64,000 bases of DNA, from NCBI GenBank assembly GCA_004299095.1, contig SCQQ01000121.1, forward strand, positions 1 to 64,000, read 5' to 3'. Numbering within the stretch: the stretch's first letter is position 1; each line of letters opens with the position of its first letter. This document shows positions 1 through 64,000 of the stretch, piece after piece. This stretch comes from Burkholderiaceae bacterium. Lineage in GTDB: Bacteria > Pseudomonadota > Gammaproteobacteria > Burkholderiales > Burkholderiaceae_C. The position numbers and the translations under genes were made by a program. A model generated the notes under the pieces. It made no database searches and was not told where the DNA came from. It saw nothing but the letters and a program-made list of their open reading frames with translations.

Positions 1-1602
1 GCGATTTCCGGCTTGCACATCACCATGATCGCGTGGCTGGCCGCGCTCGCCGTGGGCGTGCTCTGGCGCCGCGCGGCACGCTGGCGGTGGCTGCCCTTCA
101 ATCCGTGTCTGTGGTGGCCGGCGCCGCGCGCCGCGCTCGTCGGCGGGCTGGTGACGGCGATCGGCTACGCCACGTTCAGCGGCCTCGGCGTACCCGCACA
201 ACGCACCGTGCTGATGCTCGCGTGCGTCACGCTGCTGCGTTTCACCGGCTTGCGCTGGCCTTGGTGGCTCACCTGGCTCTGGGCCTGCGCGCTGGTGCTG
301 GCGCTGGATCCGTGGGCTTTCATGCAGGCCGGCTTCTGGCTCAGTTTCGTCGCCATCGGCATTCTGTTCATCAGCGATGGCCGCGCGGCCGAAAGCGGCC
401 GGAAGAGCGTGACAGGCTACGTGCGGGAGCTTCTGGGCACGCAGGCCAAAGTGACGGTGGCGCTGGCGCCGCTCACGCTGATCCTGTTCGGCCAGGCGTC
501 GGTGGTCGGGTTGCTTGCCAACCTGGCGGCCATTCCGTGGGTCACGCTGGTGGTGACGCCGCTGGCGCTCGCCGGTCTGGTCTGGCCTTTTCTGTGGCAA
601 GTGGCGCTCTGGGCTGTGCTGCCGCTGATGGCGGTCCTGCGCACGCTGGCGTCGTGGCCGTGGGCGCAAGTGTCCGTCGCAGCCGCGCCGCTCGTGTTCG
701 GCGCCGCGGCCGCACTCGGCGCGCTGCTGCTGGTGCTGCGCTGGCCGTGATCGCTGCGTTTGGCCGGCTTGCCGCTGGTGTTGCCGCTGGTGCTGTGGCA
801 GCCGCCGCGGCCCGCGCCGGGCGAGATGGATTTGCTGGCAACTGACATCGGGCAGGGCAGCGCCATCCTGGTGCGGACTGCGCATCACACGCTGCTGTAC
901 GACGCCGGGCCGCGCTATTCCGAGCAGAGCGATGCCGGCGAGCGCGTGCTGGTGCCGCTGCTGCGTTCGCTCGGCGAGCGGCCCGATTTGCTGCTGTTGA
1001 GCCATCGGGACGACGACCACACCGGCGGTGCCGCGAGCGTGCTGGCGGCCTACCCGAAGGCGGACGTCATGGCGTCCATCAAACCGGGCCACGATCCCGC
1101 TGGCGTCGTGGTGCGACGGCGCTGCGTGGCGGGCGATCGCTGGGTTTGGGACGACGTGGCGTTCGAGGTGTTGCACCCGAGCCCTGCGGCGGCTGCCACG
1201 GCGCGCAGCACCAACGCCATGAGCTGCGTCGTGCGCGTGCAGGCCCGCTCCGCTGCCGTGCTGCTCACCGGCGATCTGGAAGCCGCGCAGGAAAAAGCGC
1301 TGGTCGCGAGTGGCGCGGAATTGCGCAGCAACGTGCTGCTGGTGCCGCATCACGGCAGCAAGACCTCGTCGTCGGGCGCGTTGATTGCCGCCGTGGCGCC
1401 GCGCGTGGCACTGATCCAGGCGGGCTATCGCAACCGCTTCGGTCACCCGGCCCGTCCTGTGGTGGAACGCTATGTGGCGGCGGACGTCGCGTTGTTCGAT
1501 TCGCCGCGTTGCGGCGCGATGCGCTGGAAGAGCGTTGATTCCGGGCGCGTGGGTTGCGAGCGCATCGAGAACGCGCACTACTGGCGTCACGCGCTGCGCT
1601 GA
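1..1602 (+). pseudogene. comEC: ComEC/Rec2 DNA-uptake channel, 3' part, interrupted by in-frame TGA
   Basis: ComEC forms the inner-membrane channel that takes up single-stranded DNA in natural transformation. The window opens inside the gene. Frame 1 reads ISGLHIT (the conserved Competence-domain SGLH motif) and several hydrophobic segments up to residue codon 745. A TGA at 748-750 interrupts, and the same frame continues at 751 straight into the C-terminal metallo-beta-lactamase domain (DIGQG, HRDDDHTGG, LTGDLE, PHHGS). Nothing is shifted: one codon separates two intact halves. The stop lies at the junction of membrane and lactamase domains. It may be a real nonsense mutation (for example CGA to TGA) or a sequencing error. 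The 5' part is outside the window. Confidence 0.82.
760..1602 (+). CDS. ComEC metallo-beta-lactamase-like domain as a separate reading frame
   Basis: This is the C-terminal domain of the interrupted comEC, listed separately because it could be translated alone from a TTG at 760. It has the full MBL metal-binding signature: DIGQG near residue 30, SHRDDDHTGG (the HxxxDH motif) near 80, LLTGDLE near 170 and VPHHGSKTSSS near 195. In ComEC this domain is thought to act as the nuclease that degrades the non-transported strand. No ribosome-binding site precedes the TTG, so independent translation is doubtful. A few hydrophobic residues at the start are the tail of the last membrane segment. Confidence 0.5.
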   Translation: MAGLPLVLPLVLWQPPRPAPGEMDLLATDIGQGSAILVRTAHHTLLYDAGPRYSEQSDAGERVLVPLLRSLGERPDLLLLSHRDDDHTGGAASVLAAYPKADVMASIKPGHDPAGVVVRRRCVAGDRWVWDDVAFEVLHPSPAAAATARSTNAMSCVVRVQARSAAVLLTGDLEAAQEKALVASGAELRSNVLLVPHHGSKTSSSGALIAAVAPRVALIQAGYRNRFGHPARPVVERYVAADVALFDSPRCGAMRWKSVDSGRVGCERIENAHYWRHALR

Positions 1603-2119
1603 AATTCATCTGCCGGGAATGCGCCGGCCACTCGGGGCAATCGCCGCGGCTCACTGGACCCGAACGGCGAGTCAGACGTCCAGACCCCGACGATCCCGGG
1701 GCCCACCGCCACGGTGAGCAGTGCGAGGACAGGCGCTTCCACGATCCGCAGCGGCGTTTTCGCGGAGCGCTCCCGCTGGCGCGAGCGCACGAAAGAGATC
1801 CAGACGGCAAGTCCCACGCCGAGCAACGCTATGGCGACCGCCAGCGAGATCACCAGGGTCGGTGGTGCGGGCAGGCGCTTTCCGAGGTGCATGGCGATCT
1901 CGTTGTTGCGCCGGCAGACGCACGCCATCGCGCCGCCGCCCGTAGTCAGCACGATCAGCTCGCCGCTCAGCAGCGTGGACGCGCGGTGTGTGTGGTGGAC
2001 GTCGAATTCACGCAGGATGATGGCGTCGCCGGGATCGCCGGAGCGGCGCGCATCGAGGCGAGGAAGATGCGCTTGTCGGCCAGAGAAAAGTGGTCATCGG
2101 GTTCTTTGCCGAGATCGCG
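1587..2119 (-). pseudogene. Decayed YidH-like (DUF202) inner-membrane protein remnant
   Basis: On the minus strand from 2119, one frame reads RDLGKEPDDHFSLADKRIFLA, which resembles the N-terminus of E. coli YidH (RLGEAPDYRFSLANERTFLA). About 25 codons later the match jumps to another frame: CRRNNEIAMHLGKRLPAPP followed by a hydrophobic helix, matching the YidH C-terminal half (RNEKAMRLKEDLP plus helix). A stop codon sits directly before the first segment, so there is no start. The tail (KTPLRIVEAPVLALLTVAV) may derive from a fused or neighbouring YidG-type copy. Function of the family is unknown. The similarity was recognised by eye from memory of YidH. Confidence 0.5.
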
Positions 2120-2355
2120 TCAGGACGTGGGGTTTGCGGGCTTTTGTGGGTGGGCAGAGGGCCGTTCAGCAGCGGGTCGGGCTTTTCCGACAGGCTTCCT
2201 GGGGCAACCGGCGGCCGCGTGGACCCGGCCGATTTTTATGCGGAGAAAAGGCGTTTTGATGGTTGACGGCCGTGGGTCGCGTTCGGGCGTTTCGCCGGGC
2301 CCCGGCGCGCGGTCGCCAGCCATTTTTGCCGCGCGGTCTGCACGGCGCGCCACAC

Positions 2356-2395
2356 TAGAATGGCCCAAGTGCCACGCCGATCGGTTCGGCGTGGC
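2356..2395 (+). promoter_or_regulatory. Putative etfBA promoter -10 and leader hairpin
   Basis: A TAGAAT hexamer at 2356-2361 is a good sigma-70 -10 element; no clear -35 lies at the usual distance. From 2371 to 2395 there is a perfect 10-bp inverted repeat (GCCACGCCGA, 5-base loop, TCGGCGTGGC) followed by TTT. It would lie at the very start of the etfB mRNA, 34 bases before the start codon. It could stabilise the transcript, attenuate it, or be a protein-binding site. Confidence 0.45.
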
Positions 2396-2428
2396 TTTGC
2401 ATTCGCAGCAGCACTAGGAGAAACCTGC

Positions 2429-3178
2429 ATGAAGGCTCTTGTCGCAGTCAAGCGCGTGGTCGACTTCAACGTCAAGGTACGCGTCAAATCGGACCAGACC
2501 GGCGTGGACATCGCCAACGTCAAGATGAGCATGAACCCGTTCGACGAAATCGGCGTGGAAGAGGCCGTCCGCCTGAAGGAGAAAGGCGTGGTGTCGGAAA
2601 TCATCGCGGTCTCATGCGGCGTGGCGAAGTGCCAGGAAACGCTGCGCACGGCGATGGCGATCGGCGCGGATCGCGGCATCCTGGTGGAAACCGAAGAAGA
2701 GCTGCAGCCGCTGGCGGTGGCCAAGCTGTTCAAGGCGCTGATCGACAAGGAGCAGCCGCAGCTCATCATCCTCGGCAAGCAGGCGATCGACGACGATTCC
2801 AACCAGACCGGCCAGATGCTGGCGGCGCTGGCCGACCTGCCGCAAGCCACGTTCGCGAGCCACGTGGAAGTGAGCGGCAATCAGGCCACCGTCAAGCGCG
2901 AAGTGGATGGCGGCCTGGAAACGCTGCAACTGTCGCTGCCGGCCGTGATCACCACCGACCTGCGCCTGAACGAGCCGCGCTACGTCACGCTGCCCAACAT
3001 CATGAAGGCGAAGAAAAAGCAGCTCGACGTGTTCAAGCCCGAGGATCTGGGCGTGGACGTGAAGCCGCGCCTGAAAACGCTGAAGGTGGCCGAGCCGCCG
3101 AAACGCGGCGCCGGCGTGAAAGTGCCCGACGTGGCCGCGCTGGTCGACAAGCTCAAGAACGAAGCCAAGGTGATCTAA
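2429..3178 (+). CDS. etfB: Electron transfer flavoprotein beta subunit
   Basis: EtfB pairs with EtfA to carry electrons from acyl-CoA dehydrogenases to ETF:ubiquinone oxidoreductase in the cytoplasm. The 249-residue protein has the usual family length. It starts [20 protein letters not shown], and contains [12 protein letters not shown] near residue 37 and [16 protein letters not shown] near 117, the nucleotide-binding signature of the family. I chose ATG 2429 because AGGAG lies 8 bases upstream; the frame is open further upstream but without family-like sequence. It is followed 19 bases later by etfA, giving a two-gene operon that ends at a terminator at 4157-4187. Confidence 0.97.
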
Positions 3179-3197
3179 GGGACGAGGAACATACATC

Positions 3198-4130
3198 ATG
3201 ACCGCACTTGTTATTGCAGAACACAACAATTCCTCCCTCCTGGGCGCCACGCTCAATACGGTGACCGCGGCCAAGGCCTGCGGCGGCGACGTGCACGTGC
3301 TGGTGGCGGGCCACAACGCGGGCGCTGTCGCCAAGGCCGCGGCGCAGGTCGCCGGCGTGACCAAAGTCTTGCTGGCCGAGGGCGAGAGCCTGGCGCACGG
3401 CCTGGCCGAAAACGTCGCGGCGCAAGTGCTGGCGCTGGCCGGCAACTACAGCCATATCCTGTTCGCTTCCACCGCCAGCGGCAAGAACTGCGCGCCGCGC
3501 GTGGCGGCCAAGCTCGACGTGGCGCAGATCAGCGACGTGATCAAGGTGGACAGCGCCGATACCTTCGAACGCCCGATTTACGCCGGCAACGCGATTGCCA
3601 CCGTGCAGTCGGCCGATGCCGTCAAGGTGCTGACGGTGCGCATCACCGGGTTCGACGCCGCGGCCGCAACCGGCGGCAGCGCGGCGGTAGAGAGCCTCAG
3701 CGCCGTGGCCGACAGCGGCAAGAGCAGCTTCGTCAGCGCCGAAATCGCCAAGAGCGACCGGCCCGAGCTCACGGCCGCCAAGATCATTGTCTCCGGCGGA
3801 CGGGCACTCGGCAGCCACGAGAAGTTCGACGAAGTGCTGACGCCGCTGGCCGACAAGCTGGGTGCCGCCATTGGCGCATCGCGCGCCGCGGTCGATGCGG
3901 GTTACGCCGCCAACGATTTGCAAGTGGGCCAGACCGGCAAGATCGTGGCGCCGGAGCTGTACATCGCCGTCGGCATTTCGGGCGCCATCCAGCACTTGGC
4001 CGGCATGAAGGACAGCAAGGTGATCGTCGCCATCAACACCGATGAGGAGGCGCCGATTTTCGGCGTGGCCAATTACGGCTTGGTGGCCGATCTGTTCCAG
4101 GCCGTGCCGGAGCTGGTCAAGGCGCTTTGA
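3198..4130 (+). CDS. etfA: Electron transfer flavoprotein alpha subunit
   Basis: EtfA holds the FAD that shuttles electrons from acyl-CoA dehydrogenases toward the quinone pool. The protein has 310 residues, normal for the family. The N-terminal domain begins [11 protein letters not shown]. The FAD-binding C-terminal domain shows VSGGRALGS near residue 197, then [20 protein letters not shown] and the end motif [30 protein letters not shown] just upstream provides the ribosome-binding site. It is co-transcribed with etfB. Confidence 0.97.
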
Positions 4131-4156
4131 AGCGAGGTCGTCAAAATCCGACCGTG

Positions 4157-4187
4157 GCGCCCGGCGGGTTTCTTCCGGGCGCTTTTT
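4157..4187 (+). terminator. Rho-independent terminator after etfA
   Basis: An 8-bp perfect stem (GCGCCCGG at 4157-4164 with CCGGGCGC at 4175-4182), a 10-base loop and a TTTTT run at 4183-4187. It separates etfBA from the acyl-CoA dehydrogenase gene that starts 21 bases downstream, so that gene either depends on read-through or has a promoter within the short gap. Confidence 0.85.
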
Positions 4188-4207
4188 GATTTTTTCAGGA
4201 GACCATC

Positions 4208-5995
4208 GTGAGCTACCACGCACCTGTCAAGGATTTGCTGTTCGATATCGAGCACCTCGCCCACATCAATCAGGTTGCCCAGCTTCCGGGCTTCGAGGAG
4301 GCCGGCCTGGATACCGCCCAGGCGGTACTGGAAGAGTGCGCGCGCTTCAACGAAAAGGTGGTGGCGCCGCTCAATTTCGAGGCCGACGTGGCGCCGTCGA
4401 AGCACCACGGCACCGATGTCAAGACCAGCGCCGGTTTCAAGGAAGCCTACGCGCAGTTCACTGCGGGCGGATGGCAGGGGCTGCTGCATCCGGTCGAATT
4501 TGGCGGGCAGGGCCTGCCCAAGACGATTTCAGCGGCATGCGGCGAGATCCTGAACTCGGCCAATTTGTCGTTTGCCTTGTGCCCGCTGCTCACCGATGGC
4601 GCCATCGAGGCCTTGCTCACCGCCGGCAGCGACGAACTGAAGGCGACTTATCTGCCGCAGCTGATCTCGGGCCAGTGGTCGGGCACCATGAACCTGACCG
4701 AACCGCAGGCCGGCAGCGACCTGGCCGCGGTGCGCACGCGCGCCGAGCGCCAGCCTGACGGCACCTACAGGGTTTTCGGCACCAAGATTTTCATCACCTA
4801 CGGCGAGCACGACATGGCCGAGAACATCATCCACCTGGTGCTGGCGCGCGTGGCCGGCGCACCCGAAGGCGTGGGCGGCATCAGCCTGTTCGTCGTGCCC
4901 AAGTTCAGGGTGGAGGCGGGCGGCAAGCTGGGTGCGCGCAACGACGTGTACTGCACCCAGATCGAGCACAAGCTGGGCATCAAGGCCAGCCCGACCGCCG
5001 TGCTGCAGTACGGCGACCATGGCGGCGCGGTGGGCTATCTGGTGGGCCAGGAGAACAGCGGCTTGAAATACATGTTCATCATGATGAACTCGGCACGCTA
5101 TTCCGTCGGCGTCCAGGGCATCGCGGTGGCCGAACGGGCCTATCAGAAAGCGGCCGAGTATGCGAAAGAACGCGTACAGAGCCGCCCGGTGGATGGCAGC
5201 GCCAAGAGCGGCGTCACCATCGTGCACCACCCCGACGTGCGCCGCATGCTGATGACGATGCGCGCGCTCACGCAAGGCTGCCGGGCGCTGGCGATTTCGT
5301 CCGCCGCGCTGTACGACGCCGCGCACCATCATCCGGATGCCAAGGTTCGTGCCGAAAAAAAGGCGCAGTACGAATTCATGGTGCCGCTCATCAAGGGCTA
5401 CAGCACCGAATCCAGCATTGAAGTGACCAGCCTCGGAGTGCAAGTGCATGGCGGCATGGGCTTCATCGAAGAAACCGGTGCCGCGCAGTACTACCGCGAT
5501 GCCCGCATCCTGCCGATCTACGAAGGCACCACGGCGATCCAGGCCAATGACCTGGTCGGCCGCAAGACGGCGCGCGATGGCGGCCAGGTGGCGTTGGGCT
5601 TGGCGGCACAAGTGGAGCAGACCGAGCAAGCCATGGCCCACGGTTCGGATCACGCCCGGGCGGTTGCGCGCCAATTGGGCCGGGCGCGCGCGGCGTTCGC
5701 CGACGCGGTGCGCTTCATCGCGGGGCAGGCCGAACGCGATCCGAACGCGGCGTACGGTGGCAGCGTTCCGTACCTGATGCTGGCGGGTAACCTGTTTGCC
5801 GGCTGGCAGTTGGCGCACACGCTGCTGGCGGCCGAGCGGCAATTGGCCGAGGGCCGCGACCGGCCGTTCATGCAGGCCAAGATCGCGACCGCGCGCTTTT
5901 ACGCCGACCACATCCTGCCGCGCACCGCCGCGCTGCGCGATGCCATCGTGGACGGTGCGGCGGATATCATGGCGCTGCCGGCCGAGGCGTTCTAG
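4208..5995 (+). CDS. Acyl-CoA dehydrogenase (large, FadE/DmdC-like type)
   Basis: This flavoprotein catalyses alpha,beta-dehydrogenation of an acyl-CoA and passes electrons to ETF, encoded just upstream. At 595 residues it belongs to the large class with an extra C-terminal domain, beyond the ~380-residue core. The core has MNLTEPQAGSDLAAVRT near residue 160 (FAD/substrate loop), GVQVHGGMGFIEE near 413 and ARILPIYEGTTAIQANDLVGRK near 430, where the YEG glutamate is the likely catalytic base. Start is GTG 4208, with TCAGGAG upstream. Chain-length specificity cannot be read from the sequence; related proteins also act on methylthiopropanoyl-CoA. Confidence 0.92.
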   Translation: MSYHAPVKDLLFDIEHLAHINQVAQLPGFEEAGLDTAQAVLEECARFNEKVVAPLNFEADVAPSKHHGTDVKTSAGFKEAYAQFTAGGWQGLLHPVEFGGQGLPKTISAACGEILNSANLSFALCPLLTDGAIEALLTAGSDELKATYLPQLISGQWSGTMNLTEPQAGSDLAAVRTRAERQPDGTYRVFGTKIFITYGEHDMAENIIHLVLARVAGAPEGVGGISLFVVPKFRVEAGGKLGARNDVYCTQIEHKLGIKASPTAVLQYGDHGGAVGYLVGQENSGLKYMFIMMNSARYSVGVQGIAVAERAYQKAAEYAKERVQSRPVDGSAKSGVTIVHHPDVRRMLMTMRALTQGCRALAISSAALYDAAHHHPDAKVRAEKKAQYEFMVPLIKGYSTESSIEVTSLGVQVHGGMGFIEETGAAQYYRDARILPIYEGTTAIQANDLVGRKTARDGGQVALGLAAQVEQTEQAMAHGSDHARAVARQLGRARAAFADAVRFIAGQAERDPNAAYGGSVPYLMLAGNLFAGWQLAHTLLAAERQLAEGRDRPFMQAKIATARFYADHILPRTAALRDAIVDGAADIMALPAEAF

Positions 5996-6189
5996 ATCAG
6001 GAATGCGCGGGATTCGCGGCGCCCGGCACACGCGGTCGAAAGCGAGAGCGCCAGGCGTTTGTCATGACGGGGCGCCGGCTCTACCAGGCTCGTGAGTTGC
6101 TCTCGCCTCATGAATAGACCGCGCCTGCAGTCCATCTTCCGCCATGCCGGAGGCACTCCACGTGAACTGTTGCGCTCCGGCGCATCGAC

Positions 6190-7455
6190 TTGACTGATTC
6201 CATTTCCCGTCCTGTCCGCGCCGCCTCCTCGCTGTTGCTGAGCACGGCTTTCCTGCTGTCCAGCATTGGCTTGCTCGGGATTCTGATTCCCGTGCGCGGC
6301 ACCGAGGCCGGTTTCAACGAAGCGCTGCTGGGCGCGCTAGCCGGCGTTTACTACGTGGGTTTCCTGATCGGCACGTTCGTGATCCCGGCGCTGGTCCGGC
6401 GCATCGGCCACATTCGTGCGTTTGCGTTCGGGGCCACGTGCGCGGCGAGTGTCGCGCTGCTGCACGCGCTCAGCGTGTCGCCGGCGCTCTGGCTGGCCCT
6501 GCGCCTGGTGGATGGCGTCATGATGGTGGGGCTCTACACCATCATCGAAAGCTGGCTCAACGCCATCGCTCCGGCGCGTCATCGCGGCACCATCTTCGCG
6601 CTCTACATGATGATGAATTCGGGCGGCCTGGCGTTTTCGCAACTGTTGTTGCGCGTGGGCGGCGCGCCGTTCATGCTGTTCAGCGTGTCCGCGCTGCTCG
6701 CGTGCGCGGCGGTCCTGCCCGTGGTACTGACGCATCAGCCGCAGCCCGCGCTGCAAGCCGCGCCGCGCCTGCGTTTGCCGCGCTTGTTCAAGCTGGCGCC
6801 CGCGGCCGGCGCAGGTGCGCTCTTGGCTGGTCTGGGCTCGGGCGCGTTTTTCGGTCTGGGGCCGGTGTATGCCATGGGGTTGGGGCTGGACACCGATGGC
6901 GTCAGCCTCTACATGATGGTGGCTATCCTGGGTGGCGCCTTGCTGCAAACGCCGCTGGGTTACGGCTCGGATCACATCGATCGCCGGTTGGCGATGGCGT
7001 GCGTTGCGCTCGCTGCCTGTGTACTGGCTTGCACGATGGTGCTGTCCAGCAGCGATCACCGGGCTGAGCTGATCCTGATTTTCCTGTACTGCGGCATGTC
7101 GTTTGCCATCTATCCGATGTCGGTCGCCCATCTGGTCGACCACCTGTCGCCGGATGAATTGCTCGGCGCCAGCAGCAGCGTTTATTTCCTCTACGGGTTG
7201 GGTTCCGTTTTCGGCCCGCTGGTGGTCGGTTTGGCGATGACGCAAATCGGCGCCCGCGCGCTGCCGATCTGGTTTGCGCTCGTGGCCGCAGCGCTCGCGC
7301 TCTACGCCGCCTATCGCTATCGCGTTTTCCGACGCACGCAAGTGCGCGACCGGCCTTTCACGCCGATGATGCAGACCACGCGGACGGTGATGGAAGCCGC
7401 CGCCGTGGCTCGTGAGGAGCCGGGGAGTGAGCACCGGTCTGGGGCAGGCCGTTGA
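6190..7455 (+). CDS. MFS transporter, YcaD-like
   Basis: A 421-residue inner-membrane protein with about 12 hydrophobic segments. After a short cytoplasmic tail it reads LLLSTAFLLSSIGLLGILIP, has a basic cytoplasmic loop after the second helix (VRRIGHIRAFAFG) and a long central loop near residue 180. The pattern fits the YcaD-like major facilitator group, whose substrates are mostly unknown. Start is TTG 6190, the only in-frame choice before the first helix; the ribosome-binding site is weak. The 194 bases upstream hold no recognisable feature. Confidence 0.8.
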   Translation: MTDSISRPVRAASSLLLSTAFLLSSIGLLGILIPVRGTEAGFNEALLGALAGVYYVGFLIGTFVIPALVRRIGHIRAFAFGATCAASVALLHALSVSPALWLALRLVDGVMMVGLYTIIESWLNAIAPARHRGTIFALYMMMNSGGLAFSQLLLRVGGAPFMLFSVSALLACAAVLPVVLTHQPQPALQAAPRLRLPRLFKLAPAAGAGALLAGLGSGAFFGLGPVYAMGLGLDTDGVSLYMMVAILGGALLQTPLGYGSDHIDRRLAMACVALAACVLACTMVLSSSDHRAELILIFLYCGMSFAIYPMSVAHLVDHLSPDELLGASSSVYFLYGLGSVFGPLVVGLAMTQIGARALPIWFALVAAALALYAAYRYRVFRRTQVRDRPFTPMMQTTRTVMEAAAVAREEPGSEHRSGAGR

Positions 7456-7666
7456 ACGCCTGAACGTTATCCCGCTCAAACAGCCGCCGGACGGCGGGGC
7501 CGCCGGTCGGCGCGCCGCCGAATGTGGCATGACGTGGCGGCGCCTGTCGGAGGAAATGCATGGATACCACCACTGCTGCGCGGATTGGCGCGGCACGCAT
7601 AATTGACTGGAAGCCACGGGCGCGCAGCTACGCGCTCGCAGATGGGTTGAACAGGAGTTTGAGGTG

Positions 7667-8323
7667 ATGTCACCCAACGATCAAAAAAACGGCAGTGAGC
7701 GCAAACAGGCGGGGAATCGGAATGACGGCGCCAGGCTGCGCAGCGGGATCGTGACGCCGCTGGCTCGGTTGTCGACGAGTCGCGCGAATCTGTATGTCGG
7801 CCTGGTCTGCGACTGGATGATCGGTTTGGTTTTATTGGCTGCGGCGGTTCGCGTAGGTGGTATCCATGCGGCGCTCGCGACAGTCACCGTGCTGATCGGG
7901 TTCTTCGTATTCAGTTTCAGCGAATACGCGGCGCATCGCTGGCTGTTCCACGTCATGCCGGGGCCGCTTCGGGATGGCCATGCGCGCCATCACATCGATC
8001 CGGGCGGCTACGACGCGCTGCCGTTTTTCATTCCGCCGCTGGTCATGTGCGTTTTGGCGGCGCTCCTTTCGCTCGTGCTGCCTCTCGGCTATGCGCTGCT
8101 GTTGGCGGGTGCCGTGGCGGTGAGCTATGCGCTCTACGGCTCCAGCCATACCGTGCTGCACATCGTTCGCTTCCGCGACCCGATCCTGCGGCCGTGGCAG
8201 GAGTTTCACGACCTGCATCACGACCATCCCGACAAGAATTTCGGCGTGACCACGCCGCTCTGGGATTTCATTCTGGGCACGCGCTACCGCCCGCCCGTGC
8301 AACACGGCGCACACGGCCACTGA
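7667..8323 (+). CDS. Fatty acid hydroxylase / sterol desaturase family membrane protein
   Basis: A di-iron membrane hydroxylase of 218 residues. Two hydrophobic segments lie near residues 45-85 and two near 125-160. The histidine clusters that bind the iron pair are visible: EYAAHRWLFH near 86-95, GHARHH near 104-109, then SSHTVLH near 163 and EFHDLHHDHPDKNFG near 185, followed by TPLWDFILGT. This is the classic H-x4-H, HxxHH, HxxHH set. The substrate is unknown. I chose ATG 7667 (a GTG lies one codon earlier) behind CAGGAG. It is convergent with the next gene. Confidence 0.85.
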   Translation: MSPNDQKNGSERKQAGNRNDGARLRSGIVTPLARLSTSRANLYVGLVCDWMIGLVLLAAAVRVGGIHAALATVTVLIGFFVFSFSEYAAHRWLFHVMPGPLRDGHARHHIDPGGYDALPFFIPPLVMCVLAALLSLVLPLGYALLLAGAVAVSYALYGSSHTVLHIVRFRDPILRPWQEFHDLHHDHPDKNFGVTTPLWDFILGTRYRPPVQHGAHGH

Positions 8324-8394
8324 GCAGTGCGGCGGCCGTAAATGGCGGGCGGCCCTGCGACAGTCGCTCTGCGCGAACCTTTTTTGAGGCGTGT

Positions 8395-9831
8395 CTACCA
8401 GGCGCCGCGATGTTCGGGCACGCGAGCCACCACCGGCAACACCCCGATGCACAGCAGTGCACTGGTTGCGTAAACGGCCGCGAGCATCAGGCTGGGATGC
8501 TCGGCGTTGGTCATGAGCGACGTGGCGACGGCCAAGGCGACGATCACGCCGGCTTCTTGTGCGGTGGCGCGAAGTGCAGCCATGGTCGATGCGCGCTCCG
8601 GCACCAGTTGCAGGCCCGCATTGCGGCTGGCGGGGCTCATGAAGCCGGCGCCGGCACCGATCAGAAAGGTGGCGGCGGCGAGCCAGGTGTAAGCGGACCA
8701 GCCAAAGCGTGGCGCTGGCGCGAGCAGTGCAAGGCCCGCGGCGGCCAGTACGCCGCCCAGATAAAACGGCAGGCGGTAGCCGGTTTGCCGCAGGATCAGC
8801 GCCGCGAGCGCCGAGAACGCGATGGCGGCAATACCTTGCGCAATCAGCAGGGTGCCCGAGTCCAGCGCATCCAGCCCGTAGCGCGTGCTGGCGTAGAGCG
8901 GCACCAGCGTGACGGCGCCTGTCGCCACGCCGCCGTAGATCGCGTTCAGGAAGTTGGTGGCGCCGAAGCCACGGCCGTAAATCAGGCCGGGCGTGATGAA
9001 AGGCTCGGCGGCGTGCTGGATATGCCGCAGGAATGCCCAGCCGCTGGCTCCACTCAGGGCCGCGGGCGCCAGGAACAGGGGCGAGAGCCAGCGCGCATCC
9101 TTGTTCCCGAGATAGCCGACCGCCAACATGCCGGCGATGACAGCGAGCGCCAGCCAGGCCATGCCGGCGACGTCCAGGCCGGCCGTGCCGCGGTCACGGG
9201 TCCGATCACGTGGAATCAGCCAAAGCCCGAGGAATGCCGCGCAGATGCCCAGGGGGACATTCACGAAGAAAACGTCGCGCCAACTCCAGAAGGTGACGAA
9301 CAGCCCGCCGAAAATCGGGCCGATCATCGCGCCCACGGGGAATACTGCGCCAAACAGGCCCAGCGCCCGATCGCGGGCGCGGCCGAAGTGCGTGACGATG
9401 ATGCCGGTGGCGGCGGGCGTCAGGCCGGCGCCGCCCGCGGCCTGCAACGCGCGGAACAGCACCAGGACGTAGATGTTTTGCGCCAGGCCGCAACACAGCG
9501 AAGTGAGTGCGAAAGCGAGCGAGGAGAGGAGGAAGACACGCCGGTGGCCGAAGCGCTCGCTCAGGCGCCCGGTGATCGGCAGCATGACGACGTAGCCGAA
9601 CCAGTACGCGGTGATGGTCCAGCTGGTCCAGTTGATCGGCGCGCCGAAATCCTGCTGCAGTGCGTGCAGCGCGGTGGCCACGATGGTGGCGTCGATCGAC
9701 ATCATCATGAGCGCGCAGGCGATGATGATGAAAACGGGAACGCGCCGAATTGGCTGTGGTTCCGTCGTGGACGTGTTCGTGGGTGTCGGCACCGGGTTGC
9801 GCTTTGGGATTCTGGCTACGGCAAGAGCCAT
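8395..9831 (-). CDS. MFS drug/proton antiporter, DHA2 (EmrB/QacA) type
   Basis: A 478-residue inner-membrane transporter with about 14 hydrophobic segments. The N-terminus is basic, followed by a first helix with MMSIDATIVATALHALQQDF, the DHA2 helix-1 signature. GRLSERFGHRRVFLL is MFS motif A, and GAMIGPIFGGLF in helix 5 is the antiporter motif C. FFVNVPLGI follows as usual. Such proteins export hydrophobic or toxic compounds using the proton gradient; the substrate cannot be inferred. There is no membrane-fusion (EmrA) gene next to it and no adjacent regulator. Confidence 0.88.
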   Translation of the reverse strand: MALAVARIPKRNPVPTPTNTSTTEPQPIRRVPVFIIIACALMMMSIDATIVATALHALQQDFGAPINWTSWTITAYWFGYVVMLPITGRLSERFGHRRVFLLSSLAFALTSLCCGLAQNIYVLVLFRALQAAGGAGLTPAATGIIVTHFGRARDRALGLFGAVFPVGAMIGPIFGGLFVTFWSWRDVFFVNVPLGICAAFLGLWLIPRDRTRDRGTAGLDVAGMAWLALAVIAGMLAVGYLGNKDARWLSPLFLAPAALSGASGWAFLRHIQHAAEPFITPGLIYGRGFGATNFLNAIYGGVATGAVTLVPLYASTRYGLDALDSGTLLIAQGIAAIAFSALAALILRQTGYRLPFYLGGVLAAAGLALLAPAPRFGWSAYTWLAAATFLIGAGAGFMSPASRNAGLQLVPERASTMAALRATAQEAGVIVALAVATSLMTNAEHPSLMLAAVYATSALLCIGVLPVVARVPEHRGAW

Positions 9832-9956
9832 GGGCCGGCGTCGCTCAGGGTTCCGGCGCCAAGATTACTGCACCCGGCCGTGCGCGGCGTTGCACCGTGT
9901 CGGCGCGCGGGCGCGTAGCCAAAGTTGAATGCGGCGCGCCCATGGCCGCGGTCCGC

Positions 9957-9994
9957 ACAAAAAGAAAATCCGCCGGTCTTGCAACGCGGCGGAT
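9957..9994 (-). terminator. Rho-independent terminator downstream of the SWIB gene
   Basis: On the minus strand an 8-bp perfect stem (ATCCGCCG / CGGCGGAT, plus-strand 9968-9975 with 9987-9994) with an 11-base loop is followed by TTTCTTTTT. It lies 58 bases after the stop of the SWIB-domain gene and before the divergently placed start of the DHA2 transporter. Confidence 0.8.
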
Positions 9995-10052
9995 CGTGCA
10001 GACTGGATCGCAAGGCCCCCCGCAAGGCGAGGGCTTGCGCTGCGTTGACGCT

Positions 10053-10352
10053 TCAGGACAGGTGGCCGCTGACCAGTTTGGCCATTTCAAACATCGACAC
10101 TTGCGCTTTGCCGAAGATCGGGCGCAGCTTGCTGTCGGCGTTGATGTTGCGGCGGTTCTTGCTGTCTTGCAGCTTGTTGGCCTTGATGTAGTCCCACAGC
10201 TTCTTGGTCACTTCGGTGCGTGGCATCGGCTTGCTACCCACGACGGCGGCCAGCGTGGCGCTCGGTTTCATCGGTTTCATGAATGCAGCGTTGACGGTGC
10301 GCTTTTTCGCCGGTGCCTTTTTGGCGGCGGGTTTCTTGCTTGCAGTTGCCAT
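10053..10352 (-). CDS. SWIB/MDM2-domain protein with histone-like tail
   Basis: A 99-residue protein in two parts. Residues 1-25 are a Lys/Ala/Pro-rich tail (MATASKKPAAKKAPAKKRT) like that of bacterial histone H1-like proteins, probably binding DNA. Residues 26-99 are a SWIB domain: RTEVTKKLWDYIKANKLQD, then NRRNINADSKLRPIFGK and a short helix. SWIB is otherwise known from eukaryotic chromatin-remodelling complexes and from chlamydial topoisomerase fusions. Stand-alone copies are common in Burkholderiales; their role is unknown, chromosome organisation being the usual guess. GGGAG precedes the ATG, and a strong terminator follows. Confidence 0.92.
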   Translation of the reverse strand: MATASKKPAAKKAPAKKRTVNAAFMKPMKPSATLAAVVGSKPMPRTEVTKKLWDYIKANKLQDSKNRRNINADSKLRPIFGKAQVSMFEMAKLVSGHLS

Positions 10353-10607
10353 GTGTTGGACTCCCTTTTTTGCGAACTTTGGAAAATTGCGTCTGCCCCT
10401 TGACAGTGAGCTCGACAGACCGGTGCTGATGCTACTGGATCACTGGAGTGTTTCCAAGGGAGAAAACACCGATTTTGCGCGGGCGTGTTGCTTTTTATCT
10501 ACCGCATGGCTTCCGGAGCGCCGCTTCGACTGCGACCGCGCCGGTTTTCCCACTCAACCGGTGCACGTCATCGCGGACACCGGCGCGCTTGACTTTTGAC
10601 GAGAAGA

Positions 10608-11798
10608 CTACAGACGTGCCAACCGTGCGAGTGCGGCGCGCAGCGTGTCTTCCTTTTTGGCAAAGCAGAAGCGCACCGCCTTCTGGTCGAAGCCGTTGCC
10701 GTAGAACGCCGACACCGGAATCGCCGCCACGCCGATTTCGCGCGTCAGCCATTGGCAGAAATCGGCCTCGGACAGGTTGCGCTCCGGACCGTCGAGGTCG
10801 GCGAACGACGCCGATTGGAAATACGTGCCTTCGCATGGCAGCAGCCGGAACCTCGTCTGCTCCAGGCCGGCGCGGAACAGGTCGCGCTTTCCCGCGTAGA
10901 ACCGGGCCAAATCCAAATAGGGCGTCGGATCGCTCATGTAGGCGGCCAGGCCGTACTGCACCGCGGTATTCACGCTGAACACGTTGAACTGGTGCACCTT
11001 GCGGAATTCGGCCGTGAGGTCGGCGGGTGCGGCCACGTAGCCGACTTTCCAGCCGGTCACGTGGAAGGTCTTGCCGAAGCTGCTGACGATGAAGGCGCGC
11101 GCCGCCAGGCCAGGGTAGCGCGCCACGCTTTCGTGCCGCCCAGGCGCGTACACGATGTGCTCGTACACCTCGTCGCTGATCAGCAGGATGCCGGTGGGTG
11201 CCAGCAGTTCCTGCAGGCGCTGCATGTCTGCTGCCGACCAGATGGTGCCGCTCGGGTTGTGCGGGCTGTTGATGATCAGGGCGCGCGTTTTCGGGCTGAT
11301 GGCCGCGGCGATCTTGTCCAGGTCGGGATGGAAGTCACCCGGCGTGAGCGGCACGCGAATCGCCGTGGCGCCCGCGAGTTCGACGTTCGGCACGTAGCTG
11401 TCGTAGCACGGGTCCAGCACGATCACTTCGTCCCCCGGGCTCGTGCAGCACAGAACCGCGGTCAGGATCGCTTGGGTGGCGCCCGCGGTCACGGTGATTT
11501 CCGCGTCGGCGTCGTAGCGGCGACCGTACAACGCTTCGATCTTGGCAGCCACTGTGGTGCGCAGCGGCGCCACGCCGGCCATCGGTGCGTACTGGTTTTG
11601 CCCCGCGTTCATGGCCTGCGTGACGGCCTGCACCAGCTTGGGATCACACGGGAAATCGGGGAAACCCTGCCCCAGGTTGACCGCCTGATGTTGGGCCGCC
11701 AGCGCCGACATCACGGTGAAGATGGTGGTGCCCACATGGGGCAGGCGAGACGGGAACGTCGGGGCGGATTCAGAGCGCATAGTCACTGGCTTGACCAT
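10608..11798 (-). CDS. PLP-dependent class I/II aminotransferase (methionine aminotransferase-like)
   Basis: A cytoplasmic fold-type I aminotransferase of 396 residues. Visible motifs are VNLGQGFPDFPCDP near residue 41, NSPHNPSGTIW near 175 and VSSFGKTFHVTGWKVGY near 235, whose lysine binds pyridoxal phosphate. The opening HVGTTIFTVMSALAAQ and the GQGFPDF motif are typical of the YbdL/KAT group, which transaminates methionine or kynurenine. It overlaps the 3' end of the CysB-like regulator by 29 bases; I chose ATG 11798 because AAAGG precedes it, with ATG 11780 as alternative. The context suggests a sulfur-amino-acid link, which is inference. Confidence 0.88.
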   Translation of the reverse strand: MVKPVTMRSESAPTFPSRLPHVGTTIFTVMSALAAQHQAVNLGQGFPDFPCDPKLVQAVTQAMNAGQNQYAPMAGVAPLRTTVAAKIEALYGRRYDADAEITVTAGATQAILTAVLCCTSPGDEVIVLDPCYDSYVPNVELAGATAIRVPLTPGDFHPDLDKIAAAISPKTRALIINSPHNPSGTIWSAADMQRLQELLAPTGILLISDEVYEHIVYAPGRHESVARYPGLAARAFIVSSFGKTFHVTGWKVGYVAAPADLTAEFRKVHQFNVFSVNTAVQYGLAAYMSDPTPYLDLARFYAGKRDLFRAGLEQTRFRLLPCEGTYFQSASFADLDGPERNLSEADFCQWLTREIGVAAIPVSAFYGNGFDQKAVRFCFAKKEDTLRAALARLARL

Positions 11799-12711
11799 TC
11801 ATGGCCTTTTGCACCAGGTCCCGGTCCAGTCGGTCGGACAACTGGTGCACGAAGTAATAAACGAAATCGCGCAGGTAGGCGCCGCGTCTGAACGCAATGC
11901 GCGTGATGTTGTGGCCGATCAGGCGGCCCAGCGGCCGGGTCGTGAGGTCGCGGTCGGTGTCCTTGTCGACCGCCATTTCAGCCACGATGCCGACGCCCAG
12001 TCCGAGGCGCACGTAGGTCTTGATGACGTCGGAGTCGATCGCTTCCAGCGCCACGTTGGGCGTCAGGTGGTGGCGTGCGAAGGCCGCGTCGATGCGCGTG
12101 CGGCCGGTGAACGACGGGTGATACGTAATCAGTTCCTCGCCCGCGATGTCGGCCAGCGTCACGCTTTTTTTGTGCGCGAGCGGATGGTCGTTGCGCAGCA
12201 CCAGCACGTGCTGCCATTCGTAACAGGGCAGCGTGATGAGTTCCGAATAGTCGTTGACCGATTCGGTGGCGATGCCGATATCCACGCCGTCTTCGATCAC
12301 CATGCGCGCGACTTGATCCGGCGTGCCCTGGTGCAGGCTCACGTTGACCTTGGGGTAGCGCGCGCGCAGTTGCGTGACCGCCTTGGGCAGCACATAGCGT
12401 GCCTGCGAGTGCGTGGTGGCAATCGACAGCGTGCCGAAATCGCGCGCGCTGTACTGTTCGCCGATGCGCCGCAGGTTGTCGACTTCGCGCAGGATGATGG
12501 CGACGCTCTCGATCACGTGCTGCCCGGGTTCGGTCACGTTCTTCAGGCGCTTGCCGTGGCGCGCGAAAATCTGGATGCCCAGCTCCTGCTCCAGCTCGAT
12601 GATCGCCTTGGAAACACCGGGCTGGGAGGTATGCAGCGCCTTGGCCGCATCGGTCAGGTTCAGGTTGCGGCGCAGCGCCTCCTGGACGAAGCGAAATTGG
12701 TGCAGGTTCAT
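11770..12711 (-). CDS. cysB: LysR-type regulator, CysB family
   Basis: A 313-residue transcription factor. Residues 1-60 form the winged helix-turn-helix (MNLHQFRFVQEALRRNLNLT, then ALHTSQPGVSKAIIELEQEL), where the sequence is CysB-like rather than generic LysR. The effector domain contains ATTHSQARYVLP near residue 100 and PSFTGRTRIDAAF near 200, both shared with CysB and Cbl and forming the sulfate/N-acetylserine pocket. CysB activates sulfur-assimilation genes. The gene lies immediately before an aminotransferase with which it overlaps. Orthology to CysB versus a paralogue cannot be settled without a tree. Confidence 0.87.
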   Translation of the reverse strand: MNLHQFRFVQEALRRNLNLTDAAKALHTSQPGVSKAIIELEQELGIQIFARHGKRLKNVTEPGQHVIESVAIILREVDNLRRIGEQYSARDFGTLSIATTHSQARYVLPKAVTQLRARYPKVNVSLHQGTPDQVARMVIEDGVDIGIATESVNDYSELITLPCYEWQHVLVLRNDHPLAHKKSVTLADIAGEELITYHPSFTGRTRIDAAFARHHLTPNVALEAIDSDVIKTYVRLGLGVGIVAEMAVDKDTDRDLTTRPLGRLIGHNITRIAFRRGAYLRDFVYYFVHQLSDRLDRDLVQKAMNGQASDYAL

Positions 12712-12840
12712 GACCTAAATCCAGCAGTTGGATGCGCCTGTCAATGCCGTGGTCGACGTGCAAGGCAAGGGTAAGCGCTGCGGCTCCGAAAGCGCCTGCG
12801 CGCCTCCGGACAGCGCGAACGAGTCTGGCCTCTGGTTGGA

Positions 12841-12907
12841 CCGCGCCTCGCAAGTGCGAGGACGCAGCGCACATCGGTGCGCAAGGACGAGTAACGCAGC
12901 GTGGCGC
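12841..12907 (-). repeat. Dispersed intergenic hairpin repeat, copy A
   Basis: Read on the minus strand, GCGCCACGCTGCGTT is followed by TCGTCCTTGC, then two adjacent hairpins: GCGCAC-CGAT-GTGCGC (plus coordinates 12867-12882) and CCTCGC-ACTT-GCGAGG (near 12846-12861), separated by the GCGTCCTCGC segment. The same flanking words with different stem sequences occur at 42572-42643 in the opposite orientation. The element lies in a non-coding gap upstream of the CysB-like gene. Function unknown; it resembles a mobile or structured-RNA repeat. Confidence 0.6.
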
Positions 12908-13137
12908 ATTGAGTGCGGCGCTGGCAGGCGCTTGGCGCCCTCACTCATATCGCGAACTGCATTGCGGCGGGATTCAATATTCATTTGATCTTGCAACGGA
13001 TAACAAGCGGTCGACTGCCGGATATAGGCTAGATATATCTCAATGCGTAATTATGCTCGATTCGTTATAACTGACAACGGAAATCCGATAAGCGATCGAT
13101 CACGGCGCGTATCACGGGACGGGCGCCCGGGATGGCG
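12908..13137. other. Non-coding gap with an AT-richer stretch
   Basis: No open reading frame here looks like a gene. Roughly 12970-13100 is clearly richer in A and T than its surroundings and includes GATATAGGCTAGATATATC, a partly symmetric segment. It could hold a promoter for the CysB-like gene more than 250 bases away, or be a relic. No firm promoter elements could be assigned. Confidence 0.4.
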
Positions 13138-14244
13138 CTACCGGCGCAACACCAGCCAGGAAAACAGTCCGAGCGAGAGTGCCGAATACACCAGGCTGGG
13201 CGCCAAGGCGGTCAGCCACGGAATCCAGTTGCGCAAGTTGCCGACGAAGCCGAAGACGTTGTTCAGCAGGAAGAAACTGATGCCGAACAAGACGCCGGTA
13301 AAGACGTAGGCGGTCAGGTTTTGCGAGCGGAAGTGTAGATAGCCGAACGGCAGCGCCAGCACCATCATCACCAGACAGCCGAGCGGGTAGAACAGCTTGC
13401 GCCACAGCTCGATTTCGTAGCGCTGCGCGCTTTCGCCGTTGGCCTGCAAGTGGCGTACGTACTCGAACAACTCCACCGTCGGCATTTTTTCGGGGCTGAG
13501 CAACGCGGCGGCCACCATTTCAGACGTGATTGCGGTCGGCCAATTCCATTCGGCCGCACGGTCCACTCGCACCGCGGGCGCGCTGTCGGTGGCGGGATCG
13601 AAGACGCGCCGCACCACGTCGTGCAATTGCCAGGCACCATCGCCGAAAGTGGCGCTGGCAGCATCGGCGACATAGAGCGGTCGGCCGTTGGTGCTGTCGA
13701 ACGCAAAAATGCGCACCTGGTTCATGCGGCCTTCGAGCGTGAGCGCGCCGACGTTCACGGAAAAATTGCGGCCCTGCTGGCGGTCGCGCATCCAGGCGCC
13801 GGTGCGCCCCACGGTGAAGTCGCCGGTGAAGCGTGCCTGAAAGGCCTGCGCGATGCGGCTGGTGGCGGGCGCGACGTAATCGCCCAGCGCGAACGTCAGC
13901 AGCGAGAAGCCGAACCCCAGCAGCAGCAGCATGCGCAACGCGCGCAGCGGGTTCAGGCCGCTGGTGCGCAAGATGGTGAATTCGGAGTTCTGCGCCAGTT
14001 TCGCCATCACGTAGATCGTGCCGATCAACACCGCAATGGGCAGCAGCTCGTATAGACGCGCCGGCGTTTGCAGCGCGATGTAGAGCAGGGCATAGCCGAA
14101 CGAGTAGCCGCGCGCGCCGAAGTTGCGCACGTTTTCGAGCTGGTCGATCAGGTCGAAAAACAGGAACAGCAACACGAATGCCAGTGCCACAAAGGCCGTG
14201 GCCTGAAGCACTTGGCTGTAAATGAAGCGGCGGACGGTTCTCAT
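13138..14244 (-). CDS. lptG: LPS export ABC transporter permease LptG
   Basis: LptG and LptF form the inner-membrane permease that extracts lipopolysaccharide and hands it to LptC and LptA. The 368-residue protein has the family layout: membrane helices near residues 12-35, 60-80 and 100-125, a large periplasmic beta-jellyroll (about 130-275), then three helices from about 285 to the end. YSQVLQATAFVALAF and NSEFTILRTSGLN are typical. The ATPase LptB is not in this window. Its start overlaps the lptF stop by four bases (ATGA), indicating translational coupling. Confidence 0.93.
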   Translation of the reverse strand: MRTVRRFIYSQVLQATAFVALAFVLLFLFFDLIDQLENVRNFGARGYSFGYALLYIALQTPARLYELLPIAVLIGTIYVMAKLAQNSEFTILRTSGLNPLRALRMLLLLGFGFSLLTFALGDYVAPATSRIAQAFQARFTGDFTVGRTGAWMRDRQQGRNFSVNVGALTLEGRMNQVRIFAFDSTNGRPLYVADAASATFGDGAWQLHDVVRRVFDPATDSAPAVRVDRAAEWNWPTAITSEMVAAALLSPEKMPTVELFEYVRHLQANGESAQRYEIELWRKLFYPLGCLVMMVLALPFGYLHFRSQNLTAYVFTGVLFGISFFLLNNVFGFVGNLRNWIPWLTALAPSLVYSALSLGLFSWLVLRR

Positions 14245-15341
14245 GCGGTCACCGGCGATGCAGGTAGCGTGTCAGGCCGGCGGCGCCAGGTGCGCTCGCG
14301 CCACAGCAGCCAGGCGAGCGCAGCGACCAGCGTGCCGCCGTGCAGCAGCAGCATGAAGGCGCCGGCCGTGATGCGCTCGCGGCCGATCCAGTTTTGCCCT
14401 GCGCCGATCAGGTTGTAGTAGGTGGCGAACGTGACCAGCGCCAGGACCAGGCTGCTGCTGCGGCCCACGCGCGGGTTGCTGCGCGTGATCGCCAGGCCAA
14501 TCAGCAGCAGGTTGAACGCTGCCAGCGGCAAACCCAGCCGCCAGGACAGCTCCGCCAGATTGCGCGGTGTGCGTTGCATGAGCAGCGTGCGCGTGGTGAT
14601 GACGCTGGGCGAATCGCTTTTCGCCGGCATGGCGATTTCGGGCGTGATGCGGTTTTCGTAGCGTTCGAATTCGGTGTCGCGCATGTCGCCCGTCTTGCCG
14701 TCGGTTTCGATGCGGTAGCCGTTGTTCAGCACCAGGATGCGCGCGTTGTTGCGGATCTCGACGTGGCCCTTCTGCGCCGACACCACCGTTTCCTTGTCGT
14801 GGCTGTTGTCGGTGATGAAAATGTTGGTGCCGCTGTTCGCGTCGGCGGTGTCCTTGTCGATGAAGAACACGCGTTGTCCGGCCGCGGATTCGATGAAGCG
14901 GCCGGGCGCCACGCGCTCGATGTCGGCGCGCCCCTGAAAGCGATCCTTCAACTCCGAGATTTGCTGGCTGGACCAGGGCCACGCGAGTGTCGCCAGCAGC
15001 GCGATCACCAGCAGGATCGGCCAGGCAAAGCGAAACGCGGGCCGCATGAATGAAAACAGGCTGCGCCCGCAGGAAAACCACACCACCATTTCGCTCTGCG
15101 TGTACATGCGCGTGAGCGTGGCGGTCACCGCCACGAACAGACTGAGCGTGAGGATGATGGGCAGATACCCCAGCACGGTAAAGCCCATCACCAGCAGCAC
15201 TTCGGACGGATTGACGCGGCCGTCCGAGGCTTGCCCCAGCGTGCGGATGATGAGGACGGTCACGACGATCGTGACCAGCACGACCAGCGTGGCGCTGAAG
15301 TTGCGCGCGAGCTCGCGGCGGAAAGACGTATCGAATAGCAT
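14241..15341 (-). CDS. lptF: LPS export ABC transporter permease LptF
   Basis: The partner permease of LptG. The 366-residue protein starts MLFDTSFRRELARNFSATLVV, matching LptF N-termini, and has the same three-helix, periplasmic-domain, three-helix plan. MYTQSEMVVWFSCG lies near residue 95 in the coupling-helix region. I chose ATG 15341 because the upstream in-frame extension is arginine-rich and unlike the family. In many Burkholderiales pepA lies divergently next to lptF, with holC after it; here holC is the direct neighbour. Confidence 0.93.
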   Translation of the reverse strand: MLFDTSFRRELARNFSATLVVLVTIVVTVLIIRTLGQASDGRVNPSEVLLVMGFTVLGYLPIILTLSLFVAVTATLTRMYTQSEMVVWFSCGRSLFSFMRPAFRFAWPILLVIALLATLAWPWSSQQISELKDRFQGRADIERVAPGRFIESAAGQRVFFIDKDTADANSGTNIFITDNSHDKETVVSAQKGHVEIRNNARILVLNNGYRIETDGKTGDMRDTEFERYENRITPEIAMPAKSDSPSVITTRTLLMQRTPRNLAELSWRLGLPLAAFNLLLIGLAITRSNPRVGRSSSLVLALVTFATYYNLIGAGQNWIGRERITAGAFMLLLHGGTLVAALAWLLWRERTWRRRPDTLPASPVTA

Positions 15342-15460
15342 CAGAGTGAACCAGCGCGAACGGCGCGCCCCGTGCCGCATCATGGCGCTCGGGAACGCTT
15401 GGAAATATCGGGCGTTTACTATACAAGGCAAGGCTGATCGGGGCTGGACGCCCAATTCCC

Positions 15461-15904
15461 GTGACCGAAATCGCATTCCACTTCAATTTGTTGAACAAAA
15501 TGGCTTACGCCTGTCGGCTGGTGCGCAAGGCCTACGGGCGCGGCCAGGCCGTGGGCGTGCTGGCGCCCGCCGACGCGCTGCATGAACTGGACCAGCAGCT
15601 CTGGACTTTTTCCGCGCTTGATTTCGTGCCGCATTGCCTGTCGGATGCGCCGCGCGCGGTGGTAACGGCGTCTCCGGTGGTCCTGACCAGCGACTGCGCC
15701 GGGCTGGACTCGAGCGAATTGCTGGTTCACGTGGGATTGCCACTACCATCGGGATTCGAGCGTTTCAAACGCTTGATCGAACTGGTGGGAACCGAGGCCA
15801 ACGACCGCACCGAAGCGCGCAAGCGCTGGCGCTATTACACCGAGCGCGGTTACACGGTGAGGTCTTTCGATCTGGCTGAAAGGAATACGCGGCGTGCCCA
15901 ATGA
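15461..15904 (+). CDS. holC: DNA polymerase III chi subunit
   Basis: HolC (chi) links the clamp-loader psi subunit to single-strand-binding protein at the replication fork. The 147-residue protein has the normal length and the family opening TEIAFHFNLLNKMAYACRLVRKAY. ADALHELDQQLWTF and DFVPHCLSD are typical of the chi fold, as is the end, RWRYYTERGYTVRSFDL. Start is GTG 15461. It diverges from lptF across about 120 bases. The leucyl aminopeptidase gene often found directly upstream in related genomes is absent. Confidence 0.92.
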   Translation: MTEIAFHFNLLNKMAYACRLVRKAYGRGQAVGVLAPADALHELDQQLWTFSALDFVPHCLSDAPRAVVTASPVVLTSDCAGLDSSELLVHVGLPLPSGFERFKRLIELVGTEANDRTEARKRWRYYTERGYTVRSFDLAERNTRRAQ

Positions 15905-16214
15905 GCCCCCGATGCCCGGCGACTGGGCGGCCAAGATGATTCCGACGCTCACCGAAGTGGTGGACGAAGCCGGCGACCTGCAGGAATTGCCGGTTCATCT
16001 GGAGCTCACCGATACGCCTCTCCGGACGGGGGCAGTGAACGCGGAAGATCTGTTGAGGTCGCTGGAGCCGCAGTTGCGCGCGCAAATCGCCGAAGCGGTG
16101 TCGGCTGCGCTCCGGGAGCAGTGGGGTGGCTTGCGCTTGCGCATCGAGGCGGCGGTTGACCAGGCTGTGCGCACGGCGATTGCACGTGCGCTGCAGCGCC
16201 ACGAAAAGCCTTGA
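15894..16214 (+). CDS. DUF2486-like protein of unknown function
   Basis: A 106-residue soluble protein that overlaps the 3' end of holC by 11 bases. The N-terminal MIPTLTEVVDEA segment resembles the IPTLTDV motif that opens DUF2486 proteins, found next to holC in Burkholderiaceae. The C-terminal half (about residues 50-100) is a charged, probably coiled helix: LEPQLRAQIAEAVSAALREQ. GTG 15894 is used, with ATG 15912 possible. No function is known; the coupling to holC hints at a replication-linked or merely co-transcribed role. Confidence 0.65.
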   Translation: MPNEPPMPGDWAAKMIPTLTEVVDEAGDLQELPVHLELTDTPLRTGAVNAEDLLRSLEPQLRAQIAEAVSAALREQWGGLRLRIEAAVDQAVRTAIARALQRHEKP

Positions 16215-16317
16215 CCCGGTCTGGCGGACGACGGCCGAAGCGCGCGCGGCAGCGCTGCCCGCGGCGCGTGCTTCCCACGGGCGATAACATGAGCGCCACC
16301 ATTCGATGAGGGTGAAC

Positions 16318-17154
16318 ATGGGTCAAAGTCAATACACCGCACGCCGCGCGGCTTTCCGCGAGCTGCATGCCAGTGGCTGTTTCGTCATTCCCAATCCGTG
16401 GGACGTGGGCTCGGCCCACGCGCTGGCTGCGCTCGGCTTCAAGGCGCTGGCCACCACCAGTTCCGGTTACGCCTGGGCGCACGCCAAACCCGATCACGGT
16501 CCCGACGTGGACGAAGTGCTGGCTTACTGCCGCACCATGGTTGCGGCCACCGATCTGCCGGTCAACGCCGATTTCGAGGATGGCCATTCGGACACCGTGG
16601 CCGGCCTGAAGAAGAACGTGCTGCGCTGCGTGGAAACGGGCGTGGCCGGCTTGTCGATCGAGGATTCCACGGGCGACAGTGCGCAGCCGCTCTATGCGTT
16701 CGATGAGGCCGTCGCGCGCATGCGCGCCGCCCGCGCCGCCATCGATTCGTCCGGCGAGAACGTGCTGCTGATCGGCCGTGCCGAGTGTTTCCTGGTGCGC
16801 CATCCGAGCGCATTGCAAGAGGCCACCAAACGCCTGCGCGCGTACGCCGAAGCCGGCGCTGACTGCCTGTACGCGCCAGGTGTCAGCTCGCCTTCCGACA
16901 TTCAAGCCATCGTGGGGGCCGTGGCACCGAAGCCGGTGAATGTGCTGGTGGGACATCCCGTGCCGTTCACGCTGGCCGATCTGGCCGGTTGGGGCGTGCG
17001 CCGCGTGAGCGTGGGTGGGGCGCTGGCGGGAGCGGCGTGGGGGGCGTTCCTGCGCGCCGCACGTGGGCTGACCGAGGGGTCGTTCGACGGCTTCGCCGAC
17101 AACGCACAGCACGTGGATTTGAATGCCCTGGCGTTGCAGCGCGTGAGTAAATAG
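16318..17154 (+). CDS. Isocitrate lyase/PEP mutase family protein
   Basis: A 278-residue TIM-barrel enzyme of the PEP mutase/2-methylisocitrate lyase superfamily, acting on C-C or C-P bonds of alpha-keto-acid-like substrates. FVIPNPWDVGSAHALAALGFKALATTSSG opens the barrel near residue 17. DLPVNADFEDGHSD near 78 supplies the magnesium-binding acidic residues, and GLSIEDST and LIGRAECFLV follow in the expected strands. The catalytic KKxCGH loop of true isocitrate and methylisocitrate lyases is not seen, so the substrate is open; oxaloacetate decarboxylase-type activity is one possibility. GAGGG precedes ATG 16318. Confidence 0.85.
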   Translation: MGQSQYTARRAAFRELHASGCFVIPNPWDVGSAHALAALGFKALATTSSGYAWAHAKPDHGPDVDEVLAYCRTMVAATDLPVNADFEDGHSDTVAGLKKNVLRCVETGVAGLSIEDSTGDSAQPLYAFDEAVARMRAARAAIDSSGENVLLIGRAECFLVRHPSALQEATKRLRAYAEAGADCLYAPGVSSPSDIQAIVGAVAPKPVNVLVGHPVPFTLADLAGWGVRRVSVGGALAGAAWGAFLRAARGLTEGSFDGFADNAQHVDLNALALQRVSK

Positions 17155-17217
17155 TCGCTCCGATGGCTGGGCGCAGTGGCCGCTTGGGTTGGAGGAGCGG
17201 AGCGGTTTGATTGAACC

Positions 17218-19251
17218 TCAACCGCGACGTACGACCCGCGTGGCATAGCGACTGGCGCGCAGGTGCGCCGCCAGTGATCGCGCAACCGGCAGCGGCTCAT
17301 CGTGCAGATGGGCGGCGAGCAGTTCACCGCAGAGCACGGCCAGCGTCAGGCCACGAGCGCCGAGGGCGGTGCACAGGTGGAGCGGAAGGCGCGGGGAGGC
17401 GCTCGTTGCGGTCTTTTCTCGCGGGCTGCAGCCGCGTCCGAGCGCTGTGGCTGCTCCCCCGAGATCGCGCGACGTCTCATCGAGCCACGGGCCGACCGCC
17501 GGCAGGTGGTCCGGCAGCGTCGCGCGCACGCCCGCCCAGGCGCGGGCGTCGCCGCGCCGCCATGCCGCTGCCAAGGTTTGAGCGGAGCCGGGCAGGAGCG
17601 CGTGCAGATGCGCCCAATTGGCGGCATGCGCCGAAACCCGCTGGACCGGTTGTCGGCCGCTGCGTTCGAAAGTCGACCCCAGCACCCAGTGGGGTGCGTC
17701 CGTCCCTGGCACGCGACCGATCAGATAGCCTTGCCCGTTGACCGGAAAGGGCGGCAACACCGAACTGTCGGCGCCAGCAGGCCACGGACCCCACGCGATC
17801 TGCCCGCGCAACGCACGCAATGGAAGTCCGCCGTCCGGCAGCAGCGCCTGCGTTGCGCATCCGGCGGCAACGACGACCAGTTCAGCCCGATCCAGCGTGC
17901 GATCGTCGCCGCCGACCAGCCGCCACAGTCCATCTTCAGGGAGGACGTGGGCCACATGCGTACTGCCGCGCCAGGTGACATTCGGGTGGCTCAGGCTGGC
18001 CTCGACCAGTGCCGCGGGCCGCATCCAGCCGGCTTGCGTGTGCCATAGCGCGGGCCGGTGCGCGCTCAATTCAACCTGCGCGGTGCGGGCTTTTGCGAGT
18101 GTGAGGGTGCATTGCGGGCCGAGGCTTTCCGGTGCCGTTGCGGTTGCCGGATCGGTGCCGTCCCACCAAGCGGGCAGGCGCCGCTTGCCCGGCAAATGCA
18201 GTTCCAGCACGCCATCGCTCGAAAAATCAATGCCGGGCCGCAACAGCCGCGCGGCACGCGCTTGGGTTGCAGCGATGCCGGCGCGGGTCAGTTGCGACAA
18301 GGGGCAGTCATCGGCCGAAACGTGAGGCGCGAAAATCCCCGCAGGCACGGCGCTGGCGCCGGCAGCCGGGTGCTGGGCGCGGTCCAGCACGGTCACTCGC
18401 CAGCCGCGCTCGGCCAGGCTCCAGGCCGCGCAGGCGCCCGCGAGCCCGCCACCGATCACGATGCAGCGCGCGGGCTGTGCGTCCGTTCGTGCGACTTGCG
18501 TTTTTGTGTAATACACCGGGCTGAACCGGGCACGCAGCGCGTGGCGCTTGGGGGGCACGCCGGGCACGCGTTCGGTTTGAAAGCCGGATTGCGCCAAACG
18601 CTCGCGCACCTCGTGCGCCACGCACCAGGTCGCGACGCGCGTGCCGGCGCGTGCATGGCGCGCGATCGCGCCGAATGTCTCAGCGCGCCACATCGCCGGG
18701 TTGCGCGCCGGACTGAAGCCGTCGAGGAAAACACTGTCGCAGCGCCCCGCCAGTTCCTTGAGCGCGGGCGCGATGTCATCGACGATCAAGGTCAGCACGA
18801 CCCGCTCGCGCTCGAAGCACAGGCGATGAAAGCCGCGAACCAATCCGTGCCACTGCGTGGCCAGCTGGCGGCTCAATCCGGCGAGCTCGGGGAACGCGGC
18901 GGCGCTGCGCAACAGGTCGGACGGATTGGGCGGATAGGCTTCAACCGAAGTGTAAAAAAGGCGCGTCGGACGCTCGGAATCCTGCCGCCACGCGTGCCAT
19001 GCCGCGAGGAAATTCAGCCCCAGGCCGAAACCGGTTTCGAGAATCGTCCAGTGCGGCGCGTGCGCCCAGGCCGCCGCTGCACCGCTTTCGGGCAGCAGAC
19101 CGCAACCCTGCAGGAACACGCCTCGAGCTTGCCCGAGCCCGCCATGGCCGTCCAGGCCGGCGCTGCGATAGACGTCGTCGAAGCGCGGGCTGAACGGGGT
19201 GCCGTCTGCGCGCCAGGAGACGGTAGGGACGGGAGCGGGAACGGAGGACAT
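17218..19251 (-). CDS. mnmC: Bifunctional tRNA wobble-uridine methyltransferase/oxidoreductase MnmC
   Basis: MnmC completes mnm5(s2)U34 in certain tRNAs: the C-terminal FAD domain removes the carboxymethyl group and the N-terminal domain methylates the resulting nm5U with SAM. The 677-residue fused protein shows ETGFGLGLNFLA near residue 72 (SAM site) and DSVFLDGFSPARNPAMW near 165 in the first domain. RCIVIGGGLAGACAAWSLAERGW near 260 is the FAD dinucleotide fold. Start is ATG 19251; a TTG 11 codons earlier is possible. It stands alone, convergent with the upstream PEP-mutase-family gene. Confidence 0.94.
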   Translation of the reverse strand: MSSVPAPVPTVSWRADGTPFSPRFDDVYRSAGLDGHGGLGQARGVFLQGCGLLPESGAAAAWAHAPHWTILETGFGLGLNFLAAWHAWRQDSERPTRLFYTSVEAYPPNPSDLLRSAAAFPELAGLSRQLATQWHGLVRGFHRLCFERERVVLTLIVDDIAPALKELAGRCDSVFLDGFSPARNPAMWRAETFGAIARHARAGTRVATWCVAHEVRERLAQSGFQTERVPGVPPKRHALRARFSPVYYTKTQVARTDAQPARCIVIGGGLAGACAAWSLAERGWRVTVLDRAQHPAAGASAVPAGIFAPHVSADDCPLSQLTRAGIAATQARAARLLRPGIDFSSDGVLELHLPGKRRLPAWWDGTDPATATAPESLGPQCTLTLAKARTAQVELSAHRPALWHTQAGWMRPAALVEASLSHPNVTWRGSTHVAHVLPEDGLWRLVGGDDRTLDRAELVVVAAGCATQALLPDGGLPLRALRGQIAWGPWPAGADSSVLPPFPVNGQGYLIGRVPGTDAPHWVLGSTFERSGRQPVQRVSAHAANWAHLHALLPGSAQTLAAAWRRGDARAWAGVRATLPDHLPAVGPWLDETSRDLGGAATALGRGCSPREKTATSASPRLPLHLCTALGARGLTLAVLCGELLAAHLHDEPLPVARSLAAHLRASRYATRVVRRG

Positions 19252-19510
19252 GCAGGGGCGCTGAAACAGTTGGAATTGTGACAAGCGCGCGGACGTCGCA
19301 GCGGCGCGGGCGTGGCGCGCCCGGATCGACGACCCCCGGTTCGCCGCATAACCACATGTGGAAAAAGTCGAAGCGCGCGCCCGGATGCGCCTGCATGGCC
19401 GCTAGACTTGTTTGCTTCCGGGTTCGTTGCACATCAGGCGCGGTTGCGGTTCGTTTCGGAGCGCCCCCGCAGTGCGACGTTGGATTCAACATTACCTGTC
19501 AAGAAACAAC

Positions 19511-20800
19511 ATGGCTGAGAACTGGAAATTTGAAACGCAAGCGGTCCGCACCGGTTTTTCCTGGGACCCCGTGACGCGCTCGGTGGTGGCGCCGATCTAT
19601 CAAACCACGTCGTTCGCGTTCGACGATACGCAGTACGGCGCCGATCTGTTCGACCTGAAGATTCCAGGCAACATCTACACGCGCTTGATGAATCCGACCA
19701 CCGATATCCTGGAAAAGCGCGTGGCGGCGCTCGAAGGCGGCGTGGCCGGCCTTGCGCTTGCATCCGGCATGACGGCGGTGAGCTATTCGGTGCAGAACAT
19801 CACCGAGATGGGCGACAACATCATCTCGTCGGCCACCATCTACGGCGGCACCTACACCTTCTTCGCGCACACGCTGCCGCAGATGGGCGTGCAGGTGCGC
19901 TTTGCCGACTACCGCGATCCGGCCAGTTTCGAGAAGCTGATCGACGCCAAGACCAAGGCGATCTACGCCGAGACCATCGGCAATCCGCTCGGCAACGTGA
20001 CCAACGTGCCGGCGCTGGCCGAAATCGCCCACCGCCACGGCATCCCGCTCATCATCGACAACACCGTGCCCACGCCGTACCTGTTCCGGCCGATCGAGCA
20101 CGGCGCCGACATCGTGGTGCATGCCATGACCAAGTACCTGGGCGGGCACGGCAACAGCATGGGCGGCATGATCGTCGATTCGGGCAAGTTCCCCTGGGCC
20201 GAGCACAAGGACAAGTTCCCGCGCTTGAGCTCGCCCGAAGTGAGCTACCACGGCGTGGTCTATACCGACGCGTTCGGTCCGGCGGCCTACATCGGCCGCG
20301 CACGCACGGTGCCGCTGCGCAACCTGGGCGGCGCAATCAGCCCGTTCAACGCCTTCCTGATCCTGCAAGGTGTCGAGACGTTGCCGCTGCGCATGGACCG
20401 CACCTGCGAAAACGCGCTGACCATCGCGCAGTTCCTGGCGCAGCACCCCAAGGTGGAATCGGTCAACTACGCCGGCCTGCCCGGCAACCCGGACCATGCG
20501 CTGGTGCAGAAGCTCATGGGCGGGCGCGCATCGGGCGTCTTCAGCTTCAACATCAAAGCCAAAGACGGTCGTGCGGCCGGTGCGCGCTTCCAGGACGCGC
20601 TGAAACTGTTCCTGCGCCTGGTCAATATCGGCGACGCCAAGTCGCTGGCCTGTCACCCGGCGTCCACCACGCACCGCCAGCTCGGTGCCGAAGAACTCGC
20701 GGGTGCCGGCATTTCGGAGAGCACGGTGCGTCTCTCCATCGGCATCGAGCACGTGAGCGACCTGATCGCCGATCTGGATCAGGCACTGGCGGCGGTGTAG
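19511..20800 (+). CDS. metY: O-acetylhomoserine aminocarboxypropyltransferase (sulfhydrylase)
   Basis: A PLP enzyme that makes homocysteine from O-acetylhomoserine and sulfide for methionine synthesis. The 429-residue protein has the MetY length. Motifs are QTTSFAFDDTQYGADLFDLK near residue 34, YTRLMNPTTDILEKRVAALEGG near 58, and VHAMTKYLGGHGNSMGG near 204, whose lysine carries PLP. Start ATG 19511 gives the canonical MAENWKFETQAVRTG. The DFLV-type insert after TKYLGGHG (VDSGKFPW) is typical of OAH rather than cystathionine enzymes. It may be under the sulfur regulon, given a CysB-like gene 7 kb away. Confidence 0.94.
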   Translation: MAENWKFETQAVRTGFSWDPVTRSVVAPIYQTTSFAFDDTQYGADLFDLKIPGNIYTRLMNPTTDILEKRVAALEGGVAGLALASGMTAVSYSVQNITEMGDNIISSATIYGGTYTFFAHTLPQMGVQVRFADYRDPASFEKLIDAKTKAIYAETIGNPLGNVTNVPALAEIAHRHGIPLIIDNTVPTPYLFRPIEHGADIVVHAMTKYLGGHGNSMGGMIVDSGKFPWAEHKDKFPRLSSPEVSYHGVVYTDAFGPAAYIGRARTVPLRNLGGAISPFNAFLILQGVETLPLRMDRTCENALTIAQFLAQHPKVESVNYAGLPGNPDHALVQKLMGGRASGVFSFNIKAKDGRAAGARFQDALKLFLRLVNIGDAKSLACHPASTTHRQLGAEELAGAGISESTVRLSIGIEHVSDLIADLDQALAAV

Positions 20801-20884
20801 CGCTGTTTTGTCCTGCTGCGCGCCGGCAATTTTCGACCAAAGGTCTGCGGTGCGCTGTAGAGTAGGCGACCTTTGCTTGATGTC

Positions 20885-21424
20885 ATGAACATGCTGGATC
20901 GTTTGCTTGCCCGGCCGCGCCGGGTTTTCGCCGCCATCGCGGTCGTCTGTTTCGGAATGCTGGCGTTTGCGGTGCTGTATCTGCAAAACGTCGTGGGGCT
21001 GGAACCGTGCCCGATGTGCATCGTGCAGCGCGACGCGCTGATCGTGGCCGGCATTTGCTGCGCGCTGGCGGCGTTCTCGCCGCGCATCAACGCGTGGCGC
21101 GTGTGGGGCGGCATCGGCACGCTGGTGGCGGTGCTGGGCGCCTTCACGGCGGCCAAGCAGAGCTGGTTGCAGTGGCATCCGCCCGAATTCGCCACCTGCG
21201 GACGCGACATTTACGGGCTGATCGAAACCTTCCCATTGAGCCGCGCCATTCCCATGATTTTCAAAGGCAGCGGCGATTGCAGCGCGGTCGACTGGACGTT
21301 CCTCGGCGGCTCGATCGCCAACTGGTCGTTCGTGGCCTTCGTCCTGTTCATCGTGGTGACGATCACGCTATTGATCCACGTCGGGCGGACCCGTGTGGCG
21401 TCGTCGGTGCGCGCATCTGCCTGA
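20885..21424 (+). CDS. dsbB: Disulfide bond formation protein B
   Basis: DsbB reoxidises periplasmic DsbA and gives the electrons to quinone. The protein of about 179 residues has four hydrophobic segments. LEPCPMCIVQRDALI near residue 36-50 is the first periplasmic CxxC loop. ATCGRD near 103 and GSGDCSAVDW near 130 provide the second cysteine pair. It ends in a fourth helix and a short basic tail. ATG 20885 is used; a TTG four codons upstream and ATG 20891 are alternatives. It follows metY by about 85 bases. Confidence 0.92.
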   Translation: MNMLDRLLARPRRVFAAIAVVCFGMLAFAVLYLQNVVGLEPCPMCIVQRDALIVAGICCALAAFSPRINAWRVWGGIGTLVAVLGAFTAAKQSWLQWHPPEFATCGRDIYGLIETFPLSRAIPMIFKGSGDCSAVDWTFLGGSIANWSFVAFVLFIVVTITLLIHVGRTRVASSVRASA

Positions 21425-21453
21425 GCCGCCCTGCAAGCGCGCTTGATCGGCGC

Positions 21454-22665
21454 TCAGGATCCGGGCCGCTCGCGGCGGTGCGGCAGCCAGCGCCAGAACA
21501 TATAGCTGGCGACGAACCCCAGGCTGCCGATGGCGACGATGCCGCTGGCGAGCGACGCGACCGCCGTGATGCCCGAGAGCAGCAGCGGCCCGCAGCCGCC
21601 GCCGGTATCCGTGATCACGCGCCAGATACCGAGGAATTCGGTGCGCCCGTTGCGCGGCGAGGCATCGGCGCCGATCGTCAGGATCAGCCCCGAGCCGATG
21701 CCGTTGCCGAAACCCATCACCATGCTGACGAGCAAAAGGCTCGTGAATCCGGAGGTGAACGGCACCGCCATGAAGCTCGCGCCCATGATGACCATGCTCG
21801 GCAGCGTGATCCAGACGCGCCCCCAGATATCCATCACCTTGCCGGCGGGGTAGAACAGCAGCATGTCGACCGCGCCCATCAGGCCGTAGATCAGCGCCGT
21901 GTCGGTGGCGTTCAGGCCGATGGATTCTGCCCACAGAGGGATCACGATCTGGCGACAGGCGCGGATGGCCGCCACCAGCGCGGTGGCCACGCCCACGGTG
22001 GCAAACACGTGGCCATGGGTGTGCATCTGGTGCCGCATGACGAGGCGCGATGAGCGGCGCCGATGGGTGGCGCCGGAGGTCGGCAGATCGGGCACCACGA
22101 ATGCGATCGCGCCCGCGCCGATCATGGCCAGAATGGCCGACCAGTAGGCGCCCGCGAGCCCCATCACGTGGATGAACGCGGCGGCGATGAACGGTCCGGC
22201 GAACATGCCGACGCGCACCGTCCCGCCGAGCGTCGACATGGCGCGGGCGCGCAACGCCAATGGCGCTGCTTCGGTCAGGAAGGTTTGCCGCGCCAGCTTG
22301 AAAACGGCGGCGGCGAGGCCGATCATGAACACCGCGCCGCCGAACCACCAGGCGTTGGGCGCGACCAGGCACAACACCAGGGCGACCAGGCCGAAGAGCG
22401 CCGCGCCCACCATGGCGCGCCGTTCGCCGAAGCGGCTGGCGATGGCGGCGGCCGGCAGGTTGGCGAGCGTCTGGCCGATGCTCACCAGCGCCACGATCAG
22501 CCCGGCAGCGGCCGCACTGGCGCCGAGTTGCAGCGCGCTCAGCGCCAGCACTGGGTAAATCGCACCCTCGACCAGGCCGAGCATGAGCGATGGCCCGAAT
22601 GCCGGCAGCGCCAGCTTGCGGAAGCTGAATTCGCCGGGGGAGAGTTGATTGCTGGAAAGCGCCAT
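21454..22665 (-). CDS. MFS transporter
   Basis: A major facilitator of 403 residues with about 12 hydrophobic segments. MFS motif A appears as ASRFGERRAMVGAALFG in the loop after helix 2, and its counterpart in the second half as AGKVMDIWGRVWITLPS. The central loop (DLPTSGATHRRRSSRLVMRHQ) is basic and histidine-rich. Transport substrate cannot be inferred. ATG 22665 is used because the longer TTG form adds no family-like sequence. It is convergent with dsbB, 29 bases away. Confidence 0.82.
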   Translation of the reverse strand: MALSSNQLSPGEFSFRKLALPAFGPSLMLGLVEGAIYPVLALSALQLGASAAAAGLIVALVSIGQTLANLPAAAIASRFGERRAMVGAALFGLVALVLCLVAPNAWWFGGAVFMIGLAAAVFKLARQTFLTEAAPLALRARAMSTLGGTVRVGMFAGPFIAAAFIHVMGLAGAYWSAILAMIGAGAIAFVVPDLPTSGATHRRRSSRLVMRHQMHTHGHVFATVGVATALVAAIRACRQIVIPLWAESIGLNATDTALIYGLMGAVDMLLFYPAGKVMDIWGRVWITLPSMVIMGASFMAVPFTSGFTSLLLVSMVMGFGNGIGSGLILTIGADASPRNGRTEFLGIWRVITDTGGGCGPLLLSGITAVASLASGIVAIGSLGFVASYMFWRWLPHRRERPGS

Positions 22666-22877
22666 GGGTCGGGTGTCGCGGGGGGCTGATGCGGGCGACA
22701 GGCCCTGCTTCAACCGACGTGCGGCGTGATTGTCCTTGTTCCGGATTCAGACGCTGGCGCCCGCAGGCTTTGATTCGGAGCTGTTGCTATAGCGTGCAGC
22801 GACCTGCGGTGGGCCTTCGGACCGCGCGCGTCGGAGTCCGGGTCAGTCAGGGCGGCGCCGAACGGCGCTCGTTCCCG

Positions 22878-23645
22878 TTATTCCAGATCAACCACCAGCT
22901 CCGGCTGGAACGCCGGGTTTTCCTGCTTGCCGTTCTTTACATAGCCGCGCGGGTTGCACAGCACGCGCGTGCCGTTCACGGCGTAGTCGAAGCTGTCGTG
23001 CGTGTGACCGTGGATCCACAGCTTCACGCGATCCGCGCCCATCAGGTATTCCAGGTCGGAGACGAAGCCCGCGTTGAACGGCGATCCGGCAAAGCGCGGG
23101 TGGATGCTGTGCGGCGATGGCGCGTGGTGCGTGATCACGACCGTGGTGCCGGCATAGGGTTGGGCCAATTCCTCCTTCAGCCACGCGGTGTTGCGCGCGA
23201 ACAGCTCCGTCGTGTCGGTCGGCGTGAGCGTGCGCGAGCCGGCGGGCGTGTCGATCTCGACGATCTTGAAATCCTTCATGAACGCCTGCGCCTTCTCCAT
23301 GGCTTCGGCTTCCGCGGCGCCGGCGCCATTGATCAGAAAATCGGTCCAAAGCGTCGACCCCACGAAACGCACGCCGTCCTGCTCGTAAGTTTCGTTGTCC
23401 AGCACGTGCACGTTGCTGCCGTCGCAGAACTGGTGCAGCGCGGCCGGCGTGGCGCGCACGCTGGAGCCGTAGAACTCGTGGTTGCCGGGCACGTACAGCA
23501 CCGGCTGCTTGAAGCCTTTCGCCCATTCGGCCGCGGCGGCGGGTCGTGCCAGATCACCTGCCAGGATGACGATGTCCGCGTTGGTTTGCGGCTGCGCCAT
23601 GGGGCAAACGCTCAAGTGCAGGTCGGAAATGATGTGGAGTTTCAT
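22878..23645 (-). CDS. Calcineurin-like metallophosphoesterase
   Basis: A 255-residue cytoplasmic phosphoesterase. The metal-binding motifs occur in order: ISDLHLS near residue 6 (DxH), ILAGDLARP near 30 (GD), VPGNHEFYG near 52 (GNHE), VITHHAPS near 150 and IHGHTHDSFDY near 192 (GHxH). It ends with TRVLCNPRGYVKNGKQENPAFQP, a tail seen in a phage- and plasmid-associated group as well as chromosomal copies. Substrate unknown. ATG 23645 is favoured because MKLHIISDLHLS is the normal start. Confidence 0.9.
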   Translation of the reverse strand: MKLHIISDLHLSVCPMAQPQTNADIVILAGDLARPAAAAEWAKGFKQPVLYVPGNHEFYGSSVRATPAALHQFCDGSNVHVLDNETYEQDGVRFVGSTLWTDFLINGAGAAEAEAMEKAQAFMKDFKIVEIDTPAGSRTLTPTDTTELFARNTAWLKEELAQPYAGTTVVITHHAPSPHSIHPRFAGSPFNAGFVSDLEYLMGADRVKLWIHGHTHDSFDYAVNGTRVLCNPRGYVKNGKQENPAFQPELVVDLE

Positions 23646-23830
23646 GGTCGTTTGTGATTTCGCGAGGACTTCTGCGCGGCGCCAGCGACACGGCACCCGC
23701 CAACGAACGGGCGCGCTGCCGACGCATCGACTGAACCCATTGTGACGTCAAACCCCTTGCGGATGCGCGGCAATGGGGATGGTTGCGACGGTCTGGAATC
23801 GCGGGTGATGGCAGGGAAGCGCCGGATGCG

Positions 23831-25183
23831 TCAGTTCGGGTGCAGCTTCTTCACCAGCACCTGGCTTTTGCGGTTCCGGTTGTAGCCCCGGCTGTTTGGC
23901 AGCCAGTCGGGGCTGACGTTTTCGAAACCGCGTTTCAGGAACCAGTGCATGGTGCGCGTCGTCAGCACGAAGATGCTGTCGAGGCCAAGCGCCAGGGCGC
24001 GTTGCTCGATGTGTTTCAGCACCTTCTCGCCGTCGCCTTGTCCCTGGCTTTGCGTCGATACGGTCAGCGCCGCCATTTCCGCGGTCTTGGCGTCGGGGTA
24101 GGGATGGAGCGCGGCGCAGGCAAAAATCACGCCGTCATGCTCCAGCACGGTGTAGCTGGTGATGTCGCGCTCGATTTCGGTGCGGTCGCGCTTGACCAGC
24201 GTGCCGTCCTCCTCGAAGGGTTCCAGCAGCGCGACGATGCCGCCCACGTCGTCGGACGCGGCCAGCCGCAGGCTTTCCAGCTTTTCATCGACCACCATGG
24301 TGCCGATGCCGTCGTGCATGTAGATTTCCAGCAGCAGCGAGCCGTCGATGGCGTAGGGCAGGATGTGGCTGCGCTCGACGCCGTGCTCGCAGGCATTGAC
24401 GCAATGGCGCAGGTAGTAGCTTGGTCCCTTGATCTGGTCCGCCGGGGGCAGGTGCCGGAGCACGGCGCGCGCTTGCGCCAGCGAGATCTCGGTATCGATC
24501 GGGTTGTCGTCGCTTTCGGGTTCACTCGGGTGGACGCGGATGCCCGGCCAATCGGTCAGGAACAGCAGCTTGTCGGCCTGCAACGAGATGGCCACCGACG
24601 TAGCGACTTCTTCCATGGTTAGGTTGAACGCTTCGCCGGTGGGCGAAAAGCCGAACGGCGAGAGCAGCACCATCGCGCCCGATTCGAGCGCGCGCCGGAT
24701 GGCGCCGGAGTCGATCTTGCGCACCACGCCCGTGCTCTTGAAATCGACGCCGTCGATGATGCCGAGCGGCCGCGCCGTCAGGAAGTTGCCCGAAAGTACG
24801 CGCACCGTGGCGCCGGCCATGGGCGTGTTGGCCAAGCCCTGGCTGAAGGCGGCTTCGATCTCGAAGCGCAACTGGCCGGCCGCTTCCTGCGCGCAATCCA
24901 GCGCCACCTCGTCGGTCACGCGAATGCCGCCCACGTACTCGGGGACGTGCCCCTTGAAGGCGAGCTGTTCATTCAACTGTGGACGGAAGCCGTGCACCAG
25001 CACGATGCGCACGCCCATGCTCTGGATCAGCGCCAGATCGGTGGCAATCGCCGCCAGCTTGCCGGCGGCCACCGCCTCGCCCAACATGCCGACCACGAAG
25101 GTCTTGCCGCGGTGCATGTGGATGTACGGAGCCACCGAGCGAAACCAAGGGACGAAAGTGAAATCGAAAACCGGAGTCGTCAT
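23831..25183 (-). CDS. argA: Amino-acid N-acetyltransferase (N-acetylglutamate synthase)
   Basis: ArgA performs the first step of arginine synthesis, acetylating glutamate with acetyl-CoA. The 450-residue protein has both expected domains. Residues about 25-290 are an amino-acid-kinase-like domain (VVGMLGEAVAAG, IVLVHGFRPQLNEQL, LLSPFGFSPTGEAFNL), which binds arginine as feedback inhibitor. Residues about 310-450 are a GNAT domain (GGIVALLEPFEEDGTLV, STQSQGQGDGEKVL, MHWFLKRGFE). Start ATG 25183. It diverges from the cox operon over about 205 bases. Confidence 0.95.
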   Translation of the reverse strand: MTTPVFDFTFVPWFRSVAPYIHMHRGKTFVVGMLGEAVAAGKLAAIATDLALIQSMGVRIVLVHGFRPQLNEQLAFKGHVPEYVGGIRVTDEVALDCAQEAAGQLRFEIEAAFSQGLANTPMAGATVRVLSGNFLTARPLGIIDGVDFKSTGVVRKIDSGAIRRALESGAMVLLSPFGFSPTGEAFNLTMEEVATSVAISLQADKLLFLTDWPGIRVHPSEPESDDNPIDTEISLAQARAVLRHLPPADQIKGPSYYLRHCVNACEHGVERSHILPYAIDGSLLLEIYMHDGIGTMVVDEKLESLRLAASDDVGGIVALLEPFEEDGTLVKRDRTEIERDITSYTVLEHDGVIFACAALHPYPDAKTAEMAALTVSTQSQGQGDGEKVLKHIEQRALALGLDSIFVLTTRTMHWFLKRGFENVSPDWLPNSRGYNRNRKSQVLVKKLHPN

Positions 25184-25388
25184 GTAATTGCAAACGATGG
25201 ATCAGCCGAAACTGGACGCGATGATACGGAACGCGGTCGTCGCTGGCGAAGCGACCCGGTCGATGGATGGCTCACGCTATCCATTTCGGGATTGAATCGA
25301 ATGGACTCGACAGAGGTTCTGCGCAACACACCGCTACAGGAATAGGTATTATTGAATTCAGGCCCACCGACAACAAGGAGACAGATTC

Positions 25389-25859
25389 ATGCCAGTTGAA
25401 TTCAAGGTGAACGGCAAGGACGTGGCGGCTGACGTGCCGCCCAACACGCTGCTATCCACGTTCATTCGTGAAAACCTGCGGCTCACGGGCACGCACCGCG
25501 GCTGCGACACGGCGCAATGCGGCGCCTGCACGGTGATTGCCAACGGCCGCGCGATCAAATCGTGCAACGTGCTGGTGGCGCAAATGCAGGGCGCTGACGT
25601 CACCACCATCGAAGGTCTGGCCAAGCCTGATGGCACCTTGCATCCGATGCAGGCCGCGTTCAAGGAGTGCCATGGCCTGCAATGCGGCTTCTGCACGTCT
25701 GGAATGATCCTGAGCGCGGTCGATTTGCTGCAGCACCACCCCAAGGCGACCGAAAGCGAAATCCGCGCGCTGCTGGAAGGCAACATCTGCCGCTGCACCG
25801 GCTACCAGAACATCGTGAAAGCGGTTCAGACCGTACAAAAACAAGCGACCGCGGCTTGA
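25389..25859 (+). CDS. coxS: Molybdenum hydroxylase small subunit, [2Fe-2S] (CoxS-like)
   Basis: The iron-sulfur subunit of a CO-dehydrogenase-family molybdenum hydroxylase, moving electrons from the molybdenum centre to the FAD subunit. The 156-residue protein has a plant-ferredoxin-type domain with HRGCDTAQCGACTV near residue 38 and a second cluster domain with LQCGFCTSGM near 97 and GNICRCTGYQNI near 132. Both clusters have all cysteines. It is the first gene of the operon; AAGGAG precedes the ATG. The order S-L-M differs from the M-S-L order of the classical Oligotropha CO dehydrogenase. Confidence 0.94.
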   Translation: MPVEFKVNGKDVAADVPPNTLLSTFIRENLRLTGTHRGCDTAQCGACTVIANGRAIKSCNVLVAQMQGADVTTIEGLAKPDGTLHPMQAAFKECHGLQCGFCTSGMILSAVDLLQHHPKATESEIRALLEGNICRCTGYQNIVKAVQTVQKQATAA

Positions 25860-25885
25860 TTCAAAACCGATCAGGAGACGAAACC

Positions 25886-28261
25886 ATGGGTGCTACCGAG
25901 AAATTCATACATTCGCCGCACATCGGTGAGTCGGTGCGGCGCGTGGAAGACATGCGCTTCATCACCGGCGTGGGTCATTACACCGACGACGTGCACGAAG
26001 AAGGGCAGAAGTACGCCGTGTTCGTGCGCTCGCCGCACGCGCACGCGCTGGTCAAGCGAGTGGATAGCGCCGCGGCCGCGAAGATGCCCGGCGTGGTGCG
26101 CGTTTTCAGCGGCGCCGACATCGACGGCAAGCTGGGTGGCCTGCCGACCGGCTGGCTGATCAGCAACCCGGACGGCAGCCCGATGAAGGAGCCGCCGCAC
26201 CCGATCCTGGCCATCGGCAAGGTGCGCTATGTGGGCGAGCCGGTGGCCATGGTGGTGGCCGACACGCACGAGCACGCGCTGAACGCCGCCGAAGCGGTGC
26301 AGGTCGACTATGAAGAGCTGCAGGCGGTGGTCGAGATGCACACCGCCAGGAACGGCCCGGCGCTGCACGAAATGGCGCCCGACAACCATTGCTACAAATG
26401 GGTGCTGGGCGACAAGGCGGCGATCGACGCGACGTTTGCGAAAGCGGCGCACGTCACCAAGATCGATCTGGTCAACAACCGGTTGATTCCCAATGCCATG
26501 GAGCCGCGCGCCGACAACGCCAGCTTCAACCGCAACACCGGTGAATACACGCTCACCACCACCAGCCAGAACCCGCACTTGGCGCGCCTGCTGCTGTGCG
26601 CCTATGTCCTGAAGGGCGTGCCGGAAAACAAGATGCGCGTGATCGCGCCCGACGTGGGTGGCGGCTTCGGCTCCAAGATCAACCTGTATCCGGAGGACGT
26701 GGGCTGTGTTTTTGCCGCCGGGGAGCTGGGCGGCGCGGTCAAATGGACCGCCGACCGCAGCGAAAGCTTCCTGGCCGACACGCACGGACGGGATCATGTC
26801 AGCCATGCCGAAATGGCCATGGACAAGGACGGCAAATTCCTGGCGCTGCGCGTGCACTCGGATGTGAACCTGGGCGCCTACCTGGCCACGTTCGGTCCGT
26901 GCGTGCCCACCATCCTGTACGGCACGCTGCTCGCGGGCCAATACACCACGCCGCAGATTTACGTGGAAGTGGACGGCTGGTTCACCAACACCTGCCCGGT
27001 GGATGCCTATCGCGGCGCCGGCCGGCCCGAAGCGGCCTATCTGGTCGAGCGCCTGGTCACGCGCTGTGGCTGGGAAATGAATCTGGCGCAGGACGAGATC
27101 CGGCGGCGCAATTTCATCACCGAATTCCCCTATCAGACACCGGTGGCGCTGCTCTACGACACCGGGGATTTTCCGGAATGCATGCGCAAGGCCAACGAGA
27201 TCGCCGACGCCGCCGGTTTCGGCGCGCGCCGCAAGGCGAGTGAAGCCAAGGGTCTGAAGCGCGGCATCGGCTATTCCAGCTACATCGAAGCGTGCGGCCT
27301 GGCGCCGTCGCAAGTGGTGGGCGCACTCGGCGGACGCGCCGGCCTGTACGAATGCGGCGAAGTCCGCGTCAACCCGACCGGATCGATCACGGTCTTCACC
27401 GGGACGCACAGCCACGGCCAGGGGCATGAAACCGCGTTTGCGCAATTGGTCGCGGCGCGCCTCGGGGTGCCGATCGATGCGGTCGAAATCGTGCACGGCG
27501 ACACCGGCCGCATTCCGTTCGGCATGGGCACGTACGGCTCGCGCTCGCTGGCGGTGGGCGGCGCGGCGGTGATGAAGGCGCTCGACAAGATCGAAGAAAA
27601 GGCCAAGAAAATTGCCGCGCACCTGATGGAGGCGAGCGACGCCGACATCGAGTTCGCCGGCGGCGAATTCAAGGTCAAGGGCACCGACAAGAAAATCCCG
27701 TTCGCGCAAGTGGCGCTCGCGGCCTACGTGCCACACAACTACCCGCTCGACAAACTGGAGCCGGGGCTGGACGAGACCGCGTTCTACGATCCGCCCAACT
27801 TCACGTTCCCGGGCGGCACACATATCTGCGAGGTGGAAGTCGATCCGCAAACCGGCGTGGTGCGCATCGACCGCTTCACCGCCGTGGATGATTTCGGCGT
27901 GGTGGTCAACCCCATGCTGGTCGAAGGCCAGGTGCACGGCGGCATCGTGCAGGGCATCGGCCAGGCGCTGCTGGAGCACGGCATCTACGACAACTCGGGC
28001 CAGTTGCTGACCGGCAGCTTCATGGACTACACCATGCCGCGCGCCGACGACGTGCCCGACATCCAGGTGGGCAGCGTGTGCACGCCGTGCACGCACAACC
28101 CGATCGGCAGCAAGGGCGCGGGCGAGGCGGGCGCCATTGCCTCGCCACCGGCCGTGATCAACGCCGTGCTGGATGCGCTGGGGCCGCTCGGCGTCACCGA
28201 CCTCGACATGCCCGCCACGCCCAACGCGGTGTGGCAAGCCATCCAGAAAGCACAAGCCTGA
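25886..28261 (+). CDS. coxL: Molybdenum hydroxylase large subunit, form II CoxL-like
   Basis: The catalytic subunit that binds molybdenum-cytosine-dinucleotide cofactor. At 791 residues it has the family length. It starts with RVEDMRFITGVGHYTDDV, contains VGEPVAMVVADT, PDVGGGFGSKIN and near residue 373 the active-site loop AYRGAGRPEAAYLVERL. Form I enzymes proven to oxidise CO have AYxCSFR here with a cysteine; AYRGAGR defines form II, whose substrate is debated. IGSKGAGEAGAIASPPAV near 745 holds the catalytic glutamate of the superfamily. AGGAG precedes ATG 25886. Confidence 0.93.
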   Translation: MGATEKFIHSPHIGESVRRVEDMRFITGVGHYTDDVHEEGQKYAVFVRSPHAHALVKRVDSAAAAKMPGVVRVFSGADIDGKLGGLPTGWLISNPDGSPMKEPPHPILAIGKVRYVGEPVAMVVADTHEHALNAAEAVQVDYEELQAVVEMHTARNGPALHEMAPDNHCYKWVLGDKAAIDATFAKAAHVTKIDLVNNRLIPNAMEPRADNASFNRNTGEYTLTTTSQNPHLARLLLCAYVLKGVPENKMRVIAPDVGGGFGSKINLYPEDVGCVFAAGELGGAVKWTADRSESFLADTHGRDHVSHAEMAMDKDGKFLALRVHSDVNLGAYLATFGPCVPTILYGTLLAGQYTTPQIYVEVDGWFTNTCPVDAYRGAGRPEAAYLVERLVTRCGWEMNLAQDEIRRRNFITEFPYQTPVALLYDTGDFPECMRKANEIADAAGFGARRKASEAKGLKRGIGYSSYIEACGLAPSQVVGALGGRAGLYECGEVRVNPTGSITVFTGTHSHGQGHETAFAQLVAARLGVPIDAVEIVHGDTGRIPFGMGTYGSRSLAVGGAAVMKALDKIEEKAKKIAAHLMEASDADIEFAGGEFKVKGTDKKIPFAQVALAAYVPHNYPLDKLEPGLDETAFYDPPNFTFPGGTHICEVEVDPQTGVVRIDRFTAVDDFGVVVNPMLVEGQVHGGIVQGIGQALLEHGIYDNSGQLLTGSFMDYTMPRADDVPDIQVGSVCTPCTHNPIGSKGAGEAGAIASPPAVINAVLDALGPLGVTDLDMPATPNAVWQAIQKAQA

Positions 28262-28275
28262 GAGGAGTCAAGCAC

Positions 28276-29067
28276 ATGTACGCATTCAATTACGAACGTC
28301 CGAGCCAACAGGCCGACGTGGTTGCGCTGGGCAAGGCCGGCGGCACCTACATGGCCGGTGGGCAAACGCTGCTGGCTTCCATGAAGCTGCGCCTGGCGTC
28401 GCCGGAGCAGGTGATCGACTTGGCCGGCGTGAAGGAACTCACCGGCATCCGCAAGGACGGCAATGCGCTGGTGATCGGCGCCATGACGCGCCACGTCGAC
28501 GTGGTGGAAAGCGCCACGGTCAAGTCGGCCATTCCGGCGCTGGCCGAACTCGCCGGCCTGATTGGCGACCGCCAGGTGCGCGCCATGGGCACCATGGGTG
28601 GGTCGCTCGCCAACAACGATCCGGCAGCGGACTACCCGGCGGCGGTGCTGGGGTTGGGCGCCACTATCCAGACCACCGAGCGCCAGATCAGCGCCGATGA
28701 TTTCTTCCAGGGGCTGTTTGCCACGGCGCTGAATGACGGCGAGTTGATCACCTCCATTCGTTTCCCCATTCCGAAGCGCGCGGGCTACGTCAAATTCCCG
28801 CAGCCCGCGTCGCGCTTCGCGTTGATCGGCGTGTTCGTTGCGCAGACCGACGGCGGCGTACGCGTGGCCGTCACGGGCGGCGGCAGCGGCGTGTTCCGGC
28901 AGAAAGCGATGGAAGCGGCGCTGGCCGGCAACTTCGCGTCGTCCGCGGTCGTGGGCGTCAAGACCGACGAAGCGGAAATGAGCAGCGATCTGCACGCCAG
29001 CAGCGCGTACCGCGCGCACTTGGTCGGCGTGATGGCGGGACGCGCCGTCGCCAAAGCGCTGGCGTGA
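28276..29067 (+). CDS. coxM: Molybdenum hydroxylase medium subunit, FAD-binding (CoxM-like)
   Basis: The flavoprotein subunit that passes electrons from the [2Fe-2S] clusters to the quinone pool. The 263-residue protein begins MYAFNYERPSQQADVVAL. AGGQTLLASMKLRL near residue 27 and TMGGSLANNDPAADYPA near 110 are the two FAD-contacting motifs of the family (AGGxS and TIGGxxxxA types). The C-terminal CO-dehydrogenase flavoprotein domain starts near 170. Start ATG 28276 follows GAGGAG, 14 bases after coxL. Confidence 0.93.
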   Translation: MYAFNYERPSQQADVVALGKAGGTYMAGGQTLLASMKLRLASPEQVIDLAGVKELTGIRKDGNALVIGAMTRHVDVVESATVKSAIPALAELAGLIGDRQVRAMGTMGGSLANNDPAADYPAAVLGLGATIQTTERQISADDFFQGLFATALNDGELITSIRFPIPKRAGYVKFPQPASRFALIGVFVAQTDGGVRVAVTGGGSGVFRQKAMEAALAGNFASSAVVGVKTDEAEMSSDLHASSAYRAHLVGVMAGRAVAKALA

Positions 29068-29069
29068 CC

Positions 29070-29192
29070 ATGCGTGATCCACAGGGCAGCGGGCCGTTTG
29101 GGCTGCTGCCCTTTGCGCGTCTGGGTGCAGCGGCGTTCAGCGGCGAGCTGCCGTTCTGCCTGTGCCAGGGTTTGCTGGACAAGATTTCATGA
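29070..29192 (+). CDS. Small ORF between coxM and coxD
   Basis: A 40-codon frame that fills the gap exactly: its ATG lies two bases after the coxM stop and its TGA overlaps the coxD ATG (ATGA). The product reads MRDPQGSGPFGLLPFARLGA and ends LCQGLLDKIS, with two closely spaced cysteines (FCLC). No ribosome-binding site of its own is obvious, so it would be translated by coupling. It is not recognisable. It may be a real coupling peptide or only a chance frame in a 121-base spacer. Confidence 0.3.
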   Translation: MRDPQGSGPFGLLPFARLGAAAFSGELPFCLCQGLLDKIS

Positions 29193-30121
29193 CCGTTTCT
29201 TCATTGGCTTCGGCATCCGTCCGCGCACCCGCTTCTATCGACGCGCTGATCGCGGCGCTCAGGTCGGTCGGCTATTTCGCCGACCGACGCCTGGCGACCG
29301 CGGTTTTCCTGGCGCTCAAACTCCAGCGTCCGCTGCTGCTGGAAGGCGAGCCCGGCGTTGGCAAGACCGAACTCGCCAAGGCGCTTTCGGCCGTTCTCAA
29401 ACGCGAACTGCTGCGCCTGCAATGTTTCGACGGGCTGGAGCAGCGCGAGGCGCTGTACGAGTGGAACTACGCCGCGCAATTGCTGCACTTGCGCGCGGCC
29501 GAGGGCAGCGCGCCGGCTGAGGAGTTGGAGCGCGAGGTCTATCAGGCGCGCTACCTGGTGCACCGGCCGCTGCTGCAGGCGCTGCAGGCGCCCGAGCCCG
29601 GCGCCGTGCTGCTGATCGATGAGGTGGACCGCGCCGATGAGCCATTCGAGGCTTTCCTGCTCGAATATTTGGGCGAGTACCAGGTGAGCATTCCGGAACT
29701 CGGCACGGTGCGCGCCAAGGTGGCGCCGATCACCATCCTCACCAGCAACCGCACGCGCGAATTGAACGACGCGGTCAAGCGCCGTTGCCTGTACCACTGG
29801 GTGGAATATCCCGAGCGCGAGCGCGAGCTGGCGATCGTGCGGGCGCTGGTGCCTGAAGCGTCGCAGGCGCTTGCCGCGCAGGTGGCGGCGTTCGTGCACC
29901 AGTTGCGCAGCGCGCCGTACGACGATCATTTCCAGCGTGCGCCGGGCATCGCCGAAACGGTGGAATGGGCGCGGGCGCTGGTGGCGCTCGATACGCTGAT
30001 GTTGGACCCTGAAGTGGTGGTCGATACCGCCGGCATCCTGTTCAAGCAGCACGACGACGTGGTGGCGCTGAACCAGACGCTGGCGACCGAAGCGCTGCAG
30101 TCGGCGCAACTGGTGGCCTAA
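29189..30121 (+). CDS. coxD: MoxR-family AAA+ ATPase (CoxD-like)
   Basis: CoxD-type ATPases work with the VWA protein CoxE to mature the Mo-S-Cu or related centre of CO-dehydrogenase-family enzymes. The 310-residue protein has Walker A LLEGEPGVGKTELAKAL near residue 49, Walker B AVLLIDEVDRADEPFEAFLL near 140, sensor 1 TILTSNRTREL near 185 and a DAVKRRCLYHWVEYP arginine-finger region. This matches MoxR ATPases. ATG 29189 overlaps the stop of the preceding small ORF; an upstream in-frame start exists but adds only nine residues. Confidence 0.92.
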   Translation: MTVSSLASASVRAPASIDALIAALRSVGYFADRRLATAVFLALKLQRPLLLEGEPGVGKTELAKALSAVLKRELLRLQCFDGLEQREALYEWNYAAQLLHLRAAEGSAPAEELEREVYQARYLVHRPLLQALQAPEPGAVLLIDEVDRADEPFEAFLLEYLGEYQVSIPELGTVRAKVAPITILTSNRTRELNDAVKRRCLYHWVEYPERERELAIVRALVPEASQALAAQVAAFVHQLRSAPYDDHFQRAPGIAETVEWARALVALDTLMLDPEVVVDTAGILFKQHDDVVALNQTLATEALQSAQLVA

Positions 30122-30123
30122 GG

Positions 30124-30285
30124 ATGCTTCGCATGACCTCTCGTGTGTCGCGCATCGCTGGATTTCGGCGGTCTGCCGCGCTGCTTTTTTTGGCCATGGC
30201 GCCGCTATTGCCCGCAAAAAGCGCCTTGCAGTCCATTCGAAGCCGGCGCGCGTGCCACCACTCGGGTTACGCGGAGTGCCCTTAA
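30124..30285 (+). CDS. Small ORF with signal-peptide-like N-terminus between coxD and coxE
   Basis: A 53-codon frame starts two bases after the coxD stop and ends 15 bases before the coxE start. The predicted product begins MLRMTSRVSRIAGFRRSAAL, continues with a hydrophobic stretch LLFLAMAPLLPA, then a polar tail containing two cysteines and a His-His pair (CHHSGYAEC). This looks like a basic n-region plus h-region of an exported peptide. It is not recognised, lacks a clear ribosome-binding site, and could be a decayed remnant of a longer secreted protein. Confidence 0.3.
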   Translation: MLRMTSRVSRIAGFRRSAALLFLAMAPLLPAKSALQSIRSRRACHHSGYAECP

Positions 30286-30300
30286 GCGGAGAGACGCGCG

Positions 30301-31572
30301 ATGGTCACGCAAGCGCCGGGAACCGTGGCTGCGGCCAACGCCGCGGCGGCGCGCGCCCGTGCCGTGCAGCGCGTCGCCCAGTTGGGCGATTCGCGCACCG
30401 GCAAGTTGGCGGCCAACCTGACCGCGTTTGGCCGGGCGCTCCGGCGTGCCGGCGTGCACGTCGATTCGGCGCGCATCGCGCTGGCGCAGCAAGCGGTGCA
30501 AATGGTGGGCGTGGGTAACAAGGCCGACATGAGCGCCGCACTGGAAGCGGTGCTGGTGAACTGCGAGCAGGATCGCGCCGTGTTCCGCGAGCTGTTCGGC
30601 GTGTTCTTCCGCGATCCGAAACTGGCGCAAAAAATGCTGCAGCAGATGTTGCCCAAGGCCGAAGGCCAGGCCGAAGCGCCGAAGGAACGCCCACGCGTAC
30701 GCGAAGCCCTGATGCCGCCCAAGGGCAGCCAGCCCACGCCGCAGGAAAAGGAAATCGACCTCGATGCCGCCATGACGGCGAGCGAGTTGAAGCGCTTGAA
30801 AAACGCGGACTTTAACCAGTTGACGGCGAGCGAGTACCACTTGGTCGAGCACTTGGTGCGCGCCATTCCGCTGCCGCTGCTGACCGTGGCGGCGCGGCGC
30901 ACACAGGCGGGCGATCGCGGCGCGCGGGTGCACTGGGCGCACACGCTGCAAAGCGCCGCCAGGCACGGCGGCGACGTGATGGCGCTCTGGCGCCTCAGGC
31001 GCCGGCGCCAGCCGCTGCCGCTCTTGTTGCTGGTGGACGTATCGGGCTCGATGGAGCGCTATGCGCGCCTGCTGCTGGCTTTTCTGCACGCTTCCACCCA
31101 GGCCGCGCGCGTGCGCGGCCGGCGCCTCAGTTTGCGCCGCGACGTGTTTGCTTTCGGCACCGACCTGACCGACCTGACTGGTGCCTTCCGCCTGGCCGAC
31201 ACCGATGACATGCTGGTGCGCGCCGGCGCCTTGATCTGCGACTTTGCTGGCGGCACGCGCCTGGGCGACGCGCTGGCCACGTTGCGCCAGCGGGACGCGC
31301 GCCGCCTGATCGGCGGGCGCACGCTGGTGCTGATCGCGAGCGACGGCCTGGATACCGGCGAGCCGCAAGTGCTGGAACGCGAACTGCAATGGCTCAAGCG
31401 CCACACGCGCCGCATCCTGTGGCTGAATCCGCTGCTGCGTTTCGACGGCTACGCGCCGCTGGCGCGCGGCGCTGCCGTGCTGCATCGTGCGGCCGATGGC
31501 ATGCTGGCGGTGCACAACATCACCCACCTGCAGGAACTGGCCGCGGCCATTTCCGCTCTACTGAAGAAATGA
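30301..31572 (+). CDS. coxE: VWA-domain protein (CoxE-like)
   Basis: CoxE acts with the AAA+ ATPase CoxD in activating CO-dehydrogenase-family enzymes. The 423-residue protein has an N-terminal helical region (about 1-140), a charged linker, and a C-terminal von Willebrand A domain. The metal-ion site is seen as LLLVDVSGSMERYARLLLAF near residue 240 (DxSxS), GGTRLGDAL near 318 (the threonine) and LIASDGLDTGEP near 342 (the aspartate). All MIDAS residues are present. GCGGAGAG precedes the ATG. Confidence 0.91.
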   Translation: MVTQAPGTVAAANAAAARARAVQRVAQLGDSRTGKLAANLTAFGRALRRAGVHVDSARIALAQQAVQMVGVGNKADMSAALEAVLVNCEQDRAVFRELFGVFFRDPKLAQKMLQQMLPKAEGQAEAPKERPRVREALMPPKGSQPTPQEKEIDLDAAMTASELKRLKNADFNQLTASEYHLVEHLVRAIPLPLLTVAARRTQAGDRGARVHWAHTLQSAARHGGDVMALWRLRRRRQPLPLLLLVDVSGSMERYARLLLAFLHASTQAARVRGRRLSLRRDVFAFGTDLTDLTGAFRLADTDDMLVRAGALICDFAGGTRLGDALATLRQRDARRLIGGRTLVLIASDGLDTGEPQVLERELQWLKRHTRRILWLNPLLRFDGYAPLARGAAVLHRAADGMLAVHNITHLQELAAAISALLKK

Positions 31573-31590
31573 CGACGGAGGAGACCCATC

Positions 31591-32169
31591 ATGGACATGC
31601 AAGGTTCGCGCCAACTGGCGGTCACGCAACAGCAGGCCTGGGACGCGCTGAACGATCCCGAGGTACTGAAGGTCTGCATTCCCGGCTGCGACAGCCTTGA
31701 GTCCACAGGCGAGAACGCGTACGCGCTGGTCAACGCCTTCAAGGTCGGGCCGGTGTCGGCCAAGTTCAAAAGCGCGCTCACGCTGGCGGATATCCAGGCG
31801 CCCAGCAGCTACACCATCCATTTCGACGGCAGCGGCGGCGCCGCCGGTTTCGGCAAAGGCACGGCCAAGGTCGCTCTGACAGCCAACGAGGGCGGCTGCC
31901 TGCTCGACTACACCGCGAACGCCTCGGTGGGCGGCAAGATCGCGCAAGTGGGACAACGCCTGATCGACGGCGTGGCCAAATCGATGGCCGAGAAGTTCTT
32001 CAAGAATTTCGACGACGAGATGCAGCGCCGCCACCCGGCGCCGGCCGGTGCGGTCGCCGCACCCGCAGACAGCGCAACCACGCCCGCGGCCCCGGTGGGC
32101 GTGCCGAAGTGGGTTTGGTGGGCTCTCGGCGTCATCATTATTCTGGGCATCGTGTTTGTCGTGTATTGA
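31591..32169 (+). CDS. coxG: SRPBCC-family membrane anchor (CoxG-like)
   Basis: CoxG proteins recruit CO dehydrogenase to the cytoplasmic membrane and, in recent work on mycobacteria, deliver quinone to it. The 192-residue protein has a START/SRPBCC lipid-binding fold over residues 1-150 (MQGSRQLAVTQQQAWDALND, then LKVCIPGCDSLE), a Pro/Ala-rich linker and a single C-terminal hydrophobic helix (WVWWALGVIIILGIVFVVY) that forms the tail anchor. GGAGG lies upstream of ATG 31591. It is in tight series with coxE. Confidence 0.92.
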   Translation: MDMQGSRQLAVTQQQAWDALNDPEVLKVCIPGCDSLESTGENAYALVNAFKVGPVSAKFKSALTLADIQAPSSYTIHFDGSGGAAGFGKGTAKVALTANEGGCLLDYTANASVGGKIAQVGQRLIDGVAKSMAEKFFKNFDDEMQRRHPAPAGAVAAPADSATTPAAPVGVPKWVWWALGVIIILGIVFVVY

Positions 32170-32195
32170 AGGATCGTGGACTGAAGGAGCACACC

Positions 32196-33248
32196 GTGGA
32201 AGACTTGAGTTTGACCGTATTGCGGGCGCTGCGCGATTGGCGCCAGGCGGGCCGGCACGGCCTACTCGCGACCGTGGTGCACACGTTTGGTTCGTCGCCG
32301 CGCCCGATCGGCTGCATCATGGCGATGCGGGACGATGGCGCCATCAAAGGTTCGATTTCCGGCGGTTGCCTGGAAGACGACCTGATCGCACGCTATTCCC
32401 ACGCCGGCACGCCCGATCCGCTGCCGAAGGTTGGGCCGCCGCAGTTCGCCAAGTACGGCATTACCGCGGAAGAAGCGCACCGCTTCGGCCTGCCGTGCGG
32501 CGGCACGCTGGAAATCCTGATGGAATTCGATCCCGACGTCGAGGGGTTGAAACAAGTAGTGAGCGCGCTCGAAGCGGGTCGGCTGGTGAGTCGTCACGTC
32601 GACCTGAAAACCGGCGCGGTGCGGGTCGCGGCCGCGACCGAACCGGACGAGCTGCGCGTGGATGCCCACGAGCTCGTCAACACCTTCGGGCCGGCGTACC
32701 GCATGCTCATCATCGGCGCTGGCCAGATGAGCGAATACCTGGCGACCATGGCGCAGTTCTGCAACTTTGCCGTGACGGTGTGCGACCCGCGCGACGAGTA
32801 CCGCAGCGACTGGGGCGTCCCGAGCGTGAACGTGGTCGACACCATGCCGGACGACACCGTGACCGCATTCGCGCCCGACGCGCGCACCTGCGTGGTGGCG
32901 CTCACGCACGACCCCAAGCTCGACGACCTGGCGTTGCTGCAGGCGCTGTCCACGCCCGCGTTCTACGTGGGCGCCATCGGCAGCCGGCGCAACAACCACG
33001 CGCGCCGCAAACGCATGATCGAGTACCTGGATCAAACCGAAGAAAGCCTGAAACGGCTGCGCGGGCCGGTCGGGATTTACATCGGCAGCAAGACACCGGC
33101 GGAAATCGCGGTGAGCGTCATGGCGGAAATCCTGGCGGTCAAGAATGGTATCGCGCTGCCCAAGACCATGGACGTCGAGCACGTCAAGGAAGTGCTCGGC
33201 TTGCCCGACGGCGAAACCTCCTGCCTGGTGACTTTTGCCACACACTGA
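32196..33248 (+). CDS. XdhC/CoxF-family molybdenum-cofactor maturation protein
   Basis: XdhC-type proteins bind MoCo, promote its sulfuration and insert it into the hydroxylase. The 350-residue protein has an N-terminal XdhC/CoxI domain (ATVVHTFGSSPRPIGCIMAM near residue 27, then GSISGGCLEDDLI) and a C-terminal Rossmann domain (RMLIIGAGQMSEYLATMAQF near 170, then AFYVGAIGSRRNNHARRKRM). The GSISGGC cysteine is the conserved MoCo ligand candidate. GTG 32196 is chosen for its GAAGGAG site; earlier in-frame codons run back into coxG. Confidence 0.91.
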   Translation: MEDLSLTVLRALRDWRQAGRHGLLATVVHTFGSSPRPIGCIMAMRDDGAIKGSISGGCLEDDLIARYSHAGTPDPLPKVGPPQFAKYGITAEEAHRFGLPCGGTLEILMEFDPDVEGLKQVVSALEAGRLVSRHVDLKTGAVRVAAATEPDELRVDAHELVNTFGPAYRMLIIGAGQMSEYLATMAQFCNFAVTVCDPRDEYRSDWGVPSVNVVDTMPDDTVTAFAPDARTCVVALTHDPKLDDLALLQALSTPAFYVGAIGSRRNNHARRKRMIEYLDQTEESLKRLRGPVGIYIGSKTPAEIAVSVMAEILAVKNGIALPKTMDVEHVKEVLGLPDGETSCLVTFATH

Positions 33249-33912
33249 AAGCGAGCCTGTCACGGTCGGCGCCGTCATCATGGCGGCGGGCGAGGGGCGG
33301 CGCATGGGATCTGTCCCCAAGTCGCTGATTGCGCGCGACGGCGAGGCCCTGCTGTTGCGCCAGATTCGCTTGCTGACGGAAGCGGGCATTCACACGATTG
33401 CCGTCGTGCTCGGCTATTACGCCATGCGGCTCACCGCCGTGCTGGAAAAGGCGCGCTGGTCGCAAACCGATTCGCCCGTGGCCCGCGCGCACCTGAAAGT
33501 GGTCATCAATCCCGATCCCGACGAGGGCCCGGCGTCGTCGCTGCGCTGCGGCCTGAAGGCCTTGCCGCCCGAGTTGTCGGCCATCCTGGTGGTCCTGGGC
33601 GACCAGCCGCTGCTTGAAGGCCAGGATTTTGCTGCCGTGCTGGCCGCGTGGCGGGGTCGCGCAAAAGAGATCGAACTGGCCGTGCCGCGGCGTGGCGATC
33701 GGCTGGGCCACCCGATCGTTTTTGGCCCGGCGGTGCGCGCCGCCGTGCTGGCGGGCCAGGGCGTGCGCGGCTGGCGCGAGCAGCATCCGGAGGGCGTTCG
33801 GTTCGTCGATGCCACCCACGACCGGTTTACCGTCGACCTGGATACGCCGGACGACGTGCGCGCTGCGTGTGTGACGTACGGAGCCAATCTGGTCTTGCCG
33901 GAGATCAAGTAG
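33235..33912 (+). CDS. MobA/MocA-like nucleotidyltransferase
   Basis: A 225-residue NTP transferase of the MobA/MocA group, probably attaching CMP to molybdopterin to form the MCD cofactor used by CoxL-type enzymes. AVIMAAGEGRRMGSVPKSLI near residue 13 is the nucleotide-binding loop, GPASSLRCGLKAL near 98 and ILVVLGDQPLL near 116 contain the usual substrate and metal residues, and LGHPIVFGP follows. TTG 33235 overlaps the previous gene by 14 bases; it is the only start before the first motif. It is the last gene of the operon. Confidence 0.88.
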   Translation: MPHTESEPVTVGAVIMAAGEGRRMGSVPKSLIARDGEALLLRQIRLLTEAGIHTIAVVLGYYAMRLTAVLEKARWSQTDSPVARAHLKVVINPDPDEGPASSLRCGLKALPPELSAILVVLGDQPLLEGQDFAAVLAAWRGRAKEIELAVPRRGDRLGHPIVFGPAVRAAVLAGQGVRGWREQHPEGVRFVDATHDRFTVDLDTPDDVRAACVTYGANLVLPEIK

Positions 33913-34063
33913 CCGCGGGCGTTTCGGAGGGTATGACGACGGCCTTGCCGGTCCGGCCGCAGACCGCTTGCGGCACGACGCTTCAGCAGCAAACGACGCA
34001 CTACACTTGTCGCTGCCAACGTCGTGCCGCGCGCGGCCCCATCTCCTGGATTCCGGCTTGAAG

Positions 34064-34840
34064 ATGCTCTACCTGCTTTCCCCGGCAAAGTCGCTGGACT
34101 ACGAGACGCCCGTGCCCGCGGGTGTCGAGCGCACCAAACCCCTGTTTGCGCGGCAGTCTGAAGAGCTCATCCGGGTGCTGCGCACGCAGTCCGTGCGCAA
34201 GATCGGGGCGCTCATGAAGATCAGCGATCGCCTGGCGGAGCTCAATGTCGAGCGCTACCACGCCTGGCGCGCCAGGCCGACGGCGCAGAGCGTGCGGCAA
34301 GCCGCCTACGCGTTCAATGGCGACGTGTACGAGGGCCTGCAAATCCGCACACTGACAAAGAAAGAACGCGACTGGGTGCAGCAGCACGTGTGCATCCTGA
34401 GCGGCCTGTACGGCGTGTTGCGCCCGCTGGACGCGATTCAGCCCTACCGGCTGGAAATGGGCATCCGCCTCAAGACCGATCGCGGCGCGGACCTGTACCA
34501 CTTCTGGGGCGCCGGCATTGCCGAGCATTTGAACCAACGCCTGGCGGGCAGCAAGGATCCGATCGTCGTCAACCTGGCGTCGCAGGAGTACGTCAGGTCC
34601 GTGGATCGCAAGGCGCTGGAAGCGCGCGTGCTGGATTGCGTTTTCGAGGATTGGAAGAACGGGCGTTACAAGATCATCGGCTTCTACGCCAAGCGTGCCC
34701 GCGGTCTGATGGCGCGTTACGCGGCGCAGCATCGCGTGACGTCGGAGGCCGGCTTGCACGGCTTCGATCTGGAAGGCTATCGCCTGGCCGAAGACGCCTG
34801 CGGCGAAGATCGCCTGGTATTTCGCCGCCGCATCGAGTGA
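34064..34840 (+). CDS. yaaA: Peroxide stress protein YaaA
   Basis: YaaA (DUF328) lowers free intracellular iron during hydrogen-peroxide stress and binds DNA; its biochemical action is not settled. The 258-residue protein has the normal length and opens MLYLLSPAKSLDYETP. SGLYGVLRPLDAIQPYRLEMG near residue 110 is the hallmark segment, followed by VVNLASQEY and FYAKRARGLMARY. ATG 34064 is chosen because the upstream extension is not family-like. It is followed four bases later by the oxygenase gene. Confidence 0.94.
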   Translation: MLYLLSPAKSLDYETPVPAGVERTKPLFARQSEELIRVLRTQSVRKIGALMKISDRLAELNVERYHAWRARPTAQSVRQAAYAFNGDVYEGLQIRTLTKKERDWVQQHVCILSGLYGVLRPLDAIQPYRLEMGIRLKTDRGADLYHFWGAGIAEHLNQRLAGSKDPIVVNLASQEYVRSVDRKALEARVLDCVFEDWKNGRYKIIGFYAKRARGLMARYAAQHRVTSEAGLHGFDLEGYRLAEDACGEDRLVFRRRIE

Positions 34841-34844
34841 CGTG

Positions 34845-35696
34845 ATGCCCCAGCAAGCCAGCCCCGAGCTGTACCAATGGATAGCCGCGCAGGCGCGCGC
34901 CGGCGTCACGGCGCAGGGCGTGCTGGATGCGCTCAAGGCGGCCGGCTGGGAAGAGGGCACCGCCATCGCCGCCATGGAGGAAGCGGCGCGCCGCTACCAG
35001 CATCCGGGCACGACCGCGCAACCCGAACTGCCGCCCGCGGCCGCGGTGCCGGAACCCGATCTGGCCGATTCACCTTTGTACGTCGACGCTGGCGACCGCC
35101 GCGTCGCGGTGCTCGGCGGCCTGGCCGCGCCGCGCGTGGTGATATTCGGCAGCCTGCTGTCGGACGACGAGTGCGCAGCGTTGATTGCCGCGGCGCGGCC
35201 GCGCCTGGCGCGCTCGCAAACCGTGGTGACGTCGACCGGTGGCACCGAAGTGAACCAGGTGCGCACCAGCCGCGGCATGTTTTTCGAACGCGGCGAAAGC
35301 GAACTGGTGCGGCGCATCGAGCAGCGCATCGCCCGGCTGCTGCGCTGGCCGCTGGAAAACGGCGAAGGCCTGCAGGTGCTGCATTACGTGCCGGGCACCG
35401 AATACAAGCCGCACTACGACTATTTCGACCCCGATGCGGCCGGTACACCCGCGATCCTGCGGCGCGGCGGCCAGCGTGTGGCGACGCTGGTGATGTACCT
35501 GAACGAGCCGGAAAAAGGCGGCGCCACGGCGTTTCCCGACGTGCATTTCAAAGTCGCGCCCAAGCGCGGCAATGCCGTTTTCTTCAGTTACGAGCGGCCG
35601 CACCCGAGCACCCATACGCTGCACGCCGGCATGCCCGTGATCGCCGGCGAGAAATGGATCGCCACCAAGTGGCTGCGCGAGCGCGAATTTGTCTGA
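34845..35696 (+). CDS. 2OG-Fe(II) oxygenase, prolyl 4-hydroxylase-like
   Basis: A 283-residue dioxygenase that uses Fe(II) and 2-oxoglutarate to hydroxylate a protein or peptide. Residues 1-50 form a helical module (QWIAAQARAGVTAQGVLDAL). The jelly-roll catalytic domain starts near 95. Iron ligands are visible as YKPHYDYFD near residue 190 (HxD) and THTLHAGMPV near 262 (distal His), with the 2OG-binding lysine in EKWIATKWLRER. RTSRGMFFERGE is a typical P4H segment. The substrate is unknown. A GTG lies one codon before ATG 34845. Confidence 0.9.
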   Translation: MPQQASPELYQWIAAQARAGVTAQGVLDALKAAGWEEGTAIAAMEEAARRYQHPGTTAQPELPPAAAVPEPDLADSPLYVDAGDRRVAVLGGLAAPRVVIFGSLLSDDECAALIAAARPRLARSQTVVTSTGGTEVNQVRTSRGMFFERGESELVRRIEQRIARLLRWPLENGEGLQVLHYVPGTEYKPHYDYFDPDAAGTPAILRRGGQRVATLVMYLNEPEKGGATAFPDVHFKVAPKRGNAVFFSYERPHPSTHTLHAGMPVIAGEKWIATKWLREREFV

Positions 35697-36528
35697 GAGC
35701 GCACAGCGGCGCGGCGCTGATCCGGCCGCCATCCTGAACCAGCTCACCCGGGTGCGCGCCTGGGCGCCGGGTGTGTTGAGCCACCCGTGGCGCTGGCTGC
35801 TGGGCTGGTGGTTTGCCCTGTTCGTGGGCGCGCAACTGGCGGTGCTGGCGTTCTCGCCTTCGAGCTATCGTCGTGGCTCGGTGGCGCGTGGCCTGCTGCA
35901 GGTGCACGAGGCGGCGGGCCGCAGCCTGCTCGGTTTCACGCTGCTGATGGCGCTCTTCAATCTGGTCGTGATCCACATCCTGGTGGTCACGGCGAACGCC
36001 TACGGCTTGGCGGCGTTCGCGCTGGACGCGGTGGTGCGCGTGCTGGTGCTGGAACTGATTCCGCTGGCCGCGCCGCTGTACGTCGCGGTCAATTATTCGA
36101 TTCCCGCAGGTTCCGAGTTGCGCCGTGCGCGGCAAGGCGGGGCGTTCGCGCGCTTGACCGCACAGGGGCTGGATCCGCTTAGCCGCGAAGTCCTGCCGCG
36201 CGTGCTCGGCGGTCTTTCCGCGGTCGTCTTGTTGGCTGCCGTGAGCTGCGTCATTTCGTTGCTGCTGGCGTACTTTTCGATTTATGGTTTCACCTGGGCG
36301 GCGATCGCGCCCTACAGCCATGCGGTCGGGCAAATTTTCGGTCCCACGGTGACGCTGATTTTCTGCCTCAAGACAGTCTTGTTTGCGCTGACCGCCATCC
36401 TGTTGCCGCTGGTGCACGGCCTTGGCGCCGACGCCACACGAACGCACTTTGAAGTGCGCGGCCTGGTGCAAATGCTGGCCCTCATGCTGCTGATCGAAAT
36501 CCTGTCGCTGGTGGGCAACTATTACTGA
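35689..36528 (+). CDS. MlaE-type ABC transporter permease (divergent)
   Basis: A 279-residue inner-membrane protein with five to six hydrophobic segments. VLVLELIPLAAPLYVAVNYSI near residue 120 corresponds to the LLRELGP..AAL..AGR segment of MlaE, the permease that moves phospholipids between membranes with an MCE protein. The next gene encodes such an MCE protein. Sequence is divergent from MlaE. TTG 35689 overlaps the oxygenase gene by 8 bases. No ATPase (MlaF type) is adjacent, so it must be encoded elsewhere or be missing. Confidence 0.75.
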   Translation: MSESAQRRGADPAAILNQLTRVRAWAPGVLSHPWRWLLGWWFALFVGAQLAVLAFSPSSYRRGSVARGLLQVHEAAGRSLLGFTLLMALFNLVVIHILVVTANAYGLAAFALDAVVRVLVLELIPLAAPLYVAVNYSIPAGSELRRARQGGAFARLTAQGLDPLSREVLPRVLGGLSAVVLLAAVSCVISLLLAYFSIYGFTWAAIAPYSHAVGQIFGPTVTLIFCLKTVLFALTAILLPLVHGLGADATRTHFEVRGLVQMLALMLLIEILSLVGNYY

Positions 36529-36532
36529 AGGG

Positions 36533-37540
36533 ATGACTGAAGGAATGCCGGAGCCGATGGACGAGCACCAAGCCGCCGCGACGCCGCGCGCCGACAGCGC
36601 CGAGGTCGGCCGTGGCGTACAAATCCGTGCCCTGCTGCTGCTCGCGCTGATGGCGTTCGTGCTGGTGGTCACCGCGCTCTATCTGATGTGGGCGCGCGGC
36701 GCGTTCGAGGCCACGCAGCCGCTGTATCTGACCACCGATGATTCCGACGGCGTGTCGGTCGGCATGGATCTGACTTTTTCCGGTTTCCCCATCGGCCGCG
36801 TGCGCAGCATCGCGCTGTCGGATGGCGGCACGGTGCGCATCCGCGTCGATCTGGTGCGCAAGGACGCGCATTGGCTGCGCAATTCCAGCGTGTTCACGCT
36901 GGAGCGCGGTCTGGTCGGCGCCGCGCGCCTGCGCGCTTTCACCGGGGTGCCCGACGCACCGCCGCTGCCGGTGGGCGCGGTGCGGCCGGTGTTGCGCGGC
37001 GACGTGTCGGCCGAGATCCCGAGGATGGTGGCGGACGCGCGTGAGGTGTTGCAAAACGTCGCGCGATTGACCGCGGCGGATTCCGCTCTGAGCGGCACGT
37101 TGACGGAAATCGATCAATTCAGCGCGCGCCTCAACGGTGAGCGCGGCGGGCTCTTGACCACGCTCACCGGGCGGGAGGCCGACGCCAGGCGGGTGGGCGA
37201 GCTGCTGGACCACGTCGATAGCTTGGTGACGAATTTGAATCGCACCGTGATCCGCGCCGACGGCCAGCTACTCGGCAAGAAGGGCCTGGTGGCCGATACG
37301 CAGGCTTCGGTGCGGCAGATCAATGCCCTGTTGGCCGATACGCGCAAGAGCCTGGTCCAGGTCGACGCCGTGCTGAAAAATACCCAGGCCATCAGCGGCA
37401 ATGTGCGTGACGCCACCACCGATTTGAGTGCGCTGCGCGCCCAGGTCGAAACCAACCTGAACAAGATCGACGGGATGATCGGCGCGATCAACCAGAAATG
37501 GCCGTTCGCACCCAAGGAAAAAGAGGTGACGCTGCCATGA
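36533..37540 (+). CDS. MlaD/MCE-domain lipid-transport protein
   Basis: A 335-residue protein anchored by one helix (LLLLALMAFVLVVTALYLMW, about residues 33-55) with its bulk in the periplasm. The single MCE domain follows: PLYLTTDDSDGVSVGMDLTFSGFPIGRVRSI, then VRIRVDLV. After residue 165 comes a long helical region rich in heptads (LNRTVIRADGQLLGKKG, VRQINALLADTRKSLVQVD), probably a coiled coil or helical tube as in YebT/PqiB-like or LetB-type carriers. It forms a set with the permease upstream and the lipoprotein downstream. Confidence 0.88.
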   Translation: MTEGMPEPMDEHQAAATPRADSAEVGRGVQIRALLLLALMAFVLVVTALYLMWARGAFEATQPLYLTTDDSDGVSVGMDLTFSGFPIGRVRSIALSDGGTVRIRVDLVRKDAHWLRNSSVFTLERGLVGAARLRAFTGVPDAPPLPVGAVRPVLRGDVSAEIPRMVADAREVLQNVARLTAADSALSGTLTEIDQFSARLNGERGGLLTTLTGREADARRVGELLDHVDSLVTNLNRTVIRADGQLLGKKGLVADTQASVRQINALLADTRKSLVQVDAVLKNTQAISGNVRDATTDLSALRAQVETNLNKIDGMIGAINQKWPFAPKEKEVTLP

Positions 37541-38193
37541 GCGCGCGCCTTGCGTTGCCCGCGCTCGCGCTCGCGCTGGTTGCCGCGTGTTCCACCGGGC
37601 CCGCGGTGCCGGATTGGCGCTTGAACGCGGCCGGCCACGTCGATCGCTACCGCAGCGCTTGGCTGGAAGGCAACGAGCGCGTGGCGGCCATTGAGTTTCA
37701 GGCGGCACGCGGCGAGACTGCGCGCACCGGCCGCCCCGATTGGGTGGCGCGGGTGGAGCTGAACCGTTGCGCCGTGCGCGTGGCCAGCCTGGATTTTTCG
37801 CCGTGTGCCGGCTTCGACACGCTGGCCGCCGATGCCACGCCCGAGGAGCGCGCTTATGCGCGCTATCTGGCCGGGCAGGCCGGCGCGGCCGACGTGGCGC
37901 TGCTGCCCGCGTCGCAGCGCGCCGTTGCCGCCGGTCAGAGCGACTTGGACGCGATCGACGACCCGCTTGCGCGCCTGGTGGCCGCCGGTGTGTTGTTGCG
38001 GCGGGAGCGCATCACGCCGCTGCAAGTCGACGAGGCGGTAGCCACCGCCTCGCGCTGGGGCTGGAGCCGGCCGCTGCTGGCGTGGCTGGGCGTGCAGCGG
38101 CGTTTGGCGGAGCAGCATGGCGATCACGCGGGCGCAGCACGCGTTCAGCGCCAGATCGATCTGGTGCGGCTTCCGGCACATCCAGCACATTGA
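37537..38193 (+). CDS. Lipoprotein of unknown function linked to the MCE system
   Basis: A 218-residue protein with a lipoprotein signal: basic start, hydrophobic LALPALALALVAAC, cysteine at residue 19 followed by STG. The mature part is Ala/Arg-rich and mostly helical, with no recognised domain. Its ATG overlaps the stop of the MCE gene (ATGA), which argues that it is the third component of this transporter, perhaps an outer-membrane or periplasmic partner. It does not look like PqiC, the usual auxiliary lipoprotein. Confidence 0.75.
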   Translation: MSARLALPALALALVAACSTGPAVPDWRLNAAGHVDRYRSAWLEGNERVAAIEFQAARGETARTGRPDWVARVELNRCAVRVASLDFSPCAGFDTLAADATPEERAYARYLAGQAGAADVALLPASQRAVAAGQSDLDAIDDPLARLVAAGVLLRRERITPLQVDEAVATASRWGWSRPLLAWLGVQRRLAEQHGDHAGAARVQRQIDLVRLPAHPAH

Positions 38194-38236
38194 CCGACCC
38201 TATGGCGCTGCCGGACGACCTCGGTCGAATGGTTTT

Positions 38237-39211
38237 TCAGCTGAGTTCAGCGTACAGGTCCGCGTAAATCCGGTACCGGCTTGGGCCGATCGAAGCGGTT
38301 CCTGTCGCGCCGTCGACCGCCGCCATCACGGCGCAGCCGGGCTCGTGGGTGTGCGTGCAGTTGTAGAACCGGCACTGTCCCAGGTACGGTCGGAAGTCGG
38401 GCATAAGCGCCGCCAGGCCGCTGGCGGCCACGTGGTACAGGCCGAACTCCTGAAATCCCGGCGAATCGATGAGGGCGCCCGCTTTGTCGTCACCCAGCCA
38501 GTACCAGTGCGTGCGCGTGGTGGTTTGGGTGCCGGTCTTCAGCCCGCGGGAAAGCGCCCCGGTGGTGGCTGCAGCGGTCGGAACCAGGCGGTTGACCAGA
38601 GTGCTTTTGCCCACGCCGGAAGGGCCCAGGATCAACGTGGCGGCGCCTTGCAGCGTCCGTTCCAGTGCGACGAAATCGGTGCCGCCGGGATCGGACACAT
38701 GCGGTTTGAGTGCCAGGGCGAACGTGGCGTAACCCATGGTTCGGTAAGGCGCCAACTGATGCCAGGCGCCGGCGAACGGCTGCGCCAGATCCGCCTTGTT
38801 CAGCGCGATCAGCGCACGGATGCCGGCGGCTTCGCACGCGATCAACGCGCGCACCAGAAAGCGCTCGGAAAACGCCGGCTCGGCGGCGAGCACGATCAGC
38901 ACCTGGTCCAGATTGGCGGCAAACGATTTGATGCGCGTCTCGTCCTGGCGGTAGAGCTGGTTGCGGCGCGGCGACACGCGCTCGATGACGCCCTCGTCTT
39001 CGGTGGCACGCCAGATCACGCGATCGCCCACCACGGCCTCCAGCTTTTTGCCGCGTGGGTGGCACAGGCGCAGTGCGCCGTCGGGCGCTTGCACGCTGCA
39101 GTGGCGGCCGCTGGTGGATACGACCAAGCCCTCCGCGAGGTCTGGCGGAGCGGCGGGTGAATGGGCACCAGGGTGTGGCACGGGGTGATGGGTTTGGCGC
39201 TGCCGCACCAA
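38237..39211 (-). CDS. rsgA: Ribosome small subunit-dependent GTPase A
   Basis: RsgA is a circularly permuted GTPase that checks the decoding centre late in 30S maturation. The 324-residue protein has an N-terminal OB-fold (GLVVSTSGRHCSVQ). G4 appears first as ALNKADLAQPF near residue 140, then G1 LGPSGVGKSTLVNRL near 200 and G3 LIDSPGFQEFGL near 250, the permuted order. The zinc finger is CRFYNCTHTHEPGC near 285. The start is TTG 39211 or GTG 39208; no ATG is available. It lies 13 bases after the M48 protease gene, same strand. Confidence 0.93.
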   Translation of the reverse strand: MVRQRQTHHPVPHPGAHSPAAPPDLAEGLVVSTSGRHCSVQAPDGALRLCHPRGKKLEAVVGDRVIWRATEDEGVIERVSPRRNQLYRQDETRIKSFAANLDQVLIVLAAEPAFSERFLVRALIACEAAGIRALIALNKADLAQPFAGAWHQLAPYRTMGYATFALALKPHVSDPGGTDFVALERTLQGAATLILGPSGVGKSTLVNRLVPTAAATTGALSRGLKTGTQTTTRTHWYWLGDDKAGALIDSPGFQEFGLYHVAASGLAALMPDFRPYLGQCRFYNCTHTHEPGCAVMAAVDGATGTASIGPSRYRIYADLYAELS

Positions 39212-39224
39212 ACCAGCGGCAGGA

Positions 39225-40550
39225 TCAGGTGGCTTGCGTGGCGGCGTGCGATATGCGGGCGGCGGCCGCGCGCAGGTGCGCGAGGCGCTCTTCCGCCGGC
39301 GGATGCGAATAGTAGAAGCGCACGTACCACGGATCGGGCGTGAGCGTGCTGGCGTTGTCCTTGTGCAGCTTGATGAGCGCCTGGCTCAAGTGCTCTGGCC
39401 CGGTCTGCTCGACCGAATAGGCGTCGGCCTCGAATTCGTGCTTGCGCGAAAAATACGACATCAGCGGCGTGAGGAACAGGCCGAACACCGGCGCCACCAG
39501 CATGAAAAGCAACAGCGCGAGCGCGTTGTTGGGCACGTCGCCTCCCAGCAGCGCGGGCATGTTGGGTGCCACGCCCAGCCCGGCGTAAAACCAGATCTGG
39601 TTCGCCAGCCAGCCGAGGATCGCGAGGCCGATCAGGCTCATCACGAACAGGCCGATGATGTGCTTCAGCACGTGCCGGCGCTTGTAGTGGCCGAGCTCAT
39701 GCGCCAGCACGGCTTCTACTTCGGGCGGGTCGAGCTGCCTCAGCAGGGTGTCGAAAAACACCACGCGCTTGGCCGCGCCAAAGCCGGTGAAATAGGCGTT
39801 GCCGTGGGCACTGCGGCGGCTGCCGTCCATGACGAACAGGCCCTTGGCGGCAAAACCGCAGCGCGCCATCAACTGCTCGACGCGCCCTTTCAGTGCCTCG
39901 TCCTGCAGCGGCTCGAACTTGTTGAAGAGCGGCGCGATCAGCGTGGGGTAGATCACCAGCATCAGCAGGCTGAACGCCATCCACGCGCCCCAGGTCCAGA
40001 GCCACCACCATTCGCCGGTGACCTGCATGAGCCACAGCACCAGCGCGGCCAGCGGCAGGCCGATCGCCAGGCCGAGCAGCGTCGACTTGGCCAGATCCGC
40101 GAACCAGATGCGCCACGTCATGTGGTTGAAGCCGAAGCGTTCCTCGATCACGAACGTCTGGTAAAGCGTGGCGGGCAAGTCGATCAGGCCGCTGATGATC
40201 GCGAACGCCGCCAGCAGCGCGAGCGGCTGCAACAGTGGCCGCGGGCCGATCCAGTGCAGCAGCAGGCCGTTCAGGGCGTCCAGCCCGCCCAGCAAGGTCC
40301 AGCCCAGCAGCACGGCGAGCGACACGATCAGTTCGACGAAGCCGAAGCGCAGCTTGGCGACGGTGTAGTTGGCCGCGCGCTGGTGCGTGGCGAGCGGGAT
40401 GGTTTCCTGGAACTCGGCGGGAACCGCGTCGCGATGGCGCGCCACGGCACGGATCTGGCGCGACGCCAGCCAGACGCGCGTGACGGCGTAGGCGATCAGC
40501 GCGATGGAAAAAACGAGGGTGGCCAGCTCGGCTGGGGTGGTGGCGGTCAT
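39225..40550 (-). CDS. M48-family zinc metallopeptidase, Ste24/CAAX protease 1-like
   Basis: An integral-membrane protease of 441 residues with about seven hydrophobic segments. VLAHELGHYKRRH near residue 280 gives the HExxH zinc motif, and RKHEFEADAYSVEQTG near 363 gives the third ligand (ExxxD). FNHMTWRIWFADLAKS and NAYFTGFGAAKRVVFFDTLL are typical of the Ste24 group. Bacterial members probably degrade or process membrane proteins; no prenylated substrates are known. ATG 40550. It likely shares a transcript with rsgA. Confidence 0.92.
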   Translation of the reverse strand: MTATTPAELATLVFSIALIAYAVTRVWLASRQIRAVARHRDAVPAEFQETIPLATHQRAANYTVAKLRFGFVELIVSLAVLLGWTLLGGLDALNGLLLHWIGPRPLLQPLALLAAFAIISGLIDLPATLYQTFVIEERFGFNHMTWRIWFADLAKSTLLGLAIGLPLAALVLWLMQVTGEWWWLWTWGAWMAFSLLMLVIYPTLIAPLFNKFEPLQDEALKGRVEQLMARCGFAAKGLFVMDGSRRSAHGNAYFTGFGAAKRVVFFDTLLRQLDPPEVEAVLAHELGHYKRRHVLKHIIGLFVMSLIGLAILGWLANQIWFYAGLGVAPNMPALLGGDVPNNALALLLFMLVAPVFGLFLTPLMSYFSRKHEFEADAYSVEQTGPEHLSQALIKLHKDNASTLTPDPWYVRFYYSHPPAEERLAHLRAAAARISHAATQAT

Positions 40551-40665
40551 GGAATCGATGGGTTGCGAAGGGCAGGGCCCGGTTGTGCGGCGGAACCGGA
40601 CCGGGCCGGCGGAATGGCGTCGAGCTTACCCGCTTTGCCGTGCGCTTCCCCGCGGAAGTCCGGTG

Positions 40666-41511
40666 TCAAAGCGGTCCGAGCATGCCGGCCAGCACGTCCG
40701 GGCGCGGCATGCCATTCACGCGTTGCACCAAGCCGTCCTTGTCCTTGTCCTTGTACAGGATGCCCGGCGTGCCCTGAAAGCCCAGCTCCGCCATCAGCGC
40801 CTGATTGGCGTCGAGTTGCTTGCGGACGTCGGCGGGCACGTTCGGCGCGGGCTTGATGCCGCCGGCTTGAAAGTTGTGCTCGTTGCTGGCGAGCGCTGCG
40901 GTCGGATCCTTGGCGCTCAAAATGGCGGCGGCCTTGGTGCTGCTGTTTTCGCGGATCACGCCGACCATGACGTGGCGCAGTTGCACTTTGCCGGCATCGA
41001 CCCACGGGCGCGCGGCTTCCCAGAAGCGGTTGCAGTACGGGCAATTCGGATCGCTGAAGGCGTAGACGATGCGCGGCGCGCTCGCCTTGCCGTCGGGCAC
41101 CCAGGTGGCGCTCGCCAATTGCTTCCAGATGGCGTCGCTCATCGGTTGGGCGGCCAGTTCGTCTACTTTTTCGGCGTCCAGATTGCGGCCCTTGGCATCG
41201 ATGCGGCTGCCGACGATGGCGTTGCCGTCCGGCGTCACGTAGATCGCGATCGGTTGCTGGCCGGCCACGGCGGCAAAAGCGCGCACGTCGGCGCCGGCTT
41301 TGAACTCCCGCACGTGCGCCAGGCCCTGCTGCTGCATGGTCTGGATGATCGGCGGCAGCGCCTTGTCGGCAGCCTGCGCGACGGGCGCCAGGGTCAAGAG
41401 CGCGGCGAGCACCGCAGGCGGCAAACACAGTTTTTGGAATCCCCGATCAAGCCACGCGCGGCACGTGCATCGTGCTCTTGGGCGATCTGCCGCGTTGCAA
41501 ATCCTCGCCAT
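40666..41511 (-). CDS. Thiol:disulfide interchange protein, DsbC/DsbG-like
   Basis: A periplasmic disulfide isomerase or reductase, kept reduced by DsbD, which is encoded nearby. The mature part has an N-terminal dimerisation domain (PPIIQTMQQQGLAHVREF), a linker helix and a thioredoxin domain with YAFSDPNCPYCNRFWEAARP, the CPYC active site. cis-Pro is in GFQGTPGILYKD near the end. A signal peptide is present (KLCLPPAVLAALLTLAPVAQAA), but the residues before it are unusual, so the true start may lie downstream of ATG 41511. The upstream region shares the strand with the TlpA-like gene. Confidence 0.85.
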   Translation of the reverse strand: MARICNAADRPRARCTCRAWLDRGFQKLCLPPAVLAALLTLAPVAQAADKALPPIIQTMQQQGLAHVREFKAGADVRAFAAVAGQQPIAIYVTPDGNAIVGSRIDAKGRNLDAEKVDELAAQPMSDAIWKQLASATWVPDGKASAPRIVYAFSDPNCPYCNRFWEAARPWVDAGKVQLRHVMVGVIRENSSTKAAAILSAKDPTAALASNEHNFQAGGIKPAPNVPADVRKQLDANQALMAELGFQGTPGILYKDKDKDGLVQRVNGMPRPDVLAGMLGPL

Positions 41512-41610
41512 AACCCAAGCCGTGGCTCCGGTTTGCGCCTTGCATCTCATCCCGGGATCACGCGCTCGCATCCGCGGCGAATTAATCAGAGCTTTCTCAG
41601 GCAGCACAAA

Positions 41611-42450
41611 TCACTCCTTGCGTTTCGGCGGGTTGGTGGGGGTTTGAGCGAACAACTGGCGCACGTCGTCGCGCAGGCGGGCCGAACTGATTTCGCCCAT
41701 GTGCGTTTCCAGCAGGCGGCCGTCAGGGCTATAGAACAGCGTGGTCGGCAGGCCGCGCGAGTGGACCGCATCGAGGATGGCCGACTGGTGATCCAGCAGC
41801 ACGTGCTGGAACTTCAATTTCTTGTATTTCAGGAAACTTTCGACCAGCGGCGCGTTTTCGCCCTGGTTCACCATCAGGAACGTCACGCCTGGGTACTCAT
41901 GCTGGGCGCGCTCGAGCGCCGGCATTTCGCGCTGGCACGGTGGGCACCACGTGGCCCACAGGTTGATCACCAGCGGCTTGCCGCGGTAGGTGTCGAGTGT
42001 GACCGGCTGGGCTTGCAGATTGGTGAGCGCCACTTGTGGCAACGGCGGCGCGTCGCGATTCAATACCAGCAAACCACCCTGCGCCAGCCCCCAGGCGCCC
42101 ATGCCGAGCGCGATGGCGCCCAGGAGCGGCCAGCGCAGCCGTGGCAGCGCGTGCGTGCGCCAGAGCGCGAAGACGATCGCGGCGGGCAGCCCGGCCCACC
42201 AGTAAAAGCCGCCATCACCCAGGGCGACGATGGCCATGGGCTGGACCATGTAGTCGGACCACCAGGCCGCGACATAGGCCACGCGGGCGGCGAGCAGGCC
42301 CACGACCAGCGTGTCGATCACCAGGCTCGCGGTTTTCCGGCGCTCTCCAGGTTCGTGCCGGCCGATGAAGAAGCGCGCACCCAGCCAGGCCAGGAACGCC
42401 GCCAGTGCCACGGCCACGACGTGCACCGAAAACGGGCCGATGCCGATCAT
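41611..42450 (-). CDS. TlpA-like thioredoxin with Lgt-like membrane domain
   Basis: A 279-residue fusion. Residues 1-125 form about four hydrophobic segments resembling prolipoprotein diacylglyceryl transferase (IGIGPFSVHVVAVALAAFLA; DTLVVGLLAARVAYVAAWW), but where Lgt has its HGG motif this protein has GGFYWWAG, so the transferase histidine is absent. Residues 130-279 are a periplasmic TlpA/ResA-type thioredoxin with LWATWCPPCQREMPAL near 172. It probably reduces disulfides in a specific partner such as apocytochrome. It sits between dsbD and the dsbC/G-like gene. Confidence 0.85.
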   Translation of the reverse strand: MIGIGPFSVHVVAVALAAFLAWLGARFFIGRHEPGERRKTASLVIDTLVVGLLAARVAYVAAWWSDYMVQPMAIVALGDGGFYWWAGLPAAIVFALWRTHALPRLRWPLLGAIALGMGAWGLAQGGLLVLNRDAPPLPQVALTNLQAQPVTLDTYRGKPLVINLWATWCPPCQREMPALERAQHEYPGVTFLMVNQGENAPLVESFLKYKKLKFQHVLLDHQSAILDAVHSRGLPTTLFYSPDGRLLETHMGEISSARLRDDVRQLFAQTPTNPPKRKE

Positions 42451-42571
42451 CTTAAAAACGGCAGTTGACCGCTTGCGAATTTCGCGGGAGCCGCATGAGC
42501 ATTAACAAAGGCCATTTCAATAAACCAAGCATTTCGACGAGAGCGCTACACGCTTACCAGCACCACGCTCG

Positions 42572-42643
42572 CCGCGCCACGCGGCGTTGTGCTCGTCCTT
42601 GCAGGCACTTGCCTGCGGCGTCCTCGCGCCTTGCTTGGCGCGC
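42572..42643 (+). repeat. Dispersed intergenic hairpin repeat, copy B
   Basis: Between the TlpA-like gene and dsbD, three successive hairpins: CCGCG-CCA-CGCGG (42572-42584), GCAGGC-ACTT-GCCTGC (42601-42616) and CGCGCC-TTGCTT-GGCGCG (42625-42642). The linking words GCGCCACG, GCGTT, TCGTCCTTGC and GCGTCCTCGC also occur in copy A at 12841-12907 on the other strand, where the stems differ in sequence but are again paired. Non-coding; function unknown. Confidence 0.6.
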
Positions 42644-42686
42644 CGATCGCAGCGCTGGCGAACGTGTTCAACTGTCGTTTTCAGGA

Positions 42687-44552
42687 TCATGAAACGCCAG
42701 CGGCCGACAGCACGTGCAGGAAATCGCTGGCGCTCAGCTCACCGACCATGCGCTGCGCGCGCGCTTCCTTGCCGTCTGGCGCAATCAGGATCATGGTGGG
42801 CGGCCCGAGCACTTGCAGGCGTTTCAGCAGCGCCTGGTCGTCGGCATCGAACTTGGTGACGTCGGGGCGCAGCACTTGCAGGTTGGCCAGGCGCTGGATG
42901 ACTTCGGGGCGGCCGAACACGTTGCGCTCGTTCACGCGGCAGCTCACGCACCAGTCGGCGTAGAAGTCGATCAGCGTCCACTGGCCGCGCGCCTCGGCTT
43001 GTTTAAGCCGGGCGTCCAGCTCTTGCACGTTATTGATCGGGATGTAGTTGACATGCGCCGGGGCCGTGGGCGACGTGCCTGCCTGCGTGAGTGCCAAGTG
43101 TTCCAGCGGGCGCAGCGGCGAATCGCCGCCCGAGGCGGCGCCGGTCAGCATCATCACCGACCAGAGTCCGACGAACGCGGCGCCGAACGCCACCGACCAC
43201 CCGGCGCGCTTCTGCAGCGTGAGCGCGTGCGTCCAGCCGGCCAGTCCGACGGTCACGCCCAGGCCGAGCACACCCCACAGCAGCAAGCTCACGGTGCCTG
43301 GCAGGAAGCGGCTCAACATCAGCACCGCCATGCCGGCCATGACGTAGCCAAAGGCAATGCGCACGCGCTCCATCCACGGACCGGGACGCGGCAGCACGCG
43401 CGCGCCGAAAACGGCGATCAGCAGCAGCGGCAAGCCCATGCCGATGCCGAGCGCGAACAGCGCCGCGCCGCCCATCACCGCATTGCCGGTCTGGCCGATG
43501 TAGAGCAGGGCGCCTGCAAGCGGCGCGGTCATGCACGGGCCGACCAGCAGCGCCGACAGAAAACCGAGCACACCAGCGCCGGTCAGGCTGCCACCCACCT
43601 GCCGGTGCCCAGCTGCATCCAGGCGATTCACCAGGCGTGCCGGCAACTGCAATTCAAAGCCGCCGAAGAGCGAAATCGCGAGCAGCATGAAGAGCGCGGC
43701 AAATGCACTCAGCACCCAAGGCGATTGCAGCGCGGCCTGCACGTTGGCGCCGGCCAGGCCCGCCACCACGCCGACCACCGCGTACGTCGCCGCCATCGCC
43801 AGCACGTACGCGAGCGCCAGGCCGAGTGCCCGCCGCGGCCGGGCGCGGCTGCCCACGACCAGCGTGGAGATGATGGGAATCATCGGCAGCGAGCACGGCG
43901 TGAACGCGAGCAGCAGGCCAAAGCCCAGGAACAGCAGCGTCGCCAACGCCGGGCTCAGGCTGCCGAGGCGTTGTGCGGCGGCTTGATCTTCGGCTATCGC
44001 GGGCGCCGCGTTGGCCACGTTGCTGGACAACGCCGCGGTGAACGGCAGCGCAGCCGTGGCGCTGAAGCGCGACCCGCCGCCCAGTCCATTGCCCGGGCCC
44101 GACCCGCTTGCTCCGGTCGCGCCAGCCACGGGCAAATTGACCTTGATTTGCTGCGGCGGGTAACACACGCCCGCGTCGGCGCAGCCTTGCCAGTGCAGCG
44201 TGGCGGCGCCGTGGACGCTGGCGGGAACCGAGAGAACGAGGGCGTTATTGCGGTAGACCTCGCTGTCACCGAAGAACTCGTCGTGATGCTCGGTACCCGG
44301 CGGCAGCGTCAGATCGATGGGCGCGCCGCTCTCATCGGTGAGCTTCAGCGACTTGCGATAGATGTAATAGCCCTTGGCCACCGTCACTGCGGCGCTCGAC
44401 TGGCTACCGTCCACTTGCCACGCCTTCAGCTTGAACACCTGGTTGGGCGGCAAAAAATCGCTTTCGCTCCTGAACGAAAACGCATTCGCCCCTTGCGCCA
44501 GGCCAAAGGCGAACAGCAACAGCACCCAAGAGAGCAACTTGCGATATGGCAA
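42687..44552 (-). CDS. dsbD: Thiol:disulfide interchange protein DsbD
   Basis: DsbD carries reducing power from cytoplasmic thioredoxin across the membrane to DsbC/DsbG and TlpA-like proteins. The 621-residue protein has all three parts. A signal peptide (LLSWVLLLFAFGLAQGANA) precedes the N-terminal periplasmic domain with WQGCADAGVCYPP near residue 122-135. Eight hydrophobic segments from about 200 to 460 include LAFTPCSLPMIP and LVGPCMTAPLAG, the membrane cysteines. The C-terminal thioredoxin domain has FYADWCVSCRVNERNVF near 530. Start is TTG 44552. Confidence 0.94.
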   Translation of the reverse strand: MPYRKLLSWVLLLFAFGLAQGANAFSFRSESDFLPPNQVFKLKAWQVDGSQSSAAVTVAKGYYIYRKSLKLTDESGAPIDLTLPPGTEHHDEFFGDSEVYRNNALVLSVPASVHGAATLHWQGCADAGVCYPPQQIKVNLPVAGATGASGSGPGNGLGGGSRFSATAALPFTAALSSNVANAAPAIAEDQAAAQRLGSLSPALATLLFLGFGLLLAFTPCSLPMIPIISTLVVGSRARPRRALGLALAYVLAMAATYAVVGVVAGLAGANVQAALQSPWVLSAFAALFMLLAISLFGGFELQLPARLVNRLDAAGHRQVGGSLTGAGVLGFLSALLVGPCMTAPLAGALLYIGQTGNAVMGGAALFALGIGMGLPLLLIAVFGARVLPRPGPWMERVRIAFGYVMAGMAVLMLSRFLPGTVSLLLWGVLGLGVTVGLAGWTHALTLQKRAGWSVAFGAAFVGLWSVMMLTGAASGGDSPLRPLEHLALTQAGTSPTAPAHVNYIPINNVQELDARLKQAEARGQWTLIDFYADWCVSCRVNERNVFGRPEVIQRLANLQVLRPDVTKFDADDQALLKRLQVLGPPTMILIAPDGKEARAQRMVGELSASDFLHVLSAAGVS

Positions 44553-44847
44553 AACAGGGCTCCGTGAAATCCCAACCTAGAAGCATCGCACAATTTGAGG
44601 GCTCGCGGAACGCGCGTGCCCGGTTGGAGGGACGCAGGTGCGGTCATTTGCCCAATGATCCGGCGTGAAAGCGCGCCACGGCGACAGGTTCCGATGGCCG
44701 GCAGGCGGCAATCACGCGCCGAATCGTCTCGCAGGTGCGTGGCACGAACCGCTCTGGCCCGTGGCGGGGACGGAAATGCCGATTCGCGTTGTCCCGACCC
44801 TGCGACGGAACGCGGATCGAGAATGTGTTGGCGCGACAATTGCATGC

Positions 44848-45432
44848 ATGACAGAACCTGATACAACCGCCGCGGCCACGCTGGCGCCTTCCGACCAGAA
44901 CCTGATCTGGCTCGACTGCGAAATGACCGGCCTGGACCCCGAGCGCGAGCGCGTGATCGAAATTGCCGTGATCGTGACCAGCCCCGATTTGACGGTGCGC
45001 ATCGACGGCCCGGTGCTGGTGATCCACCAGCCCGATGCGCTGCTGGACAGCATGGATTCATGGAACAAGGGCACGCACGGCAAGAGCGGCCTGGTCGACC
45101 GCGTGAGGGCATCCACCCTGACCGAGGCGCAGGCCGAAGACCAGCTGCTCGCGTTCGTCAGGCCCTACGTCAAGAAGGGCCTCTCGCCCATGTGCGGCAA
45201 CACCATCAGCCAGGACCGGCGCTTTCTCGTCAAGTACCTGCCGCGCTTCGAGGCGTACTTTCACTACCGCAACATCGATGTGAGCACGCTGAAGGAACTG
45301 GCGAAGCGCTGGCGCCCGGAGGTGGAAAAATCGTTCAAGAAGCGCCAGTTGCACACCGCGCTTGCCGACGTGCACGAGTCTATCGACGAGCTGCAGCACT
45401 ACCGCGACCTCTTCATCCGCCTGACCGATTGA
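44848..45432 (+). CDS. orn: Oligoribonuclease
   Basis: Orn degrades RNA dinucleotides to mononucleotides and completes c-di-GMP turnover by clearing pGpG; it is usually essential. The 194-residue protein has the DEDDh exonuclease residues: [22 protein letters not shown] near residue 20, [15 protein letters not shown] near 118 and [19 protein letters not shown] near 170. ATG 44848 gives the standard length; the longer in-frame extension is not family-like. It diverges from dsbD across about 295 bases, in which I see no other gene. Confidence 0.95.
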
Positions 45433-45452
45433 AGCCCCAGGACTGACCGCCG

Positions 45453-46340
45453 ATGGGCCTGCTGTTCGATTCCTTCTGGCGCGCCGTGGCGTACTGCTTC
45501 CGGCCGCGCATCATCCTGCTGTCGCTGCTGCCGCTCATCATCATGGGCGTGATCACCGCGGTGCTGGCGCATTTCTACTGGAGCGCGGCGGTGGCGGGTG
45601 CGGCGGGCTGGATAGCCTCGTCGCGCCTGGTCGAGATCGTCCTGCGCGTGCTGCAACTGGTCGGGCTGACCAGCCTGGAGCCGGCGGACCTCACGCGCGT
45701 GTTCGCGCCCATCATCGTGGTGGTGCTGGTGGCGCCCGTCGTCGTGATCCTGGCGCTGCTGCTGGCGGCGCTGCTGATTTCGCCCGCGGTGCTGCGCATC
45801 GTGGCGGCGCGCCGTTTCCCGGCGCTCGGGCGCCACGGGCCGGATTCGTTCTGGCGCTCGGGCTTCTGGACGCTGGGCCACACGCTCGTGGCGCTGCTGG
45901 CGTTGCTGATTTCCCTGCCGTTCTGGCTCATCCCGCCGCTCATCCTGATCTTGCCGCCGCTCATCTGGGGTTGGCTCACGTACCGCGTGATGAGCCACGA
46001 CGCGCTCGACCTGCACGCGAGCGTGGCCGAACGCCGCGCGCTGCTGCAAAGGCACCGCGTGCCGCTGCTCGTCATGGGCGTGATCTGCGGCTACCTGGGC
46101 GCGGCGCCGGCGGTGATCTGGGCCTCGTTCGCGGTGTTCGCCGTCGCGTTCGTCGTGCTGATTCCGATCGGCGTGTGGATCTACACGCTGGTTTTCGTCT
46201 TCTCCGCGCTCTGGTTCACCCACTATTGCCTGGCCGCGCTGGAAGCGCAGCGTGCCGCGTCGGAAACGATTCCGGCGCCGCGCGACCTGGATCACGAACA
46301 CGCCAGCGAACCCATCCTGCCTTTGCCTTATGACCGCTGA
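45453..46340 (+). CDS. EI24-domain (CysZ-like) membrane protein
   Basis: A 295-residue inner-membrane protein with about six hydrophobic segments. It opens MGLLFDSFWRAVAYCFRPRI, the pattern seen in EI24/CysZ-family proteins of betaproteobacteria. CysZ transports sulfate, but this subgroup is uncharacterised. FPALGRHGPDSFWRSGFWTL near residue 125 is the conserved cytoplasmic segment. Its 3' end overlaps the start of the next gene by 11 bases, suggesting coupling. It follows orn by 20 bases. Confidence 0.8.
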   Translation: MGLLFDSFWRAVAYCFRPRIILLSLLPLIIMGVITAVLAHFYWSAAVAGAAGWIASSRLVEIVLRVLQLVGLTSLEPADLTRVFAPIIVVVLVAPVVVILALLLAALLISPAVLRIVAARRFPALGRHGPDSFWRSGFWTLGHTLVALLALLISLPFWLIPPLILILPPLIWGWLTYRVMSHDALDLHASVAERRALLQRHRVPLLVMGVICGYLGAAPAVIWASFAVFAVAFVVLIPIGVWIYTLVFVFSALWFTHYCLAALEAQRAASETIPAPRDLDHEHASEPILPLPYDR

Positions 46341-47166
46341 AAAACTGCCCGCCGCCATCGGCTTGCTCATCATTGGCGACGAAATCCTGTCGGGCCGCCA
46401 CCTCGACAAGCACCTCACGCACGTGATCGAGGCGCTGGATGCGCACCACCTGAAGCTCGCCTGGTCGGAGACCATAGGCGACGACCCGGCGCGCATCACC
46501 GCCACGCTGAAGCGCCTGTTCGCCACCGGCGACCTGATTTTTTCAACCGGCGGCATCGGCGCCACGCCCGACGACCACACGCGCCAGTGCGCGGCGGCGG
46601 CGCTGGGCGTGCCGGTGGTCGGGCACGCCGAAGCGCAGCGCCTGATCGCCGAGCACACGCGTTCGGTCGCGTTGAAGAAGGGCGAACCCTGGGAGCCCGA
46701 GCGTGCCGACAACCTGCAGCGCCTGAAGATGGGCGAATTCCCGCAGGGCGCGCAACTCGTTCCCAATCCGTACAACCACATCCCCGGTTTCTGGTGCCAG
46801 AGCGCGCAGGGCGCCCGGATCTATTTCGTTCCCGGCTTCCCGGTGATGGCCTGGCCCATGATCGACTGGGCCATCGAGCGCGAAATCGCGGCCGGCCTGG
46901 GCGGCAGCGCGTGGCTGGAGCGCTCGGTGATCGTGTACGGCAGCGGCGAGGCCGTGCTCACGCCGGTGATGGAGCGCATCGAGCGCGACTACCCCGGCAT
47001 CACCGTGTTCAGCCTGCCGAGCGTGGACGACGCCACGTACGGCGTGCACATCGACCTGGGCGTCAAGGGCGGCAACGTGGCTCAGGTCGACGCCGCGTTC
47101 GACGACCTGAAGGCGCGGATCGAGCCGCTCGGCCTCAGATTCGGCCCGGATCTGACACGTTCCTGA
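46330..47166 (+). CDS. CinA N-terminal/MoaB-like molybdopterin-binding domain protein
   Basis: A 278-residue cytoplasmic protein with the competence-damage CinA N-terminal fold, also called molybdopterin-binding. GLLIIGDEILSGRHLDKHL near residue 11 and LIFSTGGIGATPDDHTRQC near 70 are the defining motifs. The C-terminal nicotinamide-nucleotide amidase domain of full CinA is absent. A specialised second half (NPYNHIPGFWCQSAQGARIYFVPGFPVMAW) is as in other short CinA-like proteins. Enzymatic role is unknown; related domains hydrolyse ADP-ribose. Its last 32 bases overlap the convergent ctaG. Confidence 0.85.
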   Translation: MTAEKLPAAIGLLIIGDEILSGRHLDKHLTHVIEALDAHHLKLAWSETIGDDPARITATLKRLFATGDLIFSTGGIGATPDDHTRQCAAAALGVPVVGHAEAQRLIAEHTRSVALKKGEPWEPERADNLQRLKMGEFPQGAQLVPNPYNHIPGFWCQSAQGARIYFVPGFPVMAWPMIDWAIEREIAAGLGGSAWLERSVIVYGSGEAVLTPVMERIERDYPGITVFSLPSVDDATYGVHIDLGVKGGNVAQVDAAFDDLKARIEPLGLRFGPDLTRS

Positions 47167-48043
47167 CGACCGTTGCCTCGGGCAGATGGCCTGTTGCGAC
47201 GGGCCGGTCCGCGGCGGCCGCATCGCGGGCCTTCGGCCGGCGGCCGTCCAGCCGCGTCCAATGGCGCATGGCGACCAGCACGGCGGCCACGCTCATCATC
47301 GAGCCGGGTATCCAGAGAATCAGGCCGCCCAGGTTCTGGTCGGTCACCGGGTTGAGGTCGGCGAAGGCCCGGCCGCAGATCGAATACACGGTGTAGAAGT
47401 CCCGTGACGACAGGCCCAGGATCGCACCCAGGACGATTTGCGGCGGCATGACGGCAATCGGCAGAAAAATGCGCATGCCGGGTGACAGGTGTGCCGGGGG
47501 TGCTGGCCGGTGATCCAGCACCAGCCACCAGAACAGCAAGCCGTCCACGGCCATGCCCCAGTTCATCAGGCGGTACAGGCGGACGTCGAGCATGGCGTCG
47601 AAATGCACGCTCGGGATCAGCCAGAAATAGATCAGCCCCACGAACAGGATGGCCGCGATCGGCGGGTACATCAGGATATTCGTAGTGACGCGCACCGGCG
47701 TCGAATTCAGCAGGGGCCGGAGCCAGTCCCGGCGCCACGCCAACGGAACGCCGGCATACAGCGTGGTGCCCGGATAACTGATGACCACCAGAAACGGCCC
47801 CAGGTGATGCAGGATGACGTGCTGGATCCGGTGCATGAAGAATTCGTGCTCGGCGTAATAATCGAGGCGGGTTTGAAGCGCGATGTAGAGCAGTGCCAAA
47901 CCCAGCCAGAATGAAAATCTGCGCCACCCCGAAACACGGCGAGTCCGGCAGCCTCGCGCATACAAACAAGCGGCCGCCGCAATGCAAATGACGACCGTGG
48001 GCGACGGCTCCCACGGAACCAGCCACGCGAATAAAGACGTCAT
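47135..48043 (-). CDS. ctaG: Cytochrome c oxidase assembly factor CtaG (caa3 type)
   Basis: A 302-residue inner-membrane protein with about seven hydrophobic segments, of the caa3-type CtaG family that helps build the copper centre of terminal oxidases. HRIQHVILHHLGPFLVVISYPG near residue 72 carries the conserved histidines, and NWGMAVDGLLFWWLVLDHRP near 165 is typical. PPQIVLGAILGLSSRDFYTVY follows. Its ATG overlaps the stop of the PCu(A)C fragment (ATGA), and sco lies before that, giving a copper-assembly operon. The oxidase subunits are not in the window. Confidence 0.88.
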   Translation of the reverse strand: MTSLFAWLVPWEPSPTVVICIAAAACLYARGCRTRRVSGWRRFSFWLGLALLYIALQTRLDYYAEHEFFMHRIQHVILHHLGPFLVVISYPGTTLYAGVPLAWRRDWLRPLLNSTPVRVTTNILMYPPIAAILFVGLIYFWLIPSVHFDAMLDVRLYRLMNWGMAVDGLLFWWLVLDHRPAPPAHLSPGMRIFLPIAVMPPQIVLGAILGLSSRDFYTVYSICGRAFADLNPVTDQNLGGLILWIPGSMMSVAAVLVAMRHWTRLDGRRPKARDAAAADRPVATGHLPEATVVRNVSDPGRI

Positions 48044-48237
48044 CGGTTCACCTGGTCAGGTGGATCGACTTCCAATGGCGCGTATACCGGCGTGCCTTGG
48101 GCGAATTGAGAAACGACCGAAACCGTGTTGTCCGAGGAGATGGGGTGTTTCGCGTGCATCAGCATCAAGTGGTAATTTCCCGGCGAAATATCGACTTCCC
48201 CATGTGCCGGTATTTGCAGTTGATGGACCAGCTTCAT
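48040..48237 (-). pseudogene. PCu(A)C copper chaperone, C-terminal fragment
   Basis: The 65-codon frame reads IPAHGEVDISPGNYHLMLMH and continues AKHPISSDNTVSVV, the conserved C-terminal half of PCu(A)C chaperones (PAGGxxxLxPGGYHIMLMGL), which load copper into the CuA site of oxidases. The family normally has about 150 residues, with a signal peptide and an N-terminal part with the first Met/His ligands; those are missing. Only 75 bases separate this ATG from the sco stop, and they do not encode the missing half. The fragment stays open and coupled to ctaG by ATGA, so it may still be translated. Confidence 0.65.
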
Positions 48238-48312
48238 TTTGGTGCCAGGCAGCCGGCGGCGAACAGGCGCCTTGGAATCTTGAAACCGGTCAGGCTCGGG
48301 ACCGAATTCGAA

Positions 48313-48897
48313 TCAGAGCAATTGATTGACGTCATACGTGATCTCGCCGATGGAACTGGCGTTGGTCGCGAGCAGGCGTGCACGTCCGTTCTCGTCGAAA
48401 ATGTAGACGCCGGAACTGTGGGTCACGTCGTAATTGCCGTCGGCGTCGGGTTTCCCGGCCTGGTACGCCACGCGGTAACGCCGGGCCACATCGATAATCG
48501 CGTTTTCGCTCCCGGTCAGGCCGATGACGTGCGGCCCGAAAGCGGCATCGTAAGTGTGCAGCATGGCCGGCGTGTCGCGCGCGGGATCGACACTGACGAA
48601 CAGAATCTTCACCTTGTCGGCCTTGTTCCCGAGATGCTGCATGACTGCCGACAGGCGAGCCAGGGTGGCCGGGCAGACGTCCGGGCAATGGGTATAACCG
48701 AAATAAAGCATGACCACGTCACCGTGATAATCCCGGGCGGTGACGGCACGGCCCTGGTCGGAAGTCAATGCGAATTCGAGATTCGGGAGGTGGCCGCTGA
48801 TGTCGGTCAACTGCCAGTGTCGCGAGCCGTTGCTGCAACCCGCCAGCAGCAGAACGCTGAGGAGCATCGCGCGGCGCGCTATCGTCAGGCTTGCCAT
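48313..48897 (-). CDS. SCO1/SenC copper chaperone lipoprotein
   Basis: A membrane-tethered thioredoxin-fold protein that delivers copper and reduces the CuA cysteines of cytochrome oxidase. The 194-residue protein has a lipobox (LLSVLLLAGC, cysteine near residue 20). YFGYTHCPDVCPATLARL near 80 is the CxxxC copper site and THSSGVYIFDENG near 160 supplies the histidine ligand. ATG 48897 gives the correct lipoprotein signal. It is the first gene of a minus-strand group with the PCu(A)C fragment and ctaG. Confidence 0.92.
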   Translation of the reverse strand: MASLTIARRAMLLSVLLLAGCSNGSRHWQLTDISGHLPNLEFALTSDQGRAVTARDYHGDVVMLYFGYTHCPDVCPATLARLSAVMQHLGNKADKVKILFVSVDPARDTPAMLHTYDAAFGPHVIGLTGSENAIIDVARRYRVAYQAGKPDADGNYDVTHSSGVYIFDENGRARLLATNASSIGEITYDVNQLL

Positions 48898-49147
48898 GGT
48901 GAACAATCGAGTGTTTGCGAGCCCCGGTAATCCGTGTCTGGAACGGTTGCCGGGTGTGCCGTCGACCCATGCGGGCTTCGTCGGGTACTGGCCAGGAACG
49001 GCCGGCGCTGCGAAGGCGGGTTGATGCGATGACGGGGCCGCACGATCATACATGCCGGAGGCTGGTCGCTTGCCCCGCCTGGTGCGGCACTCGCCGGCCG
49101 CCCGGGAAAACGGCCGGTCTCTGGAGTTGCGAATCGAGGTGCGTCAC

Positions 49148-49651
49148 ATGAAGCGATGGGTCCAGCGAGGCATGAAGCTCGGTACCGTGCTCGCGCTCGC
49201 CGGTGCCGTTGGCGTGCCGGTGTGGGCGCGGGTGTACCGGTGCGGCAATGAGTACACCGACCGTCCCCAGGGATTGACCGGTTGCAGGCCCATGCGGGGT
49301 GGCGACGTCACGGTCATTCGTGGCACCGGGCTTGATTCGGCGCCGCGCCCATCGATGGCGCCAGGGCCGGATCGGTCGGACGCGCGACGCACGGTGATCG
49401 GCATGACGCCGCGCCCGCGCGACGCCGACCGCGTGGCCATCCTGCGGCGCGCACTCGGACGTGCGCTGCAGCGTCGTGCCGACCTGGAGCAGGAATACCG
49501 CAAAGGACGGCCCGGCGGGATCGGCGGGGCGCAAGACGACCGGGGTGACACGGATCGCATGGCAGCGCTCGAGGCGTCGCTCGCGCGCAACCAGGGCGAC
49601 ATCGACGGCATCGAGCGCGAACTGGCCCGGACCGGGGCGTCAGCCCGATGA
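49148..49651 (+). CDS. Secreted DUF4124-like protein, paralogue 1
   Basis: A 167-residue protein with a signal peptide (LGTVLALAGAVGVPVWA). The mature start, RVYRCGNEYTDRPQGLTGCRPM, has the VYRCGNEYTxxP motif of DUF4124-like envelope proteins. After a Pro/Arg-rich linker, a C-terminal helical part (AILRRALGRALQRRADLEQEY, SLARNQGDIDGIERELAR) ends the protein. The next gene is a clear paralogue. This copy is more arginine-rich and less conserved in the linker, as if under weaker constraint. Function unknown. ATG 49148 follows GAGGTGCGTCAC. Confidence 0.78.
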   Translation: MKRWVQRGMKLGTVLALAGAVGVPVWARVYRCGNEYTDRPQGLTGCRPMRGGDVTVIRGTGLDSAPRPSMAPGPDRSDARRTVIGMTPRPRDADRVAILRRALGRALQRRADLEQEYRKGRPGGIGGAQDDRGDTDRMAALEASLARNQGDIDGIERELARTGASAR

Positions 49652-49802
49652 GGGCCGCCGGCCGGTCGCGGGCCACCCGGGACATGAAGCTGCACGACCC
49701 GTGTTTCCGCGCTTCGCGAATGGCGTCTAATCCGGCCTGCGACTCCGACCTGCTGCGGCCGATCGCGGCAGGTCTTGGCACTTACGAACTGAGGTGAGTC
49801 AC

Positions 49803-50321
49803 ATGAAGCGATTTGTTGAGCGAGCCGTTCGACTGGGCGTCGTGCTGGCCTTGTGCGGCGCGGCCGGCGCGCCGGCGTGGGCGCAGACGCAGGTCTACCG
49901 CTGTGGCAACGAATACACCAACCAGCCCAACGGCCGCGCCGATTGCAAGCCCATGACGGGCGGCAACATCACCATCGTGCGCGGCACCGCGCCGACGAAC
50001 TATGGCGCGTCCGATGCACAGCGGCCGGCGCGCGCGGGTGGCACGCCAGGTTCGGCGCAGGACACCATCCCCGGCGCGGTGCAGCGCCAGCGCGACGCCG
50101 ATCGCAAGGCCATCCTGCAGCGCGAGCTGGAGCGCGCGCAGAAGCGCCAGGCCGAGCTGGAAGCCGAATACAAGAACGGCGAACCCGACAAGATCGGCGG
50201 CGAGGCGCACAACTACCAGAAATACCTGGATCGCGTGGCCGACCTGAAGGCTTCGATCGCGCGCAACCAGAGCGATATCGAGGGCATCCAGCGCGAGCTC
50301 GCGCGGGTCAGCGGCAACTGA
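49803..50321 (+). CDS. Secreted DUF4124-like protein, paralogue 2
   Basis: A 172-residue paralogue of the preceding gene. Signal peptide LGVVLALCGAAGAPAWAQ, then VYRCGNEYTNQPNGRADCKPM and ITIVRG, then a helical C-terminus with a probable coiled coil (AILQRELERAQKRQAELEAE; SIARNQSDIEGIQRELAR). The translation-start region (GAGGTGAGTCACATGAAGCGAT) is nearly identical to that of paralogue 1, so the duplication included the ribosome-binding site. The two cysteines in the N-terminal part are conserved in both copies. Role unknown. Confidence 0.82.
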   Translation: MKRFVERAVRLGVVLALCGAAGAPAWAQTQVYRCGNEYTNQPNGRADCKPMTGGNITIVRGTAPTNYGASDAQRPARAGGTPGSAQDTIPGAVQRQRDADRKAILQRELERAQKRQAELEAEYKNGEPDKIGGEAHNYQKYLDRVADLKASIARNQSDIEGIQRELARVSGN

Positions 50322-50528
50322 GAGGCTGAGAGGCAATCCTCCATGCCCGCCTGGCGCCCCAAAACGCCGCCCATCATCGTTTCAAGTACTCGCCATGGCC
50401 CGAAGCCATGGCTGCGTTTTGCGTCTCGATGGGCTGCGTTTTGACGTGCCTTTCGGGCACGGCCGATGCCCCCTCTTGCCCTCTGAGCCCGCATCGGCAG
50501 TGGTTGCGGGCTGGCGGCTCCGCGCGGT

Positions 50529-51311
50529 TCAGCGCAGCTCCAGCGTCACCGGTGCGTGGTCGCTGGGCTTGGGCCACTTGCGCGGCGCGCGGTCGATGGA
50601 GCACGCCACGGCCTGACCCTTGAGTGCGGCGCTCACCAGGATGTGGTCGATGCGCAGCCCCCGGTTCTTCTGGTAGCCGAGTTGCCGGTAATCCCACCAC
50701 GTGTAGCTTTTCTCGGGCTGCTCGAACAGGCGGAATGAATCCACGAGCCCCAGGTCGAGCAGCGCCTTGAAGTGGTGGCGCTCCTCGTCGGTGTGCAGGA
50801 TGGTGCCTGCGAGTCCCACCGGATCGTAGCTGTCGCGGTCTTCCGGCACGATGTTGAAGTCGCCCACGAGCACCAGGCGCGGGTGCCGGTCCAACTCGTC
50901 GCGCAGCCAGTCGCGCAGCGCGCGCAGCCAGGTCATCTTGTAGTCGAACTTGTCGGTGCCGGGCGCCTGGCCGTTGACGAAATACGCGCCCACCACGCGC
51001 AGCGGGCCACCGGGCGCATCGACCGTGCCCGCGATCACGCGTGCCGAGTCGTCGGCAAAGCCCGGGATGTTGCGCGTGACATCGGCGGCCACGAGCGGCG
51101 TGCGCGTGAGGAGGGCCACGCCGTTGTAGGTTTTCTGCCCGAACATCACCGCGTTGTAGCCTGCCGCCTCCAGTTCCATGAACGGGAACTTGTCTTCGGT
51201 CTGCTTCAGCTCCTGCAGCGCCAGCACGTCGACCGGGTTGGCCTGCAGCCAATCCAGCACGTGCTGCAGGCGGGCGGTGAGGGAATTGACGTTCCAGGTG
51301 GCGATTTTCAT
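50529..51311 (-). CDS. xthA: Exodeoxyribonuclease III
   Basis: XthA is an AP endonuclease and 3'-5' exonuclease of base-excision repair. The 260-residue protein has the family motifs: MKIATWNVNSLTARLQHVLDW, LALQELKQTEDKFP near residue 30 (metal-binding Glu), LVGDFNIVPED near 150, LRIDHILVS near 220 and KPSDHAPVTLEL at the end (catalytic His). ATG 51311 overlaps the stop of the upstream DUF488 gene (ATGA). The group XthA type begins with MKIATWNVNS as here. Confidence 0.95.
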   Translation of the reverse strand: MKIATWNVNSLTARLQHVLDWLQANPVDVLALQELKQTEDKFPFMELEAAGYNAVMFGQKTYNGVALLTRTPLVAADVTRNIPGFADDSARVIAGTVDAPGGPLRVVGAYFVNGQAPGTDKFDYKMTWLRALRDWLRDELDRHPRLVLVGDFNIVPEDRDSYDPVGLAGTILHTDEERHHFKALLDLGLVDSFRLFEQPEKSYTWWDYRQLGYQKNRGLRIDHILVSAALKGQAVACSIDRAPRKWPKPSDHAPVTLELR

Positions 51312-51910
51312 GGGGTGGGTTCGGTTCGTTCGGAAGAATCGGAGGCCGGCCAGAGCTCCCGCGTGATGGCCGGATAAGTCACGCTGCCGTCGGCGTGTGC
51401 GACAGCGCCGCGCGTGAGCGAGGCATCGTCGATGTGCCCCGGCAAGATGTGGTGCACGGTTTCGCCGCGCGCCAGCAGCCAGTCGGTGACGATGCGCCGG
51501 TGGCAGCGCCACCAGACAGTCTCCGAGCACATGTACGCCGAGCGCTCGCGCCGGCCGGCGGCGATCAATTGCGCCAGCGCGGCGCGGAACGCCGGCTGCT
51601 GCGTGTAATCGGCGTAGTTGTGGAAGCTGCGGTTGTCCCAGAACGCATTCAGTTCCGGTGCCACGTTCTTCTGCAGGTTGCGCCGCCCGCCCAGGTCGGC
51701 GATGTGCTCGTAGCTGATGTTCCAGGCTTTCAGTGCGTCCGCAAGCGTGTCGATGTTGAACTGCGGGTTGGTGCGCGAGCGCGGGAACGAGCGCACGTCG
51801 ACCAGGTGCGTGACGCCCGCGCCCCGCAGCATCCGCGCGAATTCTTCCAGCGGATGGCGCGCGTGGCCGATGGTGAAGAACGGCAGCTTCCCGTCGGCGA
51901 TTTCAGTCAT
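51308..51910 (-). CDS. DUF488 domain-containing protein
   Basis: A 200-residue cytoplasmic protein of the DUF488 family, sometimes linked to DNA repair or to thiol chemistry but not biochemically defined. FFTIGHARHPLEEFARMLRG near residue 11 and LVDVRSFPRSRTNPQFN near 36 are the signature. The conserved late motif is SAYMCSETVWWRCHRRIVTD near 125, with two cysteines. It is coupled to xthA by ATGA and to the upstream DUF2945 gene by an 8-base overlap, which supports a repair-linked function by context only. Confidence 0.88.
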   Translation of the reverse strand: MTEIADGKLPFFTIGHARHPLEEFARMLRGAGVTHLVDVRSFPRSRTNPQFNIDTLADALKAWNISYEHIADLGGRRNLQKNVAPELNAFWDNRSFHNYADYTQQPAFRAALAQLIAAGRRERSAYMCSETVWWRCHRRIVTDWLLARGETVHHILPGHIDDASLTRGAVAHADGSVTYPAITRELWPASDSSERTEPTP

Positions 51911-52118
51911 CGATCAAATGCAGCGCCTTGCCCTTGTGCAGCGCCACGTGGCTGGTCTTGTCGCTCCTGATCTCGTACTGCGGCTCTTTTTCCGTCGCGT
52001 GGTGCGTGTAGCCGTGCCAATCGACCGCGCTCGTATGCACGCGGATGATGTGGCCGCTCACCTGGCCCGCTTCCGAGTTCCAGCCGACGTGGTCGCCCAC
52101 CTTGAATTGCTCTGCCAT
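51903..52118 (-). CDS. DUF2945 (HVA1-type TUDOR-like) small protein
   Basis: A 71-residue protein with the DUF2945 pattern: FKVGDHVGWNSEAGQVSGHI, then IRVHT, YEIRSDKT and HVALHKGKALHLI. The fold is predicted to be a small SH3/TUDOR-like barrel. The family is widespread and uncharacterised in bacteria. MAEQFKVGDHV at 52118 is the standard start; an in-frame ATG 12 codons earlier is possible. Overlaps the DUF488 gene by 8 bases. Confidence 0.85.
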   Translation of the reverse strand: MAEQFKVGDHVGWNSEAGQVSGHIIRVHTSAVDWHGYTHHATEKEPQYEIRSDKTSHVALHKGKALHLIDD

Positions 52119-52288
52119 GGCTTTCTGCCGTTGGTCCTGATCCTGGATGGGCAAAGCTTAGCCGTTTTGGAGAAACGGGCCGAGCGCCACTTTCTTCAAG
52201 GCGGCGCTGCAACCGGCCGTTGTCGAAGCGGAGTAAATTGGCTTCCAGTGCGGTTTGCTGAATGCACTCGACAACAAGGAGACACTGG

Positions 52289-53932
52289 ATGACGGACGCT
52301 TATGCGATCGGACTGGACAAGAACGGGGCCAACTACGCGCAGTTGACGCCGCTCGATTTCTACGAGCGTGCGGCCGAGGTGTACCCCGAGCGCCTCGCCG
52401 TCGTGCACGGCGCGCGGCGCTTCACCTGGAAGCAGTTGCGCGATCGTGGCCATCGCCTCGCGTCGGCGCTCGCGAAGCGCGGCATCGGCCGCGACGACAC
52501 GGTGGCCGCACTGCTGCTGAACACGCCGGAAATGGTCGAGTGCTTCTTCGGCGTGCCGCTCGCGGGCGCGGTGCTGAACACGCTCAACACGCGCCTCGAC
52601 ACCGACACCATCGCCTACATCCTCGAGCATGGCGAAGCCAAGGCGCTGCTGGTCGACCGCGAACTGTCGGGCCAGGCGCGCGAGGCGGTGGCCAAGCTCG
52701 CGCGCAAGCCGCTGGTGATCGACGTCGACGACCCCGAGTACGACGGCCCGGGCGAGCGCATCGGCGAAATGGATTACGAGGCCTTCCTGGCCACCGGCAA
52801 TCCGGATCAGGCGTTTCCCGGCCCGAGGGACGAGTGGGACGCGATCGCGCTCAACTACACCTCGGGCACCACCGGCCGGCCCAAGGGCGTGGTCTACCAC
52901 CACCGCGGCGCGTACCTGAACGCGCTGAGCAACGCGCTCGACTGGGACATGCCGCGGCACCCGGTCTATTTGTGGACGCTGCCGATGTTCCACGCGAGCG
53001 GCTGGTGCTTCCCGTGGACGATCGCGGCGCGCGTGGGCGTCAACGTCTGCCTGCGCAAGGTCGACGTGAAGAAGATCTTCGAGCTGATCAAGAGCGAACA
53101 CGTCACGCACTACTGCGGCGCGCCGGTGGTGCAGAGCATGATCATCAACGCACCGGCGGCGCTCAAGGCGGGTATCGAACACACCGTGAACGGTTCGGTC
53201 GCGGGCGCGCCGCCGCCCATGGCCGTGATCGAGGGGCTGGAGGCGATGGGCTTCACCATCACCCACGTCTACGGCCTGACCGAAACGTATGGACCGGCGG
53301 GCCTGTGCGTCAAGCACGCCGACTGGGCCGGCAAGAGCGCCGGCGAGCGCGGCCGGCTGAACGCGCGCCAGGGCGTGCGCTACCTGGCGCAAGCGGCGAT
53401 GACGGTGCTCGACCCGGAGAGCATGAAACCGGTACCGGCCGACGGCGAGACCATGGGCGAAGTCATGTTCCGCGGCAACATCACCATGAAGGGCTACCTG
53501 AAGAACGGGAAGGCCACAGAGGAAGCGTTCGCCGGCGGCTGGTTCCACAGCGGCGACCTCGGCGTGCTCGAGTCCGACGGCTACGTAAAGATCAAGGACC
53601 GCAGCAAGGACATCATCATTTCGGGCGGCGAGAACGTCTCCAGCGTCGAAGTGGAGGATGTGCTTTACCGCCACCCGGCCGTGCTGGCAGCAGCCGTCGT
53701 CGCCAAGCCGGATGACAAGTGGGGCGAGGTTCCGGCGGCCTTCATCGAACTGCGCGAAGGCGCCGCCCAGCCTTCGGTGGACGAGTTGAGGGCCCATTGC
53801 CGCAAGCAATTGCCCGGATTTGCCGTGCCCAAGGTCTTCAGCTTCGGCCCGTTGCCGCGGACCTCGACCGGAAAGATCCAGAAGTTCGTGTTGCGCAAGC
53901 AACTGGATTCGGCCAGCGCCATCAACACCTGA
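52289..53932 (+). CDS. Acyl-CoA synthetase (AMP-forming)
   Basis: An adenylate-forming ligase of 547 residues that activates a carboxylic acid to its CoA thioester. NYTSGTTGRPKGVVYHHRG near residue 190 is the P-loop-like A3 motif, THVYGLTETYGP near 330 the A5 motif, GGWFHSGDLGV near 422 and KDRSKDIIISGGENVSSVEVE near 440 the hinge and C-terminal motifs. The end has TSTGKIQKF with the catalytic lysine. It resembles DmdB/medium-chain or propionate-derived acyl ligases. AAGGAGAC lies before ATG 52289. Confidence 0.91.
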   Translation: MTDAYAIGLDKNGANYAQLTPLDFYERAAEVYPERLAVVHGARRFTWKQLRDRGHRLASALAKRGIGRDDTVAALLLNTPEMVECFFGVPLAGAVLNTLNTRLDTDTIAYILEHGEAKALLVDRELSGQAREAVAKLARKPLVIDVDDPEYDGPGERIGEMDYEAFLATGNPDQAFPGPRDEWDAIALNYTSGTTGRPKGVVYHHRGAYLNALSNALDWDMPRHPVYLWTLPMFHASGWCFPWTIAARVGVNVCLRKVDVKKIFELIKSEHVTHYCGAPVVQSMIINAPAALKAGIEHTVNGSVAGAPPPMAVIEGLEAMGFTITHVYGLTETYGPAGLCVKHADWAGKSAGERGRLNARQGVRYLAQAAMTVLDPESMKPVPADGETMGEVMFRGNITMKGYLKNGKATEEAFAGGWFHSGDLGVLESDGYVKIKDRSKDIIISGGENVSSVEVEDVLYRHPAVLAAAVVAKPDDKWGEVPAAFIELREGAAQPSVDELRAHCRKQLPGFAVPKVFSFGPLPRTSTGKIQKFVLRKQLDSASAINT

Positions 53933-53944
53933 GGATTCACGGGT

Positions 53945-53968
53945 TGCCGACGTGCCTGCTCGTCGGCA
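53945..53968. terminator. Possible terminator between convergent acyl-CoA synthetase and folA
   Basis: An 8-bp perfect stem TGCCGACG (53945-53952) and CGTCGGCA (53961-53968) with an 8-base loop, in the 49-base gap between two converging genes. The plus strand continues GCGTTT, a weak U-run. It plausibly terminates the plus-strand gene, but the U-tract is short. Confidence 0.45.
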
Positions 53969-53981
53969 GCGTTTACCGATC

Positions 53982-54494
53982 TCAGGCAGCGCGACGGTGC
54001 CAGGTCACGAAGCGGATGTGCAGGCCGCTTGCGGTTTCTTGAGCGTCCTCGGCGATGCGCCGCCATTCGGGGCCGATCTGCGGCGCGAATGTGTCACCCG
54101 TGAAATCCACGTCGATTTCGGTCACGACCAGTTCGGTCGCAAGCGGCAGCGCCGCCTGGAAAATCTGTGCACCGCCGATCACCCAGATTTTTTCAGCGCC
54201 GGCACATTGCCGCAGCGCATCGTCCAGACTGGTGGCGCGCAGCGCGCCGGGCGCGTGCCAGTCAGCCTGGCGCGTAACCACGAGGTTGGTGCGTCCCGGC
54301 AGCGGCCGGACGCGGAGCGGAATCGAATCCCAAGTCTTGCGCCCCATGATCACCGGATGGTCCAGCGTCACACGCTTGAAATGCGCCAGGTCTTCCGGCA
54401 GATGCCAGGGCATGACGCCGCCCCGACCGATCACGCCGTTGCGGGCCTGGGCCCAGATGAGGGAGATTCGGGGTAGTCGTGTGGGCGGATTCAT
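53982..54494 (-). CDS. folA: Dihydrofolate reductase
   Basis: DHFR reduces dihydrofolate to tetrahydrofolate with NADPH and is the target of trimethoprim. The 170-residue protein has the chromosomal type I motifs: LIWAQARNGVIGRGGVMPWH near residue 12, LPEDLAHFKRVT with the substrate-binding acid, VIMGRKTWDSIP near 49, and IWVIGGAQIFQAAL near 102. Start ATG 54494. It is a stand-alone gene here; thyA, a common neighbour in related genomes, is not adjacent. Confidence 0.95.
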   Translation of the reverse strand: MNPPTRLPRISLIWAQARNGVIGRGGVMPWHLPEDLAHFKRVTLDHPVIMGRKTWDSIPLRVRPLPGRTNLVVTRQADWHAPGALRATSLDDALRQCAGAEKIWVIGGAQIFQAALPLATELVVTEIDVDFTGDTFAPQIGPEWRRIAEDAQETASGLHIRFVTWHRRAA

Positions 54495-54573
54495 TCGAGC
54501 AGCTTGAATCAGATAGCCGCAGCCAAGTCGGCCGCTGCATCCTCAGGTCGCCGATTGTCCGCGTGATTCCGCG

Positions 54574-54617
54574 AAAAAAAAGCGGCGGCTTCCGGATTTC
54601 CGATCCGGTGCCACCGC
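54574..54617 (-). terminator. Rho-independent terminator of the 725-residue lipoprotein gene
   Basis: On the minus strand GCGGTGGC and GCCGCCGC (one wobble pair) enclose an inner CCGGAT/ATCCGG hairpin, followed by a run of eight T. Plus-strand coordinates are 54582-54617 for the stem and 54574-54581 for the T-run. It is about 70 bases after the stop of the large lipoprotein gene and shows that gene is transcribed as the end of its own unit. Confidence 0.85.
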
Positions 54618-54686
54618 AGTGTCGGCCGCTGAAACGAGCTGCCCGACATCATCGGCTGGTGCGTTTCAGTCGCCCGGCGTCAGCTC

Positions 54687-56864
54687 TCAAAAGTTGGCGG
54701 GTGGCGTTCCGGAACCGACCAAAGGCGGTCCGAAGCTGAGGAAGTTCTTGACCGTCTGCGGGTCCTTGCTGGTTTGGTCTTGTGCCGAGTTCGGATTGGC
54801 GCCTCGGCACCAATCGGCCGAAGAGCTCGGGCTGATGTTGGCACCCGTGACGGTGCAATTGCTGACGATGCTTGACTTCTCCGGTTGGCAAGGTTGATCG
54901 CCGGGTCCGACTTTGCATGAGAACGAACTGGTGACATCAAAGCTGTAGACGTTGTTGTCCACATCCGTCAGGCTCACCCGGATAGGGTAGCTCGCAACTG
55001 TTCCCACTCGGAAACCGCTTATCTGTTCCGCCTGGCTTAACGTCATGTCCTGTTTCACGGTGTCGCAGTTCGATTTCGCCGCGTTGTAAACACAAACGCC
55101 GTAACTCTTGAGGTAGGGCTTGTCGGTGTCAGCATAGCCAGCGGGTGGGCCAAGCACGACCGAGAAGCCGCCTTGATAGCTGAATTTCCCTTCGTTTGGC
55201 AGGCCGCTGGGGCCGCCAACTGTGTAGATCAGGCCACTTCCGTCCTCTTGCATGAAACCGACGGCATCGTCGACTGAGAAACCGTAGGCGTTCATGTCGA
55301 GGTCTTCGTGGATCAACTTCACATAAGGATTGAATATGAAGTTGGGATCGGTCTGAGTACGGTAGTTGTATTGCAAATCTTCGATGTACATCGATTGGAC
55401 TTGCGCGTGCGTCCACGTGGTTCCGTTGACCGTGACCGTCGTGTCGGCCAGCGGATTCAACCCCGCGTTACCGCAGTTCTCGTTGTATGGAACCCAACCG
55501 TAAACGTGCCTGAGAACGGTGGTGTAGTTGAAAGGCACCTGTGGCGCAGTCCGTGCGCAGCCGGGACCGTTGTAATCGGACTCGTAGCTCTGATAGTTTT
55601 GTTTGAAAAACGCATAAATCAGTTGCATGTCGCTGTGCATTGCTGCAGGGCAAGTTTCGGTTGCAGCCGGTGCGCCATCCGCCGGATCCCAGCTAACACA
55701 AGATGCCCACAAATTGTTGAGGCGCTGCACTGCCTTGCCAGCTTGTTGAGGCGGGCTCCCGCAGGTGGTTGGGCTCTCGATGCACCCCACGGTGGTCAGA
55801 AGCGGAGGGTTTGCTTGACCCGGCCATGGGACGGGGATATCCGCCTGATTGGCATCTGCGAGCGCACCCTGCTGAACGAACGAGTTGTAGGTTGCCGGCA
55901 GCCTGAGCTCGGACATGTTGTAGACCGTCCAGTCGTTGCCAAAGGAATTCGGGTCCGTGACGAACGACTTGAGCTTTGCGGCGAAAGTCGGCAAGTCAAC
56001 AGTCGACCCGCTGTAGCCGATGTACGGGTTGCCGGCGGGCTCCATTGCAACCGGCAGGTAAACCTGATCCACGTACGAAATGTTGTAGCCGACGAGCGGC
56101 GGCCGCAAGAGTGGCACACCCGGTTGTGAGATGGGCGCCGGAATGGTGCCAAACGTAAATTCCGTCAATTGCGCATAAAGAGGCTCTTTGGGCTCTCCGG
56201 CGCTATTGGAGTAGGTGGTCAACGTGCACGGCGTGTTGCCTTGCGCCAGGCAACTCACGCCCGCGGGCAGGGTTGTCAACGATACATCAACCGGATCGGG
56301 TTTACTCGCGTGCAGTCGCTCGATGCCGTGCTCGCCATCGGCGCTGCTAGCAACGATCACGCGCCCGCCGTTCCACCACGTGATGTGGTCGTCTGGGCCG
56401 CCGGATATCGCACTGTAGAGCGGCAACGTGACCCGGACAGCTCCTCCGGCCGGTATGCCGCCTTGCCCATTCACATTGGATTCATTGATGAACAACTTGT
56501 AGATTTGACTGACCGCGAATGGCTTCGCCGTGGTGCGCTCGCAGGCCTGCATCCATTGGTCAACTCCCTTCGCGCCCGAAATGATGACCGGATAAATCGG
56601 CTCGTTCGAGTCGTTGTAGATCGTGATGGTCTTACCCTGCACCGGCATCGGATTGCCGTTGATGTCCTTGCAGGTGACGGTAGCCGCGGGGCTGATGGGC
56701 TGGTTCGGCAGGGCGTCGCTTCCCGGCCCGATGGGCGCCAGAGCCACGTCGCTGCCATCACCCAAGCACGCCGAAAGCGTGCAGATCACCAGGATGGCGC
56801 CCGCCAAGCGCGCCGATCGCGCCCACAATTGGTGCGACGTGCTCCCTCGCAATCTCGGATGCAT
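54687..56864 (-). CDS. Large secreted lipoprotein of unknown function, thaumatin-like N-terminal part
   Basis: A 725-residue protein with a lipoprotein signal (LAGAILVICTLSAC, cysteine near residue 32 followed by LGDGSD). From about 65 to 170 it resembles the beta-sandwich start of thaumatin-like or glucanase-type proteins: ITIYNDSNEPIYPVIISGAK, then IPAGGAVRVTLPLYS and ITWWNGGRVIVAS. The rest is Tyr/Asn/Pro-rich with many paired cysteines, unlike any family I know. Base composition is visibly less GC-rich than the neighbours, which suggests acquisition or relaxed codon use. GGGAG precedes ATG 56864. Function unknown. Confidence 0.8.
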   Translation of the reverse strand: MHPRLRGSTSHQLWARSARLAGAILVICTLSACLGDGSDVALAPIGPGSDALPNQPISPAATVTCKDINGNPMPVQGKTITIYNDSNEPIYPVIISGAKGVDQWMQACERTTAKPFAVSQIYKLFINESNVNGQGGIPAGGAVRVTLPLYSAISGGPDDHITWWNGGRVIVASSADGEHGIERLHASKPDPVDVSLTTLPAGVSCLAQGNTPCTLTTYSNSAGEPKEPLYAQLTEFTFGTIPAPISQPGVPLLRPPLVGYNISYVDQVYLPVAMEPAGNPYIGYSGSTVDLPTFAAKLKSFVTDPNSFGNDWTVYNMSELRLPATYNSFVQQGALADANQADIPVPWPGQANPPLLTTVGCIESPTTCGSPPQQAGKAVQRLNNLWASCVSWDPADGAPAATETCPAAMHSDMQLIYAFFKQNYQSYESDYNGPGCARTAPQVPFNYTTVLRHVYGWVPYNENCGNAGLNPLADTTVTVNGTTWTHAQVQSMYIEDLQYNYRTQTDPNFIFNPYVKLIHEDLDMNAYGFSVDDAVGFMQEDGSGLIYTVGGPSGLPNEGKFSYQGGFSVVLGPPAGYADTDKPYLKSYGVCVYNAAKSNCDTVKQDMTLSQAEQISGFRVGTVASYPIRVSLTDVDNNVYSFDVTSSFSCKVGPGDQPCQPEKSSIVSNCTVTGANISPSSSADWCRGANPNSAQDQTSKDPQTVKNFLSFGPPLVGSGTPPANF

Positions 56865-57020
56865 CAAATTTCTCCCGTTGTACAAGGCGCTGCACTGGAG
56901 CGCCGTATTCCTCGTGGGCCATGGCGCGTCCCGGACACTGTCCGGCGTCATCCGTCAGCGCCGCCCTTCCGGATGCAGCTTAGGCTGCCGAAGCGGGGAA
57001 AACCATGCGCGCGACCCCGA

Positions 57021-57049
57021 TTGGGACGCATGGCCGATCCTTGGGACGC
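57021..57049. promoter_or_regulatory. Direct repeat with 20-bp period, possible operator
   Basis: TTGGGACGC occurs at 57021-57029 and again at 57041-57049, so the copies lie about two helical turns apart on the same face of DNA. This spacing is what AraC-family proteins use for paired half-sites, and an AraC gene ends about 260 bases away. It lies 157 bases upstream of the lipoprotein start. The assignment as an operator is inference. Confidence 0.35.
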
Positions 57050-57074
57050 CACGACATCAGGACGTGGCGTTTTT
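57046..57074 (+). terminator. Orphan rho-independent terminator
   Basis: An 8-bp perfect stem ACGCCACG (57046-57053) and CGTGGCGT (57063-57070) with a 9-base loop, ending in a T-run (57070-57074). It is oriented for plus-strand transcription, yet no plus-strand gene precedes it for more than 2.9 kb (the nearest upstream plus-strand gene ends at 53932). It may end an antisense or small RNA starting in 56700-57000, or be a chance hairpin. Confidence 0.5.
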
Positions 57075-57306
57075 GGCGATGTTCTGTTTCACACTGTTGC
57101 AGGCGGGTTGTCGCCGTACGGCCATGGGTGCTGTCGCGGTTTTTGGGAGCCTTGCTTTTCGTGCGTTCCGCGGGCAGGCGCAACACTGGAAGGAGTGGAT
57201 GGAGTATTCGAGTTTTTTGGGGTTCCCGCGATTCTGGCGAGCGCGACGCCGGGACCCGTTTGACGCGGCGTTGCGCGCCGTGCCGCAAGGGCAAGGGCGG
57301 CAGTTT

Positions 57307-58338
57307 TCAGGGGGTGGGCGATCGCAGCTTGACCGCACGCGCATGCCGCTGCCAATCGGACGGCGTGGCCCCAAAGCGCGACTTGAACGCCCGGCTGAAG
57401 TGCGATTGATCGGCAAAGCCGCAATGCCAGGCCAGGGCGCCCAGATGGACCCAGCCGCCGCGTTCGAGCACCGCCCGCGCGCGCTGCAGGCGCACTTCGC
57501 GCAGCGCGCCCATGACGGTTTCGCCCCGGTCGGCAAAGGCGGCGTACAGGCGCGAGCGGGAGCAGGCGATGCCGCGGGCGATGGCGGTGGCGTCAAGCTC
57601 GGGGCGCTCGGCGTGCTGTTCCATGAAATGCAGCGCTGCGGCATACCGGCCGGCCGACAGGCTGCCCAACGTGTCATCCGCGGCGTCGTTCGCCGCGACG
57701 GGGTGGGCTGCCTGGTGCAGCGCCAGCAGCGCCAGCGCATGGGCGCCGTCCAGCAAGCCGGCGCGTTCGGTGGCGTCCAGGGTCAGCGCCGAGCGCGCGA
57801 GGAGCGCCAATTGGGCGTGCAATGCGGGAGCGATCGCGCACTGGTCGAGCGGAACGGGCAGCCCGCAGCCGCGCACATTCGCGCCCATGGCGCGCATCGC
57901 TTCAGTGCGCGACAGGATCAGGTAGGCCTCGCGCGCCGGGCCGATCCATTCGTAGCGTGCCATCTGGCTCAGGTCATACAGGGCCAGCGAGCCTGCTCCG
58001 ACGCGCCTGCGGCTGTTCCTGGCGTCGTCGATGTGGACGACGCCTTCGAGGATGGACGTCATGACCACCATGTCGGCGCAGCCAGGACGCTGGCGTGCGT
58101 CGGCACGGGTCGCGTAGTCGGTGGAGCGCATGGTGCCGAAGCGGCAGGCTCCGTTGCGCAGCATCACCAGATCGGCCTCCAGGGCGCGGCCCGGCTGCGG
58201 CTGCTCCAGCTCGACCAACTGGTGCGCCCTGGCGCGCCAGGCTTCGAAGCGCACGCAGGGCTCGAATTGGTCGGTCGAGAGGTGCTCCAGCGTGCAGACG
58301 TCACCGCCGTCGTGCGGGGTCGGCTTGTTCTCTTGCAT
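57307..58338 (-). CDS. AraC-family transcriptional regulator
   Basis: A 343-residue regulator. Residues 1-210 form an AraC-binding-like-2 domain (FEPCVRFEAWRARAHQLVEL near 26, then VHIDDARNSRRRVGAGSLAL), as in FeaR/NphR-type activators. Residues about 235-335 contain two helix-turn-helix units: LDATAIARGIACSRSRLYAAF near 250 and LGALAWHCGFADQSHFSRAF near 295, the classical AraC signature, followed by ATPSDWQR. Effector unknown. It is divergent from the serine-hydrolase gene at 58529 across about 190 bases and may control it. Confidence 0.92.
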   Translation of the reverse strand: MQENKPTPHDGGDVCTLEHLSTDQFEPCVRFEAWRARAHQLVELEQPQPGRALEADLVMLRNGACRFGTMRSTDYATRADARQRPGCADMVVMTSILEGVVHIDDARNSRRRVGAGSLALYDLSQMARYEWIGPAREAYLILSRTEAMRAMGANVRGCGLPVPLDQCAIAPALHAQLALLARSALTLDATERAGLLDGAHALALLALHQAAHPVAANDAADDTLGSLSAGRYAAALHFMEQHAERPELDATAIARGIACSRSRLYAAFADRGETVMGALREVRLQRARAVLERGGWVHLGALAWHCGFADQSHFSRAFKSRFGATPSDWQRHARAVKLRSPTP

Positions 58339-58528
58339 AGGTTGTTATCGCCCGACTCCCAAGGCGGGACGTCGCTCCTCAAATGCCGGGTTCGCGAGCG
58401 GATTATCCGTGCTGCGGTGCCGGATTCTTGTTTCTCGGGAATAAAACGGTGTCGCCGCCGCCACACGTGCCCACGGGGTCGAATGACGTATTGTGCGGGC
58501 CCGCAATCGGGAATTCAGCAAGGTGGGA

Positions 58529-60124
58529 ATGATGTTTAAAACTCCGTGCGGACCGCGTTTGTTCTGGGCCCCGTTGACCGTGGTCGCGCTGGTCGCCTTG
58601 AGTGCATGTGGCGGCAGCGACGCCTCGGCGCTGCAGGCGCAGGCGGTCCAGCGGGCCGCCGTCAAGCTCGATACGCTGGTGCCGCAATGGATGGCACGCA
58701 CCGGCGTTCCGGGCGTGGCCGTCGCGGTGGTCTATCGCGGGCGAACGATATACATCAAGGGCTTTGGCGTGCGCCGCGTGGGCGAGAGCGCACCGGTGGA
58801 TGCCGACACGGTGTTTCAACTGGCTTCGGTTTCGAAATCGGTGGGTGCAACCGTCATGGCGGCGCAAATGCCGGGCGATGCGGGGAGTGACGGGGGGCCG
58901 GTGATCACTTGGAGCACGCCCGTCGAAAGCCTGATGCCCGGCTTCGAGTTGGCCTACCCCGACCCGGCCACCAATGCCAAGCTGACGCTGGGCGACTTGT
59001 ACGCGCACCGCAGCGGCTTGCCCGATCACGCGGGCGACCAGTTGGAAGAGATCGGCTACACGCGGGCCGACATCCTGCAGCGCTTGCGCGATGTCCCGTT
59101 GAATGCCTACGGCAGCTACGACTACACCAATTTCGGCCTGACGGCTGCCGCGCAGGCGATGGCCGACGCCCGCGGCGTCGACTGGGAAACGCTGTCCGAA
59201 AACGCGCTCTACCAGCCGCTGGGCATGACCAGCACCAGTTCGCGCTACGCCGATTTCGTGGCGCGCAGCGATCGCGCCTGGGGCCACGTACAGATCGGCT
59301 GGTCGTACGACACCTACGGCCAGGAGCCTGCGCAGTACCAGGTGCAGATTCCGCCACGCGATCCGGATGCGCAAGCGCCGGCGGGCGGCGTGAGTTCCAG
59401 CGCCAGCGACATGGCGCGCTGGATGAAACTGGTGCTGGCGGGTGGCCAGTGGAACGGCCAGCAGTTGTTGAGTCCCGATGCGCTGCAAGCCGCATTGACG
59501 GCCCAACCGGGCGGCAAATACGGCTACGGCTTCAACGTGGGCACCGATCCCGAAGGCCATCCGACCGTTTCGCACTCGGGTGCGTTCACGATGGGTGCGG
59601 CCACGACGTTCATCTTGTGGCCCGAGGCGGATCTGGGCATCACGGTGCTGACCAACGCCCAGCCGCGCGGCCTGGCCGAGGCGATCGCCGTGGCTTTTGG
59701 TGAAGCCGCGCTGGGCGATGCACCGGGCGCGGCACCAGGTACCGACTGGCTCGCCTTCATGCAGGCGCTGCCGGCGTTCCACGACATGTACAAGCCGCTG
59801 GGCAAGCTGGCGGGGCAAACGCCGCCCGCCAACGCCATGCCGCCGAGCGCGCCGCTTGCGAGCTATGTGGGCAACTACACCAACACGTATTACGGCACCG
59901 CGCAGATCGTGCTGGATGCCGACGGCCAGTCGCTCGATCTGGTGATGGGCCCGGCCGCCGTGCGCTATCACTTGTTTCGCTGGGACGGCGACGAATTCGC
60001 CTTTGATTTGCAGAGCGAAAACGCGGCGACCGGGTCGATTTCAGCGGTGCAGTTCATGCCGCAGAGCATGCAAATCGAGTACTTCAGCCAGGATGCGGCA
60101 CACGGACTGTTCGAGCGCCAGTAA
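58529..60124 (+). CDS. Serine hydrolase lipoprotein, class C beta-lactamase fold
   Basis: A lipidated periplasmic-facing enzyme of about 531 residues. The signal ends ALSAC, cysteine near residue 28, followed by GGSDAS. The penicillin-recognising fold shows SVSK near 100-103 (nucleophile and base), YTN near 199 and HSG near 348 (in place of KTG). A C-terminal domain of about 130 residues (YVGNYTNTYYGTAQIVLDAD) corresponds to DUF3471. Such proteins are esterases, D-amino-acid peptidases or muropeptide enzymes; beta-lactam resistance is not implied. ATG 58529 (or 58532) follows AAGGTGGGA. Confidence 0.88.
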   Translation: MMFKTPCGPRLFWAPLTVVALVALSACGGSDASALQAQAVQRAAVKLDTLVPQWMARTGVPGVAVAVVYRGRTIYIKGFGVRRVGESAPVDADTVFQLASVSKSVGATVMAAQMPGDAGSDGGPVITWSTPVESLMPGFELAYPDPATNAKLTLGDLYAHRSGLPDHAGDQLEEIGYTRADILQRLRDVPLNAYGSYDYTNFGLTAAAQAMADARGVDWETLSENALYQPLGMTSTSSRYADFVARSDRAWGHVQIGWSYDTYGQEPAQYQVQIPPRDPDAQAPAGGVSSSASDMARWMKLVLAGGQWNGQQLLSPDALQAALTAQPGGKYGYGFNVGTDPEGHPTVSHSGAFTMGAATTFILWPEADLGITVLTNAQPRGLAEAIAVAFGEAALGDAPGAAPGTDWLAFMQALPAFHDMYKPLGKLAGQTPPANAMPPSAPLASYVGNYTNTYYGTAQIVLDADGQSLDLVMGPAAVRYHLFRWDGDEFAFDLQSENAATGSISAVQFMPQSMQIEYFSQDAAHGLFERQ

Positions 60125-60223
60125 TTCCGAACCGGAGCGGGTGAATACGGAACGGCCCCGCATGCGCGTTCGGCCGGAGGAAGGAAACGCGGTGGCGGTC
60201 ATGGTTAACGAATGAGGGGTGAC

Positions 60224-61393
60224 ATGAAAAATCAAGAAAACCAAAGCTGCCCGGCGATGACGCGCCGAGCCGCCCTCGGCTGGGCTGCTGCGGGCGGGCT
60301 GTTGCTGGCCGGATGTGGTGGCGGCTCGGAAGATGCCGCCCTGCTGCCGGTCGCGACGCAGGCGCGGCTCCAGCAAATCCTGGACGCCAATCGAACGCTG
60401 TTCAACTTCCCTGGCGCCCAAGCCGGCGTCTGGACGCCGAATGGATCCTGGGTCGGCGTGACCGGCGTGGCTGCCCAAGGCGGCAGCGCGCCGCCCGTGC
60501 GCGCCGACCACACCCGCATCGGCAGCATCACCAAGACGTTCACCGTGGTGCTGATCCTGCAGCTCGTGGACAAGGGCGTGATCGGGTTGGACGACCCCAT
60601 TGGCAATTACGTGACCGGCCTGCCGAATGGCGACAGCGCGACGCTCAGGATGCTTGCGAGCATGACGAGCGGCATCCCGTCATACACCTTCGATGACGCG
60701 TGGTTGGCAAAATTCTCGAGCGACCCGCAGGCGGTTTTCACGCCGCAGCAACTGCTGGATTACGTGCGCGGCAAGGCGCCCAACTTCGCGGCAGGCACGA
60801 AGGTGGAGTATTCCAACAGCAACACCGTCGCGCTGGGCTTGGTGGTCGAGCAGAAAACCGGGCTACCGTTTGCGCAGGCGCTGCAGCAAAACATTTTGGG
60901 TCCGCTGCAATTGACCCAGACGCTGGCGGCGACTTCGAGTGCGTTTCCTGATCCGCATTGGCGCGGTATTACCACCCAGGCCGATCCCGAAGGCGTCGTC
61001 AAGGATCCGACCGACTGGAATCCGACCTGGGGGTTTTCGGCGGGCAACATGATCTCGACGTTGGATGACATGCACCGCTGGGCGATCGCCCTCGGTACCG
61101 GCAACGGCATCGTGTCGCCCGCGATGCAGGCAATCCGCGTGGCGTCGATGAATTCCACCGTGCCGCCCAATTCCTTCCAGCGCCGCTATGCGCTCGGGTT
61201 CGGCGGTTTCAGCGGCTGGATCGGCCACACCGGCGAGCTGCCCGGCTTCAACACGTCCATTCTGTACGACCCGAAAACCGGGACTTCCATGGTGGCCATG
61301 GTCAACAGCGACATTCCGGCTGAAGTGAACGGGCAAGAGGCCAATCCCGCGCCCACCATTACGTCGGCGTTCGTCGCCGCGCTGGATGCGTGA
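60224..61393 (+). CDS. Serine hydrolase lipoprotein, D-Ala-D-Ala carboxypeptidase R61-like
   Basis: A 389-residue enzyme of the same superfamily as its neighbour but without a C-terminal add-on. The signal has a twin-arginine-like MTRRAALGWAAAGGLLLAGC, lipobox cysteine near 31, so it may be exported by Tat and then lipidated. Active-site motifs are SITK near residue 101-104, YSN near 196 and HTG in WIGHTGELPG near 338. These match the Streptomyces R61 carboxypeptidase pattern. Likely substrate is a peptide or ester with a D-configured residue. GAGGGGTGAC precedes ATG 60224. Confidence 0.88.
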   Translation: MKNQENQSCPAMTRRAALGWAAAGGLLLAGCGGGSEDAALLPVATQARLQQILDANRTLFNFPGAQAGVWTPNGSWVGVTGVAAQGGSAPPVRADHTRIGSITKTFTVVLILQLVDKGVIGLDDPIGNYVTGLPNGDSATLRMLASMTSGIPSYTFDDAWLAKFSSDPQAVFTPQQLLDYVRGKAPNFAAGTKVEYSNSNTVALGLVVEQKTGLPFAQALQQNILGPLQLTQTLAATSSAFPDPHWRGITTQADPEGVVKDPTDWNPTWGFSAGNMISTLDDMHRWAIALGTGNGIVSPAMQAIRVASMNSTVPPNSFQRRYALGFGGFSGWIGHTGELPGFNTSILYDPKTGTSMVAMVNSDIPAEVNGQEANPAPTITSAFVAALDA

Positions 61394-61427
61394 TGCTGAT
61401 GCCGCCATCTTGGACTTGGAGCGTGTC

Positions 61428-63044
61428 ATGAAACGTTCGGCGCTTGCTGCTTGGCTCATTCCCGCCGCGGTTGTGATTGGTTCTCTGGCTGGGTGCGGCG
61501 GCGGCGGCGAAATCAGCGTGCCCGCGGATATTCGCGCCGTGATGAACCAGCCGCGCTACGCCGGAGCGACCTGGGCCTTGCGCGTGGTGGATGCGGGCAC
61601 TGGGCAGGTGCTGGTGGATACGCAGCCGAACGACCCGCTCTACATCGGCTCGGTGCGCAAGCTGTTCTCGGTTGGGGAACTGCTCGACCAGGTCGGCCCG
61701 GATCATCACGACGACACGCCGGTCTACGCACAAGGCACGGTGGCCGGTGGCGTGCTGACTGGCAACCTCGTCCTGGTTGCGTCGGGCGACCTCACGATGG
61801 GCGGCCGCACCAACCCGGATGGCTCGATTGCGATCAGTGACGAAGACCACAACGAAGCCAATTCCCTCGGCAACGCGGTTCTGACCAAGCCTGATCCGCT
61901 GGCCGGCTACAAGAATCTTGCCCAGCAGGTTGCGGCGGCGGGAATCACCCAAGTGACGGGCGACGTCATCATCGACGACCGCCTGTTCCAGCCTTTCCCG
62001 TACCGTGGTGAGTTCAATTTGCGGCCGATTTTCGTCAACGACGACATGATTGACCTCACCATCAATCCGACTGCTCCCGGGCAGCCGGCTTCGGTGGTTT
62101 GGCGCCCGATGTCTGCGGCGCTGAACGTGGACAGTGCGCTCACCACCGGCGCCGCCGGCAGCGAATTTTCGTTTGAACTGGCTCCAGAATTCTCGGCCTG
62201 CATCGGTACGCCCGGCTGCACGACGCAGGTCACGGGCGTCATCCCAACGGACTACAAGCCGCGGTTCACCAACACCTTCCCGTTGGTTAGGACGATCCGG
62301 ATGACCCGGCCGGACAACTACGCGCGCACCGTATTCATCGAGGCGCTGCACGCGGCCGGCGTGACCGTGACGGCGCCCGCGGTCGAAGAAAACCCGGTGC
62401 AGTTGCTGCCGCCGCAAGGTGCCTACCCGGATACCGCGAAGGTGGCTGAACTGACCGGGATGCCTTACGCGGACTACGCCAAACTCATTCTCAAGGTGAG
62501 CTACAACCTGGGCGCCGACACCAGTCTTTTGCTGTGGGGCAAGACACAAGGCGTGGACAACATGACCGATGCGCTCGCAGTCGAACGAGGCAACCTGGCC
62601 AGGAACTACGGTGTCCAGAGCAGCGAATACCAGTTCTTCAACGGCAGCGGCGGCGGCGACACCAAGGCGTACACGCGCGCAGTCACCACGTTTCTGGCGC
62701 AGATGCGAAAGAGCGTCAATTACGGCACGTACTTCGACGCGCTGCCCATTCTCGGCACGGACGGATCGCTGGCTTTCGTGACGGACTACGAGAGCGACCC
62801 AACCCTCGCCGGAGCAACCGGCCAGGTGCGCGCCAAGACCGGCACCAACATCGGCGCGGCGCAGTCGGGCAATGGGCTCCTGCTGAAAGGCCAGGCGCTG
62901 GGTGGCTACATCCGCACCCAGAGCGGCCGGCAGTTGATCTATACGCTGGTGGTCAACAATGCGCCGGTTGCCGACATTGACGCCGTGGCGCAGGTGTTTC
63001 AGGACGAAGGCACGATTTCGGCGATGCTGTGGCGGGATTATTGA
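61428..63044 (+). CDS. dacB: D-alanyl-D-alanine carboxypeptidase/endopeptidase, PBP4 (DacB) family, lipoprotein
   Basis: Class C penicillin-binding proteins cleave the terminal D-Ala or the cross-links of peptidoglycan. The 538-residue protein has a lipobox (VVIGSLAGC, cysteine near 25), unusual because PBP4 is normally a soluble periplasmic protein. SVRK near residue 75-78 supplies the nucleophile. FVNDDMIDLTINPTAPG near 205 is the conserved PBP4 insert. FFNGSGGGDTKAYT near 405 corresponds to the DGSGLSR (SxN) region, with variation, and VRAKTGTN near 467 is the KTG box. It follows the previous gene by 34 bases. Confidence 0.9.
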   Translation: MKRSALAAWLIPAAVVIGSLAGCGGGGEISVPADIRAVMNQPRYAGATWALRVVDAGTGQVLVDTQPNDPLYIGSVRKLFSVGELLDQVGPDHHDDTPVYAQGTVAGGVLTGNLVLVASGDLTMGGRTNPDGSIAISDEDHNEANSLGNAVLTKPDPLAGYKNLAQQVAAAGITQVTGDVIIDDRLFQPFPYRGEFNLRPIFVNDDMIDLTINPTAPGQPASVVWRPMSAALNVDSALTTGAAGSEFSFELAPEFSACIGTPGCTTQVTGVIPTDYKPRFTNTFPLVRTIRMTRPDNYARTVFIEALHAAGVTVTAPAVEENPVQLLPPQGAYPDTAKVAELTGMPYADYAKLILKVSYNLGADTSLLLWGKTQGVDNMTDALAVERGNLARNYGVQSSEYQFFNGSGGGDTKAYTRAVTTFLAQMRKSVNYGTYFDALPILGTDGSLAFVTDYESDPTLAGATGQVRAKTGTNIGAAQSGNGLLLKGQALGGYIRTQSGRQLIYTLVVNNAPVADIDAVAQVFQDEGTISAMLWRDY

Positions 63045-63164
63045 GCGCGGTGCGTCGTTGCATCGCGCGCTGTAGGTAGCGCCACCGACGGCACGGATGG
63101 CCGACATGCGGGCGCGCCGCGCTTTACCATCGCTCCATCACCTGAATTCCGGAGCGTCGCCGCC

Positions 63165-63395
63165 ATGCCTTCTCCCATTCGACTCGGTCCAGTGCTGCTG
63201 CTTGCCGCGCTGGCTTCGGGGTGCACGTCGTTCGCGCCGGCGCCTGCGGTACAACCCGCCCTCCAGAGTGCCTGCCGCACCGCCGCCAGTTGCGATTACA
63301 ACGGCCCGTACGATCCCGGCGAGCGCGCCTATGCGGAACAGGAAGCCGCGCGCTTGAACAATGCGGAGGCCGCGCGTTTGCGCAACACGCGGTGA
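63165..63395 (+). CDS. Small lipoprotein of unknown function
   Basis: A 76-residue protein with a clear lipoprotein signal (VLLLAALASGC, cysteine at 20, then TSFAPAP). The short mature part has two cysteines (SACRTAASCDYNGPYDPGE) and ends in a charged helix (RAYAEQEAARLNNAEAARLR). No domain is recognised. It may be a Lpp-like or envelope-stress lipoprotein. It follows the dacB-like gene by about 120 bases on the same strand. Confidence 0.7.
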   Translation: MPSPIRLGPVLLLAALASGCTSFAPAPAVQPALQSACRTAASCDYNGPYDPGERAYAEQEAARLNNAEAARLRNTR

Positions 63396-63429
63396 AGCCA
63401 TGCCGGCGCCGTAGGCACCGAACCGGCGT

Positions 63430-63449
63430 GCCGGCTCCGCGGAGCCGGC
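63430..63449. repeat. 20-bp perfect palindrome
   Basis: GCCGGCTCCG at 63430-63439 is followed without a spacer by its exact reverse complement. It lies in the gap between the small lipoprotein gene and the DUF3014 gene, which face each other. There is no U-run, so it is not a standard terminator; it could be an inverted operator or a cruciform-forming site. Confidence 0.5.
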
Positions 63450-63551
63450 GTCGATCCGGTCCCTCGAATCAGACACGAACGTGAGCGGTCCCAGAATGGC
63501 CGAACCACCGGCGCGCGGTGGCCAGCGTTCCCGCGCGGTGTCGCTCCCGGT

Positions 63552-64000
63552 TCAGCGCGCGTTCTTTGGCTGTGCGAATGCGCCCGTGGCCACGCGCCGG
63601 CGCAGATCGGTCAGCACGGCCTTCATCTTGCGCTCGTTCTCGGGGCCCATGCGGATCAGGATTTTTTGTCCGCTGGACAGCGATTCGAGCGCGGGGTCGA
63701 CGTATTCGTAATGCACCCAGGGCTGCGCGGACGGGTTCTCACTTTTGAGTTGGACGGTCTGCACGGCAATGGGGCCGGTGGGGATCGGCGTGGCGATCAG
63801 GAGGTCCAGCACCGCCACCAGGCGGTCGTTGAAGTAGCCATGCGGATAGCCGAGATCGACGTACGCCGACTGGAACAGCGGATACAGCTCGGCGTAGAGC
63901 TTGACCGCAGGACCGAGCGGAATGCCTTGGGCGAAGGCGACGAAAGCGTCGTAGCGCGCCGCGTTGTCCGGCGCGATGGTTTGCGCGCCGATCGCGCCGG
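63552..64000 (-). CDS. DUF3014 protein, C-terminal part (runs off the window)
   Basis: The last 149 or so residues of a protein entering from beyond the window. AARYDAFVAFAQGIPLGPAV, then KLYAELYPLFQSAYVDLGYP and HGYFNDRLVAVLDLLIATP, then DPALESLSSGQKILIRMGPE match the DUF3014 pattern, a periplasmic or membrane-anchored family of unknown function. The N-terminal part with the expected membrane helix is outside the window. It is convergent with the small lipoprotein gene. Confidence 0.75.
   Translation of the reverse strand, partial: GAIGAQTIAPDNAARYDAFVAFAQGIPLGPAVKLYAELYPLFQSAYVDLGYPHGYFNDRLVAVLDLLIATPIPTGPIAVQTVQLKSENPSAQPWVHYEYVDPALESLSSGQKILIRMGPENERKMKAVLTDLRRRVATGAFAQPKNAR

Follow-up and report, generated by a model that had tools for sequence, protein, structure and literature searches.

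A MITE-like family in Burkholderiales genomes with a conserved fold on one strand

What kind of repeat changes both arms of a hairpin stem together while the words around the stem stay fixed, and what preserves its structure? The question was raised by two stretches in a window of 64,000 nucleotides (the whole stretch of DNA that was analysed), at 12841-12907 on the minus strand and 42572-42643 on the plus strand. Both were found as a preliminary description had given them, with the words quoted there, and the inner stem differed in both arms, being GCGCAC/GTGCGC in one copy and GCAGGC/GCCTGC in the other. The pattern TCGTCCTTGC-N(4-30)-GCGTCCTCGC was matched exactly at just two places of the 3.14 Mb genome, 12856-12890 (minus) and 42593-42627 (plus), both in the window; the reversed pattern, used as a control, had none. 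Wider searches of the genome, with a stretch of one copy and with a covariance model, as had been proposed, yielded copies beyond these two. A query of 86 bases from the plus-strand copy (copy 2) retrieved five more clear copies from the same genome at 74-88% identity (about E 4e-4 or better). The covariance model described below found 8, copy 2 among them (a lower bound, as 8 candidates were scored), and on the window it matched the minus-strand copy (copy 1) too.

On reading the flanks of matches in relatives, inverted ends were seen at a constant distance. The repeat unit was thus real, but the borders first drawn around it enclosed only the middle of a larger element. The consensus element is 235-236 bp long, with ends CCTAGAAACSGCAGTTGA and terminal inverted repeats (TIRs) of 18-19 bp; sizes ranged over 235-320 bp, with no transposase gene and no gene of its own that could be supported. 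Inverted TIR pairs were 220-239 bp apart in 128 of 150 cases (loci overlap, and some elements were counted more than once). The 184 full-length profile matches reduced to 166 distinct ones, 149 of which spanned 241-245 bases including a few flanking ones.

Copy 2 has the standard form (235 bp) and occupies 42451-42685 (profile match 42449-42687), with TIR matches at 42451-42468 (plus) and 42668-42685 (minus). Plus is here the strand with the words quoted earlier, and the strand that folds is minus. The element sits precisely where a dsbD gene meets a tlpA-like gene, with ATCAT on both flanks. The left target-site duplication (42446-42450) overlaps the start codon of the tlpA-like gene (ORF 41611-42450, minus), and the right one (42686-42690) lies at the dsbD stop codon (ORF 42687-44552, minus; DsbD by Pfam). 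Copy 1 has the long form (315 bp) and was placed at 12714-13028 on the minus strand from profile matches at 13028-12842 and 12770-12713 and from the sequence. One of its ends adjoins the start codon of a LysR-type gene (11770-12711; LysR by Pfam); its flanks, CATGA and CTAGA, do not make a clean duplication.

In the long form an extra hairpin domain of ~85 bp is inserted beside the conserved internal loop, right after GCGTCCTC. In copy 1 these extra hairpins lie at 12780-12861 (approximate extent, set by eye), with CCTCGCA/TGCGAGG at 12846-12861 and a second hairpin, and an insertion of the same type was found in L071, L264, L284, L289 and L291. A second covarying hairpin had been reported from the two window copies (CCTCGC/GCGAGG versus CGCGCC/GGCGCG). 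That comparison fails, because copy 1 has its extra hairpins right after GCGTCCTC and the CGCGCC...GGCGCG of copy 2 belongs to the 3' arm of the long stem, so that the parts compared are not homologous.

Mobility was assessed in a sister genome (G023) with roughly 100 copies, where left-end matches with up to 3 mismatches numbered 60 forward and 51 reverse. Reading 98 left-end matches from 95 stretches gave 71 distinct complete elements. A perfect 5-bp duplication flanked 41 of these, and at least 4 of the 5 bases agreed in 56; the commonest duplications were TTGAA (12), TTCAA (6) and GTGAC (4), and the target was often NTNAN. By class there were 48 standard elements with the core (29 with perfect duplications), 14 long ones with the core (7 perfect) and 9 short ones without it (5 perfect). 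Many copies look like recent insertions, their duplications being intact. Also seen in this genome were two very short forms of 50 and 76 bp (L272, L277), little beyond two inverted ends, the 76-bp form having a perfect GTTAC duplication, and a sub-group of left ends that starts AATAG, not CCTAG (e.g. C12:3138, C30:26162). An empty-site test was made at the dsbD/tlpA junction; 28 other genomes of the genus gave one DNA match and two TlpA matches, too diverged to use.

The TIRs and target duplications indicate that the element is mobile. A mobilised element had indeed been among the suggested readings, and the mobility stood; the REP/TnpA-REP (RAYT) kind did not, given the size of 235-320 bp, the TIRs and the 5-bp duplication. 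The reading as a recombination target was not supported. The context of 167 deduplicated full copies was read from our own, crude gene calls: 121 were intergenic, with a gene on either side, 3 fell within a long frame, and for 43 an edge was too close for a judgement. The family almost certainly consists of non-autonomous, MITE-like DNA transposons whose insertions are mostly intergenic.

Six short copies of 146-148 bp were compared with the rest. Five were nearest to a non-short copy (one of the five to an incomplete one), one of them at 100%, and the sixth (L391) had two equally close nearest neighbours, another short copy and a full-length one. Identity averaged 0.91 among short copies versus 0.89 among standard copies. 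Separate deletions at the foot of the long stem are thus the somewhat likelier origin, with some spread of coreless copies possible. Since coreless copies with intact duplications occur (5/9), the core is perhaps dispensable for movement.

The conserved fold consists of a long stem (P3), a tandem G·A internal loop and an apical hairpin (P4). It was predicted with RNAalifold from 66 diverse members out of 73 stretches (L221, L157, L038, L103, L196, L129 and L231 were left out as irregular), yielding 40 pairs, 38 of them with change on both sides. Paired cells amounted to 95.2%, versus 74.1% after shuffling, and covariation to 0.589 versus 0.201, with none of 500 shuffles as high; when the partner was slid by 1-3 columns, covariation was at most 0.137. 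The proposal that paired change preserves a secondary structure, made from two copies, was thereby borne out in 66 members with both controls.

In copy 2 the fold lies at 42543-42671 on the minus strand and scored 115.3 bits (E 1.8e-24), this stretch (L002) being among the 66 sequences from which the covariance model was built; its P4, GCAGGCA/TGCCTGC, is at 42601-42616 (minus). Copy 1 was absent from the training set, and its fold, broken by the long-form insertion, scored 53.1 bits (E 3.5e-10) at 12728-12938 on the plus strand, with P4 (GCGCAC/GTGCGC) at 12867-12882 (plus). The fixed words form the internal loop, C-GA-S-GA-C opposite G-GA-S'-GA-G, that is, two tandem G·A motifs around a covarying pair. 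The pair S/S' is C-G in 42/66 and G-C in 20/66, and the G·A/A·G partners are kept in 60-64/66. Rfam 15 had no match in the window, and in four relatives gave one match (E 0.39, 20.8 bits) under the gathering score of 57.3 bits. A weaker covariance-model match (40.8 bits, E 2.3e-7) was found in the window at 50336-50466, between two convergent genes; read by eye, this stretch has a long hairpin with ends resembling GGCTGAGAGG.../...CCTCTGAGCC, and is perhaps another dispersed palindromic element.

The fold was assigned to the complement of the strand carrying the words quoted earlier. In 91 of the 166 distinct elements, kept after removal of near-duplicates, the consensus energy was -194.9 on this folding strand versus -161.3 on the other. 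With the prediction made on the folding strand, a choice that itself favours G-U over A-C, G-U pairs numbered 298 versus 20 A-C; 64 of the 66 sequences had more G-U, none had more A-C and 2 tied, the alignment cells not being independent since the sequences are related. Prediction from the other strand gave the same direction in the long stem (A-C ~173 versus G-U 23, summed by hand), a weaker asymmetry in the TIRs (~46 versus 18, also a hand sum) and none in the small TCACC hairpin (23 versus 25). Rates of C->T and G->A differed at most 2-fold over five site classes, three with the asymmetry and two against it, too small a difference for the 15-fold G-U excess. Only one of the two strands tolerates wobble pairs; the fold is therefore that of a single strand, and the element keeps it over great divergence at nearly constant length. 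It is very probable that selection acts on the fold of that one strand. The suggestion of a structured RNA holds as far as the fold is concerned; the strand is opposite to the one quoted, and the folded molecule may be RNA or single-stranded DNA.

The family was searched for beyond this genome, with at most 14 (60-genome search), 2 (300-genome search) or 8 (398-genome search) candidates scored per genome, so that copy counts are lower bounds. Matches occurred in 21 of 60 relatives (own genome included) and, at E 1e-5 or better, in 29 of 300 genomes of the order (own included) and 19 of 135 genera. For 8 of these genomes a match covered 234-236 of 236 bases at 65-80% identity, and a profile search found full-length elements in more of these loci than plain matching. 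Exact ends were found in 20 of 399 genomes, and across the phylum the covariance model had matches at E 1e-4 in 30 of 398 genomes, the own one among them. Full elements were present on contigs titled Ramlibacter, Herbaspirillum, Pseudorhodoferax, Methyloversatilis, Inhella and Thiobacillus, and on one plasmid each of Polaromonas and Caballeronia; a Methylobacterium record was matched over 24% only. Viral contigs had no exact match to the TIR pattern, and phages gave only short, weak matches to the element. Core words, with all four combinations allowed at the covarying loop pair, were found in at least 119 loci. Among the matches listed, 99 loci had the full element, 15 were cut by a contig or locus end, L233 was a long form matched in two pieces, and L151, L183, L227 and L237 were partial. 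As these loci were chosen by their core words, the conservation of the words in them is partly built in.

Distant matches of the covariance model were read at 11 loci and in 20 further stretches. Most distant cores keep a recognisable GGCAAGGCGCGASGA...GASGAGCAACGC (e.g. L304, L306, L307, L311, L313); L303, L308, L309, L310 and L312 depart more from the motif. Believable terminal repeats of other kinds were present at 10 of the 11 loci and in 16 of the 20 stretches. They comprised AGAACCTATYTCAGTAG (158-180 bp), AGTGTCCTGTCTC (158-164 bp) and GGGCGTGT... (179-188 bp), and elements with two cores had GGCCTGTTAACA- or GGGTCTGTTGACG-like ends (264-295 bp) or, in L310, AGTGTCCTGTCCC ends at 266 bp. 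Since all but the AGAACCTATYTCAGTAG kind are somewhat alike, the independent kinds of TIR, window family included, may be three rather than five. No TIR was found at the distant cores L303, L428, L429 and L444; that of L432 was not credible. Plain DNA comparison independently linked one distant core to the Caballeronia copy (78.1% over 72 bases, E 3e-4).

At the seven double-core loci (L307-L313) the plus match is nearest the left end and the minus match nearest the right end. One of these 14 matches is weak (the second of L313, E 0.062), and in L308 the opposite strand has one more, likewise weak (E 0.1). From this orientation, the strand that folds has its 5' end at the nearest terminus. It is conceivable, if rather doubtful, that small transposons served by different transposases share a transferable single-strand module in the core (GGCAAGGCGCGASGANG - hairpin - GASGAGCAACGCNGC, and variants). 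One host protein of wide distribution would recognise it in RNA or single-stranded DNA, and its carriers would gain an advantage in spreading. The core would then be a shared 'passenger signal' of bacterial MITEs.

Taken together, the best explanation, to which we give a probability of about 0.6, is a MITE family with a conserved one-strand fold, probably mobilised in trans, in which the fold may aid propagation. From the TIRs and duplications, a DDE-type transposase acting in trans would move the element by its inverted repeats. The fold might act when its strand is single, either in DNA displaced or nicked during transposition or replication or in RNA read through from outside; this is the weakest step of the scheme. 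It would favour the element's propagation, probably through a host protein that it binds, as is proposed from the presence of a recognisable core in small elements with other terminal repeats. A role of the fold in the element's own propagation is put forward tentatively, at somewhat less than even odds, with single-stranded DNA slightly favoured over RNA. Read-through RNA and a displaced DNA strand both fit the strand rule; the slight lean to DNA comes from gene orientation, which is not in favour of folding-strand RNA. Among the 64 copies of the 121 whose neighbours are co-directional, the non-folding strand runs with the genes in 41 and the folding strand in 23 (two-sided p 0.03; crude gene calls).

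No autonomous element with the same TIRs was found in the 3-8 kb loci examined. The only TIR pair of this kind with a transposase gene between its ends, a 1776-bp candidate in genome G195 with an IS4-like transposase (NF033592, 72.7 bits against a cut-off of 115), was rejected as a 236-bp element with a nested insertion. The inserted IS4-like sequence (L345, G195:C1:1497300-1500100, at 598-2126) is 1529 bp long, has ends AACGGTGTCTGG, lies inside the small hairpin and is flanked by an 11-bp duplication, ACCCATTTGGT/ACCTGTTTGGT, with 2 mismatches; subtraction of 1529 bp and one 11-bp duplication leaves exactly 236 bp. No relative of this transposase was found in 299 genomes (an empty answer that shows nothing alone), plasmids, phages or viral contigs.

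Several other explanations were weighed. That the fold serves host mRNAs as an RNA element, acting in stability, termination or processing as reported for NEMIS and ERIC and kept for the host's benefit, would agree with its stability, the fixed internal loop and the frequent position between co-directional genes (64/121), and MITE RNAs that regulate neighbours are described in the accessible part of PMC2229807. This is unlikely, as the folding strand is not preferentially co-transcribed with the neighbours (23 versus 41) and many copies look recently inserted, with intact duplications. Paired changes could also arise without selection for structure, by quasi-palindrome correction. Long inverted arms are substrates of template switching, and apparent deletions at the stem base would be in keeping with it. 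Such switching would, however, restore Watson-Crick arms and not leave 298 G-U versus 20 A-C pairs on one strand, and it would explain neither the fixed loop words nor the covarying middle pair; we regard it as improbable.

Still less probable is a small gene. On the strand quoted earlier, several copies from the genus have an open frame of ~62 codons that stops at the inverted repeat. Of the 142 copies that have both anchors, 133 keep one frame open across the relevant span (24 more lack an anchor), and a hypothetical gene is annotated over part of a Polaromonas copy, though on the other strand. Against this, another frame is open in 107/142, the length is one or two bases off the commonest in 44/166, and copy L126, read by eye, does not keep the frame. 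An origin as REP/BIME-type palindromes, mobilised by a tyrosine transposase of the REP-associated kind (RAYT), would agree with the mostly intergenic, palindromic and dispersed nature of the element, and the fixed words contain CGTC, as do CGTC-tagged REPs (PMC3733652, accessible part). Here CGTC lies within an internal loop and is no free end tag, and a unit of 235-320 bp with TIRs of 18-19 bp and 5-bp duplications contrasts with the 20-40 bp given for REPs in that part of PMC3733652; this origin is scarcely credible. The MITE family with a selected one-strand fold, probably mobilised in trans, is preferred.

A MITE is known from Polaromonas sp. JS666 (Mattes et al. 2008, as cited in the accessible part of PMC10969869), the genus of two carriers of the present family, and may be the same element. 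In the accessible parts of PMC2229807, PMC3733652, PMC10969869 and PMC4853749, MITEs with stable folds are already known. In the literature searched, where subscription journals are thinly covered and novelty is hence unproven, no account recognisable as this element was found; searches with sequence words returned only work on animals, plants, cell culture or a parasite. Given the known stable-fold MITEs and the possible identity with the JS666 element, any claim to novelty is confined to the fold, the strand that forms it and the occurrence of the core in other elements. The usual view of MITEs is of insertion sequences in decay. The present family, spread over many genera of a single order, has retained a precise fold of one strand with hardly any change in length, and a recognisable form of its core also occurs between different terminal repeats. 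It can now be asked in testable form what reads the fold, and whether as DNA or RNA, and the covariance model offers a possible means of annotating such stretches elsewhere.

We know of no tandem G·A core in NEMIS/Correia or ERIC/YPAL. These are likewise small TIR elements with stable folds and RNA effects on neighbours, and they differ in having TA at the termini (both points from the accessible part of PMC2229807) and other TIRs. CGTC- and GTAG-tagged REPs are dispersed palindromes like the present family, the CGTC class without a known transposase; in the accessible part of PMC3733652 they have 20-40 bp, an unpaired tag and no TIR or duplication of the present kind. By its size, TIRs and 5-bp duplication, the window family is a MITE and not a REP. 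The nearest known system in kind is, by analogy, bcr1 of the Bacillus cereus group, which is dispersed, makes a 5-bp duplication and has a conserved predicted fold with compensatory changes. The two are alike in these points of description, and bcr1 belongs to another phylum. It is listed as a MITE in the accessible part of PMC3733652. The window family differs from bcr1 in that the strand of its fold is identified by wobble asymmetry and its core is common to elements with other TIRs.
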